A stretch of 64,000 nt of DNA from Agromyces lapidis (GTDB lineage Bacteria; Actinomycetota; Actinomycetes; Actinomycetales; Microbacteriaceae), in assembly GCF_009749405.1 (NCBI RefSeq), contig NZ_WBIQ01000010.1, positions 62,001-126,000 on the forward strand. Direction: 5' to 3'. This document shows positions 1 to 64,000 of the stretch, one piece after another. The notes under the pieces were generated by a model. It searched no databases, had not been told where the DNA came from, and saw only the letters and a list, made by a program, of their open reading frames with translations. Position numbers and translations under genes: made by a program. Numbering within the stretch: position 1 is the stretch's first letter; every line of letters begins with the position of its first letter.

Positions 1-489
1 GCGCCCGGTCGGGTTCGCGGTGCCGTCGACGAAGCCGAGCAGGTCTCGGGCGTCGAAGTAGCGGAATCCGTTGACCTCGTCGACGACCTCGACCGAATCC
101 CCGAGCTGTTCGAACAGCAGCCGTTCGAACTCGAAGCAGAAATCGGGGCGCTCGGCGCGGATGTGGAACAGCAGGTCGCCCGGCGTCGACGGCGCCGTGT
201 GCTTCGGGCCGTCGACGGCGACGAAGGGATGCAGCTCCGCAGGCCGGTCGCTGCGGCCGAGCCGGTCCCAGGCGGAGGCACCGATTCCGACGATGCACGA
301 GAGGTTCGCCCCGAGGTCGCGGAACCCGACCGACTTCACGAGGTCGTCGATGCCGGCGACGACCTCGAGCGCTGTGCGCAGCTGCTCGGGCGTGGGGCCG
401 ATCGTGACGACGAGGAACACGGCTGAGCGCGAGAGCGGTGCATCCACCTGCTGGGCATCGAACGGGACTCGGCGGCCTCCGGCATCCAT
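1..489 (-). CDS. DyP-type peroxidase, N-terminal part (3' end off window)
   Basis: This is the first 163 codons of a dye-decolourising (DyP-type) haem peroxidase; the gene continues past base 1. The ferredoxin-like fold region is followed at the edge by GFVDGTANP, the family's GxxDG motif whose Asp is the distal catalytic residue. The proximal haem His and the C-terminal half are missing only because of the window edge. The start is ATG at 489, preceded by a GAGGGGAG ribosome site about seven bases upstream. No Tat signal is visible in the first residues, which suggests a cytoplasmic or encapsulin-loaded form. The family is clear; the substrate is not. Confidence 0.88.
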   Translation of the reverse strand, partial: MDAGGRRVPFDAQQVDAPLSRSAVFLVVTIGPTPEQLRTALEVVAGIDDLVKSVGFRDLGANLSCIVGIGASAWDRLGRSDRPAELHPFVAVDGPKHTAPSTPGDLLFHIRAERPDFCFEFERLLFEQLGDSVEVVDEVNGFRYFDARDLLGFVDGTANPTGR

Positions 490-603
490 GTCGTACTCCC
501 CTCGTCGGCGTCGACTCTGCCGCCACCCTAGAGCGAGGTCGGGCGACGTGTCACGTGCGGGAGCAACGCCGCCGAAGAGACCTGTTGAGGTTCACCGCCG
601 GGT

Positions 604-651
604 GGTTTCGATACGCGACGACTCCGTCGGCGCTCCTCGATCGACGATCGG
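604..651. repeat. REP-like element, single arm
   Basis: The sequence carries the TTTCGATACGC and GCGCTCCTCGA blocks that also form the right arm of the palindromic elements at 42864-42932 and 62082-62164. The left arm is absent here, so this looks like a decayed or half copy. It lies directly upstream of the aspS promoter. Confidence 0.6.
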
Positions 652-683
652 CCCCGTAACCCCCGCAGGTAGGATGGACGATC

Positions 684-2033
684 GTGAACAACCGCACCCT
701 CGTCAAGAACCTCGCCGCGCTCCCCGACGGCCCCGTCACCGTGTCCGGATGGGTCGAGACGGTTCGCGATCAGAAGAAGGTGCAGTTCGTCATCCTGCGC
801 GATGAGTCCGGCGCCGTGCAGCTCGTGAACCCCGCCACGCGCGAGCTCGACGAGACCCAGCAGGGCGACGCCGAGGCATCCGCGCGCCTGGCGACGACCG
901 AGGCGATCTCGGCCCTCGCGCACGGCTCGTTCATCACCGTGACCGGCGAGCTCAAGCACGACGAGCGCGTCAAGCTCGGCGGCATCGAGGTCAAGCTCGC
1001 GACGCTCGACGTCGTCGCCGCCGCGAACCCCGAGACGCCGATCGCGGCCGACTCGAGCCTCGACAAGCGCATGGACTGGCGCTTCCTCGACCTGCGCCAC
1101 CCGAAGCAGAACCTCATCTTCCGCATCCAGACGACGTTCCTGCACGCGCTGCGCGGCGTCTGGGTCGAGAAGGGCCTCATCGAGATCCAGACCCCGAAGC
1201 TCATGGCCTCGGCCTCCGAGTCGCGCGCCGAGCTGTTCGAGGTCGACTACTTCGAGGGCAAGGCGTACCTCGCGCAGAGCCCCCAGTTCTTCAAGCAGAT
1301 GGCCCAGGCCGCCGGCTTCGGCGGCGTGTTCGAGGTCGGCCCCGCGTTCCGCGCCGACCCCTCGTTCACGAGCCGCCACGCGACCGAGTTCACCTCGATC
1401 GACACCGAGATCAGCTGGATCGAGTCGCATGACGACGTCATGGCCCTCCACGAGGAGCTCATGGTCGCCGGCTTCCAGGCCGTCGTCGACAAGCACGGCG
1501 CCGAGATCCAGGAGCTCTTCGGCCTCGAGATCCAGGTGCCGAGCCGCCCGTTCCCGCGCATCCCGCTCGCCGAGGCGAAGCAGATCGTCGCCGACCGCGG
1601 CTACGTCATCCCCCGCGCCGACGACGACATGGACCCCGAGGGCGAGCGCCAGATCTCGGCGTACGTCAAGGAGACCTACGGTCACGACTTCGTCTTCCTC
1701 ACCGACTACGCGGCGAGCATCCGGCCGTTCTACCACATGCGCCACGCAGACGACTCGAGCCTGACGAACTCGTACGACCTCATCTACAACGGCGTCGAGA
1801 TCTCGACGGGCGCGCAGCGCGAGCACCGCATCGACGTGCTCGTCGAGCAGGCCCGCGACAAGGGCATGGACCCGGAGGAGCTCGAGTTCTACCTCGACTT
1901 CTTCCGCTACGGCGTGCCGCCGCACGGCGGTTTCGGCATGGGCCTCGCGCGCGTGCTGATGCTCATGCTGGACGAGCACTCGATCCGCGAGACGACGTAC
2001 CTGTTCCGCGGCCCGACGCGCCTGCTTCCCTAG
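684..2033 (+). CDS. aspS: Aspartyl-tRNA synthetase, archaeal type
   Basis: Class II aminoacyl-tRNA synthetase charging tRNA-Asp with aspartate. At 449 residues it has the short archaeal/eukaryotic-type layout: an N-terminal OB anticodon-binding domain (about residues 1-120) and the catalytic core, without the large GAD insertion of the roughly 590-residue bacterial AspRS. Motif 2 (AFRADPSFTSRHATEF) and motif 3 (GGFGMGLARVLM) are intact. The start is GTG at 684; GGTAGGA upstream can be read either as a ribosome site or as a TAGGAT -10 hexamer eight bases before the start. Such enzymes are either Asp-specific or also charge tRNA-Asn for the GatCAB route; which applies cannot be told here. It stands alone, followed by a SulP gene. 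Confidence 0.95.
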   Translation: MNNRTLVKNLAALPDGPVTVSGWVETVRDQKKVQFVILRDESGAVQLVNPATRELDETQQGDAEASARLATTEAISALAHGSFITVTGELKHDERVKLGGIEVKLATLDVVAAANPETPIAADSSLDKRMDWRFLDLRHPKQNLIFRIQTTFLHALRGVWVEKGLIEIQTPKLMASASESRAELFEVDYFEGKAYLAQSPQFFKQMAQAAGFGGVFEVGPAFRADPSFTSRHATEFTSIDTEISWIESHDDVMALHEELMVAGFQAVVDKHGAEIQELFGLEIQVPSRPFPRIPLAEAKQIVADRGYVIPRADDDMDPEGERQISAYVKETYGHDFVFLTDYAASIRPFYHMRHADDSSLTNSYDLIYNGVEISTGAQREHRIDVLVEQARDKGMDPEELEFYLDFFRYGVPPHGGFGMGLARVLMLMLDEHSIRETTYLFRGPTRLLP

Positions 2034-2090
2034 ACGACGGGCGGGCGGCATCCCCGATAGCGTGAAGCTGCGCGAAGGGGGATGCCGCAG

Positions 2091-3812
2091 ATGCCTCGAC
2101 GACTCACCGCGACGCTCCGCGGGTGGTTCCCGCGCCCGTTCGCGGGCCTGACGAAGCGCAACCTGCTGCGTGAGGCGGGCGCCGGCGTGACGCTGCTCGC
2201 GATCGCCGTGCCGTTGAACATCGGCTACGCGCAGATCGTCGGGCTGCCGCCGACGGTGGGGCTCTACGCACTCGTGCTGCCGCTCATCGTGTGGGCGCTC
2301 ACGGTCTCGTCGCGGCAGCTCGTCGCCTCGCCCGACGCCGCGGCGGCAGCCCTCGTGGCGACCTCGATCGGCGGCCTCGCGATCGCCGGCACGGCCGACT
2401 ACCTCTCGCTGGTGCTCGCGCAGACCGTGCTGTGCGGCGCGCTGTTCCTCGTCGCCGCGGTGTTCCGGCTGGGATTCCTCGCCGACTTCCTCTCGAAGCC
2501 GATCCTCGTGGGGCTCCTCGCGGGCCTCGCCCTCGACATCCTCGTCGGCCAGGTGGCGAAGATGCTCGGCATCTCGGTGCCGCCGGGCGGCGAGTTCTTC
2601 GAGAAGCTCCTCGCCCTGGTCACGGGCCTCGGCGCCGCGAACGTCTGGTCGGCGATGATCGCGGCCGGATGCCTCGTGGTGCTGCTGCTCGGCCGTCGCC
2701 TCGCACCCGCGGTGCCGTGGGCGCTCGTCGTGCTCGTGCTCGCGACGCTCGCCACGACGCTCGGCGGCCTCGAGGCGCGGGGCGTCGCGACGCTCGGGCC
2801 GGTCGAGGGCGGCCTGCCCGAGCTGCACTGGCCGGTCGTGGCCTGGACCGACTGGGCCGCCGTGCTGCCGTCGGCGATCGCGCTCTTCCTCGTCGGAGCG
2901 GGCGAGGGCCTGCTCGTCTCGCGGGCGTACGCCGACAAGCGCGGCTACCGGGTGGATGCGAACCGGGACCTGTTCGCGTTCGGTCTCGCGAACGTGGCAT
3001 CCGGCGCAACCGGCAGCTTCGCGATGGGCTCCTCCACCGCGCGCACGGCCGCGCTCGACCAGGCGGGCTCGCGCACCCAGTTCCCCGCGGTGATCGCCGC
3101 TGTCGGCGCGACGCTGCTGCTCGTGTTCGGCACGGGTCTGCTCGAGCATGTGCCGGGCCCGGCGATCGGCGCGGTGCTCGCGGTCGCGGTGCTGCCCCTG
3201 CTCGGAATCGGCGACTTCGCCGAGCTCTGGCGTCGCGACCGCGCCGAGTTCGCGATCGCCGGGGTCTGCTTCGGCGTGACCGTCGTGTTCGGATCGATCG
3301 TCGGCATCGGGATCGCGTTCGTGCTGGCGCTCGTGAACCTCGCCCGGCGGGCGGCGAGCCCCGACATCGACGTGCTCTCGCTCGACGAGTACGGCGCCTC
3401 CTCGGCCGAGGGGCTGCCGCTCGGGCGCACGACCGCCCCCGGCATCGTCGTGGTGCGGCTCGCGGCGCCGCTCTTCTTCGCGAACGGCACTGTCTTCCAG
3501 GACACCGTGCAGCGAACCGTCGAGGCGGCCGAGCCCCCGGTGCGCCATGTCGTCTTCGACATGGAGGCGGTGAGCGACGTCGACATCACCGGAGCCGAGG
3601 CCTTCGCGCGGCTGCGCTCGTGGCTCCTCGAGCACGACATCGACGTGAGCTACAGCCGCATGCGCCACGAGACGCGCGAACGGATGCAGCACCTCGGGCT
3701 CCTGCACGGCGAAGCCGTCCACCACAGCAACCGCGAGGCGCTCGCCGCGCTCGGCGCGAGGCCGAACCCGAGGCCGAACCCGGGGCCGAACCCGGGCGAC
3801 CCGAACCCGTAG
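2091..3812 (+). CDS. SulP family anion transporter with STAS domain
   Basis: Polytopic membrane protein of the SulP/SLC26 family (sulfate, bicarbonate or related anions). About the first 410 residues form the transmembrane core; residues around 430-545 form a STAS domain with the typical hydrophobic strand followed by VVFDMEAVSDVDITG. The start is ATG at 2091 rather than 2082, because GAAGGGGG (2074-2081) abuts the earlier ATG but sits nine bases before the later one. The C-terminus ends in a Pro-Asn repeat tail. The next gene, a formylglycine-generating enzyme, follows after 9 bp, which points to sulfate use or release as the shared theme. Confidence 0.88.
   Translation: MPRRLTATLRGWFPRPFAGLTKRNLLREAGAGVTLLAIAVPLNIGYAQIVGLPPTVGLYALVLPLIVWALTVSSRQLVASPDAAAAALVATSIGGLAIAGTADYLSLVLAQTVLCGALFLVAAVFRLGFLADFLSKPILVGLLAGLALDILVGQVAKMLGISVPPGGEFFEKLLALVTGLGAANVWSAMIAAGCLVVLLLGRRLAPAVPWALVVLVLATLATTLGGLEARGVATLGPVEGGLPELHWPVVAWTDWAAVLPSAIALFLVGAGEGLLVSRAYADKRGYRVDANRDLFAFGLANVASGATGSFAMGSSTARTAALDQAGSRTQFPAVIAAVGATLLLVFGTGLLEHVPGPAIGAVLAVAVLPLLGIGDFAELWRRDRAEFAIAGVCFGVTVVFGSIVGIGIAFVLALVNLARRAASPDIDVLSLDEYGASSAEGLPLGRTTAPGIVVVRLAAPLFFANGTVFQDTVQRTVEAAEPPVRHVVFDMEAVSDVDITGAEAFARLRSWLLEHDIDVSYSRMRHETRERMQHLGLLHGEAVHHSNREALAALGARPNPRPNPGPNPGDPNP
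3759..3805 (+). repeat. 12-bp coding tandem repeat (RPNP tail)
   Basis: Three near-identical 12-bp units (AGGCCGAACCCG and variants) plus a partial fourth encode the RPNP-RPNP-GPNP-GDPNP tail of the SulP protein. It is a candidate length-variable tract at the cytoplasmic end of the STAS domain. Confidence 0.8.
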
Positions 3813-3821
3813 GCTCGAGGC

Positions 3822-4748
3822 ATGGTCGACGTCACTCCGCTCATCCGCATCGAGGGCGGCACGTTCCGCATGGGCTCCGAGGAGTTCTACGCCGACGAGA
3901 CCCCGGTGCACGAGCGCACGGTCGGGTCGTTCGAGCTCGAGCGGCACCCTGTGACGACCGAGCAGTTCGCCGCATTCGTCGAGGCCACCGGCTACGTGAC
4001 CGTCGCCGAACGCCCCCTCGACCCGGCCGACTTCCCCGGAGCCGACCCCGCCGAGCTCGTGCCCGGCGGCCTGGTGTTCACGCCGACCCGCGGTCCGGTC
4101 GACCTGCGCGACTGGCGCCAGTGGTGGCGCTGGGGCGCCGGCGCGAGCTGGCGGCATCCCTTCGGCGCCGACGGCCCCGACGCACTCGCCGAGCGCCCCG
4201 ACCACCCCGTGGTGCAGGTGAGCTTCGAGGATGCCTCCGCCTACGCCGAATGGGCCGGCCGGCGCCTCCCCACCGAGGCCGAGCTCGAGTACGCCGCACG
4301 CGGCGGGCTCGACGGTGCGCGCTTCGCCTGGGGCGACGAGGAGACGCCCGACGGGCAGGTCATGGTGAACCGCTGGCTCGGGCACTTCCCGTACGAGACC
4401 TCGGTCGGCTACGCGGGCACCTCCCCCGTCATGAGCTTCCCCGCGAACGGCTACGAGCTCTTCGACGTGACCGGCAACGTGTGGGAGTGGACGACCGACT
4501 ACTACACCGAGCGGCACGTGCCGCCGGGCACCGCCGAGGCCGCGGTCGCCGCCGGTGCTCGCCCCAACCTCCTCGCCGCCGCCTCCGCCGAGCCCGGTTC
4601 GCGCATCCCGCGCCGGGTGCTCAAGGGCGGTTCGCACCTCTGCTCGCCCGAGTACTGCCTGCGCTACCGCCCGTCGGCCCGCTCGCCGCAGGCCGACGAC
4701 ACGGCCACGACGCACATCGGCTTCCGCTGCGCCCGCAGCGTCGGCTGA
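3822..4748 (+). CDS. Formylglycine-generating enzyme (sulfatase-activating)
   Basis: FGE-sulfatase (SUMF1) family enzyme that oxidises the Cys of CxPxR in sulfatases to formylglycine. The 308 residues cover the whole domain. The copper-binding, catalytic cysteine pair is present as C274 and C279 in HLCSPEYCLRYRPSAR, which separates it from EgtB- and PvdO-type relatives. No signal peptide is visible, so it acts in the cytosol. The likely client is the CSPTR sulfatase at 7540-9882 on the other strand. TAGGCT, overlapping the stop codon of the upstream SulP gene, lies six bases before the ATG, so it may be transcribed as a leaderless message as well as in the SulP operon. Confidence 0.93.
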   Translation: MVDVTPLIRIEGGTFRMGSEEFYADETPVHERTVGSFELERHPVTTEQFAAFVEATGYVTVAERPLDPADFPGADPAELVPGGLVFTPTRGPVDLRDWRQWWRWGAGASWRHPFGADGPDALAERPDHPVVQVSFEDASAYAEWAGRRLPTEAELEYAARGGLDGARFAWGDEETPDGQVMVNRWLGHFPYETSVGYAGTSPVMSFPANGYELFDVTGNVWEWTTDYYTERHVPPGTAEAAVAAGARPNLLAAASAEPGSRIPRRVLKGGSHLCSPEYCLRYRPSARSPQADDTATTHIGFRCARSVG

Positions 4749-4876
4749 GCGCCCGGTTCACGCGGCACGCAGACCGATTCGCAGGCGTTCTGCAGGATGA
4801 GGCGCTGGGCACCCGCCCTACCGGCGATGCCGACCGCCTTATCCTGCCGCAGCACCGCCATGGTTCCCCGCGACGT

Positions 4877-6523
4877 TCAGCCGACCGGCCCCGCGACCGC
4901 CGCCTCGAGCGTCGGATACACCCGGTCGGCCTCCTCGAGCCCTCGGAACCAGCGCCCGCGCCGTGACATCTCGGCGCCCGCCTCGGGCACCGCCGCGAGG
5001 CGCAGCTCGACACCCTGGTCGGCGAGCTCGCGGTCGAGGTCGGCGAGCGCATCGAGGATGGTCACCGAGACGACGTCGAGCCGGCTGAGCTCGAGCGCCA
5101 CCGTCGTCGTGTGCGGATGCGTCCGCACGGCGTCGAGCACGGCGTTCTCATAGGCGAGCACGTTGGCCGTGTACATCGGCCCGAGCAGCCGCAGCGGCAG
5201 CACCGCCCCGCCCGCCCCGTCGTCTCGCGTGTCGTCGACGTGGAGCCGCACGCGGTTGAGCTCGCGCAGGATCACGATCATCGTCGCGATCAGGCCGACG
5301 GCGACCGCGAGCAGCAGGCCGGCGGTGAGTCCGACGACCGCGGTCGCGATCGCGATCCAGAAATCGTTGTGGCTGATGCGCCAGAACCGCACGAGCGCGC
5401 CGAAGTCGATGAGCCCGACGACCGCGACGAACACGAGCGACGCGAGCGTCGCCTGCGGCAGGAGGCTCAGCACCGGCCCGAGGAAGAGTGCGACGAGCAC
5501 GGCGAGCACGATGGTGACGAGTGTCGACAGCTGCGTGCGCGCGCCTGCGCCCTGGTTGACCGCGCTCTGCGAGAAACCGCCGGCCGCAGGCAGCACCTGG
5601 AAGAACGAGCCGACCGTGTTCGCGGCGCCGGTCGCGAAGAGCTCCTGGTTGCTGTCGATCTGCGGTTCGCCCGGCCTGCGGATGCCGCGGGCGACCGCCG
5701 CCGACTCGAGGAACGCCATGATCGCGATCGCGCACGCGCCCGGCAGCATCGGCACGACGTTCGCGAACGTCGGCAGCTCGAACGGCGGGAATCCCTGCGG
5801 CACCGCCGCGATGAGCTCGACGCCCTGCTCGTCGATGCCCGTGAACGCGACGAGCAGAATGCCCGCGGCGACGACGACGAGCGGCGCGGGCACCTTCTTC
5901 AGGAACGCCTTCATGAGGAACATCGCCGTGATCGACGCGACCGACAGCAGCACGGTCGCCGCGTGCGCCGACGGCAACGCCTCGAGCGCGGCGGCGATCG
6001 AGCTGAAGAACCCCTCGCCCGTCGGATTCGAGGTCTCGCCGAGCAGTTTCGGCAGCTGCCCGACCGCGACCGTCGCCCCGACGCCGATCTGGATTCCGAC
6101 GATGGTGGCCTGCGAGATATTCTCGACGAGCGACCCGAGCTTCGCCGCGCGTGCGATCAGCAGGATCAGCCCGACCATGAGCGTCAGCGCGATGAGATCG
6201 GGCACCGGGTCGTCGGAGCCCGCGGCGACACCGGCCGAGACGAGCGTGGTCGCAGTGAGCGTCGCGATCGTCGACGTCGTCGAGACGCTCATCGCCCGCG
6301 AGCCGCCGAGCATCGCGTACACGAGCATCGGCACCATGCAGGTGTACAGGCCCAGCTGCACGGGCAGGTTCGCGATCGTCGCGTACGCCATCGCCTGCGG
6401 AATCACCACGGCACCGGCCGACAGCCCCGCGATGAGGTCGGCCCCGAGCCATCCGCGCTGATACCCGGCGAGGGTCGGGAAGAGTCGCAACCGGCGCGCG
6501 GCCGGTGTCGCGGTCGAGCTCAC
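4877..6523 (-). CDS. SulP family anion transporter with STAS domain (second copy)
   Basis: Second SulP/SLC26 transporter, 548 residues, only distantly similar to the one at 2091. The N-terminal signature around PQAMAYATIANLPVQLGLYT is typical of SulP transmembrane helix 1. A transmembrane core of about 410 residues is followed by a STAS domain containing VALELSRLDVVSVTILDALADL. The start is GTG at 6523, four bases after the stop of the HAD gene, so it is the last gene of the operon sulfatase - HAD - SulP. It probably moves the sulfate or related anion handled by that operon; the direction and substrate are inferred. Confidence 0.88.
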   Translation of the reverse strand: MSSTATPAARRLRLFPTLAGYQRGWLGADLIAGLSAGAVVIPQAMAYATIANLPVQLGLYTCMVPMLVYAMLGGSRAMSVSTTSTIATLTATTLVSAGVAAGSDDPVPDLIALTLMVGLILLIARAAKLGSLVENISQATIVGIQIGVGATVAVGQLPKLLGETSNPTGEGFFSSIAAALEALPSAHAATVLLSVASITAMFLMKAFLKKVPAPLVVVAAGILLVAFTGIDEQGVELIAAVPQGFPPFELPTFANVVPMLPGACAIAIMAFLESAAVARGIRRPGEPQIDSNQELFATGAANTVGSFFQVLPAAGGFSQSAVNQGAGARTQLSTLVTIVLAVLVALFLGPVLSLLPQATLASLVFVAVVGLIDFGALVRFWRISHNDFWIAIATAVVGLTAGLLLAVAVGLIATMIVILRELNRVRLHVDDTRDDGAGGAVLPLRLLGPMYTANVLAYENAVLDAVRTHPHTTTVALELSRLDVVSVTILDALADLDRELADQGVELRLAAVPEAGAEMSRRGRWFRGLEEADRVYPTLEAAVAGPVG

Positions 6524-6527
6524 CGCG

Positions 6528-7448
6528 TCAACCCTCGGGGTGGATGCGCGACCAGTCGTGCTTCACACTCACAACCGTGTACCCACGGTCGGATGCCTCG
6601 CCGAGCGCCCGCTCGGCCCCCCTGTCGTAGGGAGGATCGCCGCCGCCGTCGTCGTCGTGGTGCACGAGCAGCGCGAGACCGCCTCCGGCGCGCGCGAAGT
6701 CGAGCATCGGCTGGTCGCCGTTCGAGTTGCCGCCCGCGATGAGCGGGCGCCGGCCGATGCGGCTCCAGATGCGCACGGGTTTCTCGGGCCCGTCGTCGAA
6801 GAAGTCGAGGCCCGCGGTGTAGCGCACATCGCCCGAGTCGGCGTCGTACGCGAGGCCGAGCGCCGAGCCCACGACCCGCTCGGGCGGAATCCCGTAGTAC
6901 TGCTCGGTCATGGGCCGCATGAAGTCGCGCTCGCCGCCCGAGACGATGTACACGGTGAACCCGTGCGCCTCGAGGTAGCGCAGCAGCTCGACCATCGGGG
7001 CGTAGACGGCGTCGGCGTACGGGGTGCCGAGCGTGAGGTGCTTCGCCGTCTCGTAGAACTCCGACACCGAGGCGGCGTAGTCGTCGACGCTCATGCCGGC
7101 GGTGATGCCGACGAGTGCCCCGATGAGGATCTTCAGGTCGCTGTCGTCACCCGTGTAGTGCTTGTCGATCGCACCGCCGAGCCAGGCGTAGTCGCCGGTG
7201 ACGGCGGCCGTGTACGGCTGCCGCTCGGCGAGCGAGGGGTCGGCCTCGGCCTGCGCCTTCCACTGCTCGACGATGTAGTGCAGCTGCGTCGGCATGGGCT
7301 TCTCGGTCCACAGCGTGCCGTCGTTGTCGAACACGGCGACGCGTTCGGCCGCGGGCACCGCGTCGGGGCCGGTCGTCACGCGTTCGACGAAGTCGACGAT
7401 CGCGGCCCGCGTCGGGGTGTCGGCCCAGGAGGGCAGTTCGTTCGGCAT
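6528..7448 (-). CDS. HAD family hydrolase
   Basis: Haloacid dehalogenase superfamily phosphohydrolase of 306 residues. Motif I is FDNDGTLW with the nucleophilic and acid/base Asp pair; motif II lies around YIVSGGERDF; the later GGNSNGDQPML matches motif IV. The start is ATG at 7448 with GAGAGGA upstream; the frame is open further upstream but would run into the sulfatase. It sits between the sulfatase and SulP genes in one operon, so it may hydrolyse a phosphorylated product of that pathway. The substrate is unknown. Confidence 0.85.
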   Translation of the reverse strand: MPNELPSWADTPTRAAIVDFVERVTTGPDAVPAAERVAVFDNDGTLWTEKPMPTQLHYIVEQWKAQAEADPSLAERQPYTAAVTGDYAWLGGAIDKHYTGDDSDLKILIGALVGITAGMSVDDYAASVSEFYETAKHLTLGTPYADAVYAPMVELLRYLEAHGFTVYIVSGGERDFMRPMTEQYYGIPPERVVGSALGLAYDADSGDVRYTAGLDFFDDGPEKPVRIWSRIGRRPLIAGGNSNGDQPMLDFARAGGGLALLVHHDDDGGGDPPYDRGAERALGEASDRGYTVVSVKHDWSRIHPEG

Positions 7449-7539
7449 GGGGCGGTCCTCTCGGGCGGTCGCGTCAGGACGGACGACGGCGGGGATGCCG
7501 GAAACCGCACCCCCGCCGCCATTCTGGCAGTGCGTTCGA

Positions 7540-9882
7540 TCAGTCGCGGGCGTACGCCGCCGCGAGGTGCGCCTCGAGGTCGAGGTACGCGTCATCGGCG
7601 ATGTCGAACACCACGCGCGCGATCTCGCCGCCGGTGAAGTCGAAGCCGTAACCGTAGAGCGACGACACCGGGTCGGCGCTGTCGCGGCCGATCGTGAGCC
7701 CCTCGCCGCAGAGCGAGAAGTGGCCGAGCACGGTACGGATCTGCTTCTCGCCGACCTGCTGGTCGTCGATGTAGAGCTTCACCGGGCCCACGCCCTCGCG
7801 GTACTCCCCCATGCCCTCCTTCACGAACTCGACGCCGATGATGTGCTTGCCCGAGGTGGGCGCCGGCGCCGAGACGCGGTCCTCGGGCGGAATGCCGAGG
7901 AAGTTGTACACGTAGTGCACCTGGCCGTCCTTCACGACGAGCGCGTGCCCGCCGAAGCGGGAGCCGTGCGCGAAGATCACGCCCTCGGTGTCGGGGGTGA
8001 ACTCCACCTCGGCGGCGATCTTGTACGAGACGCCGTGCACGTTGGCCGCGCTGCGCTCGGGGATCTCGCTCGTGCCCGGGTAGTACACGAACTGCCCGCT
8101 CGGCGGGGCCGGCTGGTGGAACTCCATCTGCACGAAGGTCTCGAAGTCCTTCGGATTGCCGATGATCTGCAGGTCGTTCAGCGGCAGCACGTTGTTGGCC
8201 TTCGCCTCCTCGAACCAGAGCGCCTTGAGCTCCTCGAGCTTCTCGGGATGCTCCGCGGCGAGGTCGTTCGACTCCGAGCGATCGACCTCGGTGTGGTACA
8301 GCTCCCACACGTCCTGGTCGAAGCCGCTCATGCCGCTCACCGGACCGTGGACGGCGACGGCCTTCCAGCCCTCGTGCCAGATCCCGCGGCTCCCGAGCAT
8401 CTCGTAGTACTGCGTCTGCTTGTTCGACGGCGCATCGGGAGCGGCCTCGAACGACGGCACCATCGAGACGCCCGAGAGCGGGGTCTGCGCGACCCCGTTG
8501 TAGGTGTCGGGGAACCCGACCCCGCACGCCTCGAGGATCGTCGGCACGACGTCGGTCGAGTGGTGGTACTGGTGGCGCACCTCGCCGCGCGCCGCGATGC
8601 CCTTGGGCCACGAGATGACCATGGGGTCGGCGACGCCGCCCTGGTACGTGTAGCGCTTGAACATCTTGTACGGCGTCGAGAACGCGGCCGCCCACCCCGT
8701 CGGGTAGTGGTTGTAGGTGTCGGGCGAGCCGAGCTTGTCGACGAGGCGCAGGTTCTCCTCGAGCGAGTCGGGGTACCCGCCGAAGATCTTGCCCTCGTTG
8801 ACCGAGCCGTTCGGCGAGCCCTCGCCCGAGGCGCCGTTGTCGGCGCAGTAGATGACGAGCGTGTTGTCGAGCTGGCCCGACTCCTCGAGGTAGTCGACGA
8901 TGCGCCCGACCTGCGCGTCGGTGTACTCGCTGAAGCCCGCGTACACCTCGGCCATGCGGCTGAACATCGCCTTCTGCTCGTCGCTCAGCGACGCCCAGGG
9001 CAGCACCTCGTCGGTCTGCGAGAAAGTGCCGTCGGGCATCGGGTTGAGCTCGGTGAGCACGGTGTCGGCCGGCAGGATGCCGCGCTCGATCATGCGCGGC
9101 AGCACCCACTCGCGGTACGCCTCGTAGCCGTCGTCGAACTTGCCCTTGTACTTGTCGATGTACTCCTGCGGCGCGTGGTGCGGGGCGTGGTTCGCGCCGG
9201 GGCAGAACCAGAGGTACCAGGGCTTGTCGGGCTCGGTCTGCTTGACGTCGCGGATCATCTTGAGCGCCTGGTCGGCGAGGTCCTTCGACAGGTGGTAGCC
9301 GTCCTCCGGCTGGTACGGCTGGTCGATGTATCGGTTGTCCTCGGCGAGCGAGGGGTACCAGTTGTTCGTCTCGCCGCCGATGAAGCCGTAGAAGCGGTCG
9401 TAGCCCTGGGCGAGCGGCCAGTTCTTCTTCGACGATCCGGCCGTCCACTCGTCGATCGGCACGTTGTGGTTCTTGCCGACCCAGAACGTCGACCAGCCGG
9501 CGTCGCGCAGCAGGTGCGCCATCGGCACGTTCGACGGCGGGATGTGCGAGTTGTAGCCCGGGAATCCGGTCGACGACTCGGAGATCGTCGCGAAGCCGTT
9601 CAGGTGGTGGTTGCGCCCCGTGAGGAACGTCGAGCGCGTCGGCGAGCACAGCGCCGTCGTGTGCCACTGCGAGTAGGTGAGCCCGTTCTTCGCGAGCCGC
9701 TCCATGGTCGGCATCTCGATGCGGCCGCCGTACGGCGACCAGGCGGCCATGCCGGTGTCGTCGTAGAGCACGACGAGCACGTTCGGCGCCCCCTCCGGCG
9801 CCTTGTCGGGGAGGAACGCGTCCCAGTCCCCCTGCGAGTCCCGAACGTCGAGTTCGATCTTGCCCCTGAATTCACGCGCCAC
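7540..9882 (-). CDS. Arylsulfatase-like sulfatase
   Basis: Type I sulfatase of 780 residues. The metal-binding VLYDDTG lies near the N-terminus and the formylglycine site CSPTR at C79 is followed by STFLTGRNHH. The C-terminal quarter (about 560-780) reads as a beta-rich domain after the catalytic part. There is no signal peptide, which fits activation by the unexported FGE at 3822-4748. The start is GTG at 9882 with AAGGGGAG six bases before it. It is the first gene of an operon with the HAD hydrolase and SulP. It hydrolyses a sulfate ester of unknown structure. Confidence 0.92.
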   Translation of the reverse strand: MAREFRGKIELDVRDSQGDWDAFLPDKAPEGAPNVLVVLYDDTGMAAWSPYGGRIEMPTMERLAKNGLTYSQWHTTALCSPTRSTFLTGRNHHLNGFATISESSTGFPGYNSHIPPSNVPMAHLLRDAGWSTFWVGKNHNVPIDEWTAGSSKKNWPLAQGYDRFYGFIGGETNNWYPSLAEDNRYIDQPYQPEDGYHLSKDLADQALKMIRDVKQTEPDKPWYLWFCPGANHAPHHAPQEYIDKYKGKFDDGYEAYREWVLPRMIERGILPADTVLTELNPMPDGTFSQTDEVLPWASLSDEQKAMFSRMAEVYAGFSEYTDAQVGRIVDYLEESGQLDNTLVIYCADNGASGEGSPNGSVNEGKIFGGYPDSLEENLRLVDKLGSPDTYNHYPTGWAAAFSTPYKMFKRYTYQGGVADPMVISWPKGIAARGEVRHQYHHSTDVVPTILEACGVGFPDTYNGVAQTPLSGVSMVPSFEAAPDAPSNKQTQYYEMLGSRGIWHEGWKAVAVHGPVSGMSGFDQDVWELYHTEVDRSESNDLAAEHPEKLEELKALWFEEAKANNVLPLNDLQIIGNPKDFETFVQMEFHQPAPPSGQFVYYPGTSEIPERSAANVHGVSYKIAAEVEFTPDTEGVIFAHGSRFGGHALVVKDGQVHYVYNFLGIPPEDRVSAPAPTSGKHIIGVEFVKEGMGEYREGVGPVKLYIDDQQVGEKQIRTVLGHFSLCGEGLTIGRDSADPVSSLYGYGFDFTGGEIARVVFDIADDAYLDLEAHLAAAYARD

Positions 9883-10026
9883 GCGTTCTCCCCTTCGAAC
9901 GTGGGGTCCACCGACCGGCGTCCCCCGCTGGTCACCCTAGCCACGACACGGACGGCTCGCCAGAGAATCGCGGGGAACTCGGAGTGTCGAGGGGCGCTCA
10001 GCTCGCCACGGGGCGATCGGGGCGGC

Positions 10027-10296
10027 TCACCCCTTCGCGCAGAGCGCGGTCTTCAGGCGCACGGGGTCGACCCGCCAGTAGCTGTGCATCTCGCCGTCGA
10101 TGAGCAGCACGGGGATCTCTTCGGCGTAGCTCGCGCGCAGCGCCTCGTCGTCGAGGATCGACCGCTCGTCGACCGAGATCCGCCGCGAGGCATCCTGTTC
10201 GAACTCGGCGACGACCGCCTGCACGACCTCTCTCGCGTCATCGCAGAGGTGGCAGCCGGGCTTGCCGACCAAGGTGAGCTGGATGTCTCGGGCCAT
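10027..10296 (-). CDS. Glutaredoxin-like thiol protein
   Basis: Small thioredoxin-fold protein of 89 residues with CHLC at residues 15-18 after the first strand (TLVGKPG) and the cis-Pro segment EIPVLLIDG. This matches the DUF836/glutaredoxin-like group of actinobacteria, which act as cytosolic thiol-disulfide exchange proteins. TACGAT lies six bases before the ATG with no ribosome site, so the transcript is probably leaderless. Confidence 0.85.
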   Translation of the reverse strand: MARDIQLTLVGKPGCHLCDDAREVVQAVVAEFEQDASRRISVDERSILDDEALRASYAEEIPVLLIDGEMHSYWRVDPVRLKTALCAKG

Positions 10297-10378
10297 GGCT
10301 CGATCGTACGTCGGCGCAGCCGACGGTTGGCCGGGTGAGCGTGCAGCGCCGTCACGAGAACGGGGCCCGAAGACAGCG

Positions 10379-10410
10379 AAAAGCGCCGAACCCCGGCGGG
10401 GCTCGACGCT
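10379..10410 (-). terminator. Rho-independent terminator of the bS22 gene
   Basis: Read on the minus strand, AGCGTCGAGCCCC - GCC - GGGGTTCGGCGCT forms a 13-pair stem with two G-T wobbles, followed by a short T run. It lies about 20 bases after the bS22 stop codon. Confidence 0.75.
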
Positions 10411-10429
10411 CAGCTGCAGTCGCGAGCGA

Positions 10430-10528
10430 CTACTTCTTGTTGCGACGCTGGTGGCGCGTCTTGCGAAGAAGCTTGCGGTGCTTCTTCTTCGCCATGCGCT
10501 TGCGACGCTTCTTGATGACGGAACCCAT
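10430..10528 (-). CDS. Small ribosomal protein bS22 (AURKAIP1/COX24 domain)
   Basis: A 32-residue, extremely basic protein beginning MGSVIKKRRKRMAKKKHRK and ending RRNKK. It matches the actinobacterial 30S protein bS22, which binds near the decoding centre. The gene has a GAGG ribosome site before the ATG and its own terminator at 10379-10410, so it is a one-gene transcript. Confidence 0.93.
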   Translation of the reverse strand: MGSVIKKRRKRMAKKKHRKLLRKTRHQRRNKK

Positions 10529-10668
10529 CAGAACCTCACAGAAAAGATCGTGCCGGCCGCGCGTGCCGCAGCCGAAAGGCAGAATGCCTCGGAGTAGTCT
10601 AGCGGATTCACGGGCCGCCCCCTGACACGCACCCGATCCGCCCCGGCTCGATGCGTTAGCGTCGAGGG

Positions 10669-11178
10669 ATGCAGGCCTCCGACGTCGTCATCCGCACCAC
10701 GACCACCGACGACTGGCAGGCGGTCCGCGCGCTGCGCATCGAGATGCTGCGCGACTTCCCCCTCGCCTACGGCGAGACCCTCGAACATGCGCTCGAGGTC
10801 GACGAGCAGGGCTGGCGCCTGCGCGCCGCGCGCGGCGAGACCGACGGACAGACCTCGGTCGTCGCGATCGAGGGCTCGCGCTGGGTCGGCCACATGGGCG
10901 GGTACATTCCGGATGCCACGTCGGGCCCCGTGCTCGTCGGCGTCTACGTCGCACCCGATCACCGCGGCGAGGCCGCCGACGTGTCACGCCGCCTGCTCAC
11001 CGCTGTCGAGGACTGGGCGCGGGGCCACGGCAGCACGCTGCGGCTCGAGGTGCACGAGGCGAACCCGCGGGCGATCCGCTTCTACGAGAAGCTCGGCTTC
11101 ACCCTCACCGGTCGCAACCGCGAGTACGAGCTCGCCCCCGGCGGCCTCGAGCTCGAGATGATCAAGCCGCTGCGCTGA
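10669..11178 (+). CDS. GNAT family N-acetyltransferase
   Basis: 169-residue GCN5-related acetyltransferase. The acetyl-CoA core is seen as VGVYVAPDHRGEAADVSRRLL (motif A, with a slightly unusual loop) and ANPRAIRFYEKLGFTLTG (motif B). The acceptor is unknown. TAGCGT lies six bases before the ATG, so a leaderless message is likely. Confidence 0.88.
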   Translation: MQASDVVIRTTTTDDWQAVRALRIEMLRDFPLAYGETLEHALEVDEQGWRLRAARGETDGQTSVVAIEGSRWVGHMGGYIPDATSGPVLVGVYVAPDHRGEAADVSRRLLTAVEDWARGHGSTLRLEVHEANPRAIRFYEKLGFTLTGRNREYELAPGGLELEMIKPLR

Positions 11179-11244
11179 ACCGCGCCCCGACCCCGATCGA
11201 GTCGGTTCTTCCATGCCGGGCGCGAGGTCGGGCAGACTGGCACG

Positions 11245-11730
11245 ATGAGCGCCGTCGCGACCGTCCTGCTCGTCATCGCCATCGTCGGCACCGGGCTCGT
11301 CTCGGGCGTCTTCTTCGCCTTCTCGGGCTTCGTCGTGCAGGGGCTCGACCGCCTGCCGCCGACCGACGCCGCCCGGGCCATGCGCGAGATCAACGTGACC
11401 GCGGTGCGGGCGCCGCTCATGCTCGCGATCTTCGGCACCGCGCTGCTCGTGATCGCCGTCGCGACCATGACCTTCTTCGGCGCGTACCCCGGCGGCGAGT
11501 GGTGGATCGTCGGGTCGGCCGTGCTCTACCTCGTCGGCGTGGTCGGCGTCACCGGCGGCGCGAACGTCCCGCGCAACAACCGCCTGGCGGCAGCTCCCGG
11601 GGCCGATGCGGCTGCGCTCGGCGCTGCGTGGCGCGAGTTCCGCCCGGGATGGTTCGCGTGGAACCACGTCCGCTGGCTCACCTCGGCCGCCTCGTGCGCG
11701 GCCCTCGTCGTCGCGCTCCTGGCGGGCTGA
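11245..11730 (+). CDS. DUF1772 (anthrone oxygenase-like) membrane protein
   Basis: 161 residues with four hydrophobic helices. The SGVFFAFSGFVVQGLDRL segment, the conserved Asn/Arg in the NVPRNNRLA loop and the terminal W..WNHVRW motif are typical of DUF1772. Some members of this family are anthrone oxygenase-like, but no activity can be assigned here. CAGACT lies six bases before the ATG. Confidence 0.8.
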   Translation: MSAVATVLLVIAIVGTGLVSGVFFAFSGFVVQGLDRLPPTDAARAMREINVTAVRAPLMLAIFGTALLVIAVATMTFFGAYPGGEWWIVGSAVLYLVGVVGVTGGANVPRNNRLAAAPGADAAALGAAWREFRPGWFAWNHVRWLTSAASCAALVVALLAG

Positions 11731-11737
11731 GCCCCGG

Positions 11738-12154
11738 CTACTTGCGCTTGACGACCTGGGTGACGTCGGCGAACACCTTGCCGATCGCCGAGGCGAACGC
11801 GCGCTGGTCCTCGCGGAGCGAGACCTCGTGCGCCTCGGCGCCGGCGAGCGTCGCCGCGTCGGCCGCGGCATCCGATGACATGAAGGGGATCAGCCAGTCT
11901 TCAAGGGTCTCGAGCGGGCCGCGATCGAGGCGGTAGTAGCGGTGCTGCCCCTCCTCGCGCACGCTGACCAGACCCGACTCGCGCAGCACCTTCAGGTGCT
12001 TCGAGACCGTGGGCTGACTGGTGCCGAGCGCCGCGACGATCTCGGAGACGCTGATCTCGCCACCCGACTGCGGCACCGACGACTCGCGTTCGAGCAGTAC
12101 GGCGAGGATGTCGCGTCTGGTCGCGTCCGCCACCACATCGAAGATGTCAGCCAT
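11738..12154 (-). CDS. ArsR-type winged-helix regulator
   Basis: 138-residue repressor-like protein with the ArsR/SmtB winged helix: VADATRRDILAVLL, then SVSEIVAALGTSQPTVSKHLKVLRESGLV as the recognition helix and a GQHRYYRL wing. No metal-binding cysteines are seen, so a non-metal signal is likely. The start is ATG at 12154 rather than the in-frame ATG at 12190, because TACCCT lies exactly six bases before it. The gene diverges from ktrB across about 70 bp, so it could control ktrB, itself or both. Confidence 0.85.
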   Translation of the reverse strand: MADIFDVVADATRRDILAVLLERESSVPQSGGEISVSEIVAALGTSQPTVSKHLKVLRESGLVSVREEGQHRYYRLDRGPLETLEDWLIPFMSSDAAADAATLAGAEAHEVSLREDQRAFASAIGKVFADVTQVVKRK

Positions 12155-12227
12155 GCCCCAAGGGTAGCCACTCGCGGCGGGGAGTACCATGACTCACGCG
12201 TCCGGTGACGGCACATGAGGGGGGTCG

Positions 12228-13670
12228 ATGCGCGCACAGCGGGTGGCCCGCCTCGGTCGAGTCGATCGGCGGTCCTGGCTCGGCCGGCTGCGCGATGCCA
12301 TCGACGCGCTCGTCAAGAGCTCGCCGTCGCGGTTCGCGATCCTCGTCTTCGCGGCGCTGATCCTGCTGTTCACGCTGCTCTTCTCGCTGCCGATCGCCAC
12401 CGCCGACGGCAGCATCACCCCGCTCCACGACGCACTGTTCACCGCGGTCTCCGTCATCTGCGTCACCGGTCTCGCGACGGTCGACATGGCGACGTACTGG
12501 TCGCCCTTCGGCCACGGGCTCGTGTACCTCGGCGTCAACATCGGCGGTGTCGGCGTGCTCACGCTCGCGACGACGCTCGGCTTCGTGATCTCGCGCCGGC
12601 TGGGGCTGCGCGCGAAGCTCATGGCGGCGAGCGACACGAACCCCTCGCGCATCCACGTCGGCCCGGTCGCCGAGCGCCAGGCCGTGCGCCTCGGCGAAGT
12701 CGGCGGGCTGTTGTTCACGGTCGCGATCAGCGCCTTGGTCATCGAGGCCGCGATCGCGGTCGGGCTGATGCCGAGCATGCTCGCGGCCGGCTACGACGTC
12801 GGGCACTCGATCTGGTACAGCCTCTACTACTCGGCGATGGCGTTCACGAACACCGGCTTCTCGCCGAACCCGGGCGGGCTCCTCCCCTTCGAGCACGACT
12901 ACTGGATGCAGTCGCTGCTCATGATCGGCGTGTTCCTCGGCAGCCTCGGCTTCCCGGTGATCTTCGCCCTCGCGCGCGCCTGGAAGCAGCCGCGCAAGTG
13001 GAGCGTCCACGTCAAGCTGACGCTCACGACGACGGTGATCCTCTTCGTCGCCGGCGCCGCCATGTTCCTCCTGCTCGAGCACGCGAACCCGAAGACGTAC
13101 GGGCACCTCGATGCCGGGCCGACCATCTTCCAGTCCTTCTTCATGTCGGCCATGACCCGCTCCGGCGGCTTCGCGACGATCGACATGCACGACCTGTACG
13201 GCTCGAGCCAGCTCGTGAGCAGCATGCTGATGTTCATCGGCGGCGGCTCCGCGTCGACCGCGGGCGGCATCAAGGTGACGACGCTCGCCGTGCTGTTCCT
13301 CGCCGCGTTCGCCGAGGCGCGCGGCAATCCCTCCATGGAGGCGTTCGGCCGGCGCATCCCCCGCGACATGCTGCGCCTGTCGGTGAGCGTCGTGCTCTGG
13401 GGAGCGACGATCGTCGCCGGCGCCTCCATCGCCATCCTGCAGATCACGAAGGCGCCGTTCGAGAACGTGCTGTTCGACGTGATCTCGGCCTTCGCCACGT
13501 GCGGGCTCTCGACGGGACTCACCGCCGAACTGCCGCCCGAGGGCGTCTACGTCATGGCGGCGACGATGTTCATGGGCCGCGTCGGCACCGTGACCCTCGC
13601 CGCCGCGCTGGCCGCGAGCCAGCGCCGCCAGCTGTTCAAACGACCGGAAGAGAGGCCCATCGTTGGTTGA
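12228..13670 (+). CDS. ktrB: Potassium uptake membrane subunit (TrkH/KtrB)
   Basis: 480-residue TrkH/KtrB family ion-translocating subunit. The four pore-loop regions appear as VSVICVTGLATVD, SAMAFTNTGFSP, SAMTRSGGFATID and SAFATCGLSTGL, each with its filter glycine, and GGGSASTAGGIK is the gate loop before helix M2 of the fourth repeat or close to it. A GAGGGGGG ribosome site precedes the ATG. It overlaps ktrA by eight bases and forms a two-gene operon with it. Confidence 0.93.
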   Translation: MRAQRVARLGRVDRRSWLGRLRDAIDALVKSSPSRFAILVFAALILLFTLLFSLPIATADGSITPLHDALFTAVSVICVTGLATVDMATYWSPFGHGLVYLGVNIGGVGVLTLATTLGFVISRRLGLRAKLMAASDTNPSRIHVGPVAERQAVRLGEVGGLLFTVAISALVIEAAIAVGLMPSMLAAGYDVGHSIWYSLYYSAMAFTNTGFSPNPGGLLPFEHDYWMQSLLMIGVFLGSLGFPVIFALARAWKQPRKWSVHVKLTLTTTVILFVAGAAMFLLLEHANPKTYGHLDAGPTIFQSFFMSAMTRSGGFATIDMHDLYGSSQLVSSMLMFIGGGSASTAGGIKVTTLAVLFLAAFAEARGNPSMEAFGRRIPRDMLRLSVSVVLWGATIVAGASIAILQITKAPFENVLFDVISAFATCGLSTGLTAELPPEGVYVMAATMFMGRVGTVTLAAALAASQRRQLFKRPEERPIVG

Positions 13671-14331
13671 CAAGATCAGACACGACGCCCCGGTGCTCGT
13701 GATCGGCCTCGGCCGGTTCGGCGCCGCCACCGCTGGCCAGCTCGACCGCCTCGGTCGCGAGGTGCTCGCGGTCGACACCGACGAGGCCCTCGTGCAGAAA
13801 TGGTCGGAGCGGGTCACCCACGCCGTCGTGGCCGACGCCAAGAACATGGACGCGCTCAAGCAGATCGGCGCCCAGGACTTCTCGATCGCGGTCTGCGCCG
13901 TGGGATCGTCGATCGAGGCATCCGTGCTCATCACCGCGAACCTCGTCGACCTCAAGATCCCCCAGATCTGGGCGAAGGCGATCTCGGCCTCGCACGGCAA
14001 GATCCTGCAGCGCATCGGCGCGAACCACGTGATCTACCCCGAGCGCGAGGCGGGCGAGCGCACGGCGCACCTGGTGTCGGGCCGCATGCTCGACTTCATC
14101 GAGTTCGACGACGACTTCGCCCTCGTGAAGATGTACCCGCCGAAGCCGATCCGCGGCAAGAATCTCACCGAGTCGGGCGTGCGCTCGAAGCACCGCGTGA
14201 CGGTCGTCGGCGTGAAGAGCCCCGGCAAGCCCTTCACCTACGCGACCGAGAACACGGTCGTCTCGAACCACGACCTCATCATCGTGTCGGGCACCGAGGG
14301 CGACATCGAGAAGTTCGCGTCGCTCGAGTGA
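13663..14331 (+). CDS. ktrA: Potassium channel gating subunit (TrkA/KtrA)
   Basis: 222-residue cytosolic RCK protein that gates KtrB. The N-terminal Rossmann site VLVIGLGRFGAATAGQL binds nucleotide (ATP/ADP or NAD); residues from about 135 form the RCK_C ligand domain. The start is TTG at 13663, overlapping the end of ktrB, with GAAGAGAGG about eight bases upstream. A TTG start and overlap suggest translational coupling. Confidence 0.93.
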   Translation: MVDKIRHDAPVLVIGLGRFGAATAGQLDRLGREVLAVDTDEALVQKWSERVTHAVVADAKNMDALKQIGAQDFSIAVCAVGSSIEASVLITANLVDLKIPQIWAKAISASHGKILQRIGANHVIYPEREAGERTAHLVSGRMLDFIEFDDDFALVKMYPPKPIRGKNLTESGVRSKHRVTVVGVKSPGKPFTYATENTVVSNHDLIIVSGTEGDIEKFASLE

Positions 14332-14364
14332 GCTCGAGCAGGCTGTTAGGGATGCGTTAGGAAG

Positions 14365-14394
14365 ATTCACAAATTTGTGAATTCGGCGTAGCAT
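14365..14394 (+). promoter_or_regulatory. Promoter with palindromic operator for the ABC exporter
   Basis: ATTCACAAATTTGTGAAT (14365-14382) is a perfect 18-bp palindrome. It overlaps TTCACA (14366-14371), a 5/6 match to a -35 hexamer, 17 bp before TAGCAT (14389-14394). The ATG follows seven bases later with no ribosome site, so the message is probably leaderless. A dimeric repressor on the palindrome would block polymerase; the GbsR/MarR protein at 17005-17490 in the same operon is the best candidate. Confidence 0.75.
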
Positions 14395-14401
14395 CGCGCT
14401 C

Positions 14402-15358
14402 ATGACGACAGTGATCAGCGCCAGCGGCCTGCAGAAGCGATTCGGCCGCACCGTCGCGCTCGACGGCCTCGACCTCGAGGTCACCGCGGGCGAGGTGCAC
14501 GGATTCCTCGGCCCGAACGGCGCAGGCAAGTCCACCACCATCCGCATCCTGCTCGGCCTCGCCCGCGCCTCGGGCGGCACCGCGACCCTCTTCGGTCAGG
14601 ACCCGTGGAAGCACGCGGGCGAGCTCCACCGCCGCGTGGCCTATGTGCCCGGCGACGTCAGCCTCTGGCCGAACCTGACCGGCGGCGAGGCGATCGACCT
14701 GCTCGCACGCCTCCGCGGCGGCACGCGCGACAAGGGCGACTACACGGCCCGCAAGCAGCGCCTGCTCGACGCGTTCCAGTTCGACCCGCGCAAGAAGGGC
14801 CGCGCCTACTCGAAGGGCAACCGGCAGAAGGTCGCCCTCATCGCCGCGTTCGCGACCCCCGCCGAGCTGTACGTGCTCGACGAGCCCACGAGCGGCCTCG
14901 ACCCGCTCATGGAGCAGGTCTTCAACCGCGAGATCGCCCGCGTCTCGGCCGAGGGTGCGACCGTGCTGCTCTCGAGCCACATCCTCTCCGAGGTCGAGGA
15001 GCTCTGCGACCGGGTGAGCATCATTCGGTCGGGCAAGACCGTCGAGTCGGGCACGCTCGCCGAGCTCCGCCACCTCACGCGCACCGAGATCGCGTTCGCG
15101 ACCGACGGCATCGAACCGACCGCCCTCGCGGCCGAGATCGACGGCATTCCCGACGCCCACGACCTCATCATCGACCACGGACGGGTCAGCTTCACCGTCG
15201 ACAGCGACCGCGTGGCATCCGTGCTGCCCGACCTCGCCCGCCTCGACGTGCGTGGCCTCACCGTGTCGCCGCCCTCGCTCGAGGAGCTCTTCCTCCGCCA
15301 CTACGGCGACGAGCTCACCGCGCGCGCTGCGGAGCCCATGGAGGGAGCGCGGGCATGA
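14402..15358 (+). CDS. ABC transporter ATP-binding protein
   Basis: 318-residue ABC-2-type ATPase. Walker A is GPNGAGKST, the signature is YSKGNRQKV (a variant of LSGGQ common in this exporter group), Walker B is LYVLDEPTSGLDPL and the H-loop is LLSSHIL. The C-terminal extension after residue 220 is usual for drug or lipid exporters of the CcmA/DrrA type. It overlaps the permease gene by ATGA. Confidence 0.92.
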   Translation: MTTVISASGLQKRFGRTVALDGLDLEVTAGEVHGFLGPNGAGKSTTIRILLGLARASGGTATLFGQDPWKHAGELHRRVAYVPGDVSLWPNLTGGEAIDLLARLRGGTRDKGDYTARKQRLLDAFQFDPRKKGRAYSKGNRQKVALIAAFATPAELYVLDEPTSGLDPLMEQVFNREIARVSAEGATVLLSSHILSEVEELCDRVSIIRSGKTVESGTLAELRHLTRTEIAFATDGIEPTALAAEIDGIPDAHDLIIDHGRVSFTVDSDRVASVLPDLARLDVRGLTVSPPSLEELFLRHYGDELTARAAEPMEGARA

Positions 15359-16977
15359 GCACCCTGGCCACGCTGCTCCGGCAGCGACTGCGCCGCGACC
15401 GCCTGCAGCTCGCGCTCTGGATCGTCGGCACCGCGCTGCTCGCCTACACCTCGGTCGCGGCCGTCGCCGACACGTACGGCGACGAGTCCGAGCGCAACCA
15501 GATCCTGCAGGTCGCGACCGCGAGCCGCACGATCCTCGTGTTCCGCGGCACCCCCAACGGCACCGACCTCGGCGCGTTCGTCTTCTTCGAGCTGTTCGCG
15601 TGGCTCGCCCTCATGGGCGGCCTCATGAGCACGTTCCTCGTGACGCGGCACACCCGCGCCGAGGAAGAGCAGTCGCGGGCCGAGTTCATCGCCGCGACCC
15701 CCGCCGGCCGTGTGAAGCCGACCGTCGCGACCCTCGTCCACGGCGTGCTGGCCAACCTCGTGCTCGGTGCACTCGTCGCGCTCGCCTTCATCGCCGGCGG
15801 CCTCGATGCCGAGGGCTCGTGGGTGACCGGTGCGGCCATGGCCGCGACCGGCATCGCGTTCGTCGCGATCGGGCTGTTCGCCGCGCAGCTGTTCCGCACC
15901 TCGCGCGGCGCGAACGGCGCCGGGGTCGCCGCGGTCGTCGGCGCCTACCTGCTGCGCGGCATCGGCGACGCCGCGGGCACGCCCTCGGACGACCTGCTGC
16001 ACGTCACCCCGGCCTGGCCGAGCTGGTTGTCGCCGATCGGCTGGGGGCAGGCGACCGGCGCCTACGTCGAGAACTCGCTCGCCCCGCTCGCGCTCTCACT
16101 GGGGGTGTCGGCGGTGCTCGTGGCGATCGTGTTCGCGCTGCAGGCGGTGCGCGACCAGGGGGCGAGCCTCCTGCCGGGCCGCAACGGCCGCGCGTCGGCG
16201 AGCTGGGCGCTGTCGGGCTCGTTCGGGCTCGCCTGGCGGCTCAACGTCTCGACGCTGATCGCGTGGGCGGTCGGCGCCGCGGTCGCCGGCATCACCGCGA
16301 GCTCGCTCTCGGGTCTCATCGACGAACTCGCGGGCGACGCTCCGCAGGTCGTCGACACCCTGCAGGCCGCGCTCGGCGGCGGTGCCACCCTCGAGCAGGC
16401 GTTCATCGCGACGTTCTTCGGCATCATCGGGGTGCTCGCGGCGTGCTGCGCCGTGCAGGTGGCCATCCGCGCCCGGCAGGAGGAGGCGCACGGCACCGCC
16501 GAGCAGGTGCTGGCGACCCCCGTGCCGCGCACTCGCTGGCTGCTCGAGTACTGGTTCGTCGGGGTCATCGTCATCGTGGTCGTGCTCGCCGCAGCCTGGC
16601 TCGCGGGCCTCGCCGGCACCGCGGCATCCGACACCCCCGACGACCTCGTGTCGCTCATCACGCAGGCGGCACTCGCACAGCTGCCGGTCTCGCTCGTCTT
16701 CCTCGGGGTGACCCTGCTCGTCTTCGCCTACCTCCCGCGCTGGACGATCGTCCTCGCCTGGGTGCTGCTCGGCGTCGCCGCGATCCTCGGCACGTTCGGG
16801 CCGCTCCTCGGTGCCCCCGACTGGATGCTCGACCTCTCGCCGTTCACGCACTCGCCCGTGCCGGCGGGCGACGACACCGACTGGTCGGGCGGCCTCTGGA
16901 TGATCGGCATCGGGCTCGCGACCGCGGCGCTCGCCGTCGTGTCGATGCGGCGACGCGAGCTGGCGGCGGGCGGCTGA
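15355..16977 (+). CDS. ABC-2 type exporter permease
   Basis: 540-residue permease with about twelve transmembrane helices, a fusion of two ABC-2 permease halves (the VTRHTRAEEEQSRAEFI and ARQEEAHGTAEQVLATPV loops are equivalent coupling helices). The start is the ATG overlapping the stop of the ATPase gene. Such pairs export drugs, peptides or lipids; the cargo is not evident. Confidence 0.9.
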   Translation: MSTLATLLRQRLRRDRLQLALWIVGTALLAYTSVAAVADTYGDESERNQILQVATASRTILVFRGTPNGTDLGAFVFFELFAWLALMGGLMSTFLVTRHTRAEEEQSRAEFIAATPAGRVKPTVATLVHGVLANLVLGALVALAFIAGGLDAEGSWVTGAAMAATGIAFVAIGLFAAQLFRTSRGANGAGVAAVVGAYLLRGIGDAAGTPSDDLLHVTPAWPSWLSPIGWGQATGAYVENSLAPLALSLGVSAVLVAIVFALQAVRDQGASLLPGRNGRASASWALSGSFGLAWRLNVSTLIAWAVGAAVAGITASSLSGLIDELAGDAPQVVDTLQAALGGGATLEQAFIATFFGIIGVLAACCAVQVAIRARQEEAHGTAEQVLATPVPRTRWLLEYWFVGVIVIVVVLAAAWLAGLAGTAASDTPDDLVSLITQAALAQLPVSLVFLGVTLLVFAYLPRWTIVLAWVLLGVAAILGTFGPLLGAPDWMLDLSPFTHSPVPAGDDTDWSGGLWMIGIGLATAALAVVSMRRRELAAGG

Positions 16978-17004
16978 CCGCCCGCCGACTGGGAGAATCG
17001 GAAG

Positions 17005-17490
17005 ATGGCACGCGATGAGCAGGCACTGAGCACGGCGGTCGAGCAATCGGCCGCCGTACTCACCGCCGCCGGTTTCCCCAAGATGCCGGCGCGTGTCCTG
17101 ATGGCGCTCCTCGTCGCCGACGAGGGCGGGCTCACCGCCGCCGAGCTCGGCGAGTCCCTGGGCGTGAGTGCCGCGGCGATCTCGGGCGCGGTGCGGTACC
17201 TGCGCACGCTCGGCATCATCCACCGGATGCCGCATCCGGGCAGTCGGCGCGAGCGCTGGGAGATCTTCGACGACGCCTGGTACACGGCGCTCGCGGGCAA
17301 GAACTCGGTCTACGGCACCTTCGCCGAGACGGCGGCGCAGGCGATCGATGCGCTCGGCGACCCCGACTCGGCCGGCACCCGCCGCACGAGCGAGATGGTC
17401 GCGTTCTTCCGTTTCATCGAGGGCAAGATGCCCGAGCTCCTCTCCGAGTGGGAGTCGCTGCGCGCCGCCGGCGCCACGGTGGTCGAGTAG
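17005..17490 (+). CDS. GbsR/MarR-type transcriptional regulator
   Basis: 161-residue winged-helix regulator: GFPKMPARVLMALLVADEGGLTAAELGESLGVSAAAISGAVRYLRTLGII is a MarR/GbsR DNA-binding domain with a C-terminal dimer helix. It follows the ABC exporter genes by 27 bp on the same strand and probably controls them through the palindrome at 14365-14382. GAGAAT lies six bases before the ATG. Confidence 0.87.
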   Translation: MARDEQALSTAVEQSAAVLTAAGFPKMPARVLMALLVADEGGLTAAELGESLGVSAAAISGAVRYLRTLGIIHRMPHPGSRRERWEIFDDAWYTALAGKNSVYGTFAETAAQAIDALGDPDSAGTRRTSEMVAFFRFIEGKMPELLSEWESLRAAGATVVE

Positions 17491-17540
17491 CCGGGGCCCC
17501 TCCATCCCTCGGTCGCCGGTCGTCGATCGCGGTGCGTTAA

Positions 17541-17560
17541 TACAGCAGTCGCTGTACTGT
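17541..17560 (+). promoter_or_regulatory. Operator and -10 region of the metal-sensor operon
   Basis: TACAGC-AGTC-GCTGTA (17541-17556) is a perfect inverted repeat with 6-bp arms. It overlaps TACTGT (17555-17560), a -10 hexamer six bases before the GTG start of the ArsR gene. The arrangement fits autorepression by the ArsR protein. Confidence 0.75.
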
Positions 17561-17566
17561 GGTCCT

Positions 17567-17920
17567 GTGCTCACCTCCACCTCCCGACTCGACGTGATGA
17601 ACCGGCTCGGTCGCGCCATGGCCGATCCCACCCGCTCGCGCATCCTGCTGACGCTGCTCGAGGGCCCCGCGTACCCGGCCGGCCTCGCCGACTCGCTCGG
17701 ACTGACCCGGCAGAACGTCTCGAACCACCTCACGTGCCTGCGCGACTGCGGCATCGTCGTCGCCGAGCCCGAGGGCCGGCAGAACCGCTACGAGATCACG
17801 GACCCGCACCTGTCGGCCGCGCTCGAGAACCTCGTGAGCGTGACGCTCGCCGTCGACGAGTCGGCCGAGTGCATCGACCCGAGCTGTTCGGTTCCCGGCT
17901 GCTGCGAGGCATCCGCATGA
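17567..17920 (+). CDS. ArsR/CmtR-type metal-sensing repressor
   Basis: 117-residue ArsR family repressor. The recognition helix SLGLTRQNVSNHLTCLRDCGIV carries a C-x3-C pair like the Cd/Pb-binding Cys57/Cys61 of mycobacterial CmtR; further cysteines lie in the C-terminal ECIDPSCSVPGCC. It should release its operator on binding soft metal ions. The GTG start is leaderless. The stop overlaps the ATG of the CDF exporter, its evident target. Confidence 0.88.
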   Translation: MLTSTSRLDVMNRLGRAMADPTRSRILLTLLEGPAYPAGLADSLGLTRQNVSNHLTCLRDCGIVVAEPEGRQNRYEITDPHLSAALENLVSVTLAVDESAECIDPSCSVPGCCEASA

Positions 17921-18582
17921 CCACCTCGCTGACCGACGCGCGCCGAGCCGTGCTGCATCGCCGCATCCGCCTGATCGTCGGCATCACCATCGGGTACAAC
18001 CTCATCGAGGCGGCGGTCTCGATCATGGCCGGCGCCGCAGCCTCCTCGGCGGCGCTCCTCGGCTTCGGGCTCGACTCGCTCGTCGAGGTGCTCTCGGCGG
18101 CGGCGGTCGCGTGGCAGTTCACCCGCAAAGAGCCGGAGCGATACGAGAAGCCGACCCTGCGGGTGATCGCGTACGCGTTCTTCGCCCTCGCCGCCTACGT
18201 CGGCGTCTCCGCCGTGCTCACGATCGCGGGCGTCCTTCCCGAGGCCGAGCACTCCACGCTCGGCCTCGTCATCACGGCGCTGAGCGTGATCATCATGCCG
18301 TTCCTGTCGCTCGCCGAGCGACGCACCGGCCGCGAACTCGGCTCGGCCACTGCGGTCGCCGACAGCAAGCAGACGCTGATCTGCACCTACCTCTCTGCCG
18401 CCGTGCTCATCGGGCTCGTGCTGAACTCGCTCCTCGGGTGGGCCTGGGCCGACTCCGTCGCCGCACTCGTCATCGCCGTCTTCGCCGTCCGCGAAGGCAT
18501 CGAGGCATGGCGGGGCGACACCTGCGCCACCCCGATCGGGATGCTCCTCGACGAGGATGAGGACCACGGACACGGCGCGTGA
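17917..18582 (+). CDS. Cation diffusion facilitator, metal exporter
   Basis: 221-residue CDF-fold membrane protein with six helices and no C-terminal cytoplasmic domain. Metal-site residues are seen in GFGLDSLVEVLS (helix 2) and in ATAVADSKQT and WADSVAAL (helices 5-6 region). A His-containing tail follows (DEDEDHGHG). Co-translated with the CmtR-like sensor, it probably exports Cd, Zn or Pb from the cytosol. Confidence 0.87.
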   Translation: MTTSLTDARRAVLHRRIRLIVGITIGYNLIEAAVSIMAGAAASSAALLGFGLDSLVEVLSAAAVAWQFTRKEPERYEKPTLRVIAYAFFALAAYVGVSAVLTIAGVLPEAEHSTLGLVITALSVIIMPFLSLAERRTGRELGSATAVADSKQTLICTYLSAAVLIGLVLNSLLGWAWADSVAALVIAVFAVREGIEAWRGDTCATPIGMLLDEDEDHGHGA

Positions 18583-18631
18583 GCACGCCGTGAGGATCAC
18601 CGCAGCCCCGCGTTAGGGGTCCGTGAGGATC
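18580..18631 (+). promoter_or_regulatory. Phased direct repeats upstream of kdp
   Basis: CCGTGAGGATC occurs at 18588-18598 and again at 18621-18631, exactly 33 bp apart; a third TGAG core lies 11 bp upstream at 18580. Spacings of 11 and 33 put all cores on one face of the helix, as expected for an OmpR-type regulator such as KdpE. No clear -10 was found, so the promoter itself is unassigned. Confidence 0.45.
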
Positions 18632-18729
18632 GGCGGCGAGGCATCCGCCCGGGTGTTGCATCGAAGACGCAGCGAGCCGCTGCCCGCCGCCGCGCCCGCG
18701 TCGACGGCCTCCGAATCCCTGGAGTCCCC

Positions 18730-18813
18730 GTGCTCGACCTCGTCTACGTCATCGGCATCATCGCCGTGTTCGTACTCGTCGGCCTCATCGCCAGGGGGGT
18801 CGAGAAGCTGTGA
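18730..18813 (+). CDS. Micro-membrane-peptide encoded ahead of kdpF
   Basis: A 27-residue single-helix peptide (begins [18 protein letters not shown], ends RGVEKL). The start is GTG at 18730 with GGAG six bases upstream; its stop overlaps the GTG of kdpF (GTGA). Its size, hydrophobic span and basic end resemble KdpF without being it. It is probably a further small stabilising subunit of the Kdp pump; this is inferred from position and shape. Confidence 0.65.
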
Positions 18814-18899
18814 TCTTCTTCGAACTCCTCGCCGCCGCGTTGGGTGTCGCCGCTGTGGTGTACCTCGTGTACGCGCTCGTCAAGCCCGAGCGGTTCTGA
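18810..18899 (+). CDS. kdpF: Kdp pump stabilising subunit KdpF
   Basis: 29-residue one-helix protein ending [12 protein letters not shown], the typical KdpF C-terminus. The GTG start overlaps the preceding micro-ORF and the TGA overlaps the ATG of kdpA (TGATG), so the small genes and kdpA are translationally coupled. Confidence 0.9.
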
Positions 18900-20572
18900 T
18901 GGGCGCGTTCCTCGCCGTCGCCCAGGCGGCCACCCTCGCACTGATCCTCGCGCTGCTCTACCGCCCCCTCGGCGACTACATGGCGCGCCTCTACACGAGC
19001 GACCGCGACTGGAAGGTCGAGCGCGGCCTCTACCGCCTGATCGGCATCGACCCGCGCGCCGAGCAGTCGTGGCCGGCCTACCTCCGCGGCGTGCTCGCGT
19101 TCTCGGTCGTCGGTCTCCTGTTCGTCTACGCCATGCAGCGCGCGCAGGCGGTGCTGCCCTACTCGCTCGGCCTGCCGGCCGTGCCCGAGGGGCTGTCGTT
19201 CAACACGGCCGCCTCGTTCGTCGCCAACACGAACTGGCAGTCGTACTCGCCCGAGCTCACGATGGGCTACACGGTGCAGCTCGCCGGCCTCGCCGTGCAG
19301 AACTTCGTGTCGGCCGCCGTCGGCATCGCCGTGGCCATCACCCTCGTGCGCGGCTTCGCACGCCGCGGATCGGGAACGATCGGCAACTTCTGGGTCGACC
19401 TCTTCCGCGGTTCGTTCCGGCTGCTGCTCCCGCTCTCGGTGATCGGCGCGATCGTGCTCGTCATCGGCGGCGTCGTGCAGAACTTCAACGGCTTCACCGA
19501 GGTCACGACGCTCGCCGGCAACACGCAGAACCTCCCGGGCGGCCCGGTCGCCTCGCAGGAGGTCATCAAGCTGCTCGGCACCAACGGCGGCGGGTTCTTC
19601 AACGCGAACTCCGCCCACCCGTTCGAGAACCCGACCGCGTGGACGAACCTCTTCCAGAACGTGCTCATGCTCGCGATCCCGTTCGCGCTCCCCCGCACCT
19701 TCGGCAGAATAGTCGGCTCGAACAAGCAGGGCTACGCGATCCTCGCCGTCATGGCCACGCTCTACGTGATCTCGCTCGTGGCGCTGAGCGCGCTCGAAGC
19801 GGGCGGCAACGGCACTGCGCCGGAACTCGCGGGCGGTGCGCTCGAGGGCAAGGAGCAGCGCTACGGCATCTTCGGCTCGGCCCTGTTCGGCACCACTTCG
19901 ACGCTCACCTCCACGGGCGCCGTCAACTCGATGCACGACTCGTTCACCGCCCTCGGCGGCATGATGCCGATGCTCAACATGATGCTCGGCGAGGTCGCCC
20001 CCGGCGGCGTCGGCTCGGGCCTCTACGGCATGCTCGTGCTCGCGGTCATCGCGGTGTTCATCGCCGGCCTGCTCGTCGGCCGCACGCCCGAGTACCTCGG
20101 CAAGAAGATCGGGCCGCGCGAGATCAAGCTCGCGAGCCTCTACATCCTCGTGACGCCGACGCTCGTGCTCACCGGTACGGCACTGAGCTTCGCGATCCCG
20201 GGCGTCCGCGAGGACGTCGAGGCGACCTCGATCTGGAACCCGGGCATCCACGGCATGAGCGAGGTGCTCTACGCGTTCACGAGCGCGTCGAACAACAACG
20301 GCTCGGCGTTCGCGGGTCTCACGGCGAACACCCCGTGGTTCAACACCGCGCTGGGCGTCGCGATGCTGCTCGGCCGGTTCATCCCGATCGTGCTCGTGCT
20401 CGCCCTCGCCGGCAGCCTCGCGGCGCAGGACAAGGTGCCCGCGACCGCCGGCACGCTGCCCACTCACCGGCCGCAGTTCGTCGGCCTCCTCGTGGGCGTC
20501 ACGGTCATCGTGACCGCGCTCACCTACTTCCCCGTACTCACGCTGGGTCCCCTGGCTGAAGGGCTGAACTGA
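18899..20572 (+). CDS. kdpA: Potassium-transporting ATPase subunit A
   Basis: 557-residue channel-like K+-binding subunit of the KdpFABC pump. The selectivity-filter repeats are present, for example [43 protein letters not shown] and [11 protein letters not shown]. Ten or so helices. It follows kdpF directly and precedes kdpB by three bases. Confidence 0.96.
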
Positions 20573-20575
20573 TCC

Positions 20576-22762
20576 ATGTCCACCATCACCACCCCGTCCG
20601 TCCCGGCGCCCGAGCCCGAACCCGCCGAGCACACGCCTCGGCCGATGGGCTCCCCCTCGAAGCGCCCGACCGGCGCCTTCGGCCCCGCGCAGATCATGCA
20701 GGCGCTCCCGGGCGCCTTCCGCAAGCTCGACCCGCGGCAGATGTGGCGCAACCCCGTCATGTTCATCGTCGAGGTCGGCGCCGCGCTCACGACGGTGCTC
20801 GCGATCGCCGAACCGTTCCTCGGCGGCCCCGAGGCGTCCGGGGGCACCGCCGTCCCGCCGAGCTTCACCTGGGCCATCGCGGTCTGGCTCTGGCTGACTG
20901 TGCTCTTCGCGAACCTCGCGGAGTCGGTCGCCGAAGGCCGCGGCAAGGCGCAGGCCGACACCCTGCGCCAGACGCGCACGTCGACGGTCGCGCACGTCGT
21001 CGCGCAGTACGACGAGGTCGCGGACGCCTTGGCGGAGCGCACCGCCCTCAGGGAGGTGGCTTCCTCGGAGCTCAAGCTCGGCGACCTCGTCGTCGTGACG
21101 GCCGGCGAGCTCATCCCGGGCGACGGCGACATCATCCAGGGCATCGCCTCGGTGGACGAGTCGGCGATCACCGGTGAATCGGCCCCGGTCGTGCGCGAGT
21201 CGGGCGGCGACCGCTCGGCCGTCACCGGCGGCACGCGGGTGCTCTCCGACCGCATCGTCGTGCGCATCACGTCGAAGCCCGGCGAGACCTTCGTCGACCG
21301 CATGATCGCGCTCGTCGAGGGCGCGGCGAGGCAGAAGACGCCGAACGAGATCGCGCTGAACATCCTGCTCGCGAGCCTGTCGATCGTCTTCGTGGTGGTC
21401 GCCCTGACGCTGAACCCCATCGCCTCGTACGCGGCGACCCCCGCCTCGATCCCGGTGCTCATCGCGCTGCTCGTCTGCCTCATCCCCACGACGATCGGCG
21501 CCCTGCTCTCGGCCATCGGCATCGCGGGAATGGACCGGCTCGTGCAGCGCAACGTGCTCGCGATGTCGGGCCGCGCGGTCGAGGCCGCCGGCGACGTCAC
21601 GACGCTGCTGCTCGACAAGACCGGCACGATCACCTACGGCAACCGACGCGCGAGCGAGTTCGTGCCGATGCCCGGCGTCCCGGTCTCCGAGCTCGAGCGG
21701 GCCGCGGCCCTCTCCTCGCTCGCCGACCCGACCCCTGAGGGCGCCTCCATCGTCGAACTGGCGGCGGAGCGCGGCATCCGATTCGACTCGGCTCCCGCGG
21801 GCGAGGTCGTGCCGTTCACGGCGCAGACCCGCATGTCGGGGCTCGACCTCCCCGACGGCTCGAGCATCCGGAAAGGTGCAGGCTCTGCGGTCATCGCGTG
21901 GGTCGAGGCATCCGCTCGAATCGCGTCATCGACGCTCGACGAGCTCGCGCAGCGCGTCGAGGCGATCTCGACGGGCGGCGGCACGCCGCTCGTCGTCGCG
22001 TCGAAGGACGCCGCCGGCGAGGCACGGCTGCTCGGCGTCGTCCACCTGAAGGACATCGTCAAGGACGGGCTCACCGAGCGGTTCGCCGAACTCCGCGCGA
22101 TGGGCATCCGCACCGTGATGATCACGGGTGACAACCCGCTCACCGCGAAGGCCATCGCGGCCGAGGCCGGCGTCGACGACTACCTCGCCGAAGCGACCCC
22201 CGAAGACAAGATGGCGCTCATCAAGCGCGAGCAGGCGGGCGGCAACCTCGTCGCCATGACGGGCGACGGCACGAACGACGCACCGGCGCTCGCACAGGCC
22301 GACGTGGGCGTCGCGATGAACACGGGCACGTCGGCTGCGAAGGAGGCCGGCAACATGGTCGACCTCGACAGCGACCCGACGAAGCTCATCGAGATCGTGC
22401 GCATCGGCAAGCAGCTGCTCATCACGCGCGGCGCGCTCACGACGTTCTCGATCGCGAACGACATCGCGAAGTACTTCGCGATCATCCCGGCGATGTTCGC
22501 CGGCATCTTCCCGGGGCTCGCGGTGCTGAACATCATGCAGCTGCACTCGCCGGCCTCGGCGATCCTGTCGGCGATCATCTTCAACGCGATCGTGATCGTG
22601 TTCCTCATCCCCCTCGCGCTGCGCGGGGTGAAGTACCGGGCCGGCAGTGCCTCCGCGATCCTCAACCGCAACCTGCTGATCTACGGCCTCGGCGGCATCA
22701 TCGCCCCCTTCATCGGCATCAAGCTGATCGACCTCGTCGTCAGCCTCATCCCCGGGTTCTAG
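20576..22762 (+). CDS. kdpB: Potassium-transporting ATPase subunit B (P-type ATPase)
   Basis: 728-residue P-type ATPase that energises K+ uptake through KdpA. The phosphorylation site is [11 protein letters not shown], the actuator loop is [10 protein letters not shown], and the hinge motif is [21 protein letters not shown]. An N-terminal Pro/Glu-rich stretch of about 35 residues precedes the usual start of homology. Confidence 0.96.
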
Positions 22763-22789
22763 GCCCGGACGCGAAAGGACACCACACAC

Positions 22790-23401
22790 ATGAGTACGAC
22801 ACGCACGGCGGCCCGCACCCACTGGGTCGCGATCCGCGCGATGCTCATCTTCACCCTCGTGCTCGGCGTCGCCTACACGCTCGTCGTCACCGGCATCGGC
22901 CAGCTCGTGCTGCCCGCCCAGGCGAACGGCTCGGTCGCCCGTGACGCCTCCGGCGAGGTCGTGGGCTCGGCGCTGATCGGCCAGTCGTTCGCGGATGCCG
23001 ACGGCGACCCGCTGCCCGAGTGGTTCCAGCCCCGCCCGTCGGCGGCCGGCGACGGCTACGACGGCGGCGCCTCGAGCGGCAGCAACCAGGGCCCCGAGAA
23101 CGCCGACCTCATCGCGGCGATCGAGGAGCGGAAGTCGCAGATCGCAGAGTTCAACGGCGTCGCCGAAGCGGATGTCCCGGCCGACGCGGTCACCGCGTCG
23201 GCCTCCGGACTCGACCCGCACATCAGCCCCGAGTACGCGCTGCTGCAGGCGGCGCGGGTCGCGAACGAGCGCGGTCTCCCCGAATCCGAAGTCGTCGAGC
23301 TCGTGGAGTCTAGGATTCAGGCACGGGATCTCGGGTACCTGGGCGAACCGACCGTGAACGTGCTGCAGCTGAACCTCGCCCTCGCAGAGCTGGAAGGCTA
23401 G
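22790..23401 (+). CDS. kdpC: Potassium-transporting ATPase subunit C
   Basis: 203-residue accessory subunit with one N-terminal helix and an extracytoplasmic domain. RPSAAGDGYDGGASSGSNQGPEN and SGLDPHISPEYALLQAARVA are the family hallmarks. A GAAAGGA site precedes the ATG. The stop lies five bases before kdpD. Confidence 0.95.
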   Translation: MSTTRTAARTHWVAIRAMLIFTLVLGVAYTLVVTGIGQLVLPAQANGSVARDASGEVVGSALIGQSFADADGDPLPEWFQPRPSAAGDGYDGGASSGSNQGPENADLIAAIEERKSQIAEFNGVAEADVPADAVTASASGLDPHISPEYALLQAARVANERGLPESEVVELVESRIQARDLGYLGEPTVNVLQLNLALAELEG

Positions 23402-23406
23402 CCACG

Positions 23407-25890
23407 ATGCGGCAGGGGCGGCTTCGGGTCCTGCTCGGCGCCGCCCCCGGCGTCGGCAAGACCTACACGATGCTCGAGGAGGGCAAGCGGCTCGTCGGCG
23501 AGGGTCGCGATGTCGTCGTCGGGTTCGTCGAGACGCACGGACGACGGGCGACCGCGTCGATGACCCTCGGTCTCGAGATCGTGCCGCGCCGCGCGGTCGT
23601 GCACCGCGGGATGACCATCGACGAGATGGACCTCGACGCGGTGCTCGCCCGCAAGCCCGAGATCGCCCTCGTCGACGAGCTCGCCCACACGAACGCGCCC
23701 GGCTCACGGCACGCGAAGCGCTGGCAGGACGTCGAAGAGCTGCTCGCGGCCGGCATCGACGTCATCTCCACGGTCAACACGCAGCACATCGAATCGCTCG
23801 GCGACGTCGTGCTGCAGATCACGGGTGCCGAGCAGCGCGAGACGATCCCCGACCGGGTGCTGCGCGCCGCCGACCAGATCGAGGTCGTCGACCTCGCCCC
23901 GCAGGCGCTCCGCGATCGGCTGGCGGGCGGTCTCGTCTACCCCGCCGAGCGCATCGACGCCGCACTCTCCAACTACTTCCGCCTCGGCAACCTCACCGCG
24001 CTGCGCGAACTCGCGCTGCTCTGGCTCGCCGACGAGGTCGACCAGGCGCTCAAGAAGTACCGCGCCGAGCACGGCATCGACCGCAAGTGGGAGGCACGCG
24101 AGCGCGTCGTCGTCGCCCTCACGGGCGGCCCCGAGGGCGAGACCCTGCTGCGCCGCGGCGCCCGCATCGCCGCCCGTGCCTCCGGGGGCGAGCTCATCGC
24201 GGTGCACGTCACGAATCCCGACGGCATGCGGGCGAGGCATCCCGGCGCACTCGACACCCAGCGCACCCTCGTCGAGCAGCTCGGCGGCACCTTCCACCAG
24301 GTCGTCGGCGAGGACGTGCCCCGTGCGCTCGTCGAGTTCGCGAAGGCCGCGGATGCCACGCAGCTGGTCATCGGCGTGAGCCGGAGGTCCCGGCTCACCG
24401 CGGCCTTCTCGGGCCCGGGCATCGGCGCGACGGTGATCCGCGAATCGGGCGACATCGACGTGCACATCGTCACGCACGCGGCGGCGGGTTCCGGGTTCTC
24501 GCTGCCCCGGCCGGGCGGCGCGCTGAGCCGCAAGCGCCTCGTCTGGGCGTTCGTCCTGGCGCTCGTCGCCGGCCCGGCGCTGAGCTGGGTGCTGACGCGG
24601 TTCCACACCGAGACGTCGATCACGAGCGACGTGCTCGCCTACCAGCTCCTCGTCATCGTCGTGACGCTCATCGGCGGCATCTGGCCGGGCCTGTTCGCGG
24701 CGGTGCTGTCAGGTCTCACCCTCAACTTCCTCTTCGTCGAGCCGCTCTACACGCTCACGATCGCCGACGCCCGCCAGCTGCTCGCGCTCGTCTTCTACGT
24801 GGCGAACGCGCTGCTCGTGGCCTACGTCGTCGATCAGGCGGCCCGCCGCAACCGCGAGGCCCGGCGTGCCGCCGCGGAGTCGCAGCTGCTCGCGACGCTC
24901 GCCGGCAGCGTGCTGCGCGGCGAGGATGCGCTGCAGGCCATGGTGACCCGCACCCGCGAGGCCTTCGGGCTCACCGGGGTGCGCCTCCTCGTCGACGGCG
25001 AGACCCGCGTCGCCGACGGCGAACCGGCGCGCGACGACCGGGTGACCGAAGTGCCGATCGGTGCGCGCGGCGTGCTCGAGCTGCACGGGGCCGACCTCGA
25101 GGCATCCGAACGCCGCCTGCTGCAGGTGATCGCGACCCAGCTCGACCAGGCCATCGAGCACGGCGCCCTCGCGCGCGCGGCCGAGGCGGCGGCCGGTCTC
25201 GCCGAGACCGACCGGGTGCGCTCGGCCCTGCTCGCCGCCGTGGGCCACGACCTGCGCCGCCCGCTCACCTCGGCGTCGGCCGCCGTGAGCGCGCTGCGCT
25301 CGCCCGAGCTCGAGCTGCCCGCCGCCCAGCGCGAAGAACTGCTCGCCACCGCCGCCGAGAGCCTCGACTCGCTCGCCGAGCTCGTCACCAACCTGCTCGA
25401 CGTGAGCCGCGTGCAGGCCGGCGCGCTCGCGGTCACGCTCGCACCGACCGAGGTCGCCGACGTCGTGTTCCCCGCCCTCGACGAGCTCGGCCTCGGACCT
25501 GGCGCGGTCGAGCTCGACCTCGCCGACGAGCTGCAGCCGGTGCTCGCCGACGCGGTGCTGCTGCAACGGGTCGTGGTGAACCTGCTCGCGAACGCGGTGC
25601 GACACACGCCGGCGGGCGAGCGCGTCCGGTTCTCGGCGTCGGCGTTCCAGGGGCGGGTCGAGCTGCGCGTCGTCGACCGCGGGCCGGGCATCCCGGTCGA
25701 GCGGCGCGACGAGGTGTTCACGCCGTTCCAGCGCCTCGGCGACACCGACAACGACACGGGGCTCGGCCTGGGGCTCGCACTGTCGAAGGGCTTCGTCGAG
25801 GGAATGGACGGCACACTGGAGGTCGACGACACCCCCGGTGGCGGCCTCACCATGGTCGTCACCCTGCCGGCCGCCGAGGAGGCGCGATGA
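23407..25890 (+). CDS. kdpD: K+/turgor sensor histidine kinase KdpD
   Basis: 827-residue sensor kinase. The N-terminal KdpD domain has Walker A GAAPGVGKTYTML (about residues 10-22) and the ELAHTNAPGSRHAKRW segment; a Usp-like domain follows (about 230-360), then four helices (DUF4118, about 370-475), a GAF-like region, the dimerisation site VGHDLRRPL with H614, and a HATPase domain with NLLANAVRHTP and GLGLALSKGF. Overlaps kdpE by ATGA. It should phosphorylate KdpE when K+ is low. Confidence 0.95.
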   Translation: MRQGRLRVLLGAAPGVGKTYTMLEEGKRLVGEGRDVVVGFVETHGRRATASMTLGLEIVPRRAVVHRGMTIDEMDLDAVLARKPEIALVDELAHTNAPGSRHAKRWQDVEELLAAGIDVISTVNTQHIESLGDVVLQITGAEQRETIPDRVLRAADQIEVVDLAPQALRDRLAGGLVYPAERIDAALSNYFRLGNLTALRELALLWLADEVDQALKKYRAEHGIDRKWEARERVVVALTGGPEGETLLRRGARIAARASGGELIAVHVTNPDGMRARHPGALDTQRTLVEQLGGTFHQVVGEDVPRALVEFAKAADATQLVIGVSRRSRLTAAFSGPGIGATVIRESGDIDVHIVTHAAAGSGFSLPRPGGALSRKRLVWAFVLALVAGPALSWVLTRFHTETSITSDVLAYQLLVIVVTLIGGIWPGLFAAVLSGLTLNFLFVEPLYTLTIADARQLLALVFYVANALLVAYVVDQAARRNREARRAAAESQLLATLAGSVLRGEDALQAMVTRTREAFGLTGVRLLVDGETRVADGEPARDDRVTEVPIGARGVLELHGADLEASERRLLQVIATQLDQAIEHGALARAAEAAAGLAETDRVRSALLAAVGHDLRRPLTSASAAVSALRSPELELPAAQREELLATAAESLDSLAELVTNLLDVSRVQAGALAVTLAPTEVADVVFPALDELGLGPGAVELDLADELQPVLADAVLLQRVVVNLLANAVRHTPAGERVRFSASAFQGRVELRVVDRGPGIPVERRDEVFTPFQRLGDTDNDTGLGLGLALSKGFVEGMDGTLEVDDTPGGGLTMVVTLPAAEEAR

Positions 25891-26576
25891 AGATCCTGCT
25901 CGCCGACGACGACGGCCAACTGCAGCGTGCGATGCGCATCACGCTCAGCGCGCGCGGCTACGAGGTGGTGTCGGCGCACGACGGCGCCGAGGCCATCGAC
26001 CTCGCGGCGAGCGCGCACCCCGACCTCGTGCTGCTCGACCTCGGCATGCCGAAGGTCGACGGCCTCGACGTGATCCGGGCGGTCCGGGCCTGGTCGAGCG
26101 TGCCGATCCTCGTGCTCTCGGGTCGCACCGACTCGGCCGAGAAGGTCGAGGCGCTCGACGCCGGCGCCGACGACTACGTCACGAAGCCGTTCGCGATGGA
26201 CGAGCTGCTCGCCCGCATCCGCGCCCGCTCGCGGCGCCCCGCGGGCGATGACGACACCGCGGCCGTGCATCGCATCGGGGAGCTCGAGGTCGACCTCGCC
26301 GCGAAGACGATCCGCCCCGCGGGCGACGAGGGGCACGGGGCATCCGTTCGCCTGACCCCGACCGAGTGGCGTCTGCTCGAGCTCTTCCTCAAGCACCCGG
26401 GGCGGCTGCTCACCCGCGAGATGCTGCTCGGCGAGGTATGGGGCCCGTTCCACGCGAATGACGCGGGCTACCTTCGCCTCTACGTGGCGCAGTTGCGCCG
26501 CAAGCTCGAGCCGGTGCCCGCTGAGCCCCGGCACTTCCTCAACGAACCGGGCATGGGCTACCGCTTCGAGCCCTGA
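25887..26576 (+). CDS. kdpE: Response regulator KdpE
   Basis: 229-residue OmpR-family regulator: receiver domain with the acidic pocket ADDD and phospho-acceptor in LVLLDLGMPKVDGL, then a winged-helix output domain with LTPTEWRLLELFLKHPGRLLTREMLL. Last gene of the kdpFABCDE cluster; probably binds the phased repeats upstream of the operon. Confidence 0.95.
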   Translation: MKILLADDDGQLQRAMRITLSARGYEVVSAHDGAEAIDLAASAHPDLVLLDLGMPKVDGLDVIRAVRAWSSVPILVLSGRTDSAEKVEALDAGADDYVTKPFAMDELLARIRARSRRPAGDDDTAAVHRIGELEVDLAAKTIRPAGDEGHGASVRLTPTEWRLLELFLKHPGRLLTREMLLGEVWGPFHANDAGYLRLYVAQLRRKLEPVPAEPRHFLNEPGMGYRFEP

Positions 26577-26594
26577 CCGAGCTCGTGACCGGGC

Positions 26595-27155
26595 TCAGCG
26601 CGGCAGCTCGCCGAGCCGGGCGAGCCAGTGCTCGGCGGTGACGCCGTCGAAGGGCGCCTCGCGCCGTCGCACCGCATCGAGCACCGCGTCGGCGTCGGCC
26701 CGCACCCGCGCGACGAGCTCGGCGGGATAGCCGAAGGCCACGGCGTGCTCGGCGAACTCGTCCTCGTCGTCGATGAAGGCCGAGGCGCCGTCGCGCTCGA
26801 CCACGTCGAGGTCGAGGTCGACGTACGAGACCGTCGCACCCGTCGCATCGCTGCGCCACTCGGGCGGCGTGGCGAGGTCGATGTACGTACCGAGCCCGCG
26901 CGGGTGACCCGCGTTGAACGCGGCGGCCCACCCGCCCGACGGGAAGAGCGACACCGAGACCCAGCTCGCCGTGAAGGCGTTGCCGGGGCGGGCGAACGAG
27001 GTGCCGGCCGGGAACCCCACCCAGTCGCCGTGCTCATCGGCGCCGAGCCAGACGCCGTCGAACTCCCAGTGCGGGCGGCCGCCCCATTTCGTCGCGCGGA
27101 CGCGGACGGGGGTGCCGGGGACGGTCGGTCGGCTCGCGGGGTCGATGCTCGTCAC
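26595..27155 (-). CDS. DUF402 domain protein
   Basis: 186-residue protein of the DUF402 (FomD-barrel) family. The conserved core reads VSYVDLDLDVVERDG...IDDEDEFAEHAVAFGYP, in which acidic residues coordinate metal in characterised relatives that hydrolyse nucleoside phosphates. TACGGT lies six bases before the GTG start, giving a probable leaderless message. It is convergent with kdpE and not otherwise linked to its neighbours. Confidence 0.8.
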   Translation of the reverse strand: MTSIDPASRPTVPGTPVRVRATKWGGRPHWEFDGVWLGADEHGDWVGFPAGTSFARPGNAFTASWVSVSLFPSGGWAAAFNAGHPRGLGTYIDLATPPEWRSDATGATVSYVDLDLDVVERDGASAFIDDEDEFAEHAVAFGYPAELVARVRADADAVLDAVRRREAPFDGVTAEHWLARLGELPR

Positions 27156-27184
27156 GCCATCACCGTACGCCCCGTCGCCGGGCG

Positions 27185-27234
27185 GCGCGGCTCAGCGCGG
27201 CTCAGCGCGGCTCGGCGCGGCTCGGCCCGGCTCA
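27185..27234. repeat. 10-bp tandem repeat at the MFS gene end
   Basis: Five copies of GCGCGGCTCA or close variants in tandem fill the gap between the MFS and DUF402 genes. The last unit contains the MFS stop codon, so changes in copy number would leave the protein end nearly unchanged. Confidence 0.85.
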
Positions 27235-28914
27235 CTCCCCCGATGCCGCCGCGACCGGCCCGCGCGCACTCGTCGCCTTGGCGCGCAGTCGCAGGGCGAA
27301 CACGCCGCCGGCGAGGAGGAAGCCCGACGCGGCGAAGAGCGCCCAGCGCGAGGCATCCGCCATGCCGGCCGAGAGCGCGTCGGCGACGGGCGGACCCGCC
27401 TCGCCGAGCTGCCCGTCGGTACCCTCTGCCCGCAGGGGCGGGATGTTCGCACCCGCCGACTGCTCGGTCGAGGTGATGACCTGCTGCTCGGCTTCGGCCG
27501 AGAGCCCCGACTGCCCGTCGAGCTGCGCCGGCAGCGCCTGGGCGAGGCCCGCGGCGAGCACGGCGCCGATGATCGCGGTGCCGAGGGCCGAGCCGACCTG
27601 CCGGACCGTGCTCTGCGTCGCCGAGCCCTGACCGGACTGCTCGGGCGGGATGTCGGCGAGCACGGTGCCCGTGAGCTGGGCCGAGGCGAGCCCCAGACCG
27701 AGGCCGTAGAGGGCGAGCACCGCGGCGAGCCACCATCCCGACATGTCGGGGCCGAGCATGAGCGCGGCCAGCACCGCGCCGACGAACTCGATCGTGAGAC
27801 CCAGGAGCACCACGTTCGGCGCCCCGAGCCGCTCGGAGAGGTGGCGGGCGGCGGCGCCCGACACGAAGGCGCCGAGCCCCATCGCGGCGAGCACGAAGCC
27901 GGCGGCGAGCGTCGAGAGCCCGAGCGCGTTCACGATGAACAGCGGCAGCACGAACAGGATGCCGAACTCGCCGACGGCCACGCAGAGCGCGACGAGGTTG
28001 CCCCAGGTGAAGGTGGGCACCGAGAAGAGCCGCACGTCGAGGATGGCCGAGCGACCGTTGCGGGCGCGGTGCCGCTCCCAGAGCACGAAGAGCACGAGCG
28101 AGACGACGCCGATGGCGAGGGCGACCGGAACCGGGGAGACCGGCCAGTCGGCCGGCCAGGTCCAGCCGAACAGCACGAACGGCTGCTCGGGCGCCCACCA
28201 GCCGAGCGAGCCGCCCTCGATGAGGCCGAAGACGAGTGCGCCGAATCCGATCGCCGAGAGCAGCAGCCCGTCGATGTCGAGGCCGGGGCTCGTCACATGC
28301 GCTCGGGTCTCGTCGACGGTGAAGATCGCGACGACGGCGATCGCGATGCCGAACGGGAGGTTCACCAGGAAAATCCACTGCCAGCCGAACGACTCCGTCA
28401 GCCAGCCGCCGAGCAGCGGGCCGAGCGCCGCGACGCCGGAGATGACCGCACCCCACACGCCGAACGCGACCGCCCGATCGCGACCGCGGAACGTCGCGTT
28501 CACGGTCGACAGCGTGGTCGGCAGGATGAAGGCGCCGCCGATGCCCTGCACGAGGCGCGCGATGATGAGCGAGTCGCCGCTGGAGGACAGCGCCGCCAGC
28601 AGGCTGCCGGCGAGGAAGAGCGCGATGCCGAAGAACATGGCGCGCCGTCGCCCGAGGCGGTCGCCGAGTCGACCAGCAGTGAGCAGCAGGGCCGCGAACA
28701 CCACCGAGTAGATGCCGTTGACCCACTGGGCCTCGCTGAAGTCGAGCTGCAGCTCGGTGATCAGCGTCGGCAACGCGACGCCGACGATCGTGCCGTCGAG
28801 CACGATCATCGAGAGGGCCGAGGCGAGCACGCCGAGCCCGACCCACCGCCGCACCCCTGCTCCGCCCGCCGTTCCTCCGGTGCTCGCCACCGCGTCGCTG
28901 CCCTGTTCGCCCAC
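27232..28914 (-). CDS. MFS drug/proton antiporter, DHA2 (EmrB/QacA) family
   Basis: 560-residue 14-helix exporter. LDGTIVGVALPTLITEL (helix 1), GRLGDRLGRRRAMFFG (motif A) and SGVAALGPLLGGWL (motif C of antiporters) are intact. The start chosen is GTG at 28914: TATCGT lies six bases upstream, whereas the longer open frame to 29043 runs through the promoter and is Arg-rich. An extracytoplasmic loop of about 60 residues precedes the last helix. Likely exports a hydrophobic drug or metabolite. Confidence 0.88.
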   Translation of the reverse strand: MGEQGSDAVASTGGTAGGAGVRRWVGLGVLASALSMIVLDGTIVGVALPTLITELQLDFSEAQWVNGIYSVVFAALLLTAGRLGDRLGRRRAMFFGIALFLAGSLLAALSSSGDSLIIARLVQGIGGAFILPTTLSTVNATFRGRDRAVAFGVWGAVISGVAALGPLLGGWLTESFGWQWIFLVNLPFGIAIAVVAIFTVDETRAHVTSPGLDIDGLLLSAIGFGALVFGLIEGGSLGWWAPEQPFVLFGWTWPADWPVSPVPVALAIGVVSLVLFVLWERHRARNGRSAILDVRLFSVPTFTWGNLVALCVAVGEFGILFVLPLFIVNALGLSTLAAGFVLAAMGLGAFVSGAAARHLSERLGAPNVVLLGLTIEFVGAVLAALMLGPDMSGWWLAAVLALYGLGLGLASAQLTGTVLADIPPEQSGQGSATQSTVRQVGSALGTAIIGAVLAAGLAQALPAQLDGQSGLSAEAEQQVITSTEQSAGANIPPLRAEGTDGQLGEAGPPVADALSAGMADASRWALFAASGFLLAGGVFALRLRAKATSARGPVAAASGE

Positions 28915-29063
28915 GCGCCAACGATACGAGTACGCCCCCCTCGGGTCATCCATCGAATGACGGAAGGCGTGTCGCGACCGCCCGCGACGCCGTGTCCGGA
29001 TTCCGCCGGACGCCGATGCCCCGCGCCGCGAGGCTGGGATCACCAGACAGGAAGGCGGCCGAA

Positions 29064-29744
29064 GTGGGAACCCTGACCCCGATCGACGCGCACGCGCGCA
29101 GCACCCGGCACTCGACGATCTCCCCGGCGATCCTCTACTTCGGCAGCCAGGTGTCGCTGCTCTCGACCGTCGACGACGAGGGGCACCCGAACCTCGCCCC
29201 GAACTCCTCGGTGTGGTGGCTCGGGCAGACCGCCGTGCTCGGCGTCGCCGCCCGCAGCCAGACCGGCCGCAACCTCATCGCGAACGGCGAGGCGGTGATC
29301 AACCTGCCCTCGGTCGACCACGTCGACGCCGTCGACCGGCTCGCCTTGACGACCGGACGGAACCCCGTGCCCGAGCGCAAGGCGGGGGCCGGCTACCGAC
29401 ATGTGCGCGACAAGTTCGCCGCGGCGGGTCTGCGGCCGCTCGCATCCGAGACGGTCGCGCCGCCGCGGGTGGCCGAGTTCCCGGTGCACCTCGAGGGACG
29501 CGTCGTCGCGATCCACCCGATGGGCGGGGCCGAGTCGCCGGCCGAGGCGAGCCTCCTCGCGGTCGAGCTCGGCATCACGCGCGTGCACGTGGTCGAGTCG
29601 CTGCGCATGGCCGGCCACGCCAACCGCATCGACCCGGTGCGGTGGCGCCCGCTCATGATGAACTTCCAGCGCTTCTTCGGCCTCGGCGGCGAGGCGCAGC
29701 CGTCGCGCCTCGCGAGCATCGACGAGGAGTGGTACCGCGGCTGA
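29064..29744 (+). CDS. Flavin reductase-like FMN-binding protein
   Basis: 226-residue protein with the split-barrel flavin fold of the flavin reductase/DIM6-NTAB family: ILYFGSQVSLLSTVDDEGHPNLAPNSSVWWLG near the N-terminus and TGRNLIANGEAVINL in the middle. The start is GTG at 29064, with AGGAAGG nine bases upstream. It diverges from the MFS exporter. Substrate unknown. Confidence 0.82.
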   Translation: MGTLTPIDAHARSTRHSTISPAILYFGSQVSLLSTVDDEGHPNLAPNSSVWWLGQTAVLGVAARSQTGRNLIANGEAVINLPSVDHVDAVDRLALTTGRNPVPERKAGAGYRHVRDKFAAAGLRPLASETVAPPRVAEFPVHLEGRVVAIHPMGGAESPAEASLLAVELGITRVHVVESLRMAGHANRIDPVRWRPLMMNFQRFFGLGGEAQPSRLASIDEEWYRG

Positions 29745-29801
29745 GGCGGCCGGGACCTGGGCGGGGGCCGGCCCGACGCCCGGGCCGCCTACGCTGGAAC
29801 C

Positions 29802-30947
29802 GTGGACTGTTCGTACTTCGACGCCGGGCGCTGCACCTCGTGCGCCCTCATGGGTCGGCCGTACGCGCGGCAGCTCGCCGACAAGCAGGCGCACGCCGAG
29901 CAGCTGCTCGCCCCGTTCGACGTGCCCGTCTGGGAGACGCCGGTCGCGAGCCGCGAGGACGGCTACCGCAACAAGGCGAAGATGGTCGTCGGCGGCAGCG
30001 TGGATGCCCCGACGATCGGCATCCTCGACGCCGACGGGCACGGCGTCGACCTCGAGGCCTGCGGCATCTGCTCACCGGGCCACCGCGCCGCGTTCCCGGT
30101 GCTCGCACGCTTCATCACCCGCGCCCGCCTCACTCCGTACGACGTACGCCGTCGCACGGGCGAGCTGAAGCACCTCATCGTCACCGAGTCGCCCGACGGC
30201 GAGCTCATGATCCGCTTCGTGCTGCGCTCGACCGAGCCCGTGCCGCGCCTGCGCAAGCACCTCCCGACGCTCCTCGCCGAGCTGCCCCACGCGCGGGTCG
30301 TGACCGCGAATGTGCTGCCCGAGCACAAGGCGGTGCTCGAGGGCGAGCAGGAGATCGTGCTGACCGAGGCGCAGACCCTCGCGATGCGACTCAACGACGT
30401 GACGATGCACCTGCGGCCGCAGAGCTTCTTCCAGACGAACACCGAAATCGCAGCTGCGCTCTACGCCGACGCCCGCGACTGGATCCGCGAGCTCGCGCCC
30501 GACACCGCCTGGGACCTCTACTCGGGCGTCGGCGGCTTCGCCCTGCACATCGCCGGCGCCGAAGGCGACGGCGCGACTGCCGGCCCCGAGGTCACCGGCA
30601 TCGAGACGAGCGTCGAAGCGGTCGCGAGCGCCGAGCTCAGCCGAACGGATGCCGCGCTCTCGCGCCTGCGCTTCGCCTCGGGCGATGCCACGGCCTTCGC
30701 CGTCGGCGCCGAGGCGAGCCCCGATCTCGTGATCGTGAACCCGCCCCGGCGCGGCATCGGCGCCGAGCTCAGCGGCTGGCTCGAGGCATCCGCCGTCTCG
30801 CACGTGCTCTACTCGAGCTGCAACGCGGCCTCGCTCGCGAAGGACCTCGCGGCGATGCCGTCGCTGCGAGCGGTGAAGGCGCGCGTCTTCGACATGTTCC
30901 CGCAGACGACGCACTTCGAGGTGATGGTGCTGCTCGAGCGGCGCTGA
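29802..30947 (+). CDS. rlmC: 23S rRNA (uracil-C5)-methyltransferase RlmC
   Basis: 381-residue SAM-dependent methyltransferase of the RlmC/RlmD/TrmA family. The four iron-sulfur cysteines are CSYFDAGRCTSC and later CGIC; the SAM site is LYSGVGGFALH; the catalytic Cys is in LYSSCNAASLAKD and the motif NPPRRG is present. The length and short N-terminus without TRAM domain fit RlmC. TACGCT lies six bases before the GTG start. Confidence 0.9.
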   Translation: MDCSYFDAGRCTSCALMGRPYARQLADKQAHAEQLLAPFDVPVWETPVASREDGYRNKAKMVVGGSVDAPTIGILDADGHGVDLEACGICSPGHRAAFPVLARFITRARLTPYDVRRRTGELKHLIVTESPDGELMIRFVLRSTEPVPRLRKHLPTLLAELPHARVVTANVLPEHKAVLEGEQEIVLTEAQTLAMRLNDVTMHLRPQSFFQTNTEIAAALYADARDWIRELAPDTAWDLYSGVGGFALHIAGAEGDGATAGPEVTGIETSVEAVASAELSRTDAALSRLRFASGDATAFAVGAEASPDLVIVNPPRRGIGAELSGWLEASAVSHVLYSSCNAASLAKDLAAMPSLRAVKARVFDMFPQTTHFEVMVLLERR

Positions 30948-31019
30948 GCCCGACCTACGTGGCATCCGTGACCCCGCGCCGCGGCGCCACCCGAATCACC
31001 ACCTCGACGAGTGTCCCCG

Positions 31020-32348
31020 TCACCACCCGGTGGCGAGCAGGTGCTGCACGACGAGGGCGAAGCCGAGCTGGCCCGCGAACCCGAACCGCCGCCACCGCCG
31101 GTCGAGGAGCGCGGTGCCGAGCAGCAGCCACGGCACGAACGGCAGCCAGATGCGCTCGACCTCGGCCTTGCTCATCTGCGAGAGGTCGGCGGCGAGCACG
31201 GTCAGGGTCGCCGCGAGCACGAGCACGACGACGACCCGCTCACGGCGGTCGAGGCGTCGCAGCCGGATGCCTCGGTGCACCGCCACGGCGACCGAGGCAC
31301 CCACGACCGGACCGGCGCTGACGGCGAGCGCGGCGAGATCGCCCCAGATCCAGTACGTGAGCGGCCTGCGGCTCGCGATGCCGTCCCAGTACCGGTCGAC
31401 CAGCACCGGATAGGCCTCCCACCAGGCGAATCCGAATGCGGCGAAGGCGAGCACCACGGCGAGCGCCGTTGCGGCTGCGAGGGGCAGCGGCCACCAGCAC
31501 CGCGCCAGCCAGAGCACGCCGAGCGCGAGCAGCCCCAGCAGCGGAAGCCCGTAGGACAGCATCACGCAGTAGCCGAGCAGGACCCCCGCGACGAGGGCCC
31601 ACCCGACGAGCGCGACCCGCCGCCGGGCGGTGGCGGCGAATCCGAGCGCGCACAGCCCCCACGCGGCGACCGCGGCGAACATGCCGTCGGCCGAGACCGC
31701 CATCCAGATCGCCGACGGGCCCATGACGAGGAACGGCGCGGCACGGCGCGCCCAGCGTTCGGCGTCGAGCCGGCGCAGCAGCACGAGCACCGCGATCGGG
31801 GTCGTCGCACCGACGAGCAGCACGACGAGGCCCGCGGCGAATGCGCTGCCGAGGCCGAGTCGCACGAGCACGACGAAGAAGAGCAGGGCACCCGGCGGGT
31901 GGCCGGCGATGTGCACGGGCCAGTTGTCGTCCGAGTCGAGCGGGATTCGCGACACGTACTCCTGCAGCGTCGCCGGGAAGTCGGTCACCGCGCGCGCAGT
32001 GTTCAGGTACTCGTAGGAGGTATCGAGGATGACGCCGATGCCGTCCGCCCCGTCGACGACCGCGAGGCTCGTGAGCCAGGCCGCACCGACGACGAAGCCG
32101 CCGGTGACGAGCGCCCACCACGGCGCCCGGACGGCGGCCTCGGTGCCGTAGACGGCGGAGGCGAGCGCGAGCACCACGGCAGGGAGCGTGCCGGGGCCGA
32201 CGCGTGGCATCCACTCCACGTGGAGCGGAGGGAAGGATCGCACGTGCACGTTCCAGTCGAGCACCGCCGGCACGACCATGGCGAGCACGATCAGGGCGAC
32301 GGCGACCGACAATCCGATCCACGGCACGGCGGCGGGGCGAGCGGGCAC
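31020..32348 (-). CDS. Polytopic membrane protein, GT-C glycosyltransferase-like
   Basis: 442 residues with about eleven transmembrane helices. The first external loop carries DSDDNWPVHIAGHPPGALLFF, with acidic residues and His placed as in GT-C (polyprenyl-phosphate-sugar using) transferases, but I cannot name a family. The end is LATGW after the last helix. TAGGGT lies six bases before the GTG start, and the shared box at 32393-32410 ends exactly 32 bp before that hexamer. It is thus co-regulated with the divergent oxidoreductase gene. Confidence 0.7.
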   Translation of the reverse strand: MPARPAAVPWIGLSVAVALIVLAMVVPAVLDWNVHVRSFPPLHVEWMPRVGPGTLPAVVLALASAVYGTEAAVRAPWWALVTGGFVVGAAWLTSLAVVDGADGIGVILDTSYEYLNTARAVTDFPATLQEYVSRIPLDSDDNWPVHIAGHPPGALLFFVVLVRLGLGSAFAAGLVVLLVGATTPIAVLVLLRRLDAERWARRAAPFLVMGPSAIWMAVSADGMFAAVAAWGLCALGFAATARRRVALVGWALVAGVLLGYCVMLSYGLPLLGLLALGVLWLARCWWPLPLAAATALAVVLAFAAFGFAWWEAYPVLVDRYWDGIASRRPLTYWIWGDLAALAVSAGPVVGASVAVAVHRGIRLRRLDRRERVVVVLVLAATLTVLAADLSQMSKAEVERIWLPFVPWLLLGTALLDRRWRRFGFAGQLGFALVVQHLLATGW

Positions 32349-32392
32349 GTCTCGACCCTAGGGAACCCGCCCTGCCGCGACCCCGGTGAGAG

Positions 32393-32410
32393 CTTACGAA
32401 ACAGGAACGG
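32393..32410 (-). promoter_or_regulatory. Cluster box a (CTTACG-N6-GAACGG)
   Basis: CTTACG at 32393-32398 and GAACGG at 32405-32410. Read towards the minus-strand gene at 31020-32348 it is CCGTTC-N6-CGTAAG, and 32 bp separate it from that gene's TAGGGT -10. The half-sites TTACGA and GAACGG repeat with an 11-bp period. Confidence 0.75.
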
Positions 32411-32425
32411 CGGGCCCGTGGCATC

Positions 32426-32443
32426 CCGTTCGCGAACCGTAAG
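32426..32443 (+). promoter_or_regulatory. Cluster box b (same motif, inverted)
   Basis: CCGTTC at 32426-32431 and CGTAAG at 32438-32443, the reverse complement of the motif in box a, 15 bp from it. It ends 32 bp before TCGACT (32476-32481), which lies seven bases before the ATG at 32489. Confidence 0.75.
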
Positions 32444-32488
32444 CTCCGCGCGCTGCAGGCGAACCTCCGAACTGCTCGACTTGAGTGC

Positions 32489-33682
32489 ATGGCTGGTCTC
32501 ACCGAGCGGGCGTCCGCGCGGCTCGCAGCGCGGTTGGCGCGGGTCGAACCGCTCGTCCGAGGTGCGCGCGAGCGCAGCGAAGATCCGGTGAAGTCGGCAC
32601 GCACCGCCGTGGTCGTCGGGCGGCTGCTGGCGGCGGCGTTCCTCGTCTGCTTCGCGACCGGACTGTACAGCCACGTGCTGCAGAATCCCCTGCCCTGGCT
32701 GCCCCTGCCGACCCGACCCGCCGAGCTCTACCGGTACACCCAGGGCACCCACGTCGTCACCGGCATCGCCTCGGTGCCGCTCCTGCTCGCGAAGCTCTGG
32801 ACCGTGTACCCGAGACTCTTCCGCTGGCCGCCCGTGCGTTCCCCGGCGCAACTGCTCGAGCGCATCTCGATCGCGGTGCTCGTCGGAGTCTCCCTCGTCG
32901 AGGTGACGATCGGGCTGCTCAACATCGTGCAGTGGTACCCGTTCCCCTTCTCGTTCCGGTCGACGCACTTCGCGCTCGCGTGGGTCGCGATCGGCAGCCT
33001 CGCCATCCACCTCGGCGTGAAGCTGCCGGTGATCGCTCGCGTCTGGCGCCGACCGGCAGGTGATGAACCGGATGCCACGGGACGCTTCATCTCGCGCCGC
33101 GCCTTCCTCGGCGGGGTCGGCGTGGCGACCGTCTCGGCAGCGGCGCTCACGGCGGGGCAGTCGGTCGAGGTGCTCGGGCCGCTGAACCTGCTCGCCCCAC
33201 GCCGAATGGGAGTGGGACCGCAGGGTCTGCCCGTCAACCGCACGGCCGCGCAGGCCGGCGTCGCCGACGACGACGTGGCCGACGGTTGGTCGCTGCGACT
33301 GATCACGCCCACCGGTGTTCGCGCGTTCACCCTCGACGAATTGCGGCGGATGCCGCAGAGCGACGCCGTCCTGCCGATCGCGTGCGTCGAGGGTTGGAGC
33401 CAGTCGGCCTCCTGGCGCGGCGTGCGCCTGGTCGACCTGCTGGCCGAGGTGGACGCCGCGCCGACGACGCCGCTCGTGATCTCGAGCCTGCAGCGGCGAG
33501 GTGCGTTCTCCCGCACCGAGATGCCGCCCGAGTACGCCGCCGACCCGCTCACCCTCGTCGCGCTCGAGCTCAACGGCGGTGTGCTGCACCTCGACCACGG
33601 GTATCCGGCGCGGATCATCGCGCCCGGCCGTCCCGGCGTGATGCAGACGAAGTGGCTGAGCTCGATCGAGGTGCGGTCATGA
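32489..33682 (+). CDS. Membrane-anchored molybdopterin oxidoreductase (sulfite oxidase/MsrP fold)
   Basis: 397 residues in two parts. Residues about 40-185 contain four helices with His residues (SHVLQN, GTHVVTGI, STHFALAW, AIHLGVK) placed as for b-type haem. After SRRAFLGGVGVATVSAAA, a twin-arginine-like anchor near residue 200, comes a sulfite-oxidase-type molybdopterin domain with ligand C299 in IACVEGWSQSASWRGV. The fold recalls MsrP, which repairs oxidised envelope proteins and pairs with a haem membrane protein MsrQ; here the two are fused in one chain. Substrate unproven. The gene overlaps the next by ATGA and carries box b upstream. Confidence 0.82.
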   Translation: MAGLTERASARLAARLARVEPLVRGARERSEDPVKSARTAVVVGRLLAAAFLVCFATGLYSHVLQNPLPWLPLPTRPAELYRYTQGTHVVTGIASVPLLLAKLWTVYPRLFRWPPVRSPAQLLERISIAVLVGVSLVEVTIGLLNIVQWYPFPFSFRSTHFALAWVAIGSLAIHLGVKLPVIARVWRRPAGDEPDATGRFISRRAFLGGVGVATVSAAALTAGQSVEVLGPLNLLAPRRMGVGPQGLPVNRTAAQAGVADDDVADGWSLRLITPTGVRAFTLDELRRMPQSDAVLPIACVEGWSQSASWRGVRLVDLLAEVDAAPTTPLVISSLQRRGAFSRTEMPPEYAADPLTLVALELNGGVLHLDHGYPARIIAPGRPGVMQTKWLSSIEVRS

Positions 33683-34242
33683 GCGCCGTCGTTGCGGCCC
33701 GGGTGCTGCTCGTCGCCGCCGGGCTCGTCTTCGTCGGGGTGGGCGGTGCGGTGATGCTCACCGAGGTGCCGCCCGAGCGCTACCTGGGAATCGCCGTCTG
33801 GGTGGGAGCCGCGATCGTCGTGCACGACGCGGTCATCGCGCCCGTCGTGGTCGCCGTGGGCCTCGGGGCCGGCGCGGTCCGCGACCGGCTGGGTCGACGT
33901 GCAGTCGCGGTGGGGCAGGGAGCGCTGCTGGTCGGCGCCGTGCTCACCGCGATCGCGCTGCCCGCGATCATCGCGCAGGAACGAGGGAACGCCAACCCGA
34001 CGGTGCTCGTCGGGTCGTACGCCCTCGTGATCGTGATCGTGTGGGCGGTGGTCGCCGCGGTGCTGCTCGCGGTGACGTCGCCGGCGATCGGCCGGATGCT
34101 CCGGCGGGCGCGCCGGGCCGGGCGGTCCCGCCGGCCTGCCCGGCCTGTCCGGCCTGTCCCGTCTCGCCGGCCCGCCCCGTCTGGCCGGCCTGCCCGGTCT
34201 CGTCAGGCCGGGCGGCCAGAGGGCACCGAACGCACGAAGTGA
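33679..34242 (+). CDS. Small membrane protein with Arg/Pro-rich tail
   Basis: 187 residues: four hydrophobic helices up to about residue 135, then a basic tail of about 50 residues built from degenerate RPARPVRPVP-like repeats. No family recognised. It is translationally coupled to the molybdopterin oxidoreductase gene and is probably its partner. The last 40 bases overlap the 3' end of the convergent methyltransferase gene. The tail is encoded by degenerate 10-bp CCGGCCTGYC-like repeats (about 34130-34200). Confidence 0.7.
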   Translation: MSAVVAARVLLVAAGLVFVGVGGAVMLTEVPPERYLGIAVWVGAAIVVHDAVIAPVVVAVGLGAGAVRDRLGRRAVAVGQGALLVGAVLTAIALPAIIAQERGNANPTVLVGSYALVIVIVWAVVAAVLLAVTSPAIGRMLRRARRAGRSRRPARPVRPVPSRRPAPSGRPARSRQAGRPEGTERTK

Positions 34243-34973
34243 CGGCCGGCCGCCTCCCAGTGCGCCACCGTTTCGAGTCCGGCCCGTCGCGCGACCGCGA
34301 CCACGGCGGCCCAGCCGACGCGTGCCCACGGGAACGGCTCGCTCTCGTTGCCCTCGTCATCGGCCACCGTGCACATCGCCCGCACGGAGAGATCGGGATC
34401 GGGGTCCACCTCGACGACGACCGACCCCGAGGGCGCGAGCAACTCGCGGCATCGCCGAAGCAGCGACTCGGGATCGCCGCCGATGCCGACGTTGCCGTCC
34501 ATGAGCAGCACCGTCTGCCAGTGCCCCTCGAGCGGCACCCGCTCGAACACCGAGCGCAGCAACACGAGGCTGCCGTCGGCGCGGGTTCGGGCGACGGCGT
34601 GCGGGGCGATGTCGATGCCGAGCGCGGGGATGGAGCGGGCCGCCGCGGCGCGCACCATGCGGCCGGGGCCGCACCCGACGTCGAGCGTGGGGCCGGTCGT
34701 GCCCTCGAGCGCGGTCAGGTCGGCGGGTGTCGCCGAGCGGATCCAGCTTCCGGCGTCGAGATGGTACGGGCCGTGGCGTCCGTCGACGCTGCGGAGCACG
34801 AGCGCTCGTGCTGGCACCACGTCGGGCACCGGTTCGGCGAGGGCGATTCGCAGCGGCGTGGACGGATCGCCGACGGCGGTGGCGATCGCCGCCTCGAGCA
34901 GCCGCCCGTAGGGCTCGCCGCGCCCGGCGCCGAACGAGCCCGCGCGTCGGACCTGCGGTGCCGAACCGCTCAT
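34203..34973 (-). CDS. Class I SAM-dependent methyltransferase
   Basis: 256-residue methyltransferase with motif I LDVGCGPGRMV (about residue 97), the acidic LGIDIAP and motif IV-like VLLMDGNVGIGGDP. No cysteine pattern of ArsM is present. The acceptor is unknown. The ATG overlaps the stop of the DUF2064 gene, so it is the last gene of the GT2 - DUF2064 - methyltransferase operon. It may methylate the glycosylated product of that operon. Confidence 0.85.
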   Translation of the reverse strand: MSGSAPQVRRAGSFGAGRGEPYGRLLEAAIATAVGDPSTPLRIALAEPVPDVVPARALVLRSVDGRHGPYHLDAGSWIRSATPADLTALEGTTGPTLDVGCGPGRMVRAAAARSIPALGIDIAPHAVARTRADGSLVLLRSVFERVPLEGHWQTVLLMDGNVGIGGDPESLLRRCRELLAPSGSVVVEVDPDPDLSVRAMCTVADDEGNESEPFPWARVGWAAVVAVARRAGLETVAHWEAAGRHFVRSVPSGRPA

Positions 34974-35605
34974 GCGTGCACTCCTGCGAGCCGGCGGAAC
35001 TCCTGCGCGAATCGGGTGCCCGGGGCGTCGCGCGCGACCGCTGCGGCCTCGGCGATCGTGTCGACGTCGGTCAGCTCGGGCAGCACGCCGACCCGGAGGC
35101 CGGCCTCGACGAGCCGGCGATGCTGCCGTGCGCCGGTGTCGGCCCGGGACATGGAGACGCCGCGCACGAGGTCACCCTTCGGCGCGCGGAGCGCGAGCAG
35201 CCAGAACCCCCCGTCGGCGGCGGGGCCGATCCAGCCGTCCCGCTCGTCCGCGCCCGCGCCGAGCGAGTCGAGTGCGGCGGCGAGGTGCGCGTGGGTGAGT
35301 TGCGGGGTGTCCATGCCGACCAGGAGCACGGGTTCGCTCAGCGCGTCGAACAACTGCGCGAGCCGCTCGTCGAGCGTGCCCGAGCCCTGCGGCATCACCT
35401 CGAACCCCGCCGCCAGAGCCGGCGTTCGTGCGCCCTCGAAGTACAGGAGGCGCCGGGACGCCGGCATCTCGGCCACCGCCGAGAGCGTGTCGTCGAGGCA
35501 CGCCGCCGCGAGCTGCGCCGACTCGTCGAGCGTGAACGGCGGGTGCAGCCGCGTCTTCACCCGCCCGGGCACGCACTCCTTGGCGATCACCGCGATCGCC
35601 GTCAT
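34970..35605 (-). CDS. DUF2064 (TIGR04282-type) glycosyltransferase
   Basis: 211-residue GT-A-like nucleotidyl/glycosyltransferase of the DUF2064 family: IAVIAKECVPGRVKTRLHPP at the N-terminus, LLVGMDTPQLTHAHL (metal-binding Asp) and DGGFWLLALR. The family has been named from neighbourhoods linked to arsenosugars, but its biochemistry is not settled. Overlaps both neighbours by ATGA. Confidence 0.82.
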   Translation of the reverse strand: MTAIAVIAKECVPGRVKTRLHPPFTLDESAQLAAACLDDTLSAVAEMPASRRLLYFEGARTPALAAGFEVMPQGSGTLDERLAQLFDALSEPVLLVGMDTPQLTHAHLAAALDSLGAGADERDGWIGPAADGGFWLLALRAPKGDLVRGVSMSRADTGARQHRRLVEAGLRVGVLPELTDVDTIAEAAAVARDAPGTRFAQEFRRLAGVHA

Positions 35606-36270
35606 CGCGCGACCTCCGCGAACACGCGCGACATGTCGGCGACGGCCGTGACCGTTCCGCGCACCGTGCCGGTGACCTTCGACCGACCGGCCCGCGGGGC
35701 GTACGAAACGTCGAGCTCGCGGATGCGCCACCCGGCAGCGGCCGCCCGCAGCACGAGTTCGAGCGGGTAGCCGCTTCGACGATCGCGCACGTCGAGCGCG
35801 CGCAGCGCGTCGGTGCGCGCCACCCGGAGCGGCCCGAGATCGTGCAGCCGCACTCCGCTGCGCCGGGCCACCCGCGCCGCCAGCACACGGTTGGCGAACC
35901 GGGCGTGCGCCGGCCACGCCCCCCGCGTCGTCGGACGGCGGCGGCCGAGCACGAGGTCGGCATCGCCGCGTTCGACCGCGACGATGAGGCGGGCGAGTTC
36001 GGCCGGGTCGAGCGAGGCGTCGGCGTCGCAGAAGGCGACGAGCGGTGCCCGGACCGCCGCGAGACCCCTCGCGACCGCCGCCCCGTACCCGCGCCGGGGC
36101 TCCGCCACGACGAGAGCACCGCGCTCTCGGGCGAGCTCGGCCGAGCGATCGGATGACCCGTTGTCGACGACGATCGCACGGCACCATGCCGGCACCCGGT
36201 CGAGCACCCACGGCAGCGCCTGCTCCTCATCGAGGCAGGGCAGCACGAGGTCGACGCGCGCTTCGATCAT
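35602..36270 (-). CDS. Family 2 glycosyltransferase
   Basis: 222-residue GT2 with VDLVLPCLDEEQALPWVLDRVP, VDNGSSDRSAELARE and FCDADASLDPAEL (DxD-type metal site), and an RSGYPLELVLRAAAAGWRIRELDVSY acceptor segment; the type that uses nucleotide sugars and often a polyprenyl phosphate acceptor. First gene of its operon: TAGCGT lies seven bases before the ATG, and box c ends exactly 32 bp before that hexamer. Confidence 0.87.
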   Translation of the reverse strand: MIEARVDLVLPCLDEEQALPWVLDRVPAWCRAIVVDNGSSDRSAELARERGALVVAEPRRGYGAAVARGLAAVRAPLVAFCDADASLDPAELARLIVAVERGDADLVLGRRRPTTRGAWPAHARFANRVLAARVARRSGVRLHDLGPLRVARTDALRALDVRDRRSGYPLELVLRAAAAGWRIRELDVSYAPRAGRSKVTGTVRGTVTAVADMSRVFAEVAR

Positions 36271-36315
36271 GGTTTCGACGCTACGACGCGAGGGATCGCC
36301 CGAGGCGCGTCAAGT

Positions 36316-36333
36316 CTTACGGAATCCGGACGG
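36316..36333. promoter_or_regulatory. Cluster box c (CTTACG-N6-GGACGG)
   Basis: CTTACG at 36316-36321 and GGACGG at 36328-36333, between the GT2 gene (minus) and the response regulator gene (plus). It lies 32 bp from the GT2 -10 (TAGCGT) and 37 bp from the regulator's TACTCT (36371-36376). Confidence 0.75.
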
Positions 36334-36382
36334 ATGCCAGGCCGGCAGGCCTGCCGCACCGGGGCAGACGTACTCTGTGTAG

Positions 36383-37123
36383 GTGCCTCCCGCTGCGCCG
36401 TCGACCATCGGCAACGAAGACCTCGTCGGTCGACGCGTCCTGCTGGTCGACGACGACCCCACGGTGTCCGAGGTGGCCTCGAGCTACCTGCGCGCCTCGG
36501 GTTTCGTCGTCGATGAGGCGAGCGACGGCTTCGCGGCACTCCACTCCGTCGAGTCGCACGCACCCGACCTCGTCGTGCTCGATCGGATGCTGCCGGGCAT
36601 CGACGGGCTCGAGGTGTTCCGCCGGCTCCGCGAACAGACGGCCGCACCGGTGATCCTGCTCACCGCCCTCGGTTCCGAAGACGACCGCATCGCGGGTCTC
36701 GAGGCCGGCGCCGACGACTATCTCACCAAGCCGTTCTCGCCGCGCGAGCTCGTGCTGCGAGCGCAGTCGGTGCTTCGCCGGTCGCTCGACGAGTTCGCGC
36801 CCGCGGCCGTGCTGGAGTGCGGCGAGTTCCGGCTCGATCCCTCGGCGCGCACCGCTCGCCGAGGTGACGTCGAACTGTCGCTCACCACACGGGAGTTCGA
36901 CCTGTTCGAGTTCCTGCTGAAGCATCCGAACCAGGTGTTCAGTCGTGAGGACCTGCTGCGCACCGTGTGGGGATGGACCTACGGCGATCTCTCGACGGTC
37001 ACGGTGCACGTGCGCCGATTGCGCGAGAAGATCGAGCGCGACCCGCGCGCACCGACGATGCTGACGACCGTGTGGGGCGTCGGCTACCGATTCACGATGG
37101 AGGCTGCAGATGCCGTGGGCTGA
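36383..37123 (+). CDS. OmpR-family response regulator
   Basis: 246 residues: receiver domain with LLVDDDPTV and phospho-acceptor D67 in DLVVLDRMLPGIDGL, then a winged-helix domain with SLTTREFDLFEFLLKHPNQVFSREDLLRTVWGW. GTG start at 36383 with TACTCT six bases upstream, so leaderless. It overlaps the kinase gene by 14 bases. It is the best candidate to bind the four cluster boxes, including box c in its own promoter, which would make it autoregulated. Confidence 0.93.
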   Translation: MPPAAPSTIGNEDLVGRRVLLVDDDPTVSEVASSYLRASGFVVDEASDGFAALHSVESHAPDLVVLDRMLPGIDGLEVFRRLREQTAAPVILLTALGSEDDRIAGLEAGADDYLTKPFSPRELVLRAQSVLRRSLDEFAPAAVLECGEFRLDPSARTARRGDVELSLTTREFDLFEFLLKHPNQVFSREDLLRTVWGWTYGDLSTVTVHVRRLREKIERDPRAPTMLTTVWGVGYRFTMEAADAVG

Positions 37124-38255
37124 CCTCCTCGCGATCGCCGGCATCGCGTTCGCGACCTCCGCCCTCGTCGGCGCCGCCGGCGTCGTCGCGCTCCTGCTGC
37201 TTCGTCGCACCTCGGTCGTGGTGCAGATCTGCGTGCTCGTGATCGCCGCCGTCGCGTCGATCGTGGCGAGCATGGTCGGCGTGGCGAACGAGATGTACCT
37301 CTCCGAGCACGACCTGACGGTCGCCGTCGCGATCGCCACGATCTCCGGCGTCGTCTCGCTGGGGCTCGTCGCCGTACTCGGCGGTCTCGTCGCCCGCAAC
37401 GCGCGCGCCCTGTCGGCCGCGGCCCGCCGTATCGGCGCGGGCGAGCGACTCGAATCCGCCGGCCGCTACTCCAACAGCGAACTGAGCGCCCTCGCCGACG
37501 AACTCGTGGCGACGAGTGCGAAGCTCGCCGAGTCGCGCGAGCGCGAGCAACGCATCGAGGCATCTCGTCGCGAACTCATCGCCTGGATCTCGCACGACCT
37601 GCGCACCCCGCTCGCGGGGATCCGCGCGATGGCCGAGGCGCTCGAGGACGGCATCGCGCCCGACCCCGAGCGGTATCACCGTCAGATGCGCATCCAGGTC
37701 GATCGGCTCACGAGCATGGTCGACGACCTCTTCGAGCTGTCGAAGATCGACGCCGATGCGATGCGCCTCTCGCTCGAGGAGGTGTCGCTGCCCGACATCG
37801 TGAGCGACACCGTCGCCGATCTGCGACCCGCCTCCCGCGGGCGCGAGATCCGGGTCGAGGCCGCGCTCGCGCACGACCTCGTCGTCATGGCCGATCCGCG
37901 AGAGCTCTCGCGCGCCATCGGCAACCTGATCATGAACGCCGTGCAGCACACGCCCGACGGCACGCCCATCACGGTCACCGTCGACCTCGTGCACGATCGG
38001 GCGATCGTGTCGGTGATCGACGCGGGCGGCGGCATCGACGAGGCCGACCTCGAGCGGGTGTTCGACCCTGCTTGGCGCGGGTCGAAGGCGCGCACGCCGT
38101 CGCTCGAGACCGGCCCCTCGGTCGGCGCCGGGCTCGGTCTCGCGATCGTGAAGGGCATCATGAGCGCGCACCGCGGCGAGGTCGCCGTTCGCAACGTCCC
38201 GGGCGGGTGCCGCTTCGACCTGGTGTTCCCGCTCGACACCCCGGTCGGCGCCTAG
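37110..38255 (+). CDS. Sensor histidine kinase
   Basis: 381 residues: three N-terminal helices (about 4-32, 36-58, 68-92) with almost no external loop except a stretch near residues 58-68, a HAMP-like linker, phospho-acceptor H162 in WISHDLRTPLAGI, and an ATPase domain with NLIMNAVQHTP, DAGGGI and GLGLAIVKG. Little external domain suggests it senses the membrane, a redox state or a membrane partner. The stop codon overlaps the stop of the convergent epimerase gene. Confidence 0.92.
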   Translation: MPWADLLAIAGIAFATSALVGAAGVVALLLLRRTSVVVQICVLVIAAVASIVASMVGVANEMYLSEHDLTVAVAIATISGVVSLGLVAVLGGLVARNARALSAAARRIGAGERLESAGRYSNSELSALADELVATSAKLAESREREQRIEASRRELIAWISHDLRTPLAGIRAMAEALEDGIAPDPERYHRQMRIQVDRLTSMVDDLFELSKIDADAMRLSLEEVSLPDIVSDTVADLRPASRGREIRVEAALAHDLVVMADPRELSRAIGNLIMNAVQHTPDGTPITVTVDLVHDRAIVSVIDAGGGIDEADLERVFDPAWRGSKARTPSLETGPSVGAGLGLAIVKGIMSAHRGEVAVRNVPGGCRFDLVFPLDTPVGA

Positions 38256-39304
38256 ACCACCTCGTCCGTGCTCGCGCCCGCGAACTCGCGGAGCCCCGAC
38301 TCGAGATCGACGACGGCCGACCAGTCGAGCTCGTCGTGCGCCCGCGCCGACGACGCCGTGATGTGGCGCACGTCGCCGAGCCGGTACTCGCCCGTGACGA
38401 CCGGCGGCGGGCCGTGCATCGCACGGGCGAGCCCTGCCGCGATCTCGCCGACGGTCGTCACGGTGCCCGAGCCGATGTTGAACGCGCGCACCGTCGACGG
38501 CGTCTGCGCGCCGAGCCAGCCGATCGCGGCGAGGTTCGCCCTGGCGACGTCCTGCACATGCACGAAGTCCCGTCGCTGGCCGCCGTCCTCGAACACGCGG
38601 GGCGCCGCCCCGTGCGCGAGCGCCGAGCGGAAGATCGCGGCCACGCCGGCGTACGGCGTGTCACGAGGCATCCCGACGCCGTAGACGTTGTGGTACCGCA
38701 GCGTCGCGACCGAGCCTCCCGTCGAGCGCGCCCACTCGGCGCCCAGATGCTCCTGGGCGAGCTTCGTGAGGGCGTAGTTGTTGCGTGGATCGAGCCGGTC
38801 GTCCTCGTCGATCAGCCCGGGCTCCAGCGGCGCACCCGTCTCCGCATCTCTCGGCTCGAACCGCCCCGCCTCGAGATCGTCGACGGCGCGCGGGGCGGGG
38901 CGCCGCCGCCGGCCCGCCGCATCACGGTAGGCGCCCTCGCCGTAGACCACCATCGACGACGCGAGCACGAGCGACCCGCAGCCCGAGCGGCCCATGGCGG
39001 CGATCAGCTCGGCGGTGCCGAGCACGTTCGTCGACGCGTAGTCGGGGGCGTCGGCGAGCTCGACGCCGAGCCCGACTTTCGCCGCCTGATGACAGACGAC
39101 GTCGACCCCGCGCAGCGCCGCGTCGAGCGCCGCGGGGTCGCGGAGGTCTCCCCGGACGAACTCGACCCCGGAGATCGCCCTGGGCGGTGAGTGATGCACG
39201 TCGGGTCGCAGCGCGTCGAACACCCGCACCGGCCGCCCCTCCGCGACCGCGAGCCGCACGATCTCTCGGCCGATGAACCCCGCACCGCCGGTCACGAGCA
39301 GCAT
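38252..39304 (-). CDS. NAD-dependent epimerase/dehydratase (NDP-sugar type)
   Basis: 350-residue extended short-chain dehydrogenase. NAD site VTGGAGFIGREIV, catalytic YALTK (Y-x3-K) and the upstream SSMVVYGEG place it among UDP-glucose epimerase-like enzymes. The ATG at 39304 overlaps the stop of the MTAP-like gene (TGATG). It probably supplies a modified sugar nucleotide for the cluster glycosyltransferases. Confidence 0.87.
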   Translation of the reverse strand: MLLVTGGAGFIGREIVRLAVAEGRPVRVFDALRPDVHHSPPRAISGVEFVRGDLRDPAALDAALRGVDVVCHQAAKVGLGVELADAPDYASTNVLGTAELIAAMGRSGCGSLVLASSMVVYGEGAYRDAAGRRRRPAPRAVDDLEAGRFEPRDAETGAPLEPGLIDEDDRLDPRNNYALTKLAQEHLGAEWARSTGGSVATLRYHNVYGVGMPRDTPYAGVAAIFRSALAHGAAPRVFEDGGQRRDFVHVQDVARANLAAIGWLGAQTPSTVRAFNIGSGTVTTVGEIAAGLARAMHGPPPVVTGEYRLGDVRHITASSARAHDELDWSAVVDLESGLREFAGASTDEVV

Positions 39305-40104
39305 CACGGCACCGCGGGCCGGGCGAGCACGATGCGGATCGCGTCGTCGTCGATCGTCGGACGCGGAGCGTACGAGTCCGGCACCGCCCCGACGAGGCGT
39401 TCGAGTGCCGTGGTGATGCGGAGCTTCGCGGCGGCCAGGCGGCGGAAGACGAGCTCCGCACTCGCCGCGTCGGGGTCGTCGTGCGCGTTGCCGCTGTCGG
39501 TGTCGGTCACGAAGCAGAGCGCGACGGTGCCCATGCCGAGTTCGGCCGCGAGCGCCACTTCGGGGCAGAGCGTCATGTTGACGAGATCGACCCCGTGTTC
39601 ACGCAGGATCCGCGATTCGGCAGCGGTCGAGAACCGCGGCCCGTCGATCACCGCGACCGTCGCGGCGGGGGCCGCGTCGGGTATCGCCGCGGCCGCGAGG
39701 CCGCGGAGCTCGGGGCAGAACGGCTCGGCGAACGGCAGGTGGCGGACCACGCCGTCTGCGCCGTCGAAGAAGGTGCCGGCGCGGCCGGTCGTGCGGTCGA
39801 CGAGCTGGTCGGCGATCGCGAAGCGCTCGGGCGCCAGCTCGGCCCGGAGCGAGCCGACGGCCGCGGTCGACACGATCGCTCGCACACCGAGGCACGCGAG
39901 CGCCCACGCGTTCGCACGCGCGTTGACCCGGTTCGGCGGCACCGTGTGGCCCGCGCCGTGCCGGGCGATGAACACGACCTCGCGGCCGCCGAGTTCGCCG
40001 ACCGTCACGACCGCCTCGCCGTACGGCGTCGCCACCGGGCGACGGTCGCCGCCGACCAGCTCGCCCAGCCCGCTGCCGCCGATCACACCCACAGAGTCCG
40101 CCAT
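39304..40104 (-). CDS. MTAP/purine nucleoside phosphorylase family protein
   Basis: 266 residues of the PNP/MTAP phosphorylase family: VGVIGGSGLGEL, phosphate-binding FIARHGAGHTVPPNRVNARANAWAL, STAAVGSLR, DGPRFSTAAESR and LVNMTLCPEVALA. The NMT segment favours methylthioadenosine or a related nucleoside. The start at 40104 is set by CAGGGT seven bases upstream, itself 32 bp from box d; the longer frame to 40200 would cover the box. Placed with a methyltransferase and glycosyltransferases, it may process a nucleoside intermediate instead of salvaging MTA. Confidence 0.85.
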   Translation of the reverse strand: MADSVGVIGGSGLGELVGGDRRPVATPYGEAVVTVGELGGREVVFIARHGAGHTVPPNRVNARANAWALACLGVRAIVSTAAVGSLRAELAPERFAIADQLVDRTTGRAGTFFDGADGVVRHLPFAEPFCPELRGLAAAAIPDAAPAATVAVIDGPRFSTAAESRILREHGVDLVNMTLCPEVALAAELGMGTVALCFVTDTDSGNAHDDPDAASAELVFRRLAAAKLRITTALERLVGAVPDSYAPRPTIDDDAIRIVLARPAVP

Positions 40105-40149
40105 GTTCCCAACCCTGCCCGTCGAGCCGGGCCCCGGGCCCCGCAATCC

Positions 40150-40167
40150 CTTACGATCCGATGACGG
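40150..40167. promoter_or_regulatory. Cluster box d (CTTACG-N6-TGACGG)
   Basis: CTTACG at 40150-40155 and TGACGG at 40162-40167, between the phosphorylase gene (minus) and the thioredoxin lipoprotein gene (plus). It lies 32 bp from CAGGGT of the minus gene and 37 bp from TACCGT (40205-40210) of the plus gene, the same distances as box c. Confidence 0.72.
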
Positions 40168-40257
40168 CTGCGCCGAGAGGGGCCGCCGACCGCCCGCCAC
40201 GGCCTACCGTTGAATCGGATCGGGGCGCCCCGCCCCGCCCGTGAGGACGACCGAACC

Positions 40258-40746
40258 ATGCGACTGCGCACACTGACCGGCATTCCCCTCCTGCTCGGCG
40301 CGCTCGCGGTCGCGGGGTGCTCATCTGCGATCTCGGATGTCCCGGAGACGATGCCGGGCTCGAGCACGGGCGTCACCGCCGAGCCGACGCCGACGCCGTC
40401 GGGCGAGGTCGTGCCCGAGGCATCCGAACCGTCGGCGATCGTGGGCGCCTACCTCGACTACGAAGACGGTGCGATCGAAGCGACGAGCGGGCCCAAGGCC
40501 CTGTTCTTCTACGCGAGCTGGTGCCCGAAGTGCCGCGCCCTCGACGAGGCGCTGCTCGCCGAGGGGCCGCCCGACGAGCTGACCGTGTTCAAGGTCGACT
40601 ACGACGAGCGCACCGATCTGCGGCAGCGCTACGGTGTGACGCTGCAGACCACGATCGTCTTCGTCGACGACCGCGGTGAACTCGTGTCGAGCACCGTGCT
40701 CTACGAGGATCCCTCGATCGAGTCGCTGCGCGCCGCGATGCCCTGA
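40258..40746 (+). CDS. Thioredoxin-fold lipoprotein
   Basis: 162 residues. A lipoprotein signal ends in LAVAGC (C21); a Thr/Pro/Glu-rich linker leads to a thioredoxin domain with FFYASWCPKC (C89, C92). It is anchored outside the membrane, where it can pass electrons received from CcdA, the next gene. GAGGA lies about 11 bases before the ATG; TACCGT (40205-40210) is the likely -10. Confidence 0.88.
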   Translation: MRLRTLTGIPLLLGALAVAGCSSAISDVPETMPGSSTGVTAEPTPTPSGEVVPEASEPSAIVGAYLDYEDGAIEATSGPKALFFYASWCPKCRALDEALLAEGPPDELTVFKVDYDERTDLRQRYGVTLQTTIVFVDDRGELVSSTVLYEDPSIESLRAAMP

Positions 40747-40760
40747 ACGACGGCGATCCC

Positions 40761-41504
40761 GTGACCGCTTCCCTGCTGCTCAGCTTCGCCGCCGGCGTGC
40801 TGACCGTCGCCGCGCCCTGCGTGCTGCCGTTGGTGCCGGTCGTCGCCGGCGGTGCGATCGTTCGCGACGGCGGCGAGCTGCGACGCGCGCGCTGGCGGCC
40901 GTACGTCGTCGCGGCGTCGCTCGCCGTGAGCGTCGTGCTGTTCACCCTGCTGCTGAAGGCGACCACGGCCCTGCTCGGGGTTCCGCCCCAGGTATGGCAA
41001 CTCGTGTCGGGCGGTATCGTCGTGCTGCTCGGCCTCGACCTGCTGTTCCCCGCCGTGTGGGACCGCATCTCGTCGGCGCTGCGGCTGTCGGCCCGCAGCG
41101 GAGCGGTGCTCGACCGCTCGATCTCACGTCAGGGCTTCACCGGCGATGTGCTGACCGGTGCGGCGCTCGGCCCGGTCTTCTCGAGCTGCAGTCCCACGTA
41201 CGCCCTCATCGTCGCGGCGGTGCTGCCGGTCTCGTTCGGCGAGGGACTGCTCTACGTCATCGCGTATGCGGCCGGCCTCGCCGGCATGCTGCTGCTCGTG
41301 GCCCTCGTCGGGCGTGCGCTCGTGCGACGGCTCGGCTGGCTCGCGGACCCCCGCGGCTGGTTCCGCCGCACGATCGGGGCGCTCTTCGTGCTCGTCGGCA
41401 TCGCGGTGATCGTCGGCTTCGACAAGCAACTGCAGACGTGGATCCTCGACGCCGGGCTCTACGATCCGATCGCCCGGCTGGAGGAGCTGATCGGCGCCGG
41501 ATGA
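40761..41504 (+). CDS. ccdA: Cytochrome c biogenesis protein CcdA (thiol electron carrier)
   Basis: 247 residues with six helices. The reactive cysteines lie in VAAPCVLPLVPVVAGGAIV and VFSSCSPTYALIVAAVLP. CcdA moves electrons from cytosolic thioredoxin across the membrane to extracytoplasmic thiol proteins. The GTG start lies 14 bases after the thioredoxin lipoprotein gene; the two form one redox relay. Confidence 0.9.
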   Translation: MTASLLLSFAAGVLTVAAPCVLPLVPVVAGGAIVRDGGELRRARWRPYVVAASLAVSVVLFTLLLKATTALLGVPPQVWQLVSGGIVVLLGLDLLFPAVWDRISSALRLSARSGAVLDRSISRQGFTGDVLTGAALGPVFSSCSPTYALIVAAVLPVSFGEGLLYVIAYAAGLAGMLLLVALVGRALVRRLGWLADPRGWFRRTIGALFVLVGIAVIVGFDKQLQTWILDAGLYDPIARLEELIGAG

Positions 41505-41565
41505 ACGTTCCCGCCTCGACAGGGCGTCGTCGGCACGGGCGGGCGCACCGGCAGCTGACGGGCGC

Positions 41566-42948
41566 TCACCCGTCGGTCGGTCGCGCCAGGGATGCCGTCA
41601 GTCGCTCGAGCTCGGCGAGCCGGTCGGCCCGGTCGCGCGGCACGCCGGGCACGCCGGGTCGCTGCTGGTCGGGACGCGGCCCGTCGACGGGCCGGAAGTC
41701 GACCCCCTGCTCCTCGAGCCAGGCGAGGTAGTCGGGGAGCCGCTCCGCGAACGGCGCCCAGTCGATCGGTCCGCCGTTCCAGGCGATCTCGGCGAACGCC
41801 CCCAGCCGCGGGAACACCGCGTAGTCGAGCCGGTCGCGCGTGTCGAGGTGCTCGGTCCAGACGTTCGCCTGCACGCCCGCGATGCGCTCGGCGTACCACT
41901 CGGGCGCGTCAGCCGGCACGGGGTCGAAGGTCGCGACGTCCTCGAGCGAGAGCACGGTGCCGACCGGGATCGGCTCCTCCGCGGCATCCGACTGCCGGTA
42001 GTCGAGGTAGGTCCAGAGGTCGGGGCAGAGCACGACGTCGTGCCCCAGCCGGGCGCCGAGCTCGGCGCCGACGGGGCCGCGCCACGAGGCGACCACCGCG
42101 TCGGGCGCGGGGTCGCGCCCTTCGAGCATCTCGTCCCAGCCGACGACGCGGCGCCCCTGCCCGCGCAGCCGGTCGGCGATCTGCGCGAGGAACCACGACT
42201 GCAGCTCCTCCTCATCGGCGAGGCCGCGTTCGGCCATGAGCTCCTGCGTGCGCGCGTCCTCGCGCCAGAGGCGCTTCCGCGCCTCGTCGCCGCCGATGCC
42301 GATGAACTCCGAGTCGAACACCTCGCACAGCTCGTCGAACACGGTGCCGACGAACTCGAGGGTGTCCGACTCGACGTTCAGCACCTCGTCGCTGATCCCG
42401 TAGCGCGTCCACGGTTCGGCGACGCGCGCCCGCACCGCGTCGGCCCCGCCGACGCCGAACTCGGGATACGCGGCGAGGATCGCCTGCGCATGCCCCGGCA
42501 CGTCGATCTCGGGCACGATGCGGATGCCGCGCTCCGCCGCGAACCGCACGAGCCCCCGCAGCTCGAGCTGGGTGTACGAGCCCTCGTGGGGCACGCCGTC
42601 GAGCGTCGAGTGCGGCCCGTGGCCGAGCTGCGACTGCGAGCGCCGCCCGCCGATCTCCGTGAGGCGCGGGTAGGCGCGCACCTCGAAGCGCCAGCCCTGG
42701 TCGTCGGTGAGGTGGAGTTGCAGCACGTTGAGCCCGTGCGCGGCGAGCAGTTCGACGAAGCGCTCGAGATCGGCGATCGGGCGGAACCGGCGGGCGACGT
42801 CGAGCATGACGCCGCGCCAGGCGAAGCGGGGCTCGCCGTCGAGGCGGAGGCCCGGGGCGCGCTGGTCGAGGAGCGCGGAGCGCGTATCGAGACCCTCGTC
42901 GCCGTGGTCTCGATACGCTTCGCCACTCGACCGACGGACCGCGCTCAC
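41566..42948 (-). CDS. GH20 beta-N-acetylhexosaminidase, lacking its N-terminal domain
   Basis: 460-residue family 20 glycosidase. The catalytic barrel is complete: FAWRGVMLDVARRF, LTDDQGWRFEV, EIDVPGHAQAI and the catalytic Asp-Glu in GIGGDEARKRLW. The usual GH20b domain of about 100 residues before the barrel is absent; instead the first 28 codons are a REP-like element (42864-42932). The GTG at 42948 overlaps the proC stop by GTGA. This may be a 5'-truncated gene still read through coupling to proC, or it may be inactive. No signal peptide. Confidence 0.8.
   Translation of the reverse strand: MSAVRRSSGEAYRDHGDEGLDTRSALLDQRAPGLRLDGEPRFAWRGVMLDVARRFRPIADLERFVELLAAHGLNVLQLHLTDDQGWRFEVRAYPRLTEIGGRRSQSQLGHGPHSTLDGVPHEGSYTQLELRGLVRFAAERGIRIVPEIDVPGHAQAILAAYPEFGVGGADAVRARVAEPWTRYGISDEVLNVESDTLEFVGTVFDELCEVFDSEFIGIGGDEARKRLWREDARTQELMAERGLADEEELQSWFLAQIADRLRGQGRRVVGWDEMLEGRDPAPDAVVASWRGPVGAELGARLGHDVVLCPDLWTYLDYRQSDAAEEPIPVGTVLSLEDVATFDPVPADAPEWYAERIAGVQANVWTEHLDTRDRLDYAVFPRLGAFAEIAWNGGPIDWAPFAERLPDYLAWLEEQGVDFRPVDGPRPDQQRPGVPGVPRDRADRLAELERLTASLARPTDG
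42864..42932. repeat. REP-like palindromic element inside the GH20 5' end
   Basis: Left arm GGTCGAGGAGCGC plus GTATCGAGACC, an 11-base loop, then GGTCTCGATACG and CTCGACC. The same arms form the element at 62082-62164. Its position inside an open frame is unusual for intergenic repeats of this type. Confidence 0.8.
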
Positions 42949-43799
42949 GCGCCGACCGCCATCTCACGGGCACGGGCGAGCGCGGCATCGGTGGCGCGGT
43001 CGAAGGTCTGCTTGAGCGCGGCCTCCTCGAGCACGGCGACGGCCCGCTCGGTGGTGCCCTTCGGGCTCGTCACCCGTCGGCGCAGCTCGGCCGGCTCCTC
43101 CCCCGAGGCCGCGAGCAGCTCGCTCGCGCCGCGGAAGGTGCCCTGCACCATGACCGCCGCCTGCTCGGGCGTGAAGCCCTTGTCGATCGCCGTGGCGGTG
43201 AGCTGCTCGATCAGGTAGAAGACGTACGCCGGGCCCGACCCCGAGATGGTCGAGAGCGCGTCGAGCTGCGATTCCGGCACGACGAGCACCTCGCCGACCG
43301 TCTCGAACATCGCCACGGCGAGCGCGAGGTCGGCGTCGCTCGAGCGCGTTCCGGCCGAGACCCCGGTGACGGCGCGGCCGACGACCGCCGGCGTGTTCGG
43401 CATCGAACGGATGACCGAGACCCCTGCCGGCAGCAGCGACTCGAAGGTCGCGACGGTAACGCCCGCGGCGACCGAGACGACGACCGTGCCCGGTTCGAGT
43501 GCGTCGGCGATCTCGCGCAGGAGGTCGGGCACCATCGCGGGCTTCACGGCGACGACCACGAGCTTCGCGCCGGCGACCGCGCGGCGGTTCGCCGCGGCAT
43601 CCGATTCGGTGGCGTACGCGGTGACGCCGTCGACGCTCGCGAAGGCCGCGGCCTTCTCGGCGGTGCGATTCGTGGTGCGGATGCCCCCGTCGACGACGAC
43701 ACGCGGCTGGAGGAGGCCCGAGATCACGGCCCCGGCCATCGATCCGGCGCCGAGGAAGGCGATGGGGGGAAGGGTCACGGGCTCGTCGGCGGCGCTCAT
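42945..43799 (-). CDS. proC: Pyrroline-5-carboxylate reductase
   Basis: 284-residue enzyme making proline from pyrroline-5-carboxylate with NAD(P)H. Rossmann site IAFLGAGSMAGAVISGL; conserved VKPAMVPDLL, MPNTPAVVG, SGSGPAYVF and VTSPKGTTE. TAGGAT, part of the palindrome ATCCTAGGAT (43806-43815), lies six bases before the ATG, so the message is leaderless and its -10 overlaps that of the divergent CDF gene. Confidence 0.95.
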   Translation of the reverse strand: MSAADEPVTLPPIAFLGAGSMAGAVISGLLQPRVVVDGGIRTTNRTAEKAAAFASVDGVTAYATESDAAANRRAVAGAKLVVVAVKPAMVPDLLREIADALEPGTVVVSVAAGVTVATFESLLPAGVSVIRSMPNTPAVVGRAVTGVSAGTRSSDADLALAVAMFETVGEVLVVPESQLDALSTISGSGPAYVFYLIEQLTATAIDKGFTPEQAAVMVQGTFRGASELLAASGEEPAELRRRVTSPKGTTERAVAVLEEAALKQTFDRATDAALARAREMAVGA

Positions 43800-43895
43800 T
43801 CGACCATCCTAGGATTGTGCCCATGAGCGCATCCGGCGAGATGCGCAGAGCCAATCTCGACCATCCTAGGATTGTGCCCATGAGCGCATCCGGCG
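43800..43895. repeat. 57-bp tandem duplication of the proC/CDF divergent promoter
   Basis: A 39-bp block is repeated exactly at 43800-43838 and 43857-43895 (period 57 bp). Each copy holds ATCCTAGGAT, a TAGGAT -10 in both directions, and the first codons of the CDF gene. As 57 is a multiple of three, the first copy's ATG (43823) is in frame with the second (43880). Confidence 0.92.
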
Positions 43896-44842
43896 GCACC
43901 AAGGCAATCATCGCGGCATTCCTCGCCAACACGGGCATCGCCCTGACGAAGTTCATCGCGTGGTTCTTCTCGGGTTCCGCCTCGATGCTCGCCGAGGCCG
44001 TGCACTCGGTCGCCGACGCCGGCAACCAGCTGCTCCTCATCCTCGGCGGGCGCAAGGCCCGCAAGGCCGCCGACAAGGAGCACCCGTTCGGCTACGGTCG
44101 CGAGCGCTACGTCTACGCCTTCGTGGTGTCGATCATCCTGTTCTCTGTCGGCGGCATCTTCTCGATCTACGAGGGCGTCGAGAAGCTGACGCACCCGCAC
44201 GAGCTCGAGAACGCCTGGATGCCGCTGCTCGTGCTCGGAATCGCGATCGTGCTCGAGTCGTTCTCGCTGCGCACCGCGGTGAAGGAGTCGAACCACGTTC
44301 GCGGGCGCCAGAGCTGGGTGCAGTTCGTGCGACGCGCGAAGGCGCCCGAGCTGCCGGTCGTGCTCCTCGAAGACATCGCGGCCCTGATCGGCCTCGTCTT
44401 CGCGTTCGCCGCGGTGACCCTCACGGTCGTCACCGGAAACCCGCTGTTCGACGCGATCGGCACGCTCATGATCGGTACGTTGCTCGTGCTCGTCGCGGTC
44501 GTGCTCGGCATCGAGACGAAGTCGCTGCTCGTCGGCGAGGGCGCGAGCGACGAGGACGTCGAGAAGATCGAGCAGGCCATCACGGCCGGCCCCGAGATCG
44601 AGCGCATCATCCACATGAAGACCCTCTACCTCGGGCCCGACGAGCTGCTCGTGGCCGCCAAGCTCGGCTTCGCCGCCGACCAGCGCCTGCTCGAGGTCGC
44701 GGCCGCGACGAACGTGATCGAGCAGCGCATCCGTCACGCGGTGCCCGCGGCGCGGGTCATCTACATCGAGCCCGACGTCTACGTCGAGCCGAACCAGCCG
44801 GCGCCGCCGACCGACGCGATCGTCATCAAGGGCCTCGAGTGA
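43880..44842 (+). CDS. Cation diffusion facilitator family transporter
   Basis: 320-residue CDF protein: EAVHSVADAGNQ has the helix 2 H-x3-D metal site, the loop KEHPFGYGRERYVYAF is typical, LFDAIGTLMIG holds the helix 5 Asp, and a C-terminal cytoplasmic domain follows from about residue 215. Likely exports divalent metal. The start at 43880 is preceded by TAGGAT and seven bases. An alternative leaderless start at 43823, created by the duplication, would add 19 residues. Its TGA overlaps the next gene's GTG. Confidence 0.9.
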   Translation: MSASGGTKAIIAAFLANTGIALTKFIAWFFSGSASMLAEAVHSVADAGNQLLLILGGRKARKAADKEHPFGYGRERYVYAFVVSIILFSVGGIFSIYEGVEKLTHPHELENAWMPLLVLGIAIVLESFSLRTAVKESNHVRGRQSWVQFVRRAKAPELPVVLLEDIAALIGLVFAFAAVTLTVVTGNPLFDAIGTLMIGTLLVLVAVVLGIETKSLLVGEGASDEDVEKIEQAITAGPEIERIIHMKTLYLGPDELLVAAKLGFAADQRLLEVAAATNVIEQRIRHAVPAARVIYIEPDVYVEPNQPAPPTDAIVIKGLE

Positions 44843-45591
44843 GCGACGTCGCCGGCGGCGGTCGCCGCGTGGCGCTCGTGCTGCGGCACGACTCGGCGAT
44901 CGGCCTCGGCAACCTCGGCGCGACGCTCGAGGCGCGCGGGTACGAGATCGTCACGGTCGACGCTCCCACTGCGGATGTCTCGGCGCTCGACCCGCTCGAC
45001 GCCGACCTCGTGATCGTGCTCGGCGGTGACGAGGCCGCCTACGAGACCGACCGCTACCCCTATCTCGCCGACGAGATCGCGCTGCTGCGTGCGCGCATCG
45101 CCGCCGAGGCGCCGATCTTCGGGGTGTGCCTCGGAGCACAGCTGCTCGCCGAGTCGCTCGGGGGCCGCGCCTTCAAGGGCGACCGCAAGGAGGTCGGCTG
45201 GCTGGCCGTCGAGCCGACGGCCGCGGGCGCTGCGTCGCCGGTGCGCCACTTCGCGGGCGTGCCCACGGTGCAGTGGCACGGCGACAGCTTCGAGCTGCCC
45301 GACGAGGCGGGACTCGTTCGCCTCGCGTCCTCGGCGCAGTACGAGAACCAGGCCTTCGCGAAGGGCGACTGGCTGCTCGCGGTGCAGTTCCACCCCGAGG
45401 TCGACGACGAGATCCACGAGGACTGGCTCGACGCCTGGGGCGACGAGCTGCCCGAGTACGGGCTCAGCCGCGAACGGTTGCGCGCCGACCACGCCGAGCA
45501 CGGGCCGCGTGCGCAGGCGGCATCTGCCCGGTTGCTCGGCGAGTATCTCGACGCGCTGCCGACTCGCGCGAAGGTGCCCCAGCGCGACTGA
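44839..45591 (+). CDS. Class I glutamine amidotransferase-like protein
   Basis: 250-residue GATase1-fold protein: nucleophile C97 in IFGVCLGAQLLAESLGG, and the His-Glu pair in AVQFHPEVDDE. Resembles stand-alone GMP-synthase-like amidotransferases that act on small molecules (for example gamma-glutamyl compounds). The partner and product are unknown. The GTG overlaps the CDF stop. Confidence 0.87.
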   Translation: MSDVAGGGRRVALVLRHDSAIGLGNLGATLEARGYEIVTVDAPTADVSALDPLDADLVIVLGGDEAAYETDRYPYLADEIALLRARIAAEAPIFGVCLGAQLLAESLGGRAFKGDRKEVGWLAVEPTAAGAASPVRHFAGVPTVQWHGDSFELPDEAGLVRLASSAQYENQAFAKGDWLLAVQFHPEVDDEIHEDWLDAWGDELPEYGLSRERLRADHAEHGPRAQAASARLLGEYLDALPTRAKVPQRD

Positions 45592-45614
45592 ACCCCGCGC
45601 CGCGGGGGCAGCGT

Positions 45615-45683
45615 TTCAGGAAGACGCGAGCTGCTCAGGACGTTTCTCGCGGAATCGTCCTGAGCAGCCGTCGTTCTCCTGAA
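45615..45683. terminator. Large two-part hairpin between convergent genes
   Basis: GCTGCTCAGGACG (45630-45642) and CGTCCTGAGCAGC (45656-45668) pair perfectly over 13 bases. Outside an 8x8 internal loop, TTCAGGA (45615-45621) pairs with TCCTGAA (45677-45683). Lying between the convergent amidotransferase and SDR genes it probably ends both transcripts, though no T run follows. Confidence 0.6.
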
Positions 45684-45690
45684 TCCGAGA

Positions 45691-46476
45691 TCAGAAGTGC
45701 GTTCCGCCGTCGATGCGCACCTCGGTGCCGGTGACGAACGCACCGTCGCTGCTTGCGAGCATCGCGACGACCGAGGCGACGGTCTCGGGGCCGGCGAAGC
45801 CCTGGCCGAGCGCGGGCTGCAGCTTCATGAAGAGCATCATGTCGGCGTCGTCGGGCAGGCCGGGGCCCTGGCTCTGCTTCGACTGGCCCGAGCCGTCGGT
45901 CATGCCCGAGGAGATCGATCCCGGCTGCACCGAGTTGAAGCGGATTCCCTGCTTCGCGTACTCGGCCGCGAGCGCGTGCGTCATCGACTGCACGCCGCCC
46001 TTGCTCGCCGCGTAGGCCGCCATGTAGGGGTGGGCGAACATCGCCGAGGTCGAGCTGAAGTTGACCACGGCCGAGCCGTCGCCCTCGAGCAGCGCGGGGA
46101 TCGCCTCGCGGATCACGAGGAACGTGCCGACGAGGTTGACGCGGATGACTTGCTCGAACGCGTCGAGGGTGGTCTCGTGCGTGTGCGAGGAGCGCAGGAT
46201 GCCGGCGGCGTTGACGAGTGCGTCGAGTCCGCCGAGCGCGGTGACCGCGGCGGCGACGCCCTCGCGAACGGATGCCTCGTCGGCGATGTTCATCGTCACG
46301 GTGGTCAGCCGATCGGCGGCCTCCCCGGCCTTCGCGACGGTGTCTGCGAGGCCGGCCTCGCTGACGTCGGCGGCGACGACCCGTCCGCCTTCGGCGAGCA
46401 TGCGCAGCACGGTCGCCTGTCCGATGCCCGATCCGCCGCCGGTGACGAGTGCGCGGCGACCTTCATAGCGGTTCAT
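45691..46476 (-). CDS. Short-chain dehydrogenase/reductase
   Basis: 261-residue classical SDR: cofactor site VTGGGSGIGQATV, NAAG, catalytic Ser in NFSSTSAMFAHP, and Y-x3-K in YAASKGG; ends with VRIDGGTHF. The start is ATG at 46476 with GAAAGGT nine bases upstream. Its substrate is unknown. It diverges from a TetR gene, whose product probably represses it through the inverted repeats between them. Confidence 0.92.
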   Translation of the reverse strand: MNRYEGRRALVTGGGSGIGQATVLRMLAEGGRVVAADVSEAGLADTVAKAGEAADRLTTVTMNIADEASVREGVAAAVTALGGLDALVNAAGILRSSHTHETTLDAFEQVIRVNLVGTFLVIREAIPALLEGDGSAVVNFSSTSAMFAHPYMAAYAASKGGVQSMTHALAAEYAKQGIRFNSVQPGSISSGMTDGSGQSKQSQGPGLPDDADMMLFMKLQPALGQGFAGPETVASVVAMLASSDGAFVTGTEVRIDGGTHF

Positions 46477-46499
46477 GTGTATCGACCTTTCGAGTGTTC

Positions 46500-46543
46500 G
46501 TGACGTTCTACTACACGTTACGCCTGTATGGCACAACGTGCCA
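46500..46543. promoter_or_regulatory. Inverted repeats between SDR and TetR genes
   Basis: GTGACGT-N8-ACGTTAC (46500-46521, one mismatch) and the perfect TGGCAC-AAC-GTGCCA (46529-46543) lie in the divergent spacer. Either could be the operator of the TetR protein encoded at 46594-47274. Confidence 0.6.
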
Positions 46544-46593
46544 CCATGTCATCGAGCGACCGCGAACGGCGATTTTCGCGTACGCTTCGATCC

Positions 46594-47274
46594 GTGGACC
46601 GCACCACTGGCACCGCCCGCACCGCCCCCGCCCCCGCCCTCGCCGCGAGGCCGACGCCGACGCCGACGCTCACCGAACGCCGCAAGGCGGCGACGCAGCT
46701 CGAGATCGCGCAGGCCGCGGCCGTGCTCTTCGCCGAGCACGGCGCCGATCAGGTGACGGCCGAGACCATCGCCGCGACCGCAGGGGTGTCGCTGCGCACC
46801 TTCTACCGGTACTTCCGCACCAAGGAGGACGCGGTGGGTCCGCTGCTCGCGGTCGGAGCCGACGCCTGGCAGCAGGCCCTCGCCGCCTCCGCGCCCGGCG
46901 ACCCGATCGCCGCGATCCCCACCATCATCGAGCACCAGCTCACCCCCCTGAGCGAGGTCGACCGCGAGGGCCTGCGCTGGATCCGCGGACTCCTGCGAGC
47001 CGCCGACGGCGACCCCGCGCTGCTCACGGTCTGGCACCGCGTCAACCACGACTCCGAGGTGCGCCTGCGCCACATCATCGCCGGGCTCGTCGACGACGCC
47101 GACCCCTTCGAGGTCCGACTGCTCGCCGCCGCCGCGACCGATGCCATTCGGGTCGGCCTCGAGGAGTGGGCCTCGGGCGACGCGCCCGAGACGGGGCCCG
47201 GATCGCCCGCCGACCTCGCGGTGCGCGCCTTCGCGCAACTGTCGCGCGGTATCACGCTCGCGCACGCGACGTAG
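46594..47274 (+). CDS. TetR family transcriptional regulator
   Basis: 226 residues. After an Ala/Pro/Thr-rich lead of about 30 residues, the TetR helix-turn-helix reads TVAETIAATAGVSLRTFYRYFRTKEDAVGPLL-like (here VTAETIAATAGVSLRTFYRY). A ligand domain follows. GTG start with TACGCT seven bases upstream; leaderless. Likely controls the divergent SDR gene. Confidence 0.88.
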   Translation: MDRTTGTARTAPAPALAARPTPTPTLTERRKAATQLEIAQAAAVLFAEHGADQVTAETIAATAGVSLRTFYRYFRTKEDAVGPLLAVGADAWQQALAASAPGDPIAAIPTIIEHQLTPLSEVDREGLRWIRGLLRAADGDPALLTVWHRVNHDSEVRLRHIIAGLVDDADPFEVRLLAAAATDAIRVGLEEWASGDAPETGPGSPADLAVRAFAQLSRGITLAHAT

Positions 47275-47309
47275 CGCGAGGATCGAGCACGTGCCGCTCG
47301 GCTCGACGA

Positions 47310-47792
47310 CTACGACGAGGGGCGGCGCAGCGGATCCTCGAAGAACTCGAGCAGCAGCGCCGCGGATGCCTCGGCCTCGACGCCGGCGTAGACCTCGACC
47401 CGATGGTTGAGCCGGCGGTCGCGCAGCACGTCGTAGAGCGAGCCGGCGGCGCCGGCCTTCTCGTCCCACGCGCCGAAGACCACGGTCGGCACCCGCGCGG
47501 CGAGGATCGCCCCCGCGCACATCACGCACGGCTCGAGCGTCACGACGAGCGTGCACCCCTCGAGCCGCCAGTCGCCGGTCGCCTCGGCCGCGCGGCGCAG
47601 CGCGAGCACCTCGGCGTGGGCGGTGGGGTCGCCGTGCAGCTCGCGCTCGTTGCGGCTCGACGCGATGACGCGGCCCTCTCGGTCGACCACGACGGCGCCG
47701 ACCGGCACGTCGCGGGTGGCGGGCGCCCGGGCGGCCTCGGCGAGCGCGAGCCCCATCCATTCACGGTGGATCGCCGGCCCCGGTGCATCCAT
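47310..47792 (-). CDS. tadA: tRNA-specific adenosine deaminase / nucleoside deaminase
   Basis: 160-residue zinc deaminase with HAEVLAL (catalytic Glu) and [11 protein letters not shown]. TadA makes inosine at the wobble base of tRNA-Arg(ACG); that tRNA is encoded at 59428-59500 in this window. A GAGGGGAGAG ribosome site precedes the ATG. Guanine or other base deaminases share the fold, but length and motif favour TadA. Confidence 0.88.
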
Positions 47793-47853
47793 GCCGCTCT
47801 CCCCTCGCCGAACCCCTGACGGGAGCGGACCCCCGCAAACTAGAATCGAGCCT

Positions 47854-48486
47854 ATGCGAGTCCACGTTGCCGATCACCCGCTCATCACGCACAAACTGAC
47901 GGTGCTCCGCGACGTGAACACTCCGTCGCCCGTCTTCCGCTCGCTCGTCGAAGAGCTCATGACGCTGCTCGCGTACGAGGGCACGCGCAATGTGCGCGTC
48001 GCCCCGGTCGACATCCAGACCCCCGTGGCGCCGACGACGGGCGTGCGCATCGCCGAGCCGAAGCCGCTCGTCGTGCCGATCCTGCGCGCGGGCCTCGGCA
48101 TGCTCGAAGGCATGGTCAAGCTCGTGCCGACGGCCGAGGTCGGGTTCCTCGGCATGGCGCGCAACGAAGAGACCCTCGAGCCGACGACGTACGCCGAGCG
48201 CCTGCCCGACGACCTCTCCGGTCGCCAGTGCTTCGTGCTCGACCCCATGCTCGCGACGGGCGGCTCGCTCGCCGCGGCGATGGAGTACCTCTTTCAGCGC
48301 GGCGCCGACGATGTGACCGCGATCTGCATCCTCGGCACCCCCGAGGGCCTCGAGGCGGTCGAGAAGGCGATGCACGGCCGCAAGGTCACCATCGTGCTCG
48401 GCGCCGTCGACGAGCGTCTCAACGAGCACGGCTTCATCGTGCCGGGCCTCGGCGACGCGGGCGACCGCCTCTACGGCACGGTATAA
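47854..48486 (+). CDS. upp: Uracil phosphoribosyltransferase
   Basis: 210-residue enzyme converting uracil and PRPP to UMP. PRPP loop [34 protein letters not shown] and the terminal [12 protein letters not shown] are diagnostic. TAGAAT lies seven bases before the ATG with no ribosome site; the message is leaderless. Confidence 0.96.
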
Positions 48487-48594
48487 GCGCGCCCCGAGGC
48501 ATCCGCTTCGCAGATTCTTCACCTCACGACACGCCGAGGCGCAGATCGACTGAGGAAGATTTTTCAGATTCGCATCTGATCGCAGAATCTTTCA

Positions 48595-48635
48595 CGCGAG
48601 GCATCCGGTCGTCTGATTCCTCCGGATGCCTCGCG
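48595..48635 (+). terminator. Hairpin downstream of upp
   Basis: CGCGAGGCATCCGG (48595-48608) and CCGGATGCCTCGCG (48622-48635) are perfect 14-base inverted repeats with a 13-base loop. It lies about 110 bp past upp and before the next promoter; probably the upp terminator although it has no T run. The 110 bp between hold repeated AGATTC/GAATCT blocks. Confidence 0.6.
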
Positions 48636-48685
48636 CTGACGCGCACCCACTGCGACGTCACACCCCGTCATCCCGGGGACATGAA

Positions 48686-48714
48686 TTGACACATGCCCGG
48701 GCGTCGGATTTACT
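48686..48714 (+). promoter_or_regulatory. Strong promoter of a leaderless small ORF
   Basis: TTGACA (48686-48691), a consensus -35, is separated by 17 bp from TTTACT (48709-48714). The ATG of the small ORF follows seven bases later, where transcription should begin. Confidence 0.8.
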
Positions 48715-48721
48715 CGCACCC

Positions 48722-48823
48722 ATGACTGACAACGCACGCACCCTGACCGCCCTCGGCGCTCTCAGGACGAACGACATGATGATGTCGTCGCGTGCACCCA
48801 TGTGTTGTCGAATGTGCCGCTGA
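48722..48823 (+). CDS. Cysteine-rich leader peptide (putative attenuator)
   Basis: 33-residue leaderless ORF ending SSRAPMCCRMCR. Three cysteines in the last six codons, a consensus promoter exactly at the start codon and two hairpins between it and the next gene match the design of actinobacterial cysteine-responsive leader peptides, in which ribosome stalling on Cys codons controls downstream expression. Whether this copy acts so is inferred. Confidence 0.7.
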   Translation: MTDNARTLTALGALRTNDMMMSSRAPMCCRMCR

Positions 48824-48849
48824 CCGCGACCCCTCCGCCGAGTCACGCA

Positions 48850-48951
48850 GCCGATCAGCATCCCGATCGGCACGGACTCCACTGAACCCACCGGATCCCG
48901 GGGGTTCGCCAGGCCGCTCGGCCGTCCGTTCCGACCCCGCAGACCGGGGTC
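48850..48951 (+). promoter_or_regulatory. Candidate attenuator hairpins in the 5' leader
   Basis: GCCGATC (48850-48856) pairs with GATCGGC (48865-48871); GACCCCG (48933-48939) pairs with CGGGGTC (48945-48951) and is followed by TCTTGC. They lie between the Cys-rich leader peptide and the ATG at 48983. Confidence 0.55.
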
Positions 48952-48982
48952 TCTTGCAGCACCCTCCACACAAGGATCCGTC

Positions 48983-49777
48983 ATGTCTCTCGCACTCGCT
49001 CCCGTCCGCACCGCTTCCGTCCGCCCGGTCCAGGCCCGCACCGCTCCGTCGCTGTCGGCCGCCACCTCGGCCGCGCCGCTCCGCTCGCTCTCGAACGCCG
49101 CAGCACGCGACCTCTCCGCCGCTCCCGCTCCCGCCGCCGCGCCGGCCGGGCCCCGCGTCCGCGCCGTGCCCGAGGGCACCGAGGCCCGCGGCTTCGTGCT
49201 CTACGTGGGCATCGACGAGTCGAAGGCCGCCGAAGACGGAACGACCCTCCACCGCATCGTCGAGGCGCTGCGTGCGCTGACGGCCGAGGTCTCGCCCTCC
49301 TCCGAGACCTACGCCGCCGTCGCGCTGGCCCCCGAGGGCGCCGGCGGCCGCGACGTCGACGTCGTGCGCCTCGCCCTGCAGGACCCGTCGGCGCTCGCGA
49401 AGCAGCGCGACGGCCAGGGCACCCGCAACGACGCCGACCGCCACCCCAACGGCGTGATCATCGACATCTCGCGCAAGCGGGTGCTGCTCGACGGCGAGGC
49501 CGCGGGCCTCACCTACAAGGAGTTCGAGCTGCTGCAGTACCTCGTGCTGCGCGAAGGTCGCACGATCGACCGCCACGAGCTCATCGAGAGCCTCTGGGAC
49601 GCCGACGACGAGGCGCCCAGCGAGCGCACGATCGACGTGCACGTGCGCCGACTGCGCTCGAAGCTCGCGCACTACCAGGACATCGTGCGCACGGTGCGCG
49701 GCGTCGGCTACCGCTTCGACCGTCACGCCGACGTGTCGATCCGTCAGGCGTCGACGCCCTCGCCCGACCTGTACTGA
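48983..49777 (+). CDS. Winged-helix DNA-binding protein without receiver domain
   Basis: 264 residues. The first 60 are Ala/Pro-rich and probably disordered; residues about 65-130 (GFVLYVGIDESKAAEDGTTLHRIVEALRAL) form a small alpha/beta domain; residues about 155-250 are an OmpR-type winged helix with GLTYKEFELLQYLVLREGRTIDRHELIESLWD and RTIDVHVRRLRSKL. There is no phosphorylatable receiver, so it is not a normal response regulator. AAGGA precedes the ATG. If the leader peptide acts as proposed, its level responds to cysteine supply. Confidence 0.85.
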   Translation: MSLALAPVRTASVRPVQARTAPSLSAATSAAPLRSLSNAAARDLSAAPAPAAAPAGPRVRAVPEGTEARGFVLYVGIDESKAAEDGTTLHRIVEALRALTAEVSPSSETYAAVALAPEGAGGRDVDVVRLALQDPSALAKQRDGQGTRNDADRHPNGVIIDISRKRVLLDGEAAGLTYKEFELLQYLVLREGRTIDRHELIESLWDADDEAPSERTIDVHVRRLRSKLAHYQDIVRTVRGVGYRFDRHADVSIRQASTPSPDLY

Positions 49778-49810
49778 GAGTGGAGCGGCGCGGGCGATCC
49801 GCGCAGCTCG

Positions 49811-51466
49811 CTACTGCGCCGCAGCCCGCGCCACGTGGCTGCGGGCGTGCGCGACAGCGAGGCCCAGGTCGTCGAACAAGTGGTTCTGGTGCCGGAGGGA
49901 CGACACCACGCCGACCCTCGTCGCGACGCCGAGGTGGTCGCTGCGGATTCCCTTCACGAGCACGGTGACACCGCGGCGCTCGAGCGCCGTGATGAGTTCG
50001 GTGATGACCTGCGCCCCCGTCGCATCGAGCAGTTGCAGCTGCGACATGCGGATGATCACGACCTCGATGCCACGGATGTCTCCGACGCGTTCGAGCATGC
50101 GCTCCGCCGCGCCGAAGAAGAGCGCGCCCTCGAGCCGGAACAGTGCGATGCGCTCGTCGCCGGGCTCGGCCGGCGACGGCAGCTCCTCGCGGTGCACCCC
50201 GCTCGAGCGCGACAGCGCGCGCAGCGCGAAGAACGCGGCGACCGCGATGCCGATGAGCACGGCGTAGATCAGGTCGAAGCTGACGGTGATGACGGCGGTC
50301 ACGACGAATACGACGGCGTCCGACCTGGTCGAGCCGAGCACCGTGCGAACCGTCGCGACCGAGATCATGCGGGTGGCGGTGACCATGAGCACCCCCGCGA
50401 GCGCCGCGAGCGGGATCACGGCGACGACCGAGCCGCCGACGAGCACGATCACGAGCAGCAGCAGCGCGTGCACGACCGCGGCAAGCCGCGTGCGCCCGCC
50501 CGAGCGCACGTTCACGGCGGTGCGCGCAATCGCTCCGGTCGCCGGCATGCCGCCGAACAGGCCCGCCGCGACCGATGCGAGCCCCTGCCCGACGAGCTCC
50601 CGGTCGGCGTCGTACGGCCCGGTGTCGGAGATCGAGGCGGCGACGCGCGCCGAGAGCAGCGACTCGATCGCCGCGAGGGCGGCGACGGTGAGCGCGGCAC
50701 CCGCGAGTCCGGTGACGGTCGCCCAGTCGCCGACCGGCAGCGCAGGCGCGGGCAGGCCGACGGGAAGTTCGCCGATCGTCGAGACGGGCGCCTGCACGAG
50801 GGCGGCGACCACGCTCACGACGATGATCGCGATGATCGATCCGGGCAGCTTCGGATGCAGCCGCGGCGCGACGAGCATGATCGCGGCGACGACGACGACG
50901 ATACCGAGCGACCAGGCGACGGCCGGCCACTCGACCGCGGCGAGCGACTGCACGGCGGCGACCGCGGCGTTCGTGCTGTCGCCGGCCGCTGCGCCGACGG
51001 CTGCGGGCACCTGCTGCAGGAAGATGATGACCGCGATGCCGAGCGTGAACCCCTCGATCACCGGCCAGGGGATGTAGCTCACCGCTCGCCCGAGGCGGAG
51101 CACCCCGCCCGCGACGACGACCAGCCCTGCGACGACGCTCACGAGCGCCAGCACTCCGGCACCGTGGGACGCGACGATCGGCGCGAGCACGACGACCATC
51201 GCGCCGGTCGGCCCCGACACCTGCACGTTCGACCCGCCGAACACGGCCGCGACGACGCCGGCGACGATCGCCGTCACGAGGCCGGCCTCCGCTCCGGCAC
51301 CGGAACTCACTCCGAACGCGAGCGCGAGCGGCAGGGCGACGATGCCCACGGTGACCCCCGCGACGACGTCGCCTCGCCAGGTGCGGCCGAGGTCGCGGTA
51401 GTCGGCCGCACTCGGCAGCAGGGCCGCGGCGGAGCGACCCAGCCGGGCGAGCCTCGACCCGGTCAC
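49811..51466 (-). CDS. SulP family anion transporter with STAS domain (third copy)
   Basis: 551-residue SulP transporter: YRDLGRTWRGDVVAGVTVGIVALPLALAFGVSSG at the N-terminus, SNVQVSGPTGAMVV in helix 3 and a C-terminal STAS domain with IEVVIIRMSQLQLLDATGAQVI. The GTG start overlaps the ArsR stop (GTGA); the open frame beyond it is a shadow of the ArsR gene. Pairing with an ArsR sensor suggests a toxic oxyanion or sulfate/bicarbonate flux; substrate not known. Confidence 0.87.
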   Translation of the reverse strand: MTGSRLARLGRSAAALLPSAADYRDLGRTWRGDVVAGVTVGIVALPLALAFGVSSGAGAEAGLVTAIVAGVVAAVFGGSNVQVSGPTGAMVVVLAPIVASHGAGVLALVSVVAGLVVVAGGVLRLGRAVSYIPWPVIEGFTLGIAVIIFLQQVPAAVGAAAGDSTNAAVAAVQSLAAVEWPAVAWSLGIVVVVAAIMLVAPRLHPKLPGSIIAIIVVSVVAALVQAPVSTIGELPVGLPAPALPVGDWATVTGLAGAALTVAALAAIESLLSARVAASISDTGPYDADRELVGQGLASVAAGLFGGMPATGAIARTAVNVRSGGRTRLAAVVHALLLLVIVLVGGSVVAVIPLAALAGVLMVTATRMISVATVRTVLGSTRSDAVVFVVTAVITVSFDLIYAVLIGIAVAAFFALRALSRSSGVHREELPSPAEPGDERIALFRLEGALFFGAAERMLERVGDIRGIEVVIIRMSQLQLLDATGAQVITELITALERRGVTVLVKGIRSDHLGVATRVGVVSSLRHQNHLFDDLGLAVAHARSHVARAAAQ

Positions 51467-51840
51467 GAGCGCACGCCCACGGCAGGCGGGATCTCGGGCA
51501 GGCCGGCGCGCTCGACGAGCTGCCGCTCGGTCGTCTGCAGGATCTCGCCGAGCAGCGCCCGGGCGACGCGCAGCAGGTCGGCGACCTGGGGGTATGCGAG
51601 CCGGTAGAACACCTGGTTGCCGCGTCGCTCGGCGACGACGAGCAGGTTGCGCTTCAGCACGGCGAGGTGCTGCGAGAGGTGCGAGGCCTCGAGCCCGGTC
51701 GCGTCGAGCAACTCCGAGACGGATGCCTCCTGGCCCGCCGAGAGCACCTCGAGCACCCGCACTCGCAGGGGATGCGCGAGTCCCTTGAAGAGGTTCGCCT
51801 TGACTTCGTAGAGCGGCTGGTGGGCGTCGGAGTGCGGCAC
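51463..51840 (-). CDS. ArsR family regulator of the SulP gene
   Basis: 125-residue ArsR protein: LFKGLAHPLRVRVLEVLSAG, then SVSELLDATGLEASHLSQHLAVLKRNLLV as the recognition helix. It has no cysteines, so it does not use the classical thiol metal site; it resembles regulators found next to SulP genes. AAGGA lies seven bases before the GTG start. The operator is the palindrome at 51856-51877. Confidence 0.87.
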   Translation of the reverse strand: MPHSDAHQPLYEVKANLFKGLAHPLRVRVLEVLSAGQEASVSELLDATGLEASHLSQHLAVLKRNLLVVAERRGNQVFYRLAYPQVADLLRVARALLGEILQTTERQLVERAGLPEIPPAVGVRS

Positions 51841-51855
51841 GGGGCATCCTTCATT

Positions 51856-51877
51856 TGATGGATTGATGAATCCATCA
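51856..51877 (-). promoter_or_regulatory. Palindromic operator upstream of the ArsR-SulP operon
   Basis: TGATGGATT and AATCCATCA form a perfect 9-bp inverted repeat around a GATG centre, 16 bp upstream of the ArsR start. It is AT-rich within GC-rich surroundings, as typical for ArsR operators. Confidence 0.75.
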
Positions 51878-52019
51878 TCCGCCTGATCGGCCCGGCGGAA
51901 AAATCACAGAACGATAACTAGCGCCTGTTACCGATCCGTTATATATTCGGAAGTGCGCCGAACGTTTGCTGTGGCGGACGGCGCGGAATGTGATTGCAGG
52001 ACACTCTTGGTGCAAGGGC

Positions 52020-52053
52020 GAGGGCCGGTCGTCAGCCTCTACGACCGGCCCTC
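52020..52053 (+). terminator. Perfect 13-bp hairpin ahead of the MarR gene
   Basis: GAGGGCCGGTCGT (52020-52032) pairs with ACGACCGGCCCTC (52041-52053) around an 8-base loop. No gene lies between it and the AT-rich stretch 51900-51950, which holds a TATATT hexamer (51942-51947). It could end a short RNA of about 100 bases or act in the MarR leader. No T run follows. Confidence 0.5.
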
Positions 52054-52111
52054 AACCGTTTCCTCCGCCGATTCCCTAATGTTGGATGAGTCGATGACGA
52101 AGGGAGCCCCG

Positions 52112-52555
52112 ATGGCCGAACGCGCACTCACGGTCGCTGCATGGGAGGCGCTCTTCCGCACCCAGGTGACGACCATGCGGGAGCTCGCAGCCGAGTTCCC
52201 GACCGAGCTGATGTCGCTGAACGAGTACGACGTGCTCTTCAACATCTCGCGTGCGCCCGGCCGAAGGCTCCGGCTCAAAGAGCTCAACCGCAACTCGCTG
52301 ATCACCCAGCCGAGCATCAGCCGGCTCATCGACCGGCTCACCGCGCGCGGCCTCGTCGTGAAGGAGCCCGACCCCGACGACGGGCGCGGCACGATCGTCG
52401 CGATCACCGATGTCGGCTTCGCCCTGTTCCGACGCGTCGCGATCCAGCACATGGACGCGATCCACCGGAACTTCGCCGCCGCGCTCTCGGAAGACGAACT
52501 GCACGCCCTCGCCGATCTCAGCATCCGGGCGCGCCCCGAGTCCACGCGCGACTGA
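52112..52555 (+). CDS. MarR family transcriptional regulator
   Basis: 147 residues: MarR fold with LTVAAWEALFRTQVTTMREL (dimer helix), RLKELNRNSLITQPSISRLIDRLTARGLVVKEPDPDDGRGTIVAIT (recognition helix and wing). The start is ATG at 52112 because AAGGGAG lies five bases before it; upstream in-frame codons run through the hairpin. It precedes the Dcu-type transporter and may control it. Confidence 0.87.
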   Translation: MAERALTVAAWEALFRTQVTTMRELAAEFPTELMSLNEYDVLFNISRAPGRRLRLKELNRNSLITQPSISRLIDRLTARGLVVKEPDPDDGRGTIVAITDVGFALFRRVAIQHMDAIHRNFAAALSEDELHALADLSIRARPESTRD

Positions 52556-52688
52556 CCGCTCCCGGCCCGTCACCACCAGACCCGAACGGGTACTGGACGA
52601 CGACGACGCCGCCGCAGTACTGTCAGCCTAGGAGTACGCGCCTTGCACACTCCGGGAGTGAGTTCCAGTCCATCTGGTGGGGGATTCC

Positions 52689-54134
52689 ATGGACATCGTG
52701 CTCGTGATTCTGCAGGCCGCCGTCGTCATCGGCGCGATCGTGCTCGGCGTTCGGACCGGCGGCCTCGGCCTCGGCCTCTGGGGCGTCGTCGGCACCGTGA
52801 TCCTCGTCTTCGTCTTCCAGCTTCCACCGGGCTCCGTGCCGGTCGACGCCTTCTTCATCATCATCGCGGTGATCACGGCGTCGTCGGCGATGCAGGCCGC
52901 CGGCGGCATCGACTACCTGGTGTCGATCGCCTCGAAGATCATCCAGCGCAATCCGAAGCGGCTCACCTACGTCGCTCCGATCGTCGCGTTCGTGTTCACC
53001 GTGCTCTCGGGCACCTCGAACATCTTCTTCGCCCTGATCCCGGTGATCTACGAGACGGCGTACCGCAACGGGCAGCGGCCCGAACGGGCGCTGGCCTCCT
53101 CGACCGTGACCTCCGGACTCGGCATCACCGCGAGCCCGGTCTCCGCCGCGATGGCGGCCTACCTCGTACTGATGGACGGCACCGGGTACGGCCTGCCCCA
53201 GATCCTTCTCATCACCGTCCCTGCGGCGATCATCGCGTGCATCGCCACCTCCGCCGTGCAGCAGCGCATCGGCAAGGACCTGCTCGACGACCCGGTGTTC
53301 ATGAAGCGGGTCGCCGAGGGCACCGTCGAGGTGCCCGCATCGCTCAAGGCGCGGTACGACGCGAAGGTCGGCGGCACCGCGGTGACCGCGGGTTCCGGCG
53401 GCACCGCGACCGGCGCAGGCGCATCCGCCACCGCGACCGACGACGCACCGCCCCCGCGCATCGAGCACCCGGTCCCGCCGGGCGGTGCCACCGCGGCCTG
53501 GATCTTCGTCACGGGCACGCTCCTGATCGTGCTGCTCGGGCTGTTCCCGGGCCTCCGCCCGGCCTTCCCCGACGAGGAGGGCGAACTCGTGCCGCTCGGC
53601 ATGTCGACGCTCATCGAGATGGTCATGTTCTCGGTGGCCCTCGTCATCATCCTCGTGCGCAAGGTCAAGCCCTCGGTCGTGGTCGAGCAGCCGCTGCTGC
53701 GGGCCGGCTTCGTCGCGGCGGTGGCCCTCTTCGGTATCGCGTGGATGGCCGACACCTTCATCTCGGCGAACGAGGAGACGATCATCGAGCCCCTCGGCGC
53801 CATGATCGAGGCGAACCCACTGCTGCTCGCCGTCGCCCTGTTCGTCGTCTGCGGTCTCACGACCAGCCAGTCGGCGACCACCAACACCATGATTCCGATC
53901 GCCCTCGCGGCCGGACTGGCCCCGGGCATCATCACGGCGATGTGGCCCTCGCTCATCGGCGTCTGGCTGTTCCCGGCCAACGGCTCGCAGATCGCCGCGG
54001 TCGAGACCGACCTGACCGGCTCCACCAAGCTGACCCAGGTGCCCGTCTGGCACTCCTTCACGATCCCGATGCTCGTCTCGTGGGTCGCCGTCGTGGCATC
54101 CGGCCTGCTGATTCAGCTCGTCGTCCCCGTGTGA
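52689..54134 (+). CDS. DcuA/DcuB-type C4-dicarboxylate transporter
   Basis: 481-residue transporter with about eleven helices. TSSAMQAAGGIDYLVSIASKII, VFTVLSGTSNIFFALIPVIYE and GLTTSQSATTNTMIPIALAAGLAP match the Dcu family (aspartate, fumarate, succinate exchange). A cytoplasmic insert around residues 220-270 is Gly/Ala/Thr-rich. The start is ATG at 52689 just after a GGTGGGGGA ribosome site. It heads a likely operon with the peptidase and APC permease. Confidence 0.88.
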   Translation: MDIVLVILQAAVVIGAIVLGVRTGGLGLGLWGVVGTVILVFVFQLPPGSVPVDAFFIIIAVITASSAMQAAGGIDYLVSIASKIIQRNPKRLTYVAPIVAFVFTVLSGTSNIFFALIPVIYETAYRNGQRPERALASSTVTSGLGITASPVSAAMAAYLVLMDGTGYGLPQILLITVPAAIIACIATSAVQQRIGKDLLDDPVFMKRVAEGTVEVPASLKARYDAKVGGTAVTAGSGGTATGAGASATATDDAPPPRIEHPVPPGGATAAWIFVTGTLLIVLLGLFPGLRPAFPDEEGELVPLGMSTLIEMVMFSVALVIILVRKVKPSVVVEQPLLRAGFVAAVALFGIAWMADTFISANEETIIEPLGAMIEANPLLLAVALFVVCGLTTSQSATTNTMIPIALAAGLAPGIITAMWPSLIGVWLFPANGSQIAAVETDLTGSTKLTQVPVWHSFTIPMLVSWVAVVASGLLIQLVVPV

Positions 54135-54213
54135 TCCGCCGGGCGCACGGCGCACGCCGACCGTCTCGCCGCCGTGCCGGCGAGAACCGAACCATCCATC
54201 CGAGGAGGAACCC

Positions 54214-55563
54214 ATGAACGACCCCGGGAACGTCTCGACCGCTGCGGCGCAACTCATGCCGGAGGTGCTCGACCGCCTCGGCGCGCTCGTTCGCATCCCC
54301 TCCGTCGCCTTCCCCGGATTCGATCCCGAACCGGTGCACCGGATGGGCGAGGCCGTGGTCGAGCTCTTCGAGGCGGCGGGGGCCGAGGGCGTGCGCCTCC
54401 TCGACGTGCCCGGCGGCTACCCGTGCGTCTACGCCGACCTGCCGGGGCCCGAGGGCTCGCCCACCGTGCTGCTCTACGCCCACTACGACGTGCAGCCGGC
54501 GCCCGAGAGCCAGGGGTGGTCGAGCTCGCCGTTCGAGCCGGTGACGAAGGCCGACGGGCGCATCTACGGCCGCGGGGCGGCCGATGACAAGTCCGGCCTC
54601 GTCATCCACTACGGCACCCTGAAGCTGCTCGGCCCCGACCGCCCGTGCCGCATCAAGATCCTCGTCGAGGGGGAGGAGGAGACGATCTCGCACCTCGAAG
54701 GCTTCGTCGAGGCGAACCCCGAGCTGTTCACGGCCGACGCCTACGTCATCGGCGACATCGGCCCGCAGCGAGTGGGTCGCCCGGGGCTCACGACCGCGCT
54801 CCGCGGCGACGTCGCGTGTACGGTGACGGTGCGGACCCTCGCGAACCCCGTGCACTCGGGCATGTTCGGCGGAGCGGCGCCCGACGCGATGACGGCGATG
54901 ATCCGGATCCTCGACACCCTCCACGACGAGCACGGCGACACGGTGATCCCGGGGGTCGACAGTTCGGCTTGGAGCGGCGCCGACATGGACGAGGACGTGT
55001 ATCGGGAGGGTTCGGCGATCCTGCCGGGCGTCGAGTTCCTGGGCACGGGTTCGCTGTCGGATCGCATCTGGGCGAAGCCCTCGGTGACAGTGCTCGGCAT
55101 GGACCTGCCGAACACCGCCGAGGCATCGAACGTGCTGCTGCCGCAGGTCACCGCCAAGCTCTCGATGCGCATCGTGCCCGGCTCGGACGGCGACGCGCAG
55201 CTCGAAGCGCTCATGTCGCACCTGCGGTCGCAGCGGCCGTGGAACTGCGAGGTCGAGGTCGAGAAGGTGAAGGTGGGTCACGCGTTCGCGGTGGATGCCT
55301 CGAACCCGGCGATCGTCGCCGCGGAATCCGCGCTCGAGCAGGCGTACGGAGCGCCGGTCGAGAACATCGGAAGCGGAGCCTCCATCCCGCTCGTGGCGTC
55401 GCTGCAGAAGGTCTCCCCCGGCTCGGCGATCATCCTGTGGGGCGCGGAGGACACCGCGCAGTCGCGGATCCACGCCTCCGACGAATCGGTCGACCCGGGT
55501 GAGATCGAGCGCATGATCGCCGCGCAGACGCTCTTCATCCGCGGGGTCGCCGAGCGGGGCTGA
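54214..55563 (+). CDS. M20 family metallopeptidase (dipeptidase)
   Basis: 449-residue zinc peptidase: VLLYAHYDVQP (metal His and Asp), RGAADDKSGLV, the Glu pair VEGEEETIS, and the dimerisation/substrate-binding insert NPVHSGMFGGAAPD. Strong CGAGGAGGA site before the ATG. Between a C4-dicarboxylate and an amino-acid transporter, it probably releases Asp or other amino acids from dipeptides. Confidence 0.92.
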   Translation: MNDPGNVSTAAAQLMPEVLDRLGALVRIPSVAFPGFDPEPVHRMGEAVVELFEAAGAEGVRLLDVPGGYPCVYADLPGPEGSPTVLLYAHYDVQPAPESQGWSSSPFEPVTKADGRIYGRGAADDKSGLVIHYGTLKLLGPDRPCRIKILVEGEEETISHLEGFVEANPELFTADAYVIGDIGPQRVGRPGLTTALRGDVACTVTVRTLANPVHSGMFGGAAPDAMTAMIRILDTLHDEHGDTVIPGVDSSAWSGADMDEDVYREGSAILPGVEFLGTGSLSDRIWAKPSVTVLGMDLPNTAEASNVLLPQVTAKLSMRIVPGSDGDAQLEALMSHLRSQRPWNCEVEVEKVKVGHAFAVDASNPAIVAAESALEQAYGAPVENIGSGASIPLVASLQKVSPGSAIILWGAEDTAQSRIHASDESVDPGEIERMIAAQTLFIRGVAERG

Positions 55564-55579
55564 AGGGCGACGGTGCCGC

Positions 55580-56893
55580 ATGCCCGAGAACGAGGTGCCC
55601 GTGTCGGCCGAGCCGGGCAGCGAGAAGCGCATGACCGTGCTGCAGGCGACCTTCATCGGGGTCGGCTCGATGGTCGGCGCCGGCATCTTCGCCCTGCTCG
55701 GGGCGGCCGGGGCGGTCGCCGGCTCGGCCGTCTGGCTGTCATTCCTGATCGCCGGCATCATCGCCGCGCTCCAGGGCTACTCGTTCGCGAAGCTCGGGGC
55801 GAAGTACCCCTCGGGCGGCGGGATCCTGACCTACCTCTCGCGGGGGCTCGGCGAGGGGCACCTCACGGGCATCGGCTCGTGGCTCTTCTTCACGGCGGGC
55901 TCGATCGTCGTCGCGATGATCGCGACCTCGTTCGGCGGGTACGCCAGTTCGGTCGTCGCGGAAGGCGACCCCGTCTGGGCCAAGGTGCTCGCCGTCGCGC
56001 TCATCGTGGTGATGTCGATCTTGAACACGGTCGGCGCGACGGCGGTGGCGCGGGTGCAGTCGGTCATCGTGCTCATCGTGCTCGGCATCCTCGTGGTGTT
56101 CGCCGCGGTCACGCTCGCGAACCTCGACCCCGCGCTGCTGGCTCCGGCCGGCTACCCCGGTGCCCGAGAGATCGTGGCGAGCGTCGCACTCACCTTCTTC
56201 GCGTTCCTCGGCTTCGGCGTCATCACGTTCACCGCCAAGGACCTGCCGAACCCCTCCCGGCAACTGCCGCGGGCGATCTACCTCGCGCTCGCGATCGCGA
56301 CGACGATCTACGTCGCCGTGTCGCTCGGCGTGTTCGGCACGCTCACGGCCGACCAGGTCGTCGAGTACGGCGCCACCGCACTCGCCGAGGCCGCGAAGCC
56401 CGCGCTCGGGCAGGCGGGCTACGTGCTCATGGTGATCACGGCCCTCTTCTCGACGACCGGTGCGGTCAACGCGGGCCTCTACCCGTCGATCGGCATGACG
56501 CAGCACCTCGCCTCGGTCGGGCAGTTCCCACCGGCGTTCGGGCGTTCCGTCGGGCGCTTCCCGGTCGGGCTCATCGTGATGGCGGCGCTCGCGACCGTGC
56601 TCGTGCTCGGGTTCGATCTCAACAAGATCGCCTCGATCGGCAGCGCGGTCGCCCTCCTCGTGTTCTCCGCGGTCACGATCGCCCACTTCAGGCTCCACCG
56701 CGAGACCGGCGCGAGTCTCATCATGCTGATCATCGCGCTCGTCGCGACGCTCGGCACCTTCGTCATCTTCTGCACGACCACGCTCGTCGAGGAGCCGGCG
56801 ACCGCGTTCGCCCTCGTCGCGATCATCGTGCTGGCCGTCGTGATCGACTTCGTCTGGAAGGCGGGGGCGCGCCGGAAGGCGCCGCGCGCCTGA
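55580..56893 (+). CDS. APC family amino acid permease
   Basis: 437 residues, twelve helices. The N-terminal VLQATFIGVGSMVGAGIFALLG is the unwound helix 1 of APC transporters and FAFLGFGVITFTAKDLPNP the helix 6 region. It starts 16 bp after the peptidase gene. Likely takes up an amino acid made or used with the neighbours. Confidence 0.88.
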   Translation: MPENEVPVSAEPGSEKRMTVLQATFIGVGSMVGAGIFALLGAAGAVAGSAVWLSFLIAGIIAALQGYSFAKLGAKYPSGGGILTYLSRGLGEGHLTGIGSWLFFTAGSIVVAMIATSFGGYASSVVAEGDPVWAKVLAVALIVVMSILNTVGATAVARVQSVIVLIVLGILVVFAAVTLANLDPALLAPAGYPGAREIVASVALTFFAFLGFGVITFTAKDLPNPSRQLPRAIYLALAIATTIYVAVSLGVFGTLTADQVVEYGATALAEAAKPALGQAGYVLMVITALFSTTGAVNAGLYPSIGMTQHLASVGQFPPAFGRSVGRFPVGLIVMAALATVLVLGFDLNKIASIGSAVALLVFSAVTIAHFRLHRETGASLIMLIIALVATLGTFVIFCTTTLVEEPATAFALVAIIVLAVVIDFVWKAGARRKAPRA

Positions 56894-56899
56894 GTCCGC

Positions 56900-57222
56900 G
56901 CCGGCGGTGCCGCCGGCAAACGCGGGCGTGCTCACCGAGCGCGTGACGATGGGGTGGGAACCCTACCTCCCACCCCATCGCGGTCTCCTGAGGAGACCAC
57001 CTCGCCGAGCGACCCGAACTGAGCTCGGCGAGCCTGACCCGAGCGATCGATAGGGATGATCCGATCGCTCGGCCGTCGAGGCATGACCGGCCGGTCCGGT
57101 CGGGTCGGACTCGGGTTGTGCTCGAAAGCGTAATCCTGTGTCGCCCGCTGCGCACTGCCCCCAACTGGGGGTGGTTGTTCGCCGGCGCCCGAACGGCCGG
57201 TGATCGGACGATCACCGGCCGT
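56900..57222. other. Array of eight inverted repeats in a gene-free gap
   Basis: The 340 bp between the convergent APC and GNAT genes contain no credible ORF but hold eight unrelated perfect inverted repeats: 56900-56917 (8-bp arms), 56947-56980 (13), 56982-56998 (7), 57001-57032 (10), 57039-57072 (11), 57085-57096 (12-bp palindrome), 57158-57171 (6) and 57193-57222 (12). The first and last may terminate the two flanking genes. The middle ones, 2-7 bp apart, look like a folded RNA or DNA element. I do not recognise a known RNA family. Confidence 0.7.
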
Positions 57223-57233
57223 CGCGCCGCGGC

Positions 57234-57533
57234 TCAGGGCCAGTCGACGGATGCCTCGTAGTCGGCGTGCCTGCGGAGATAGGCGGCGATGAACGGGCAC
57301 TCGGGCACGATGCGCTCGCCGCGCCCCACCGCGTCATCGAGCACGTGCCGCGCGAGCCGGCTGCCGATCCCGCGGCCCTCGTACTCGGGCTTGATCACGG
57401 TGTGGGTGAACACCACCCTCCCCGGCTCGAGACGGTACTGGGCGAAGCCGGCCCGCTCGCCGTCGACCACGAGTTCGTAGCGGTGCCGTTCGTCGAGTCG
57501 GGTGATCTCGACGACGCCCGCGTCGGCGGTCAC
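57234..57533 (-). CDS. YjdJ/YidJ-type small GNAT acetyltransferase
   Basis: 99-residue minimal GNAT protein (Acetyltransf_CG type): GFAQYRLEPGRVVFTHTVIKPEYEGRGIGSRLARHVLDDA and CPFIAAYLRRHADY. The GTG overlaps the hsp20 stop, so it belongs to the heat-shock transcription unit. Target unknown. Confidence 0.9.
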   Translation of the reverse strand: MTADAGVVEITRLDERHRYELVVDGERAGFAQYRLEPGRVVFTHTVIKPEYEGRGIGSRLARHVLDDAVGRGERIVPECPFIAAYLRRHADYEASVDWP

Positions 57534-57982
57534 TGCTCGACCGGTTCGACGCGGTCGCCGGCGGTCGAGGCCGGCGTCGAGGCATCCGACTGCTCGACCG
57601 CGATCTTGCGCGGCTTCGCCTTCTCGCTGACGGGGATCGTCACGCTCAGCACGCCGTTCGTGTAGTTCGCGGAGATGCGTTCCGTGTCGACGCCCTGGCC
57701 GAGGTTCAGCTGCCGCAGGAACGACGCGGCCTCGCGCTCACGGGTGATCCACTTGACGCCGTCGCCGGCGGCGAGGGTGCGCTCAGCCCGGATCGTGAGC
57801 AACTGGCCGTCCACGTCGATGTCGACGGAGCCGGGGTCGATGCCAGGCAGGTCGGCGGTGAGTACGTAGTGGTCGCCGTCGCGATAGAGATCCATCGGCA
57901 TGCGGCGCGGCCCACGGCGGGGCTCGAACAGCGCGGACGCGACTCGGTCGAGATCGCGGAACGGGTCGTAGGCGGTGGCCAT
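57530..57982 (-). CDS. Hsp20/alpha-crystallin small heat-shock protein
   Basis: 150 residues. The alpha-crystallin domain (about 35-125) runs from DHYVLTADLPGIDPGSVDIDVDGQLLTIRAER to the closing NGVLSVTIPVSEKAKPRKIAV. ATP-independent holdase for unfolding proteins. AGGAGG precedes the ATG. The HAIR box just upstream predicts control by HspR together with dnaK and clpB. Confidence 0.93.
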   Translation of the reverse strand: MATAYDPFRDLDRVASALFEPRRGPRRMPMDLYRDGDHYVLTADLPGIDPGSVDIDVDGQLLTIRAERTLAAGDGVKWITREREAASFLRQLNLGQGVDTERISANYTNGVLSVTIPVSEKAKPRKIAVEQSDASTPASTAGDRVEPVEQ

Positions 57983-59237
57983 CTTTCCTCCTGATCGGTG
58001 TTCTTGAGTCAGCTCGACTCAACTCTCTACCGAACATAACGCGGAGCGCGTCGGAGGATTCCGGTTCGCCGTGCGCCGAGAGCGAACGGTCGCCCGGGTG
58101 GTGATGGCCCGAGGTCGTCGCGACGAGCGCGATGAGCCAGGCGAATACGAGCGCGAATGCGACGATCTCGAAGACCGTCAGGCTGAACCAGCCGAGCGCG
58201 TCGTAGCCCGCCATCGCCACGAGCTCGAGGGTCAGGGCCGCGTACGAGAACACGACGAGTCGACGAGGCATCCGTCGTGCGTACCAGCGCGCCCCGATGC
58301 AGAGGAACGCGAACGCGAGGGCCGCGCCGAGCGCGAAGGCGTTGTGGAGGTCTGTCTCCCGGTCGATCGGCACCGCGCCGACCCCCATGAGACCGAAGCC
58401 GACCAGTCCGATGAACACCCGCATCGTCGTGCGGGCCCCCCGCCGGATTGCGAAGCCGCCGAAGGCGAGCGCCCGGGTGAGCGCGCCCGACAGGCCCGCC
58501 ATGCCCGCGCCCGAGACGGCCACGGCGACGTTGAAGCACGCCGCGGCGAGGTCGTTCGAGGTGCCGAGCGTACTGAAGTTGTGCGTCCACCAGTCGCCCG
58601 TCGGGGTGAGGCTCATGCTCGCGAGACTGCCGGCAGCGAGCAGCATCGCGACGAGGTTGAAGGTGCGGTACGCCTCGTGGTCGAGGGCGTGCCGGTGCAG
58701 GCGGTAGGTGCCGAAGCCGAAGGCCGCGCCGAGCAGGCACCCGATCGGGCGATGCCCGCCCGGCAGCGGTTCGAACGCCGCCGAGGTGAAGTGCACGGCG
58801 AGCAGGGCCAGTGCCGCCCAGGCGAGTCCGTTCGCGACCGCGCGCGGACCGGGGGCGAGTCCGGGCAGGCGCAGGTGCGCGATCGACGCGAGCCCGGCGT
58901 GCGAGGCCGACACGGCGATGAGCGCCGCGCACACCGCAGCCCCGCCCGCGAGTGCGGGAATGAGTCCGACGACGTCGAGGGCGCTCGCGGGGTCGAGCGC
59001 GGCGGGCGCGAGCGCGCGAGCGAGCACGATCGAGATCGCCACGGCGATGAGCACAGCGTAGAGCCGGCGCACGAGCGAAACGAGGCGCCCCGGATGACTC
59101 GTCGCCCGGCGTGCGGGCGCGACCTCCGGCCGACCATGCCACTCACGGTCGGCTGTGCTCGAGTGCATCGCGCCGAAGCACGACGTGAACCCCGAGTCGA
59201 ACGAGGCGGGGATCGCCCCCGCGCACACACCCCTCAT
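57783..59237 (-). CDS. DUF998 membrane protein with a frame running into hsp20
   Basis: The frame encodes a DUF998 protein: eleven or so helices between residues about 55 and 375, with TPTGDWWTHNFSTLGTSNDLAAACFN as the family hallmark. Helices stop near residue 378 (ALVATTSGHHHPGD). About 105 more residues, Arg/Pro-rich and unlike the family, cross the HAIR box and overlap hsp20 by 200 bp out of frame before a stop is met. A lost or frameshifted stop is likely. The start at 59237 has GAGGG eight bases upstream; ATG at 59168 is the alternative. Confidence 0.7.
   Translation of the reverse strand: MRGVCAGAIPASFDSGFTSCFGAMHSSTADREWHGRPEVAPARRATSHPGRLVSLVRRLYAVLIAVAISIVLARALAPAALDPASALDVVGLIPALAGGAAVCAALIAVSASHAGLASIAHLRLPGLAPGPRAVANGLAWAALALLAVHFTSAAFEPLPGGHRPIGCLLGAAFGFGTYRLHRHALDHEAYRTFNLVAMLLAAGSLASMSLTPTGDWWTHNFSTLGTSNDLAAACFNVAVAVSGAGMAGLSGALTRALAFGGFAIRRGARTTMRVFIGLVGFGLMGVGAVPIDRETDLHNAFALGAALAFAFLCIGARWYARRMPRRLVVFSYAALTLELVAMAGYDALGWFSLTVFEIVAFALVFAWLIALVATTSGHHHPGDRSLSAHGEPESSDALRVMFGRELSRADSRTPIRRKDGHRLRPVPRSRPSRVRAVRAPPWAAPHADGSLSRRRPLRTHRRPAWHRPRLRRHRRGRPVAHDPG
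58003..58023 (-). promoter_or_regulatory. HAIR box (HspR operator) upstream of hsp20
   Basis: CTTGAGT-N7-ACTCAAC matches the HspR-associated inverted repeat CTTGAGT-N7-ACTCAAG at 13 of 14 positions, 20 bp upstream of the hsp20 ATG. Confidence 0.9.
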
Positions 59238-59393
59238 AGGTCGAACCCTCGATCAACGGGAACCAGGCCTGAGGCGAGCCTAGTGACGGCCGCCGATCCA
59301 TGCCATCCCGGGCATGGCATCGCTGCCATGTTGCGCAGCGGATTCCCAGCCCGTGTCACGACCCCGCCGCGCGGTACGGCGCCGCAAACGACG

Positions 59394-59421
59394 AAGGCGG
59401 CTCGCAACCGCGAACCGCCTT
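59394..59421 (-). terminator. Terminator of the tRNA-Arg gene
   Basis: AAGGCGG (59394-59400) pairs with CCGCCTT (59415-59421), with further pairing inside the loop (CGC with GCG). It begins seven bases after the tRNA 3' end on the minus strand. Confidence 0.65.
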
Positions 59422-59427
59422 CTTCCG

Positions 59428-59500
59428 TGCGCCCGGAGGGACTCGAACCCCCAACCTTCTGATCCGTAGTCAGATGCTCTATCCATTGAGCTACGGGCGC
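59428..59500 (-). tRNA. tRNA-Arg (anticodon ACG)
   Basis: 73-nt tRNA on the minus strand. Acceptor GCGCCCG pairs with CGGGCGC, discriminator A; D arm GCTC-AATGGATA-GAGC; anticodon stem TCTGA/TCAGA around CTACGGA, giving anticodon ACG; T arm with GGTTCGAGTCC. CCA is not encoded. The A34 must be deaminated to inosine by TadA (47310-47792). Confidence 0.97.
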
Positions 59501-59616
59501 ATGGCTCGTCGCCTGCCGCTTCATCTGCGATCAGGCAACCACGTAACTCTAACGCACCGTTCGCGTTCGCGCCAATCGAGTGCCTGTGCCCGGCGTCACC
59601 GAGCACGCACCCGGCG

Positions 59617-60015
59617 TCACCCGCCCGCGTGCTCGGGCCGCTGCGCGTCGAGTGCGGCGAGCTGACGGCGGTTGGCGACCTGCCGGTACGAGGTCTCGAT
59701 GAGCTCGGCGAGCAGCGCCCAATCGGTGTCGGGCCCGTCGAGGTCGGTCGCGACCCAGCGGTCGCGATCGTAGTAGGGCGGCCCGAAGAAGCGGTCGTCC
59801 TGCACGAGCGCGAGGTGCTCGTCGGGGTCGGTCTTCACGACGATCGAGAACGGCCGCTCCATGCTCGCCGACACGTGCACGAAGATCGGCTTCGCGGCGC
59901 GGAACGTCGGGCGGCCCCACGCCTCGACCTCGACGGCCTCCGGCAGGTCGAGGCAGAGCGCGCGCACGCGCTCGACGAGCGGATGCCCGGGGTCGACGAC
60001 TCTGGGATGCTCCAT
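59617..60015 (-). CDS. MmcQ/YjbR family protein
   Basis: 132-residue YjbR-fold protein: HPLVERVRALCLDLPEAVEVEAWGRPTFRAAKPIFVHVS and IVVKTDPDEHLALVQDDRFFGPPYY, ending LIETSYRQVANRR. The fold binds DNA in some relatives; function unknown. TAGGGT lies seven bases before the ATG, which fixes the start inside a longer open frame. Confidence 0.87.
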   Translation of the reverse strand: MEHPRVVDPGHPLVERVRALCLDLPEAVEVEAWGRPTFRAAKPIFVHVSASMERPFSIVVKTDPDEHLALVQDDRFFGPPYYDRDRWVATDLDGPDTDWALLAELIETSYRQVANRRQLAALDAQRPEHAGG

Positions 60016-60088
60016 GCGCGTCACCCTACCCGCGGGCGCCGACGCCCACCACGGCTGGGCGCCCGAGCGGCGTCCCGCCGTGGCATCC

Positions 60089-61078
60089 TCAGCCCTTGAC
60101 CGCCCCGCCGAGCCCGGCCGACCGCAGGAACACGCCCTGGAAGAGGAGGAACAGCGCGACCGGGATGAGCGTCGAGATCGCGAGGGCGGCGAGGAACACG
60201 TCGAGCTCGATCGACTGCTGCACCGCGGGCAGGCGCACCGAGAGCGGCTGCACCGCGGGGTCGGGCAGCACGAGCATCGGCCAGAGGAAGTCCTTCCACG
60301 CGGCGATGATCGCGAACACCGACACGACCCCGAGAATGGGCTTCGACATCGGCAGCACGATCGACCAGAACAGACGGAACGGACCTGCGCCGTCGGTGCG
60401 CGCGGCCTCGAACACCTCACGGGGCAGTGCGTCGAAGAACCGCTTCACGAGCAGGATGTTGAACGCGTTCGCCGCGGCCGGCAGCCAGACCGCGAGGTAG
60501 TTGTTGAGCAGCGATACGTCGCCGGGCAGCGGCGGGTTCACGATCGTGAGGTACAGCGGCACGAGCAGCACGACCGCGGGAATGAACATCGTCGCGAGGA
60601 TCGCCCCGTTCAGGATCGGCGCGTACCTCGGCCGCAGCACCGAGAGCGCGTACCCGGCGGTCGTGGCCACGACGAGCTGGGACGCCCAGGAGCCCGCGGC
60701 GATGACGATCGTGTTCCAGAAGAACTGGTCGATGTGCACGTCGTTCCACGCCTGCGGGAGGTTCGCCCAGTCGATGCCGTTCGGCCAGAGCGCGAGCGGC
60801 TGGCGCAGCGTGTCCTGCGTGGGCGTGACGGCGGCCTTCGCGAGCCAGAGCAGCGGCCCCAGTCCGGCGACGACGAGCCCCGTGAAGAGCACGAGGTGGA
60901 CGCCGGAGAGCCCGAGCCTCACGCTCGGGTTCCGGCGCTCGGCGGCCGAGACGACGCCGCGGTCGCCGTGGTCGTCGCTGCGGCGGTCGGCTCGGCGCCT
61001 GCCGAACACGCCGCGCAGTCCGCCGGCCGCGCGCGGCGCGTCGACCTGTTCGAACACGGGCGGTCGGGTCGTGGTCAT
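60089..61078 (-). CDS. Carbohydrate ABC transporter permease (MalG type)
   Basis: 329 residues, six helices preceded by a charged N-terminal stretch of about 55 residues. The ATPase-contacting EAA loop reads EVFEAARTDGAGPFRLFWSIVLPMSKP. The ATG overlaps the stop of the partner permease (TGATG). No ATPase gene lies here; a shared MsiK-like ATPase is likely, as usual in actinobacteria. Confidence 0.92.
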   Translation of the reverse strand: MTTTRPPVFEQVDAPRAAGGLRGVFGRRRADRRSDDHGDRGVVSAAERRNPSVRLGLSGVHLVLFTGLVVAGLGPLLWLAKAAVTPTQDTLRQPLALWPNGIDWANLPQAWNDVHIDQFFWNTIVIAAGSWASQLVVATTAGYALSVLRPRYAPILNGAILATMFIPAVVLLVPLYLTIVNPPLPGDVSLLNNYLAVWLPAAANAFNILLVKRFFDALPREVFEAARTDGAGPFRLFWSIVLPMSKPILGVVSVFAIIAAWKDFLWPMLVLPDPAVQPLSVRLPAVQQSIELDVFLAALAISTLIPVALFLLFQGVFLRSAGLGGAVKG

Positions 61079-62055
61079 CAGGAGCTCCAACGTTCGGTGA
61101 GCTTGAAGTACAGCCAGCTGAGCAGGGCCAGCACGACGGCGAGCATGACGCTGAGGGCCGTCGCCTCGCCGTAGTCGCCGCCCAGGCTGTTCTGGAAGGC
61201 GTACCGGTAGATGAGCAGCAGGATCGTGACGGTCGCGTTGTTCGGGCCGCCCCCGGTGAAGAGGTACGGCTCGAGGAACACCTGCGCGGTGCCGATGACC
61301 TGCAGGATCAGCATGATGAAGAGGATGCCCCGCAGCTGCGGCAGCGTGACGTGCCAGATCTTGCGCCAGATCGAGGCGCCGTCGACCTCGGCCGCGTCGT
61401 ACAGCTCGGGCGGCACGCTGAGCAGCGCCGCGAGGTAGATGATGATCGACCCGCCCGCAGCCGCCCAGGTCGCCTCGAGCACGAGCGACGGCATGGCGGT
61501 CGCGGGCGACTGCAGCCACGGCTGCGGGGGGATGCCGACCCAGCCGAGGATCGCGTTGAACAGGCCGGTCGGGCTGGCGTCGAAGAAGACCTTCCAGAGC
61601 AGCACGGCCACGACCGGCGGGATCACGACGGGCAGGTAGGCCAGTGCGCTGTAGAAGCCCTTGCCACGGCGCACCTCGCTCATCAGCACGGCCATGATGA
61701 TCGGCAGCGGGAACCCGAAGAGCAGCGCGAGCCCCGCGAAGTACAGGGTGTTGACGACCGCGGTGCCGAGCAGGGGGTCGCTCAGCACATTGGCGAAGTT
61801 GTCGAGGCCGACCCAGGCGGGCGGGTCGAGCAGGTTCGTCTTCTGCAGGCTCATGATCACCGACTGCACGATCGGCGACCAGCTGAAGAACCCGAACACC
61901 ACGAGCATCGGCGCGAGGAACACGAGCGTCGAGAGTCCGCCGCCGCGCACCCAGGTGCGCGGGCTGCGGGTGCGCTTCGGGCGGGCGGATGCCGCGGCCT
62001 GCCCGGGTTCATCGGCCGCCGGCGTCGACGCCGGGGGTTTCGCGGTGAGGGTCAT
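61078..62055 (-). CDS. Carbohydrate ABC transporter permease (MalF type)
   Basis: 325 residues with six helices after a Pro/Ala-rich start. The EAA loop is ELYDAAEVDGASIWRKIWHVTLPQLRG. GAAGGAT lies five bases before the ATG. A REP-like element (62082-62164) separates it from the binding-protein gene upstream, which may set the ratio of binding protein to permease mRNA. Confidence 0.92.
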   Translation of the reverse strand: MTLTAKPPASTPAADEPGQAAASARPKRTRSPRTWVRGGGLSTLVFLAPMLVVFGFFSWSPIVQSVIMSLQKTNLLDPPAWVGLDNFANVLSDPLLGTAVVNTLYFAGLALLFGFPLPIIMAVLMSEVRRGKGFYSALAYLPVVIPPVVAVLLWKVFFDASPTGLFNAILGWVGIPPQPWLQSPATAMPSLVLEATWAAAGGSIIIYLAALLSVPPELYDAAEVDGASIWRKIWHVTLPQLRGILFIMLILQVIGTAQVFLEPYLFTGGGPNNATVTILLLIYRYAFQNSLGGDYGEATALSVMLAVVLALLSWLYFKLTERWSS

Positions 62056-62081
62056 CGGGGATCCTTCGGGTGAGTTTCGCC

Positions 62082-62164
62082 GGTCGAGGAGCGCGGAGGG
62101 TGTATCGAGACCTGGGCGTGGGAGGCCTCGATACGCGCCCTCCTTCGTCGGGCGCTCCTCGACC
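62082..62164. repeat. REP-like palindromic element in the sugar ABC operon
   Basis: Left arm GGTCGAGGAGCGC with GTATCGAGACC; right arm GGCCTCGATACGC and GCGCTCCTCGACC; 12-base centre. Same family as the elements at 42864-42932 and 604-651. As RNA it folds into a long imperfect hairpin between two genes of an operon. Confidence 0.85.
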
Positions 62165-62176
62165 GTCGAAGATGGA

Positions 62177-63535
62177 TCACTGGTCGAGCAGCGCCTGCGC
62201 GTCGACGTCGGCCTGCGCGAGGAGCGCATCGATATCGGCGTTCCGATCGGTCAGCACGGCCTGCACCACGGTGTCGAGCAGGGCGTAGATCTCCTGCGTC
62301 TTGCTCTTCGGCTCACCCACGGGGGTCTGGTCCCAGACGCCGTCGATGAACGGCGTCATCTGGTCGCGCGGCACGTTGATGTACGGCTCGATCCAGGTGA
62401 GCGACTCCTCGTAGGTCTCGCGATCGAGCACGGGCAGCACGGGCGTGCCGACGGCCTGGTCGCTCTCGGCGAGCGTCTTGGCGTCGAGCACCGCGGCATC
62501 CTCGTCGAGGAGCTTCTGCATGTAGTACCAGTCGATCCAGGTGACCGCGGCGGCCTTCGTCGTGTCGTCGACCGTGGGGCTCACCACGGCGATGTCGCCG
62601 CCGCCGAGCGTGCCGCCGTCGTTCTCGACGGGCACGACCGTGAGGCCGTAGTCGTCGGGGTTCAGCGAGAAGTCGCGCACCAGCGCGGTGTAGACGTCGG
62701 AGCCCGACGAGTACATGCCGATGTTGCCCGCGGCGAACTCCTGGTTGATGGTGCCCCAGTCGAGCAGCATGTTCGAGCCGAGCGAGTCGTCCTCCCAGCG
62801 CAGCGCCTGCAGGAACTCGAGGGCCGACCTGGTCGCGTCGTTCGCGATGGTCGACGTGTACGTGCCGTCGCCGTTGTCCTCCTGGATGCTGCCGCCGCGC
62901 GCGACCGTCGCCGCGGTGAGCTGCCAGCCGCCCGTATTGTTCTGCGTCATCTCCATGAAGCCCGCCTTGCCGGTCTTCTCCGAGATGGTCTTCGCCGCCT
63001 GGCGCACCTCGTCCCACGTGGTGGGCGGGCTGTCGGGGTCGAGCCCGGCCGCCTCGAACAGCGTGCGGTTGTAGTGCAGGCCCATGGCGTAGGCCTGGCG
63101 CGGGAACCCGTAGATGCGGTCTCCGTCCGTGACGGCGTCGAGGATGATCGGGTTGAACTTGTCGGTGTAGCCGAGCTCGTCGATCTCGTCGGTGACATCC
63201 ATGAGCTGGCCGTTCTCGAGCAGCGTCTTCGCGTCGGTGAACGGCACGGTGAACACGTCGGGCAGGCTGCCGCCCGCGAGCTGCACGGCGAAGGTCGGCC
63301 CCTCCCACTCGTACTCGACGCCGATGATGTCGATGTCCTCGTGCTCGGCCTCGAACTGCTTCTCCTGCTCGGCGAAGGCCGTGTAGGCGGCTTCGTCGGC
63401 GCCGGGCGGGAACGTCGCGACGCGCAGCTCGGTCTTGCCGCTCTCGCTCGAGGCTCCCGCGCTGCAGGCGGCGAGCGAGCCCACCATCGCGATCGCGGCG
63501 AGGCCGGCGATCGCGACTGTTCTCGATGACTTCAT
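62177..63535 (-). CDS. Sugar ABC transporter substrate-binding lipoprotein
   Basis: 452 residues. Lipoprotein signal MKSSRTVAIAGLAAIAMVGS ending in LAAC; then a family 1 solute-binding fold (LRVATFPPG, DVFTVPFTDAKTLLENGQLMDVTDEID, FPRQAYAMGLHYNRTLFEAAGLD). AAAGGA lies seven bases before the ATG. Works with the two permeases downstream; the adjacent GH13 enzyme suggests an alpha-glucoside as cargo. Confidence 0.93.
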   Translation of the reverse strand: MKSSRTVAIAGLAAIAMVGSLAACSAGASSESGKTELRVATFPPGADEAAYTAFAEQEKQFEAEHEDIDIIGVEYEWEGPTFAVQLAGGSLPDVFTVPFTDAKTLLENGQLMDVTDEIDELGYTDKFNPIILDAVTDGDRIYGFPRQAYAMGLHYNRTLFEAAGLDPDSPPTTWDEVRQAAKTISEKTGKAGFMEMTQNNTGGWQLTAATVARGGSIQEDNGDGTYTSTIANDATRSALEFLQALRWEDDSLGSNMLLDWGTINQEFAAGNIGMYSSGSDVYTALVRDFSLNPDDYGLTVVPVENDGGTLGGGDIAVVSPTVDDTTKAAAVTWIDWYYMQKLLDEDAAVLDAKTLAESDQAVGTPVLPVLDRETYEESLTWIEPYINVPRDQMTPFIDGVWDQTPVGEPKSKTQEIYALLDTVVQAVLTDRNADIDALLAQADVDAQALLDQ

Positions 63536-63618
63536 TGTCCAGTCCTTTCGGTGCTGTGTGGAGCGGTGTTGTGGTGATGCCGCGGGTGATGCAGGTGGTG
63601 CGGGTGCGGCCTCGACGG

Positions 63619-64000
63619 TCAGGCGGTCCGGTGGAGCCAGGCCGTGGAGTCGTGGGCCAGCAGCCCGCCGACGAGGGGCGCGCTGCTGAGGAGGATGCGG
63701 TCGTGCTCGGGCAGGGCGATGGGCTCCTCGCCGAGGTTGGTGACGCAGACGACGTCGTCGCCACGGCTGAACGCGAGCACACCCGGTTCGCTCGGCATCC
63801 AGGTCATGGGGCCGTCGCCGAGCGAGCGCTCGCGCTTGCGGATGCGCAGGGCCTGCCGGTACAGCCAGAGCATCGAGCCCGGGTCGGCCTCCTGCGCCTG
63901 CACGGTGAGCGCCGCCCACTCGGCGGGCTGGGGCAGCCACGGGGCGGCCGGGGCGGCGGATGCCACGGGGCGGACGCCGTCGGGACTGAAACCGAACGGC
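63619..64000 (-). CDS. GH13 alpha-glucosidase, C-terminal part (5' end off window)
   Basis: The last 126 residues of a family 13 glycosidase. The entry reads PFGFSPDGVRPV, then WLPQP, DPGSMLWLYRQALRIRKRE and a C-terminal beta domain (VLAFSRGDDVVCVTNL). These are typical of oligo-1,6-glucosidase and alpha-glucosidase enzymes that split the imported sugar in the cytosol. The catalytic residues lie beyond base 64000. Confidence 0.87.
   Translation of the reverse strand, partial: PFGFSPDGVRPVASAAPAAPWLPQPAEWAALTVQAQEADPGSMLWLYRQALRIRKRERSLGDGPMTWMPSEPGVLAFSRGDDVVCVTNLGEEPIALPEHDRILLSSAPLVGGLLAHDSTAWLHRTA

Follow-up and report, generated by a model that had tools for sequence, protein, structure and literature searches.

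A box conserved beside an OmpR-type regulator suggests a single circuit controlling a redox enzyme of the cell envelope and an unusual pathway of sugar attachment in Agromyces lapidis

Two-component systems adjoining a molybdopterin oxidoreductase gene are known from Escherichia coli, where HprSR is found beside MsrPQ, a periplasmic methionine sulfoxide reductase that has the motif CVE[AG]WS and a membrane component. A passage of one paper on the sensor HprS describes a methionine in its extracytoplasmic loop (PMC10151825). In mycobacteria, methylthioxylose (MTX) capping starts from methylthioadenosine and involves MtxS (Rv0539) and MtxT (Rv0541c). A 2024 paper treats as an open question whether methylthioxylose is also added beyond lipoarabinomannan assembly (PMC11127046). 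Among actinobacterial two-component systems, CutRS of Streptomyces plays a role in envelope (secretion) stress, and the motif given for CutR in a section of one report is TAWATAAA (PMC12802291). MtrA of Mycobacterium tuberculosis belongs to the OmpR/PhoB family.

In this work, we describe a cluster of twelve genes from Agromyces lapidis that shares features with each of these systems. It lies in the window, i.e., the whole stretch of 64,000 nucleotides that was analysed. A search for papers on the gene types of the cluster returned none, and the titles and abstracts listed in broader searches describe no such cluster. The preliminary description arranged the twelve genes in three divergent pairs, which is a fair account of the following order.

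31020-32348, minus strand: TMd, a polytopic membrane protein outside any Pfam family
32489-33682, plus strand: membrane-anchored molybdopterin oxidoreductase (Oxidored_molyb, PF00174, 77.7 bits) with MsrP-type CVEGWS
33679-34242, plus strand: small membrane protein tm5, no family assigned
34203-34973, minus strand: SAM-dependent methyltransferase-like protein
34970-35605, minus strand: DUF2064 protein (TIGR04282/CofC-like), single match in the genome
35602-36270, minus strand: family 2 glycosyltransferase (GT2), like polyprenyl-phosphate sugar synthases
36383-37123, plus strand: OmpR/PhoB-type response regulator, the proposed binder of the box (PF00072, 110.1 bits; PF00486, 95.0 bits)
37110-38255, plus strand: sensor histidine kinase with Met62 in a short loop
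38252-39307, minus strand: NAD-dependent epimerase/dehydratase
39304-40104, minus strand: 5'-methylthioadenosine-phosphorylase-type enzyme
40258-40746, plus strand: thioredoxin-like lipoprotein
40761-41504, plus strand: CcdA/DsbD-type membrane protein (weak Pfam score)

The claim that the cluster encodes an OmpR-family regulator agrees with the receiver and winged-helix Trans_reg_C domains found at 36383-37123. The closest solved structure is that of MtrA of M. tuberculosis (2gwr, 192.7 bits), a member of the same family; the regulator nevertheless scores far under the MtrA equivalog cut-off (224.7 vs 300 bits). It is common in the class, where 120 of 296 genomes have a match with an E-value of 1e-66 or lower. 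Identity with CutRS was considered and rejected: TAWATAAA is absent from the four boxes described below and is unlike them.

The boxes follow the pattern CTTACG-N6-KRACGG, lie in the divergent spacers and face six gene groups.

Box a, 32393-32410, plus strand: CTTACGAAACAGGAACGG; CTTACG side toward 31020-32348, 32 bp
Box b, 32426-32443, minus strand: CTTACGGTTCGCGAACGG; CTTACG side toward 32489, 32 bp
Box c, 36316-36333, plus strand: CTTACGGAATCCGGACGG; 32 bp to the -10 of the glycosyltransferase, 37 bp to that of the regulator
Box d, 40150-40167, plus strand: CTTACGATCCGATGACGG; 32 bp to the -10 of the phosphorylase, 37 bp to that of the thioredoxin

That the motif occurs four times in the cluster was borne out by four exact matches in the 64-kb window, where shuffles lead one to expect 0.01. 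The 3.80-Mb genome holds the same four exact matches and none further, which speaks against numerous unrelated matches, and the reversed pattern used as a control gives 0 in the same genome. The looser CTTACG-N8-ACGG also matches exactly only at these four places in the whole genome. Rarity is a property of the paired half-sites only, since CTTACG by itself is not rare (4 observed vs 6.35 expected). The mismatch-tolerant genome scans were dropped as evidence because their matches did not exceed the control, either with up to two mismatches (555 for the box vs 783) or with up to one mismatch in CTTACG-N8-ACGG (120 vs 270). The asserted 11-bp period of the half-sites is likewise visible, lag 11 being the strongest among lags 5-13 of the matrix. 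Across the family, the exact pattern occurs near background, in 66 of 299 genomes; 13 of those 66, the own genome aside, carry it near a regulator orthologue (compared by eye).

Each box stands at a fixed distance from -10-like hexamers.

32355-32360, minus strand: TAGGGT, 6 nt 5' of the GTG of 31020-32348
32476-32481, plus strand: TCGACT (weak), 7 nt 5' of the ATG at 32489
36278-36283, minus strand: TAGCGT, 7 nt 5' of the ATG of 35602-36270
36371-36376, plus strand: TACTCT, 6 nt 5' of the GTG at 36383
40112-40117, minus strand: CAGGGT, 7 nt 5' of the ATG of 39304-40104
40205-40210, plus strand: TACCGT, gene start 47 nt on, at 40258

The distances had been given as 32 bp to TAGGGT, TCGACT, TAGCGT and CAGGGT and as 37 bp from boxes c and d to TACTCT and TACCGT, and recounting returned the same values. 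Five of the six hexamers sit 6-7 nt 5' of the start codon, a point on which the preliminary description is silent; given this short distance, the transcripts of five box-facing genes look leaderless. In relatives, 56 leaderless starts with a TANNNT hexamer were found on the CTTACG side, 44 of them at 32-33 bp, 3 at 21-22, 4 at 43-45 and 5 elsewhere. The other side has 54, namely 13 at 36-37 bp, 24 at 46-48, 1 at 26 and 16 elsewhere, and shuffles yield about 8 such starts per side. The box-to-promoter spacings in relatives shift by whole helical turns. A promoter scan of the window found no sigma-70-type pair, yet this says little, because shuffles give just 0.2.

Conservation was followed in 83 other regulator loci, 46 with a linked sugar cassette and 37 without. 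In the family, 56 genomes, the own one included (counted by eye), have a regulator match of at least 233 bits, a cut chosen by us within scores that continue down through 223 and 214 bits; 47 other genomes were taken and 8 were not. From a further listing of 59 rows, 33 new loci were taken, 20 were left out, 5 were already included and 1 was the own genome. A regulator scan of named genomes gave mostly paralogues, and only L090, L091 and L094 of its 80 loci were used; L091, L094 and some other stretches are shortened by contig ends. The comparison set consisted of 44 cassettes without a linked regulator, 4 of them elsewhere in regulator-bearing genomes and 40 in genomes that lack a close match to the regulator (47 cassette genomes lack a match of at least 233 bits, counted by eye; 40 were taken and 7 were not).

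The box is kept ahead of the regulator orthologue as well as at neighbouring promoters. With a matrix built from the four boxes of the window alone, a site upstream of the regulator orthologue was detected in 44 of the 83 other loci (p<=0.01 against their own shuffles), and the best matches above 8 bits lie on the plus strand in 50 cases and on the minus strand in 3. With a refined matrix and a threshold of 18 bits, the 84 regulator loci (the window among them; 1.63 Mb) contain 87 matches. The reversed control has none, and neither do the 44 cassettes that lack a linked regulator (0.79 Mb). Counted per locus, 39 of 46 regulator-linked cassettes have a match vs 0 of 44 unlinked ones; in 24 of the 46, a match lies outside the upstream region of the regulator itself and hence outside the training sites. 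Counter-evidence comes from 7 of the 46 linked cassettes, namely L220 and six loci within one genus, and from 18 of the 37 regulators without a cassette: none shows a site of at least 15 bits, so the box has diverged or been lost there. Since the 40 and 4 cassettes without a linked regulator show no site of at least 18 bits, a link of the box to the OmpR-family regulator and not to the biosynthetic genes is supported, and the idea that the box belongs to the sugar cassette as such was rejected. Conservation by the regulator, 39/46 vs 0/44, the kept spacing and the 11-bp repeat together make the box almost certainly the operator of this regulator, as judged from sequence comparison.

The genes that face the box in relatives include moaA and moeA as well as those for a modA-like protein, ECF sigma factors, thioredoxin and CcdA, so molybdenum-cofactor and thiol-redox genes are among them; no molybdenum-cofactor gene faces any of the four boxes in the A. 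lapidis genome. The neighbours served by the box change among relatives, which makes the twelve genes one form of the regulon and not a fixed set; with this refinement, the view of a twelve-gene system under one box is supported. Regulon rewiring in Actinobacteria would be clearly illustrated by such an operator, which stays with its regulator while acquiring different neighbours (a sugar cassette, moaA/moeA, thioredoxin/CcdA and ECF sigma genes) at a fixed helical phase. For a cluster of mostly uncharacterised genes, a regulon is thereby predicted and its operator defined.

We give the whole proposed circuit, which is built on sequence evidence, a probability of about 0.7. In this circuit, the regulator would bind a pair of direct half-sites spaced by 11 bp and, as we infer, activate rather than repress the divergent promoters, its own among them. 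These promoters would lack a conserved -35 and carry a TANNNT-like -10 in constant helical phase with the box, and most of their mRNAs would be leaderless. Envelope oxidation, or copper, is probably sensed by the partner kinase through a short loop with an invariant methionine. As output, we predict a molybdo-enzyme that is anchored in the membrane, carries an MsrP-type motif and is probably a sulfoxide reductase, together with the thioredoxin/CcdA pair and the sugar cassette. The cassette probably turns methylthioribose-1-phosphate, which its phosphorylase would leave, into a polyprenyl-phosphate-linked methylthio-pentose, which by analogy with methylthioxylose in mycobacteria is probably placed on an envelope glycan.

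The cassette resembles MTX capping in that an MTAP-type phosphorylase, a GT2 like polyprenyl-phosphate-sugar synthases, an epimerase and a polytopic membrane protein occur together, a likeness at the level of gene types. It differs in that no lipoarabinomannan is known for the host and in its tie to a two-component system and a molybdo-enzyme. The GT2 is related to ArnC/DPM synthases. The genome has two matches to the MTAP family, of 216.6 and 72.2 bits, which fall short of the NCBIfam MTAP cut-off of 274.85 bits; the phosphorylase is the better one and matches MTAP structures (162.5 bits to 2a8y). Only 34 of the 46 linked stretches and 27 of the 40 without a regulator contain it, with some of these stretches shortened at contig ends. 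The mtnA gene was not found in the genome. TMd has tblastn matches of at least 100 bits in 17 of 46 regulator-linked cassettes vs 0 of 44 others. No solved structure matches it significantly, and its structure model is poor (mean pLDDT 39.3). In four relatives scanned, a GT87 protein occupies its position, and a profile comparison of TMd with these proteins gave no match. A methylthio-sugar is a tentative product, at slightly under even odds.

The molybdo-enzyme aligns its CVEGWS with CVEAWS of 1xdq, and C[VI]EGW is present in 77 of 83 copies examined. The substrate of the probable sulfoxide reductase could be protein methionine sulfoxide rather than a sugar. Whole-sequence similarity to MsrP is weak (26.4 bits to 1xdq). 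In contrast to HprSR-MsrPQ, enzyme and anchor are in one gene, no MsrQ family match exists among the twelve genes, and the targets add a sugar cassette and thioredoxin/CcdA. The N-terminus of the enzyme weakly resembles a b-type cytochrome of the b561 kind (Ni_hydr_CYTB, 19.2 bits, under the cut-off of 30.1), and the structure model is poor (mean pLDDT 51.4).

A quite conceivable alternative retains the regulator and the box as described and takes the circuit for plain repair of protein methionine sulfoxide or thiols, as in HprSR-MsrPQ, the cassette being a captured neighbour with an unrelated product. It is favoured by the MsrP-type motif, by 37 of 83 regulator loci without sugar genes within about 10 kb, 10 of these with CcdA-type genes, and by the cassette in 40 loci of genomes that have no close match to the regulator. 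However, of the 40 stretches without a regulator, 34 also hold the molybdo-enzyme gene together with the sugar genes, which suggests a functional tie of the two that does not depend on the regulator.

For the kinase, oxidation as the signal has even odds. Like HprS, it carries a methionine in its loop, which is here very short: Met62 is invariant (75/75), Asp68 occurs in 66/75 and His67 in 51/75 sequences of an alignment that omits proteins of less than 300 residues. These residues might instead form a site for copper or another soft metal, and a passage on E. coli msrP reports induction by copper too, through CusSR (PMC9302797). Yet no copper-handling family was found among the twelve genes or the scanned box-facing genes of relatives, and sensing of a metal instead of an oxidant is rather unlikely.

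It is improbable that the molybdo-enzyme is a dehydrogenase of the sulfite-oxidase type in a circuit for sulfur oxidation. The enzyme could be an oxidase, because whole-domain scores to sulfite-oxidising relatives exceed those to MsrP (NCBIfam SoxC 48.5 vs MsrP 31.7 bits, both far below their cut-offs of 420 and 207; in the PDB, 29.9 bits to 1ogp), whereas the MsrP-type molybdenum-ligand motif, the thioredoxin/CcdA partners and the lack of any further sulfur-oxidation family among the twelve genes argue against this role.

Assignment of the box to another regulator, such as an ECF sigma factor or a different response regulator, the box only travelling with the cluster, is very improbable. ECF sigma genes do face the box in four relatives, but the box accompanies the regulator orthologue with varying neighbours and is absent at the same cassette without it. 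Moreover, an 11-bp direct repeat about 50-60 bp before the start is not known as a layout of ECF promoters. Chance or codon bias in a GC-rich genome, with which the frequencies of CTTACG alone and of the exact pattern over the family would agree, was rejected on the window and genome counts and on conservation and spacing in relatives, and its probability is negligible.

The proposed circuit also admits a more speculative and, in our judgement, doubtful reading, in which the glycan is a rechargeable antioxidant: the kinase would detect envelope oxidation, the regulon would add a methylthio-pentose cap to a surface glycan, the thioether of this cap would scavenge oxidants, and the molybdo-enzyme would reduce the methylsulfinyl form back. 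The cofactor and thiol-redox genes co-regulated in relatives would then help the molybdo-enzyme. If true, a pathway of the methylthioxylose type would exist beyond mycobacteria and lipoarabinomannan and would have a purpose. The cluster also bears on the point left unclear in PMC11127046. On a 16.5-kb contig of Mycolicibacterium palauense (L094), cut short by the contig end and with no phosphorylase, epimerase or molybdo-enzyme seen on it, relatives of TMd, the methyltransferase, the DUF2064 protein and the GT2 adjoin the regulator and kinase.

Four exact copies of the box CTTACG-N6-KRACGG, designated a to d, lie in the window at the positions reported in the preliminary description; a shuffled window yields 0.01. 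The surrounding cluster consists of six operons in three divergent pairs:

31020-32348: polytopic membrane protein TMd, divergent from the next two genes
32489-33682 (+): molybdopterin oxidoreductase (the molybdo-enzyme)
33679-34242 (+): small membrane protein
35602-36270: family-2 glycosyltransferase (GT2), grouped with methyltransferase-like and DUF2064 genes and divergent from the next two genes
36383-37123 (+): OmpR/PhoB-type response regulator
37110-38255 (+): sensor histidine kinase
start 40258: thioredoxin-like lipoprotein, followed by a CcdA-like protein, divergent from an epimerase and an MTAP-type phosphorylase
32393-32410 (+): box a
32426-32443 (-): box b
36316-36333 (+): box c
40150-40167 (+): box d

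The GT2, phosphorylase, epimerase, DUF2064 and methyltransferase-like genes belong to a putative sugar cassette. The regulator carries a receiver and an OmpR-type DNA-binding domain, in line with the family assignment made earlier; its top solved-structure match is MtrA (192.7 bits), but its score lies far below the MtrA family cut-off. The small membrane protein has a low-complexity, proline/arginine-rich C-terminal tail, and its gene overlaps the convergent gene at 34203-34973 (-) by 40 bases (34203-34242). By eye, the flanks look ordinary, with an RNA uracil methyltransferase-like gene at 29802-30947 and a family-20 glycosidase-like gene at 41566-42948.

A check for unrelated matches across the 3,801,572 bases of the genome returned the same four exact boxes only, and none for the reversed pattern. 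When the two half-specified bases were dropped (CTTACG-N8-ACGG), exact matches were still just these four. CTTACG by itself is unremarkable in frequency, and looser, mismatch-tolerant genome scans gave box counts not above the control.

Regulator matches in family genomes grade from 82% identity into a crowd near 48%. A cut-off of 233 bits was reached by 56 of 299 family genomes (counted by eye), and at order level 55 of 396 genomes held a match with E no higher than 1e-66. Relatives were sampled as 80 stretches of at most 20 kb around regulator matches, which together with L090, L091 and L094 made 83 loci. With a matrix from the window's four boxes only, built independently of the relatives, the best score upstream of the orthologous regulator reached p<=0.01 against own-locus shuffles in 44/83 loci, and best matches above 8 bits fell on the expected strand 50 times and on the opposite strand 3 times. 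The conservation asked about in the preliminary description is thus found. The cassette recurs beside the regulator in several gene orders, with boxes preceding it in many loci.

The box might instead belong to the sugar genes. The glycosyltransferase is present in 84 of 299 family genomes, 47 of which are without a regulator match of at least 233 bits (counted by eye). Forty-four control cassettes were collected, 40 from these 47 genomes and four distant from the regulator in genomes having one. A refined matrix was built from 50 sites upstream of the regulator, that of the window among them. At 18 bits it found 87 sites, training sites included, across 84 regulator loci (1.63 Mb) and none in the reversed loci. 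The controls (0.79 Mb) held no site at 18 bits, and neither an exact box core nor a regulator match occurred within their stretches; a single 15.2-bit site lay in L285. A site was present in 39/46 cassettes linked to the regulator vs 0/44 controls (Fisher 1e-18, an overstatement given the relatedness of the loci and the use of many in training), and 24 of the 46 have one outside the regulator's own upstream region. Counting against this, no 15-bit site was found in L220 and six linked cassettes of one genus, nor in 18 of 37 cassette-less regulator loci. Judged on these sequence comparisons, the box goes with the regulator rather than with the sugar genes.

The spacings described for the window were reproduced on re-measurement: 32 bp in the four gene-facing cases and 37 bp in the other two. 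At five of six box-linked promoters ATG/GTG follows the -10-like hexamer by only 6 or 7 nt, and these five mRNAs are therefore probably leaderless, while that of the thioredoxin-like gene would have a leader. The layout was surveyed around 100 boxes (99 matrix matches of at least 15 bits, plus box b), counting TANNNT followed by ATG/GTG after 4-9 nt, at most 110 bp from the box. On the CTTACG side, 44 of 56 such starts lie at 32-33 bp, three at 21-22 bp, four at 43-45 bp and five elsewhere; on the ACGG side (n=54), 13 lie at 36-37 bp, 24 at 46-48 bp, one at 26 bp and 16 elsewhere (ten beyond 60). Shuffled flanks gave about 8 per side. The main spacing steps are whole helical turns. A good TANNNT is mostly missing from oxidoreductase and phosphorylase promoters, many of which retain a -10-like stretch at a similar place (by eye). 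No conserved -35-like hexamer was seen between box and -10, and a promoter scan of the window found no sigma-70-type pair (expectation just 0.2). The matrix self-repeat is strongest at 11 bp, which bears out the half-site period first noted, and the recognition helix is nearly constant across regulator orthologues, whether or not a box was found. Taken together, spacing, missing -35, 11-bp repeat and recognition helix give the picture of an OmpR/PhoB-type activator driving two divergent promoters from a single site; activation, not repression, is inferred from box position.

The original observation was correct, and its interpretation as a regulator-linked box is supported by sequence. No description of this operator or regulon was found among the papers listed in searches of openly licensed literature. 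The predicted regulon counts as new within a familiar type, and its proposed function is promising and testable.

The molybdo-enzyme domain (PF00174, 77.7 bits) has a CVEGWS motif that aligns with CVEAWS of E. coli 1xdq (YedY/MsrP), which the structure table labels a bacterial sulfite oxidase. C-x-E-G-W was found in 77/83 enzyme copies examined, the other six being pieces whose best match missed the motif. Over the rest of the domain, a sulfoxide reductase reading is opposed by scores, all weak, for SoxC (48.5 vs 31.7 bits for MsrP) and plant sulfite oxidase (29.9 vs 26.4 bits for 1xdq). In four relatives (L206, L209, L210, L245) the enzyme matches two separate stretches, in different frames in L206; anchor and molybdenum domain, fused in the window, may be separate genes there. 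Passages of PMC10151825 and PMC9302797 describe E. coli MsrP as an HprSR-controlled molybdopterin enzyme reducing methionine sulfoxide, with the HprSR kinase sensing HOCl via two loop methionines. All 75 aligned kinase orthologues of at least 300 residues, the window's included, share Met62 in a short loop that joins predicted membrane helices; His67 is found in 51 of them and Asp68 in 66. Because of this methionine, oxidation sensing is plausible; copper is the rival signal.

Mycobacterial methylthioxylose genes lie close together, near genes for an epimerase and a DUF2064 protein. In M. tuberculosis, according to PMC8780516, MtxS (Rv0539) makes lipid-linked methylthioxylose and MtxT (Rv0541c) moves methylthioxylose to lipoarabinomannan. 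Passages of PMC11127046 start the pathway from methylthioadenosine and call its existence beyond lipoarabinomannan unclear, and a title cited in PMC5738077 names Rv0535 methylthioadenosine phosphorylase. The cassette phosphorylase is similar to MTA phosphorylases, matching 2a8y at 162.5 bits though scoring below the cut-off of the family model; GT2 resembles lipid-phosphate sugar synthases, and mtnA, the next methionine-salvage enzyme, was not found in the genome. That the cassette makes a methylthio-sugar is a tentative reading, at slightly under even odds. Against it, the phosphorylase occurs in just 34/46 linked and 27/40 regulator-less stretches, some of them cut, and TMd has no family, solved-structure or GT87 match, its predicted model being too poor for a fold search. 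GT87 transferases occupy TMd's place in the four relatives scanned. TMd relatives occur in 17/46 regulator-linked cassettes vs 0/44 others, the rest of the cassette being common without the regulator.

Other genes face the box in relatives. These include moaA (L247, L252, L255, L256, L257) and moeA (L232, L261), and an additional site in L261 separates moaA from a gene for a molybdate-binding-type protein; the solute-binding family adjoining moaA (PF13531) is read here as ModA-like. With the molybdo-enzyme as the core output, a molybdenum-enzyme theme would be expected. None of the four boxes of the A. lapidis genome faces a cofactor gene. ECF sigma genes, possibly SigK-like, face a box beside the regulator in L197, L198 and L199, with a further such site in L200. 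A further box stands upstream of a gene for a 224-residue lipoprotein in two loci (L207:16232-16906, +; L208:3288-3962, -), and a Pfam scan of the L207 protein gave no family. Finally, a CcdA gene faces the box in L239 and thioredoxin genes do so in L195, L236, L242 and L270; the thioredoxin-like lipoprotein of L270 (11951-12523, -) has a methionine-rich N-terminal stretch.
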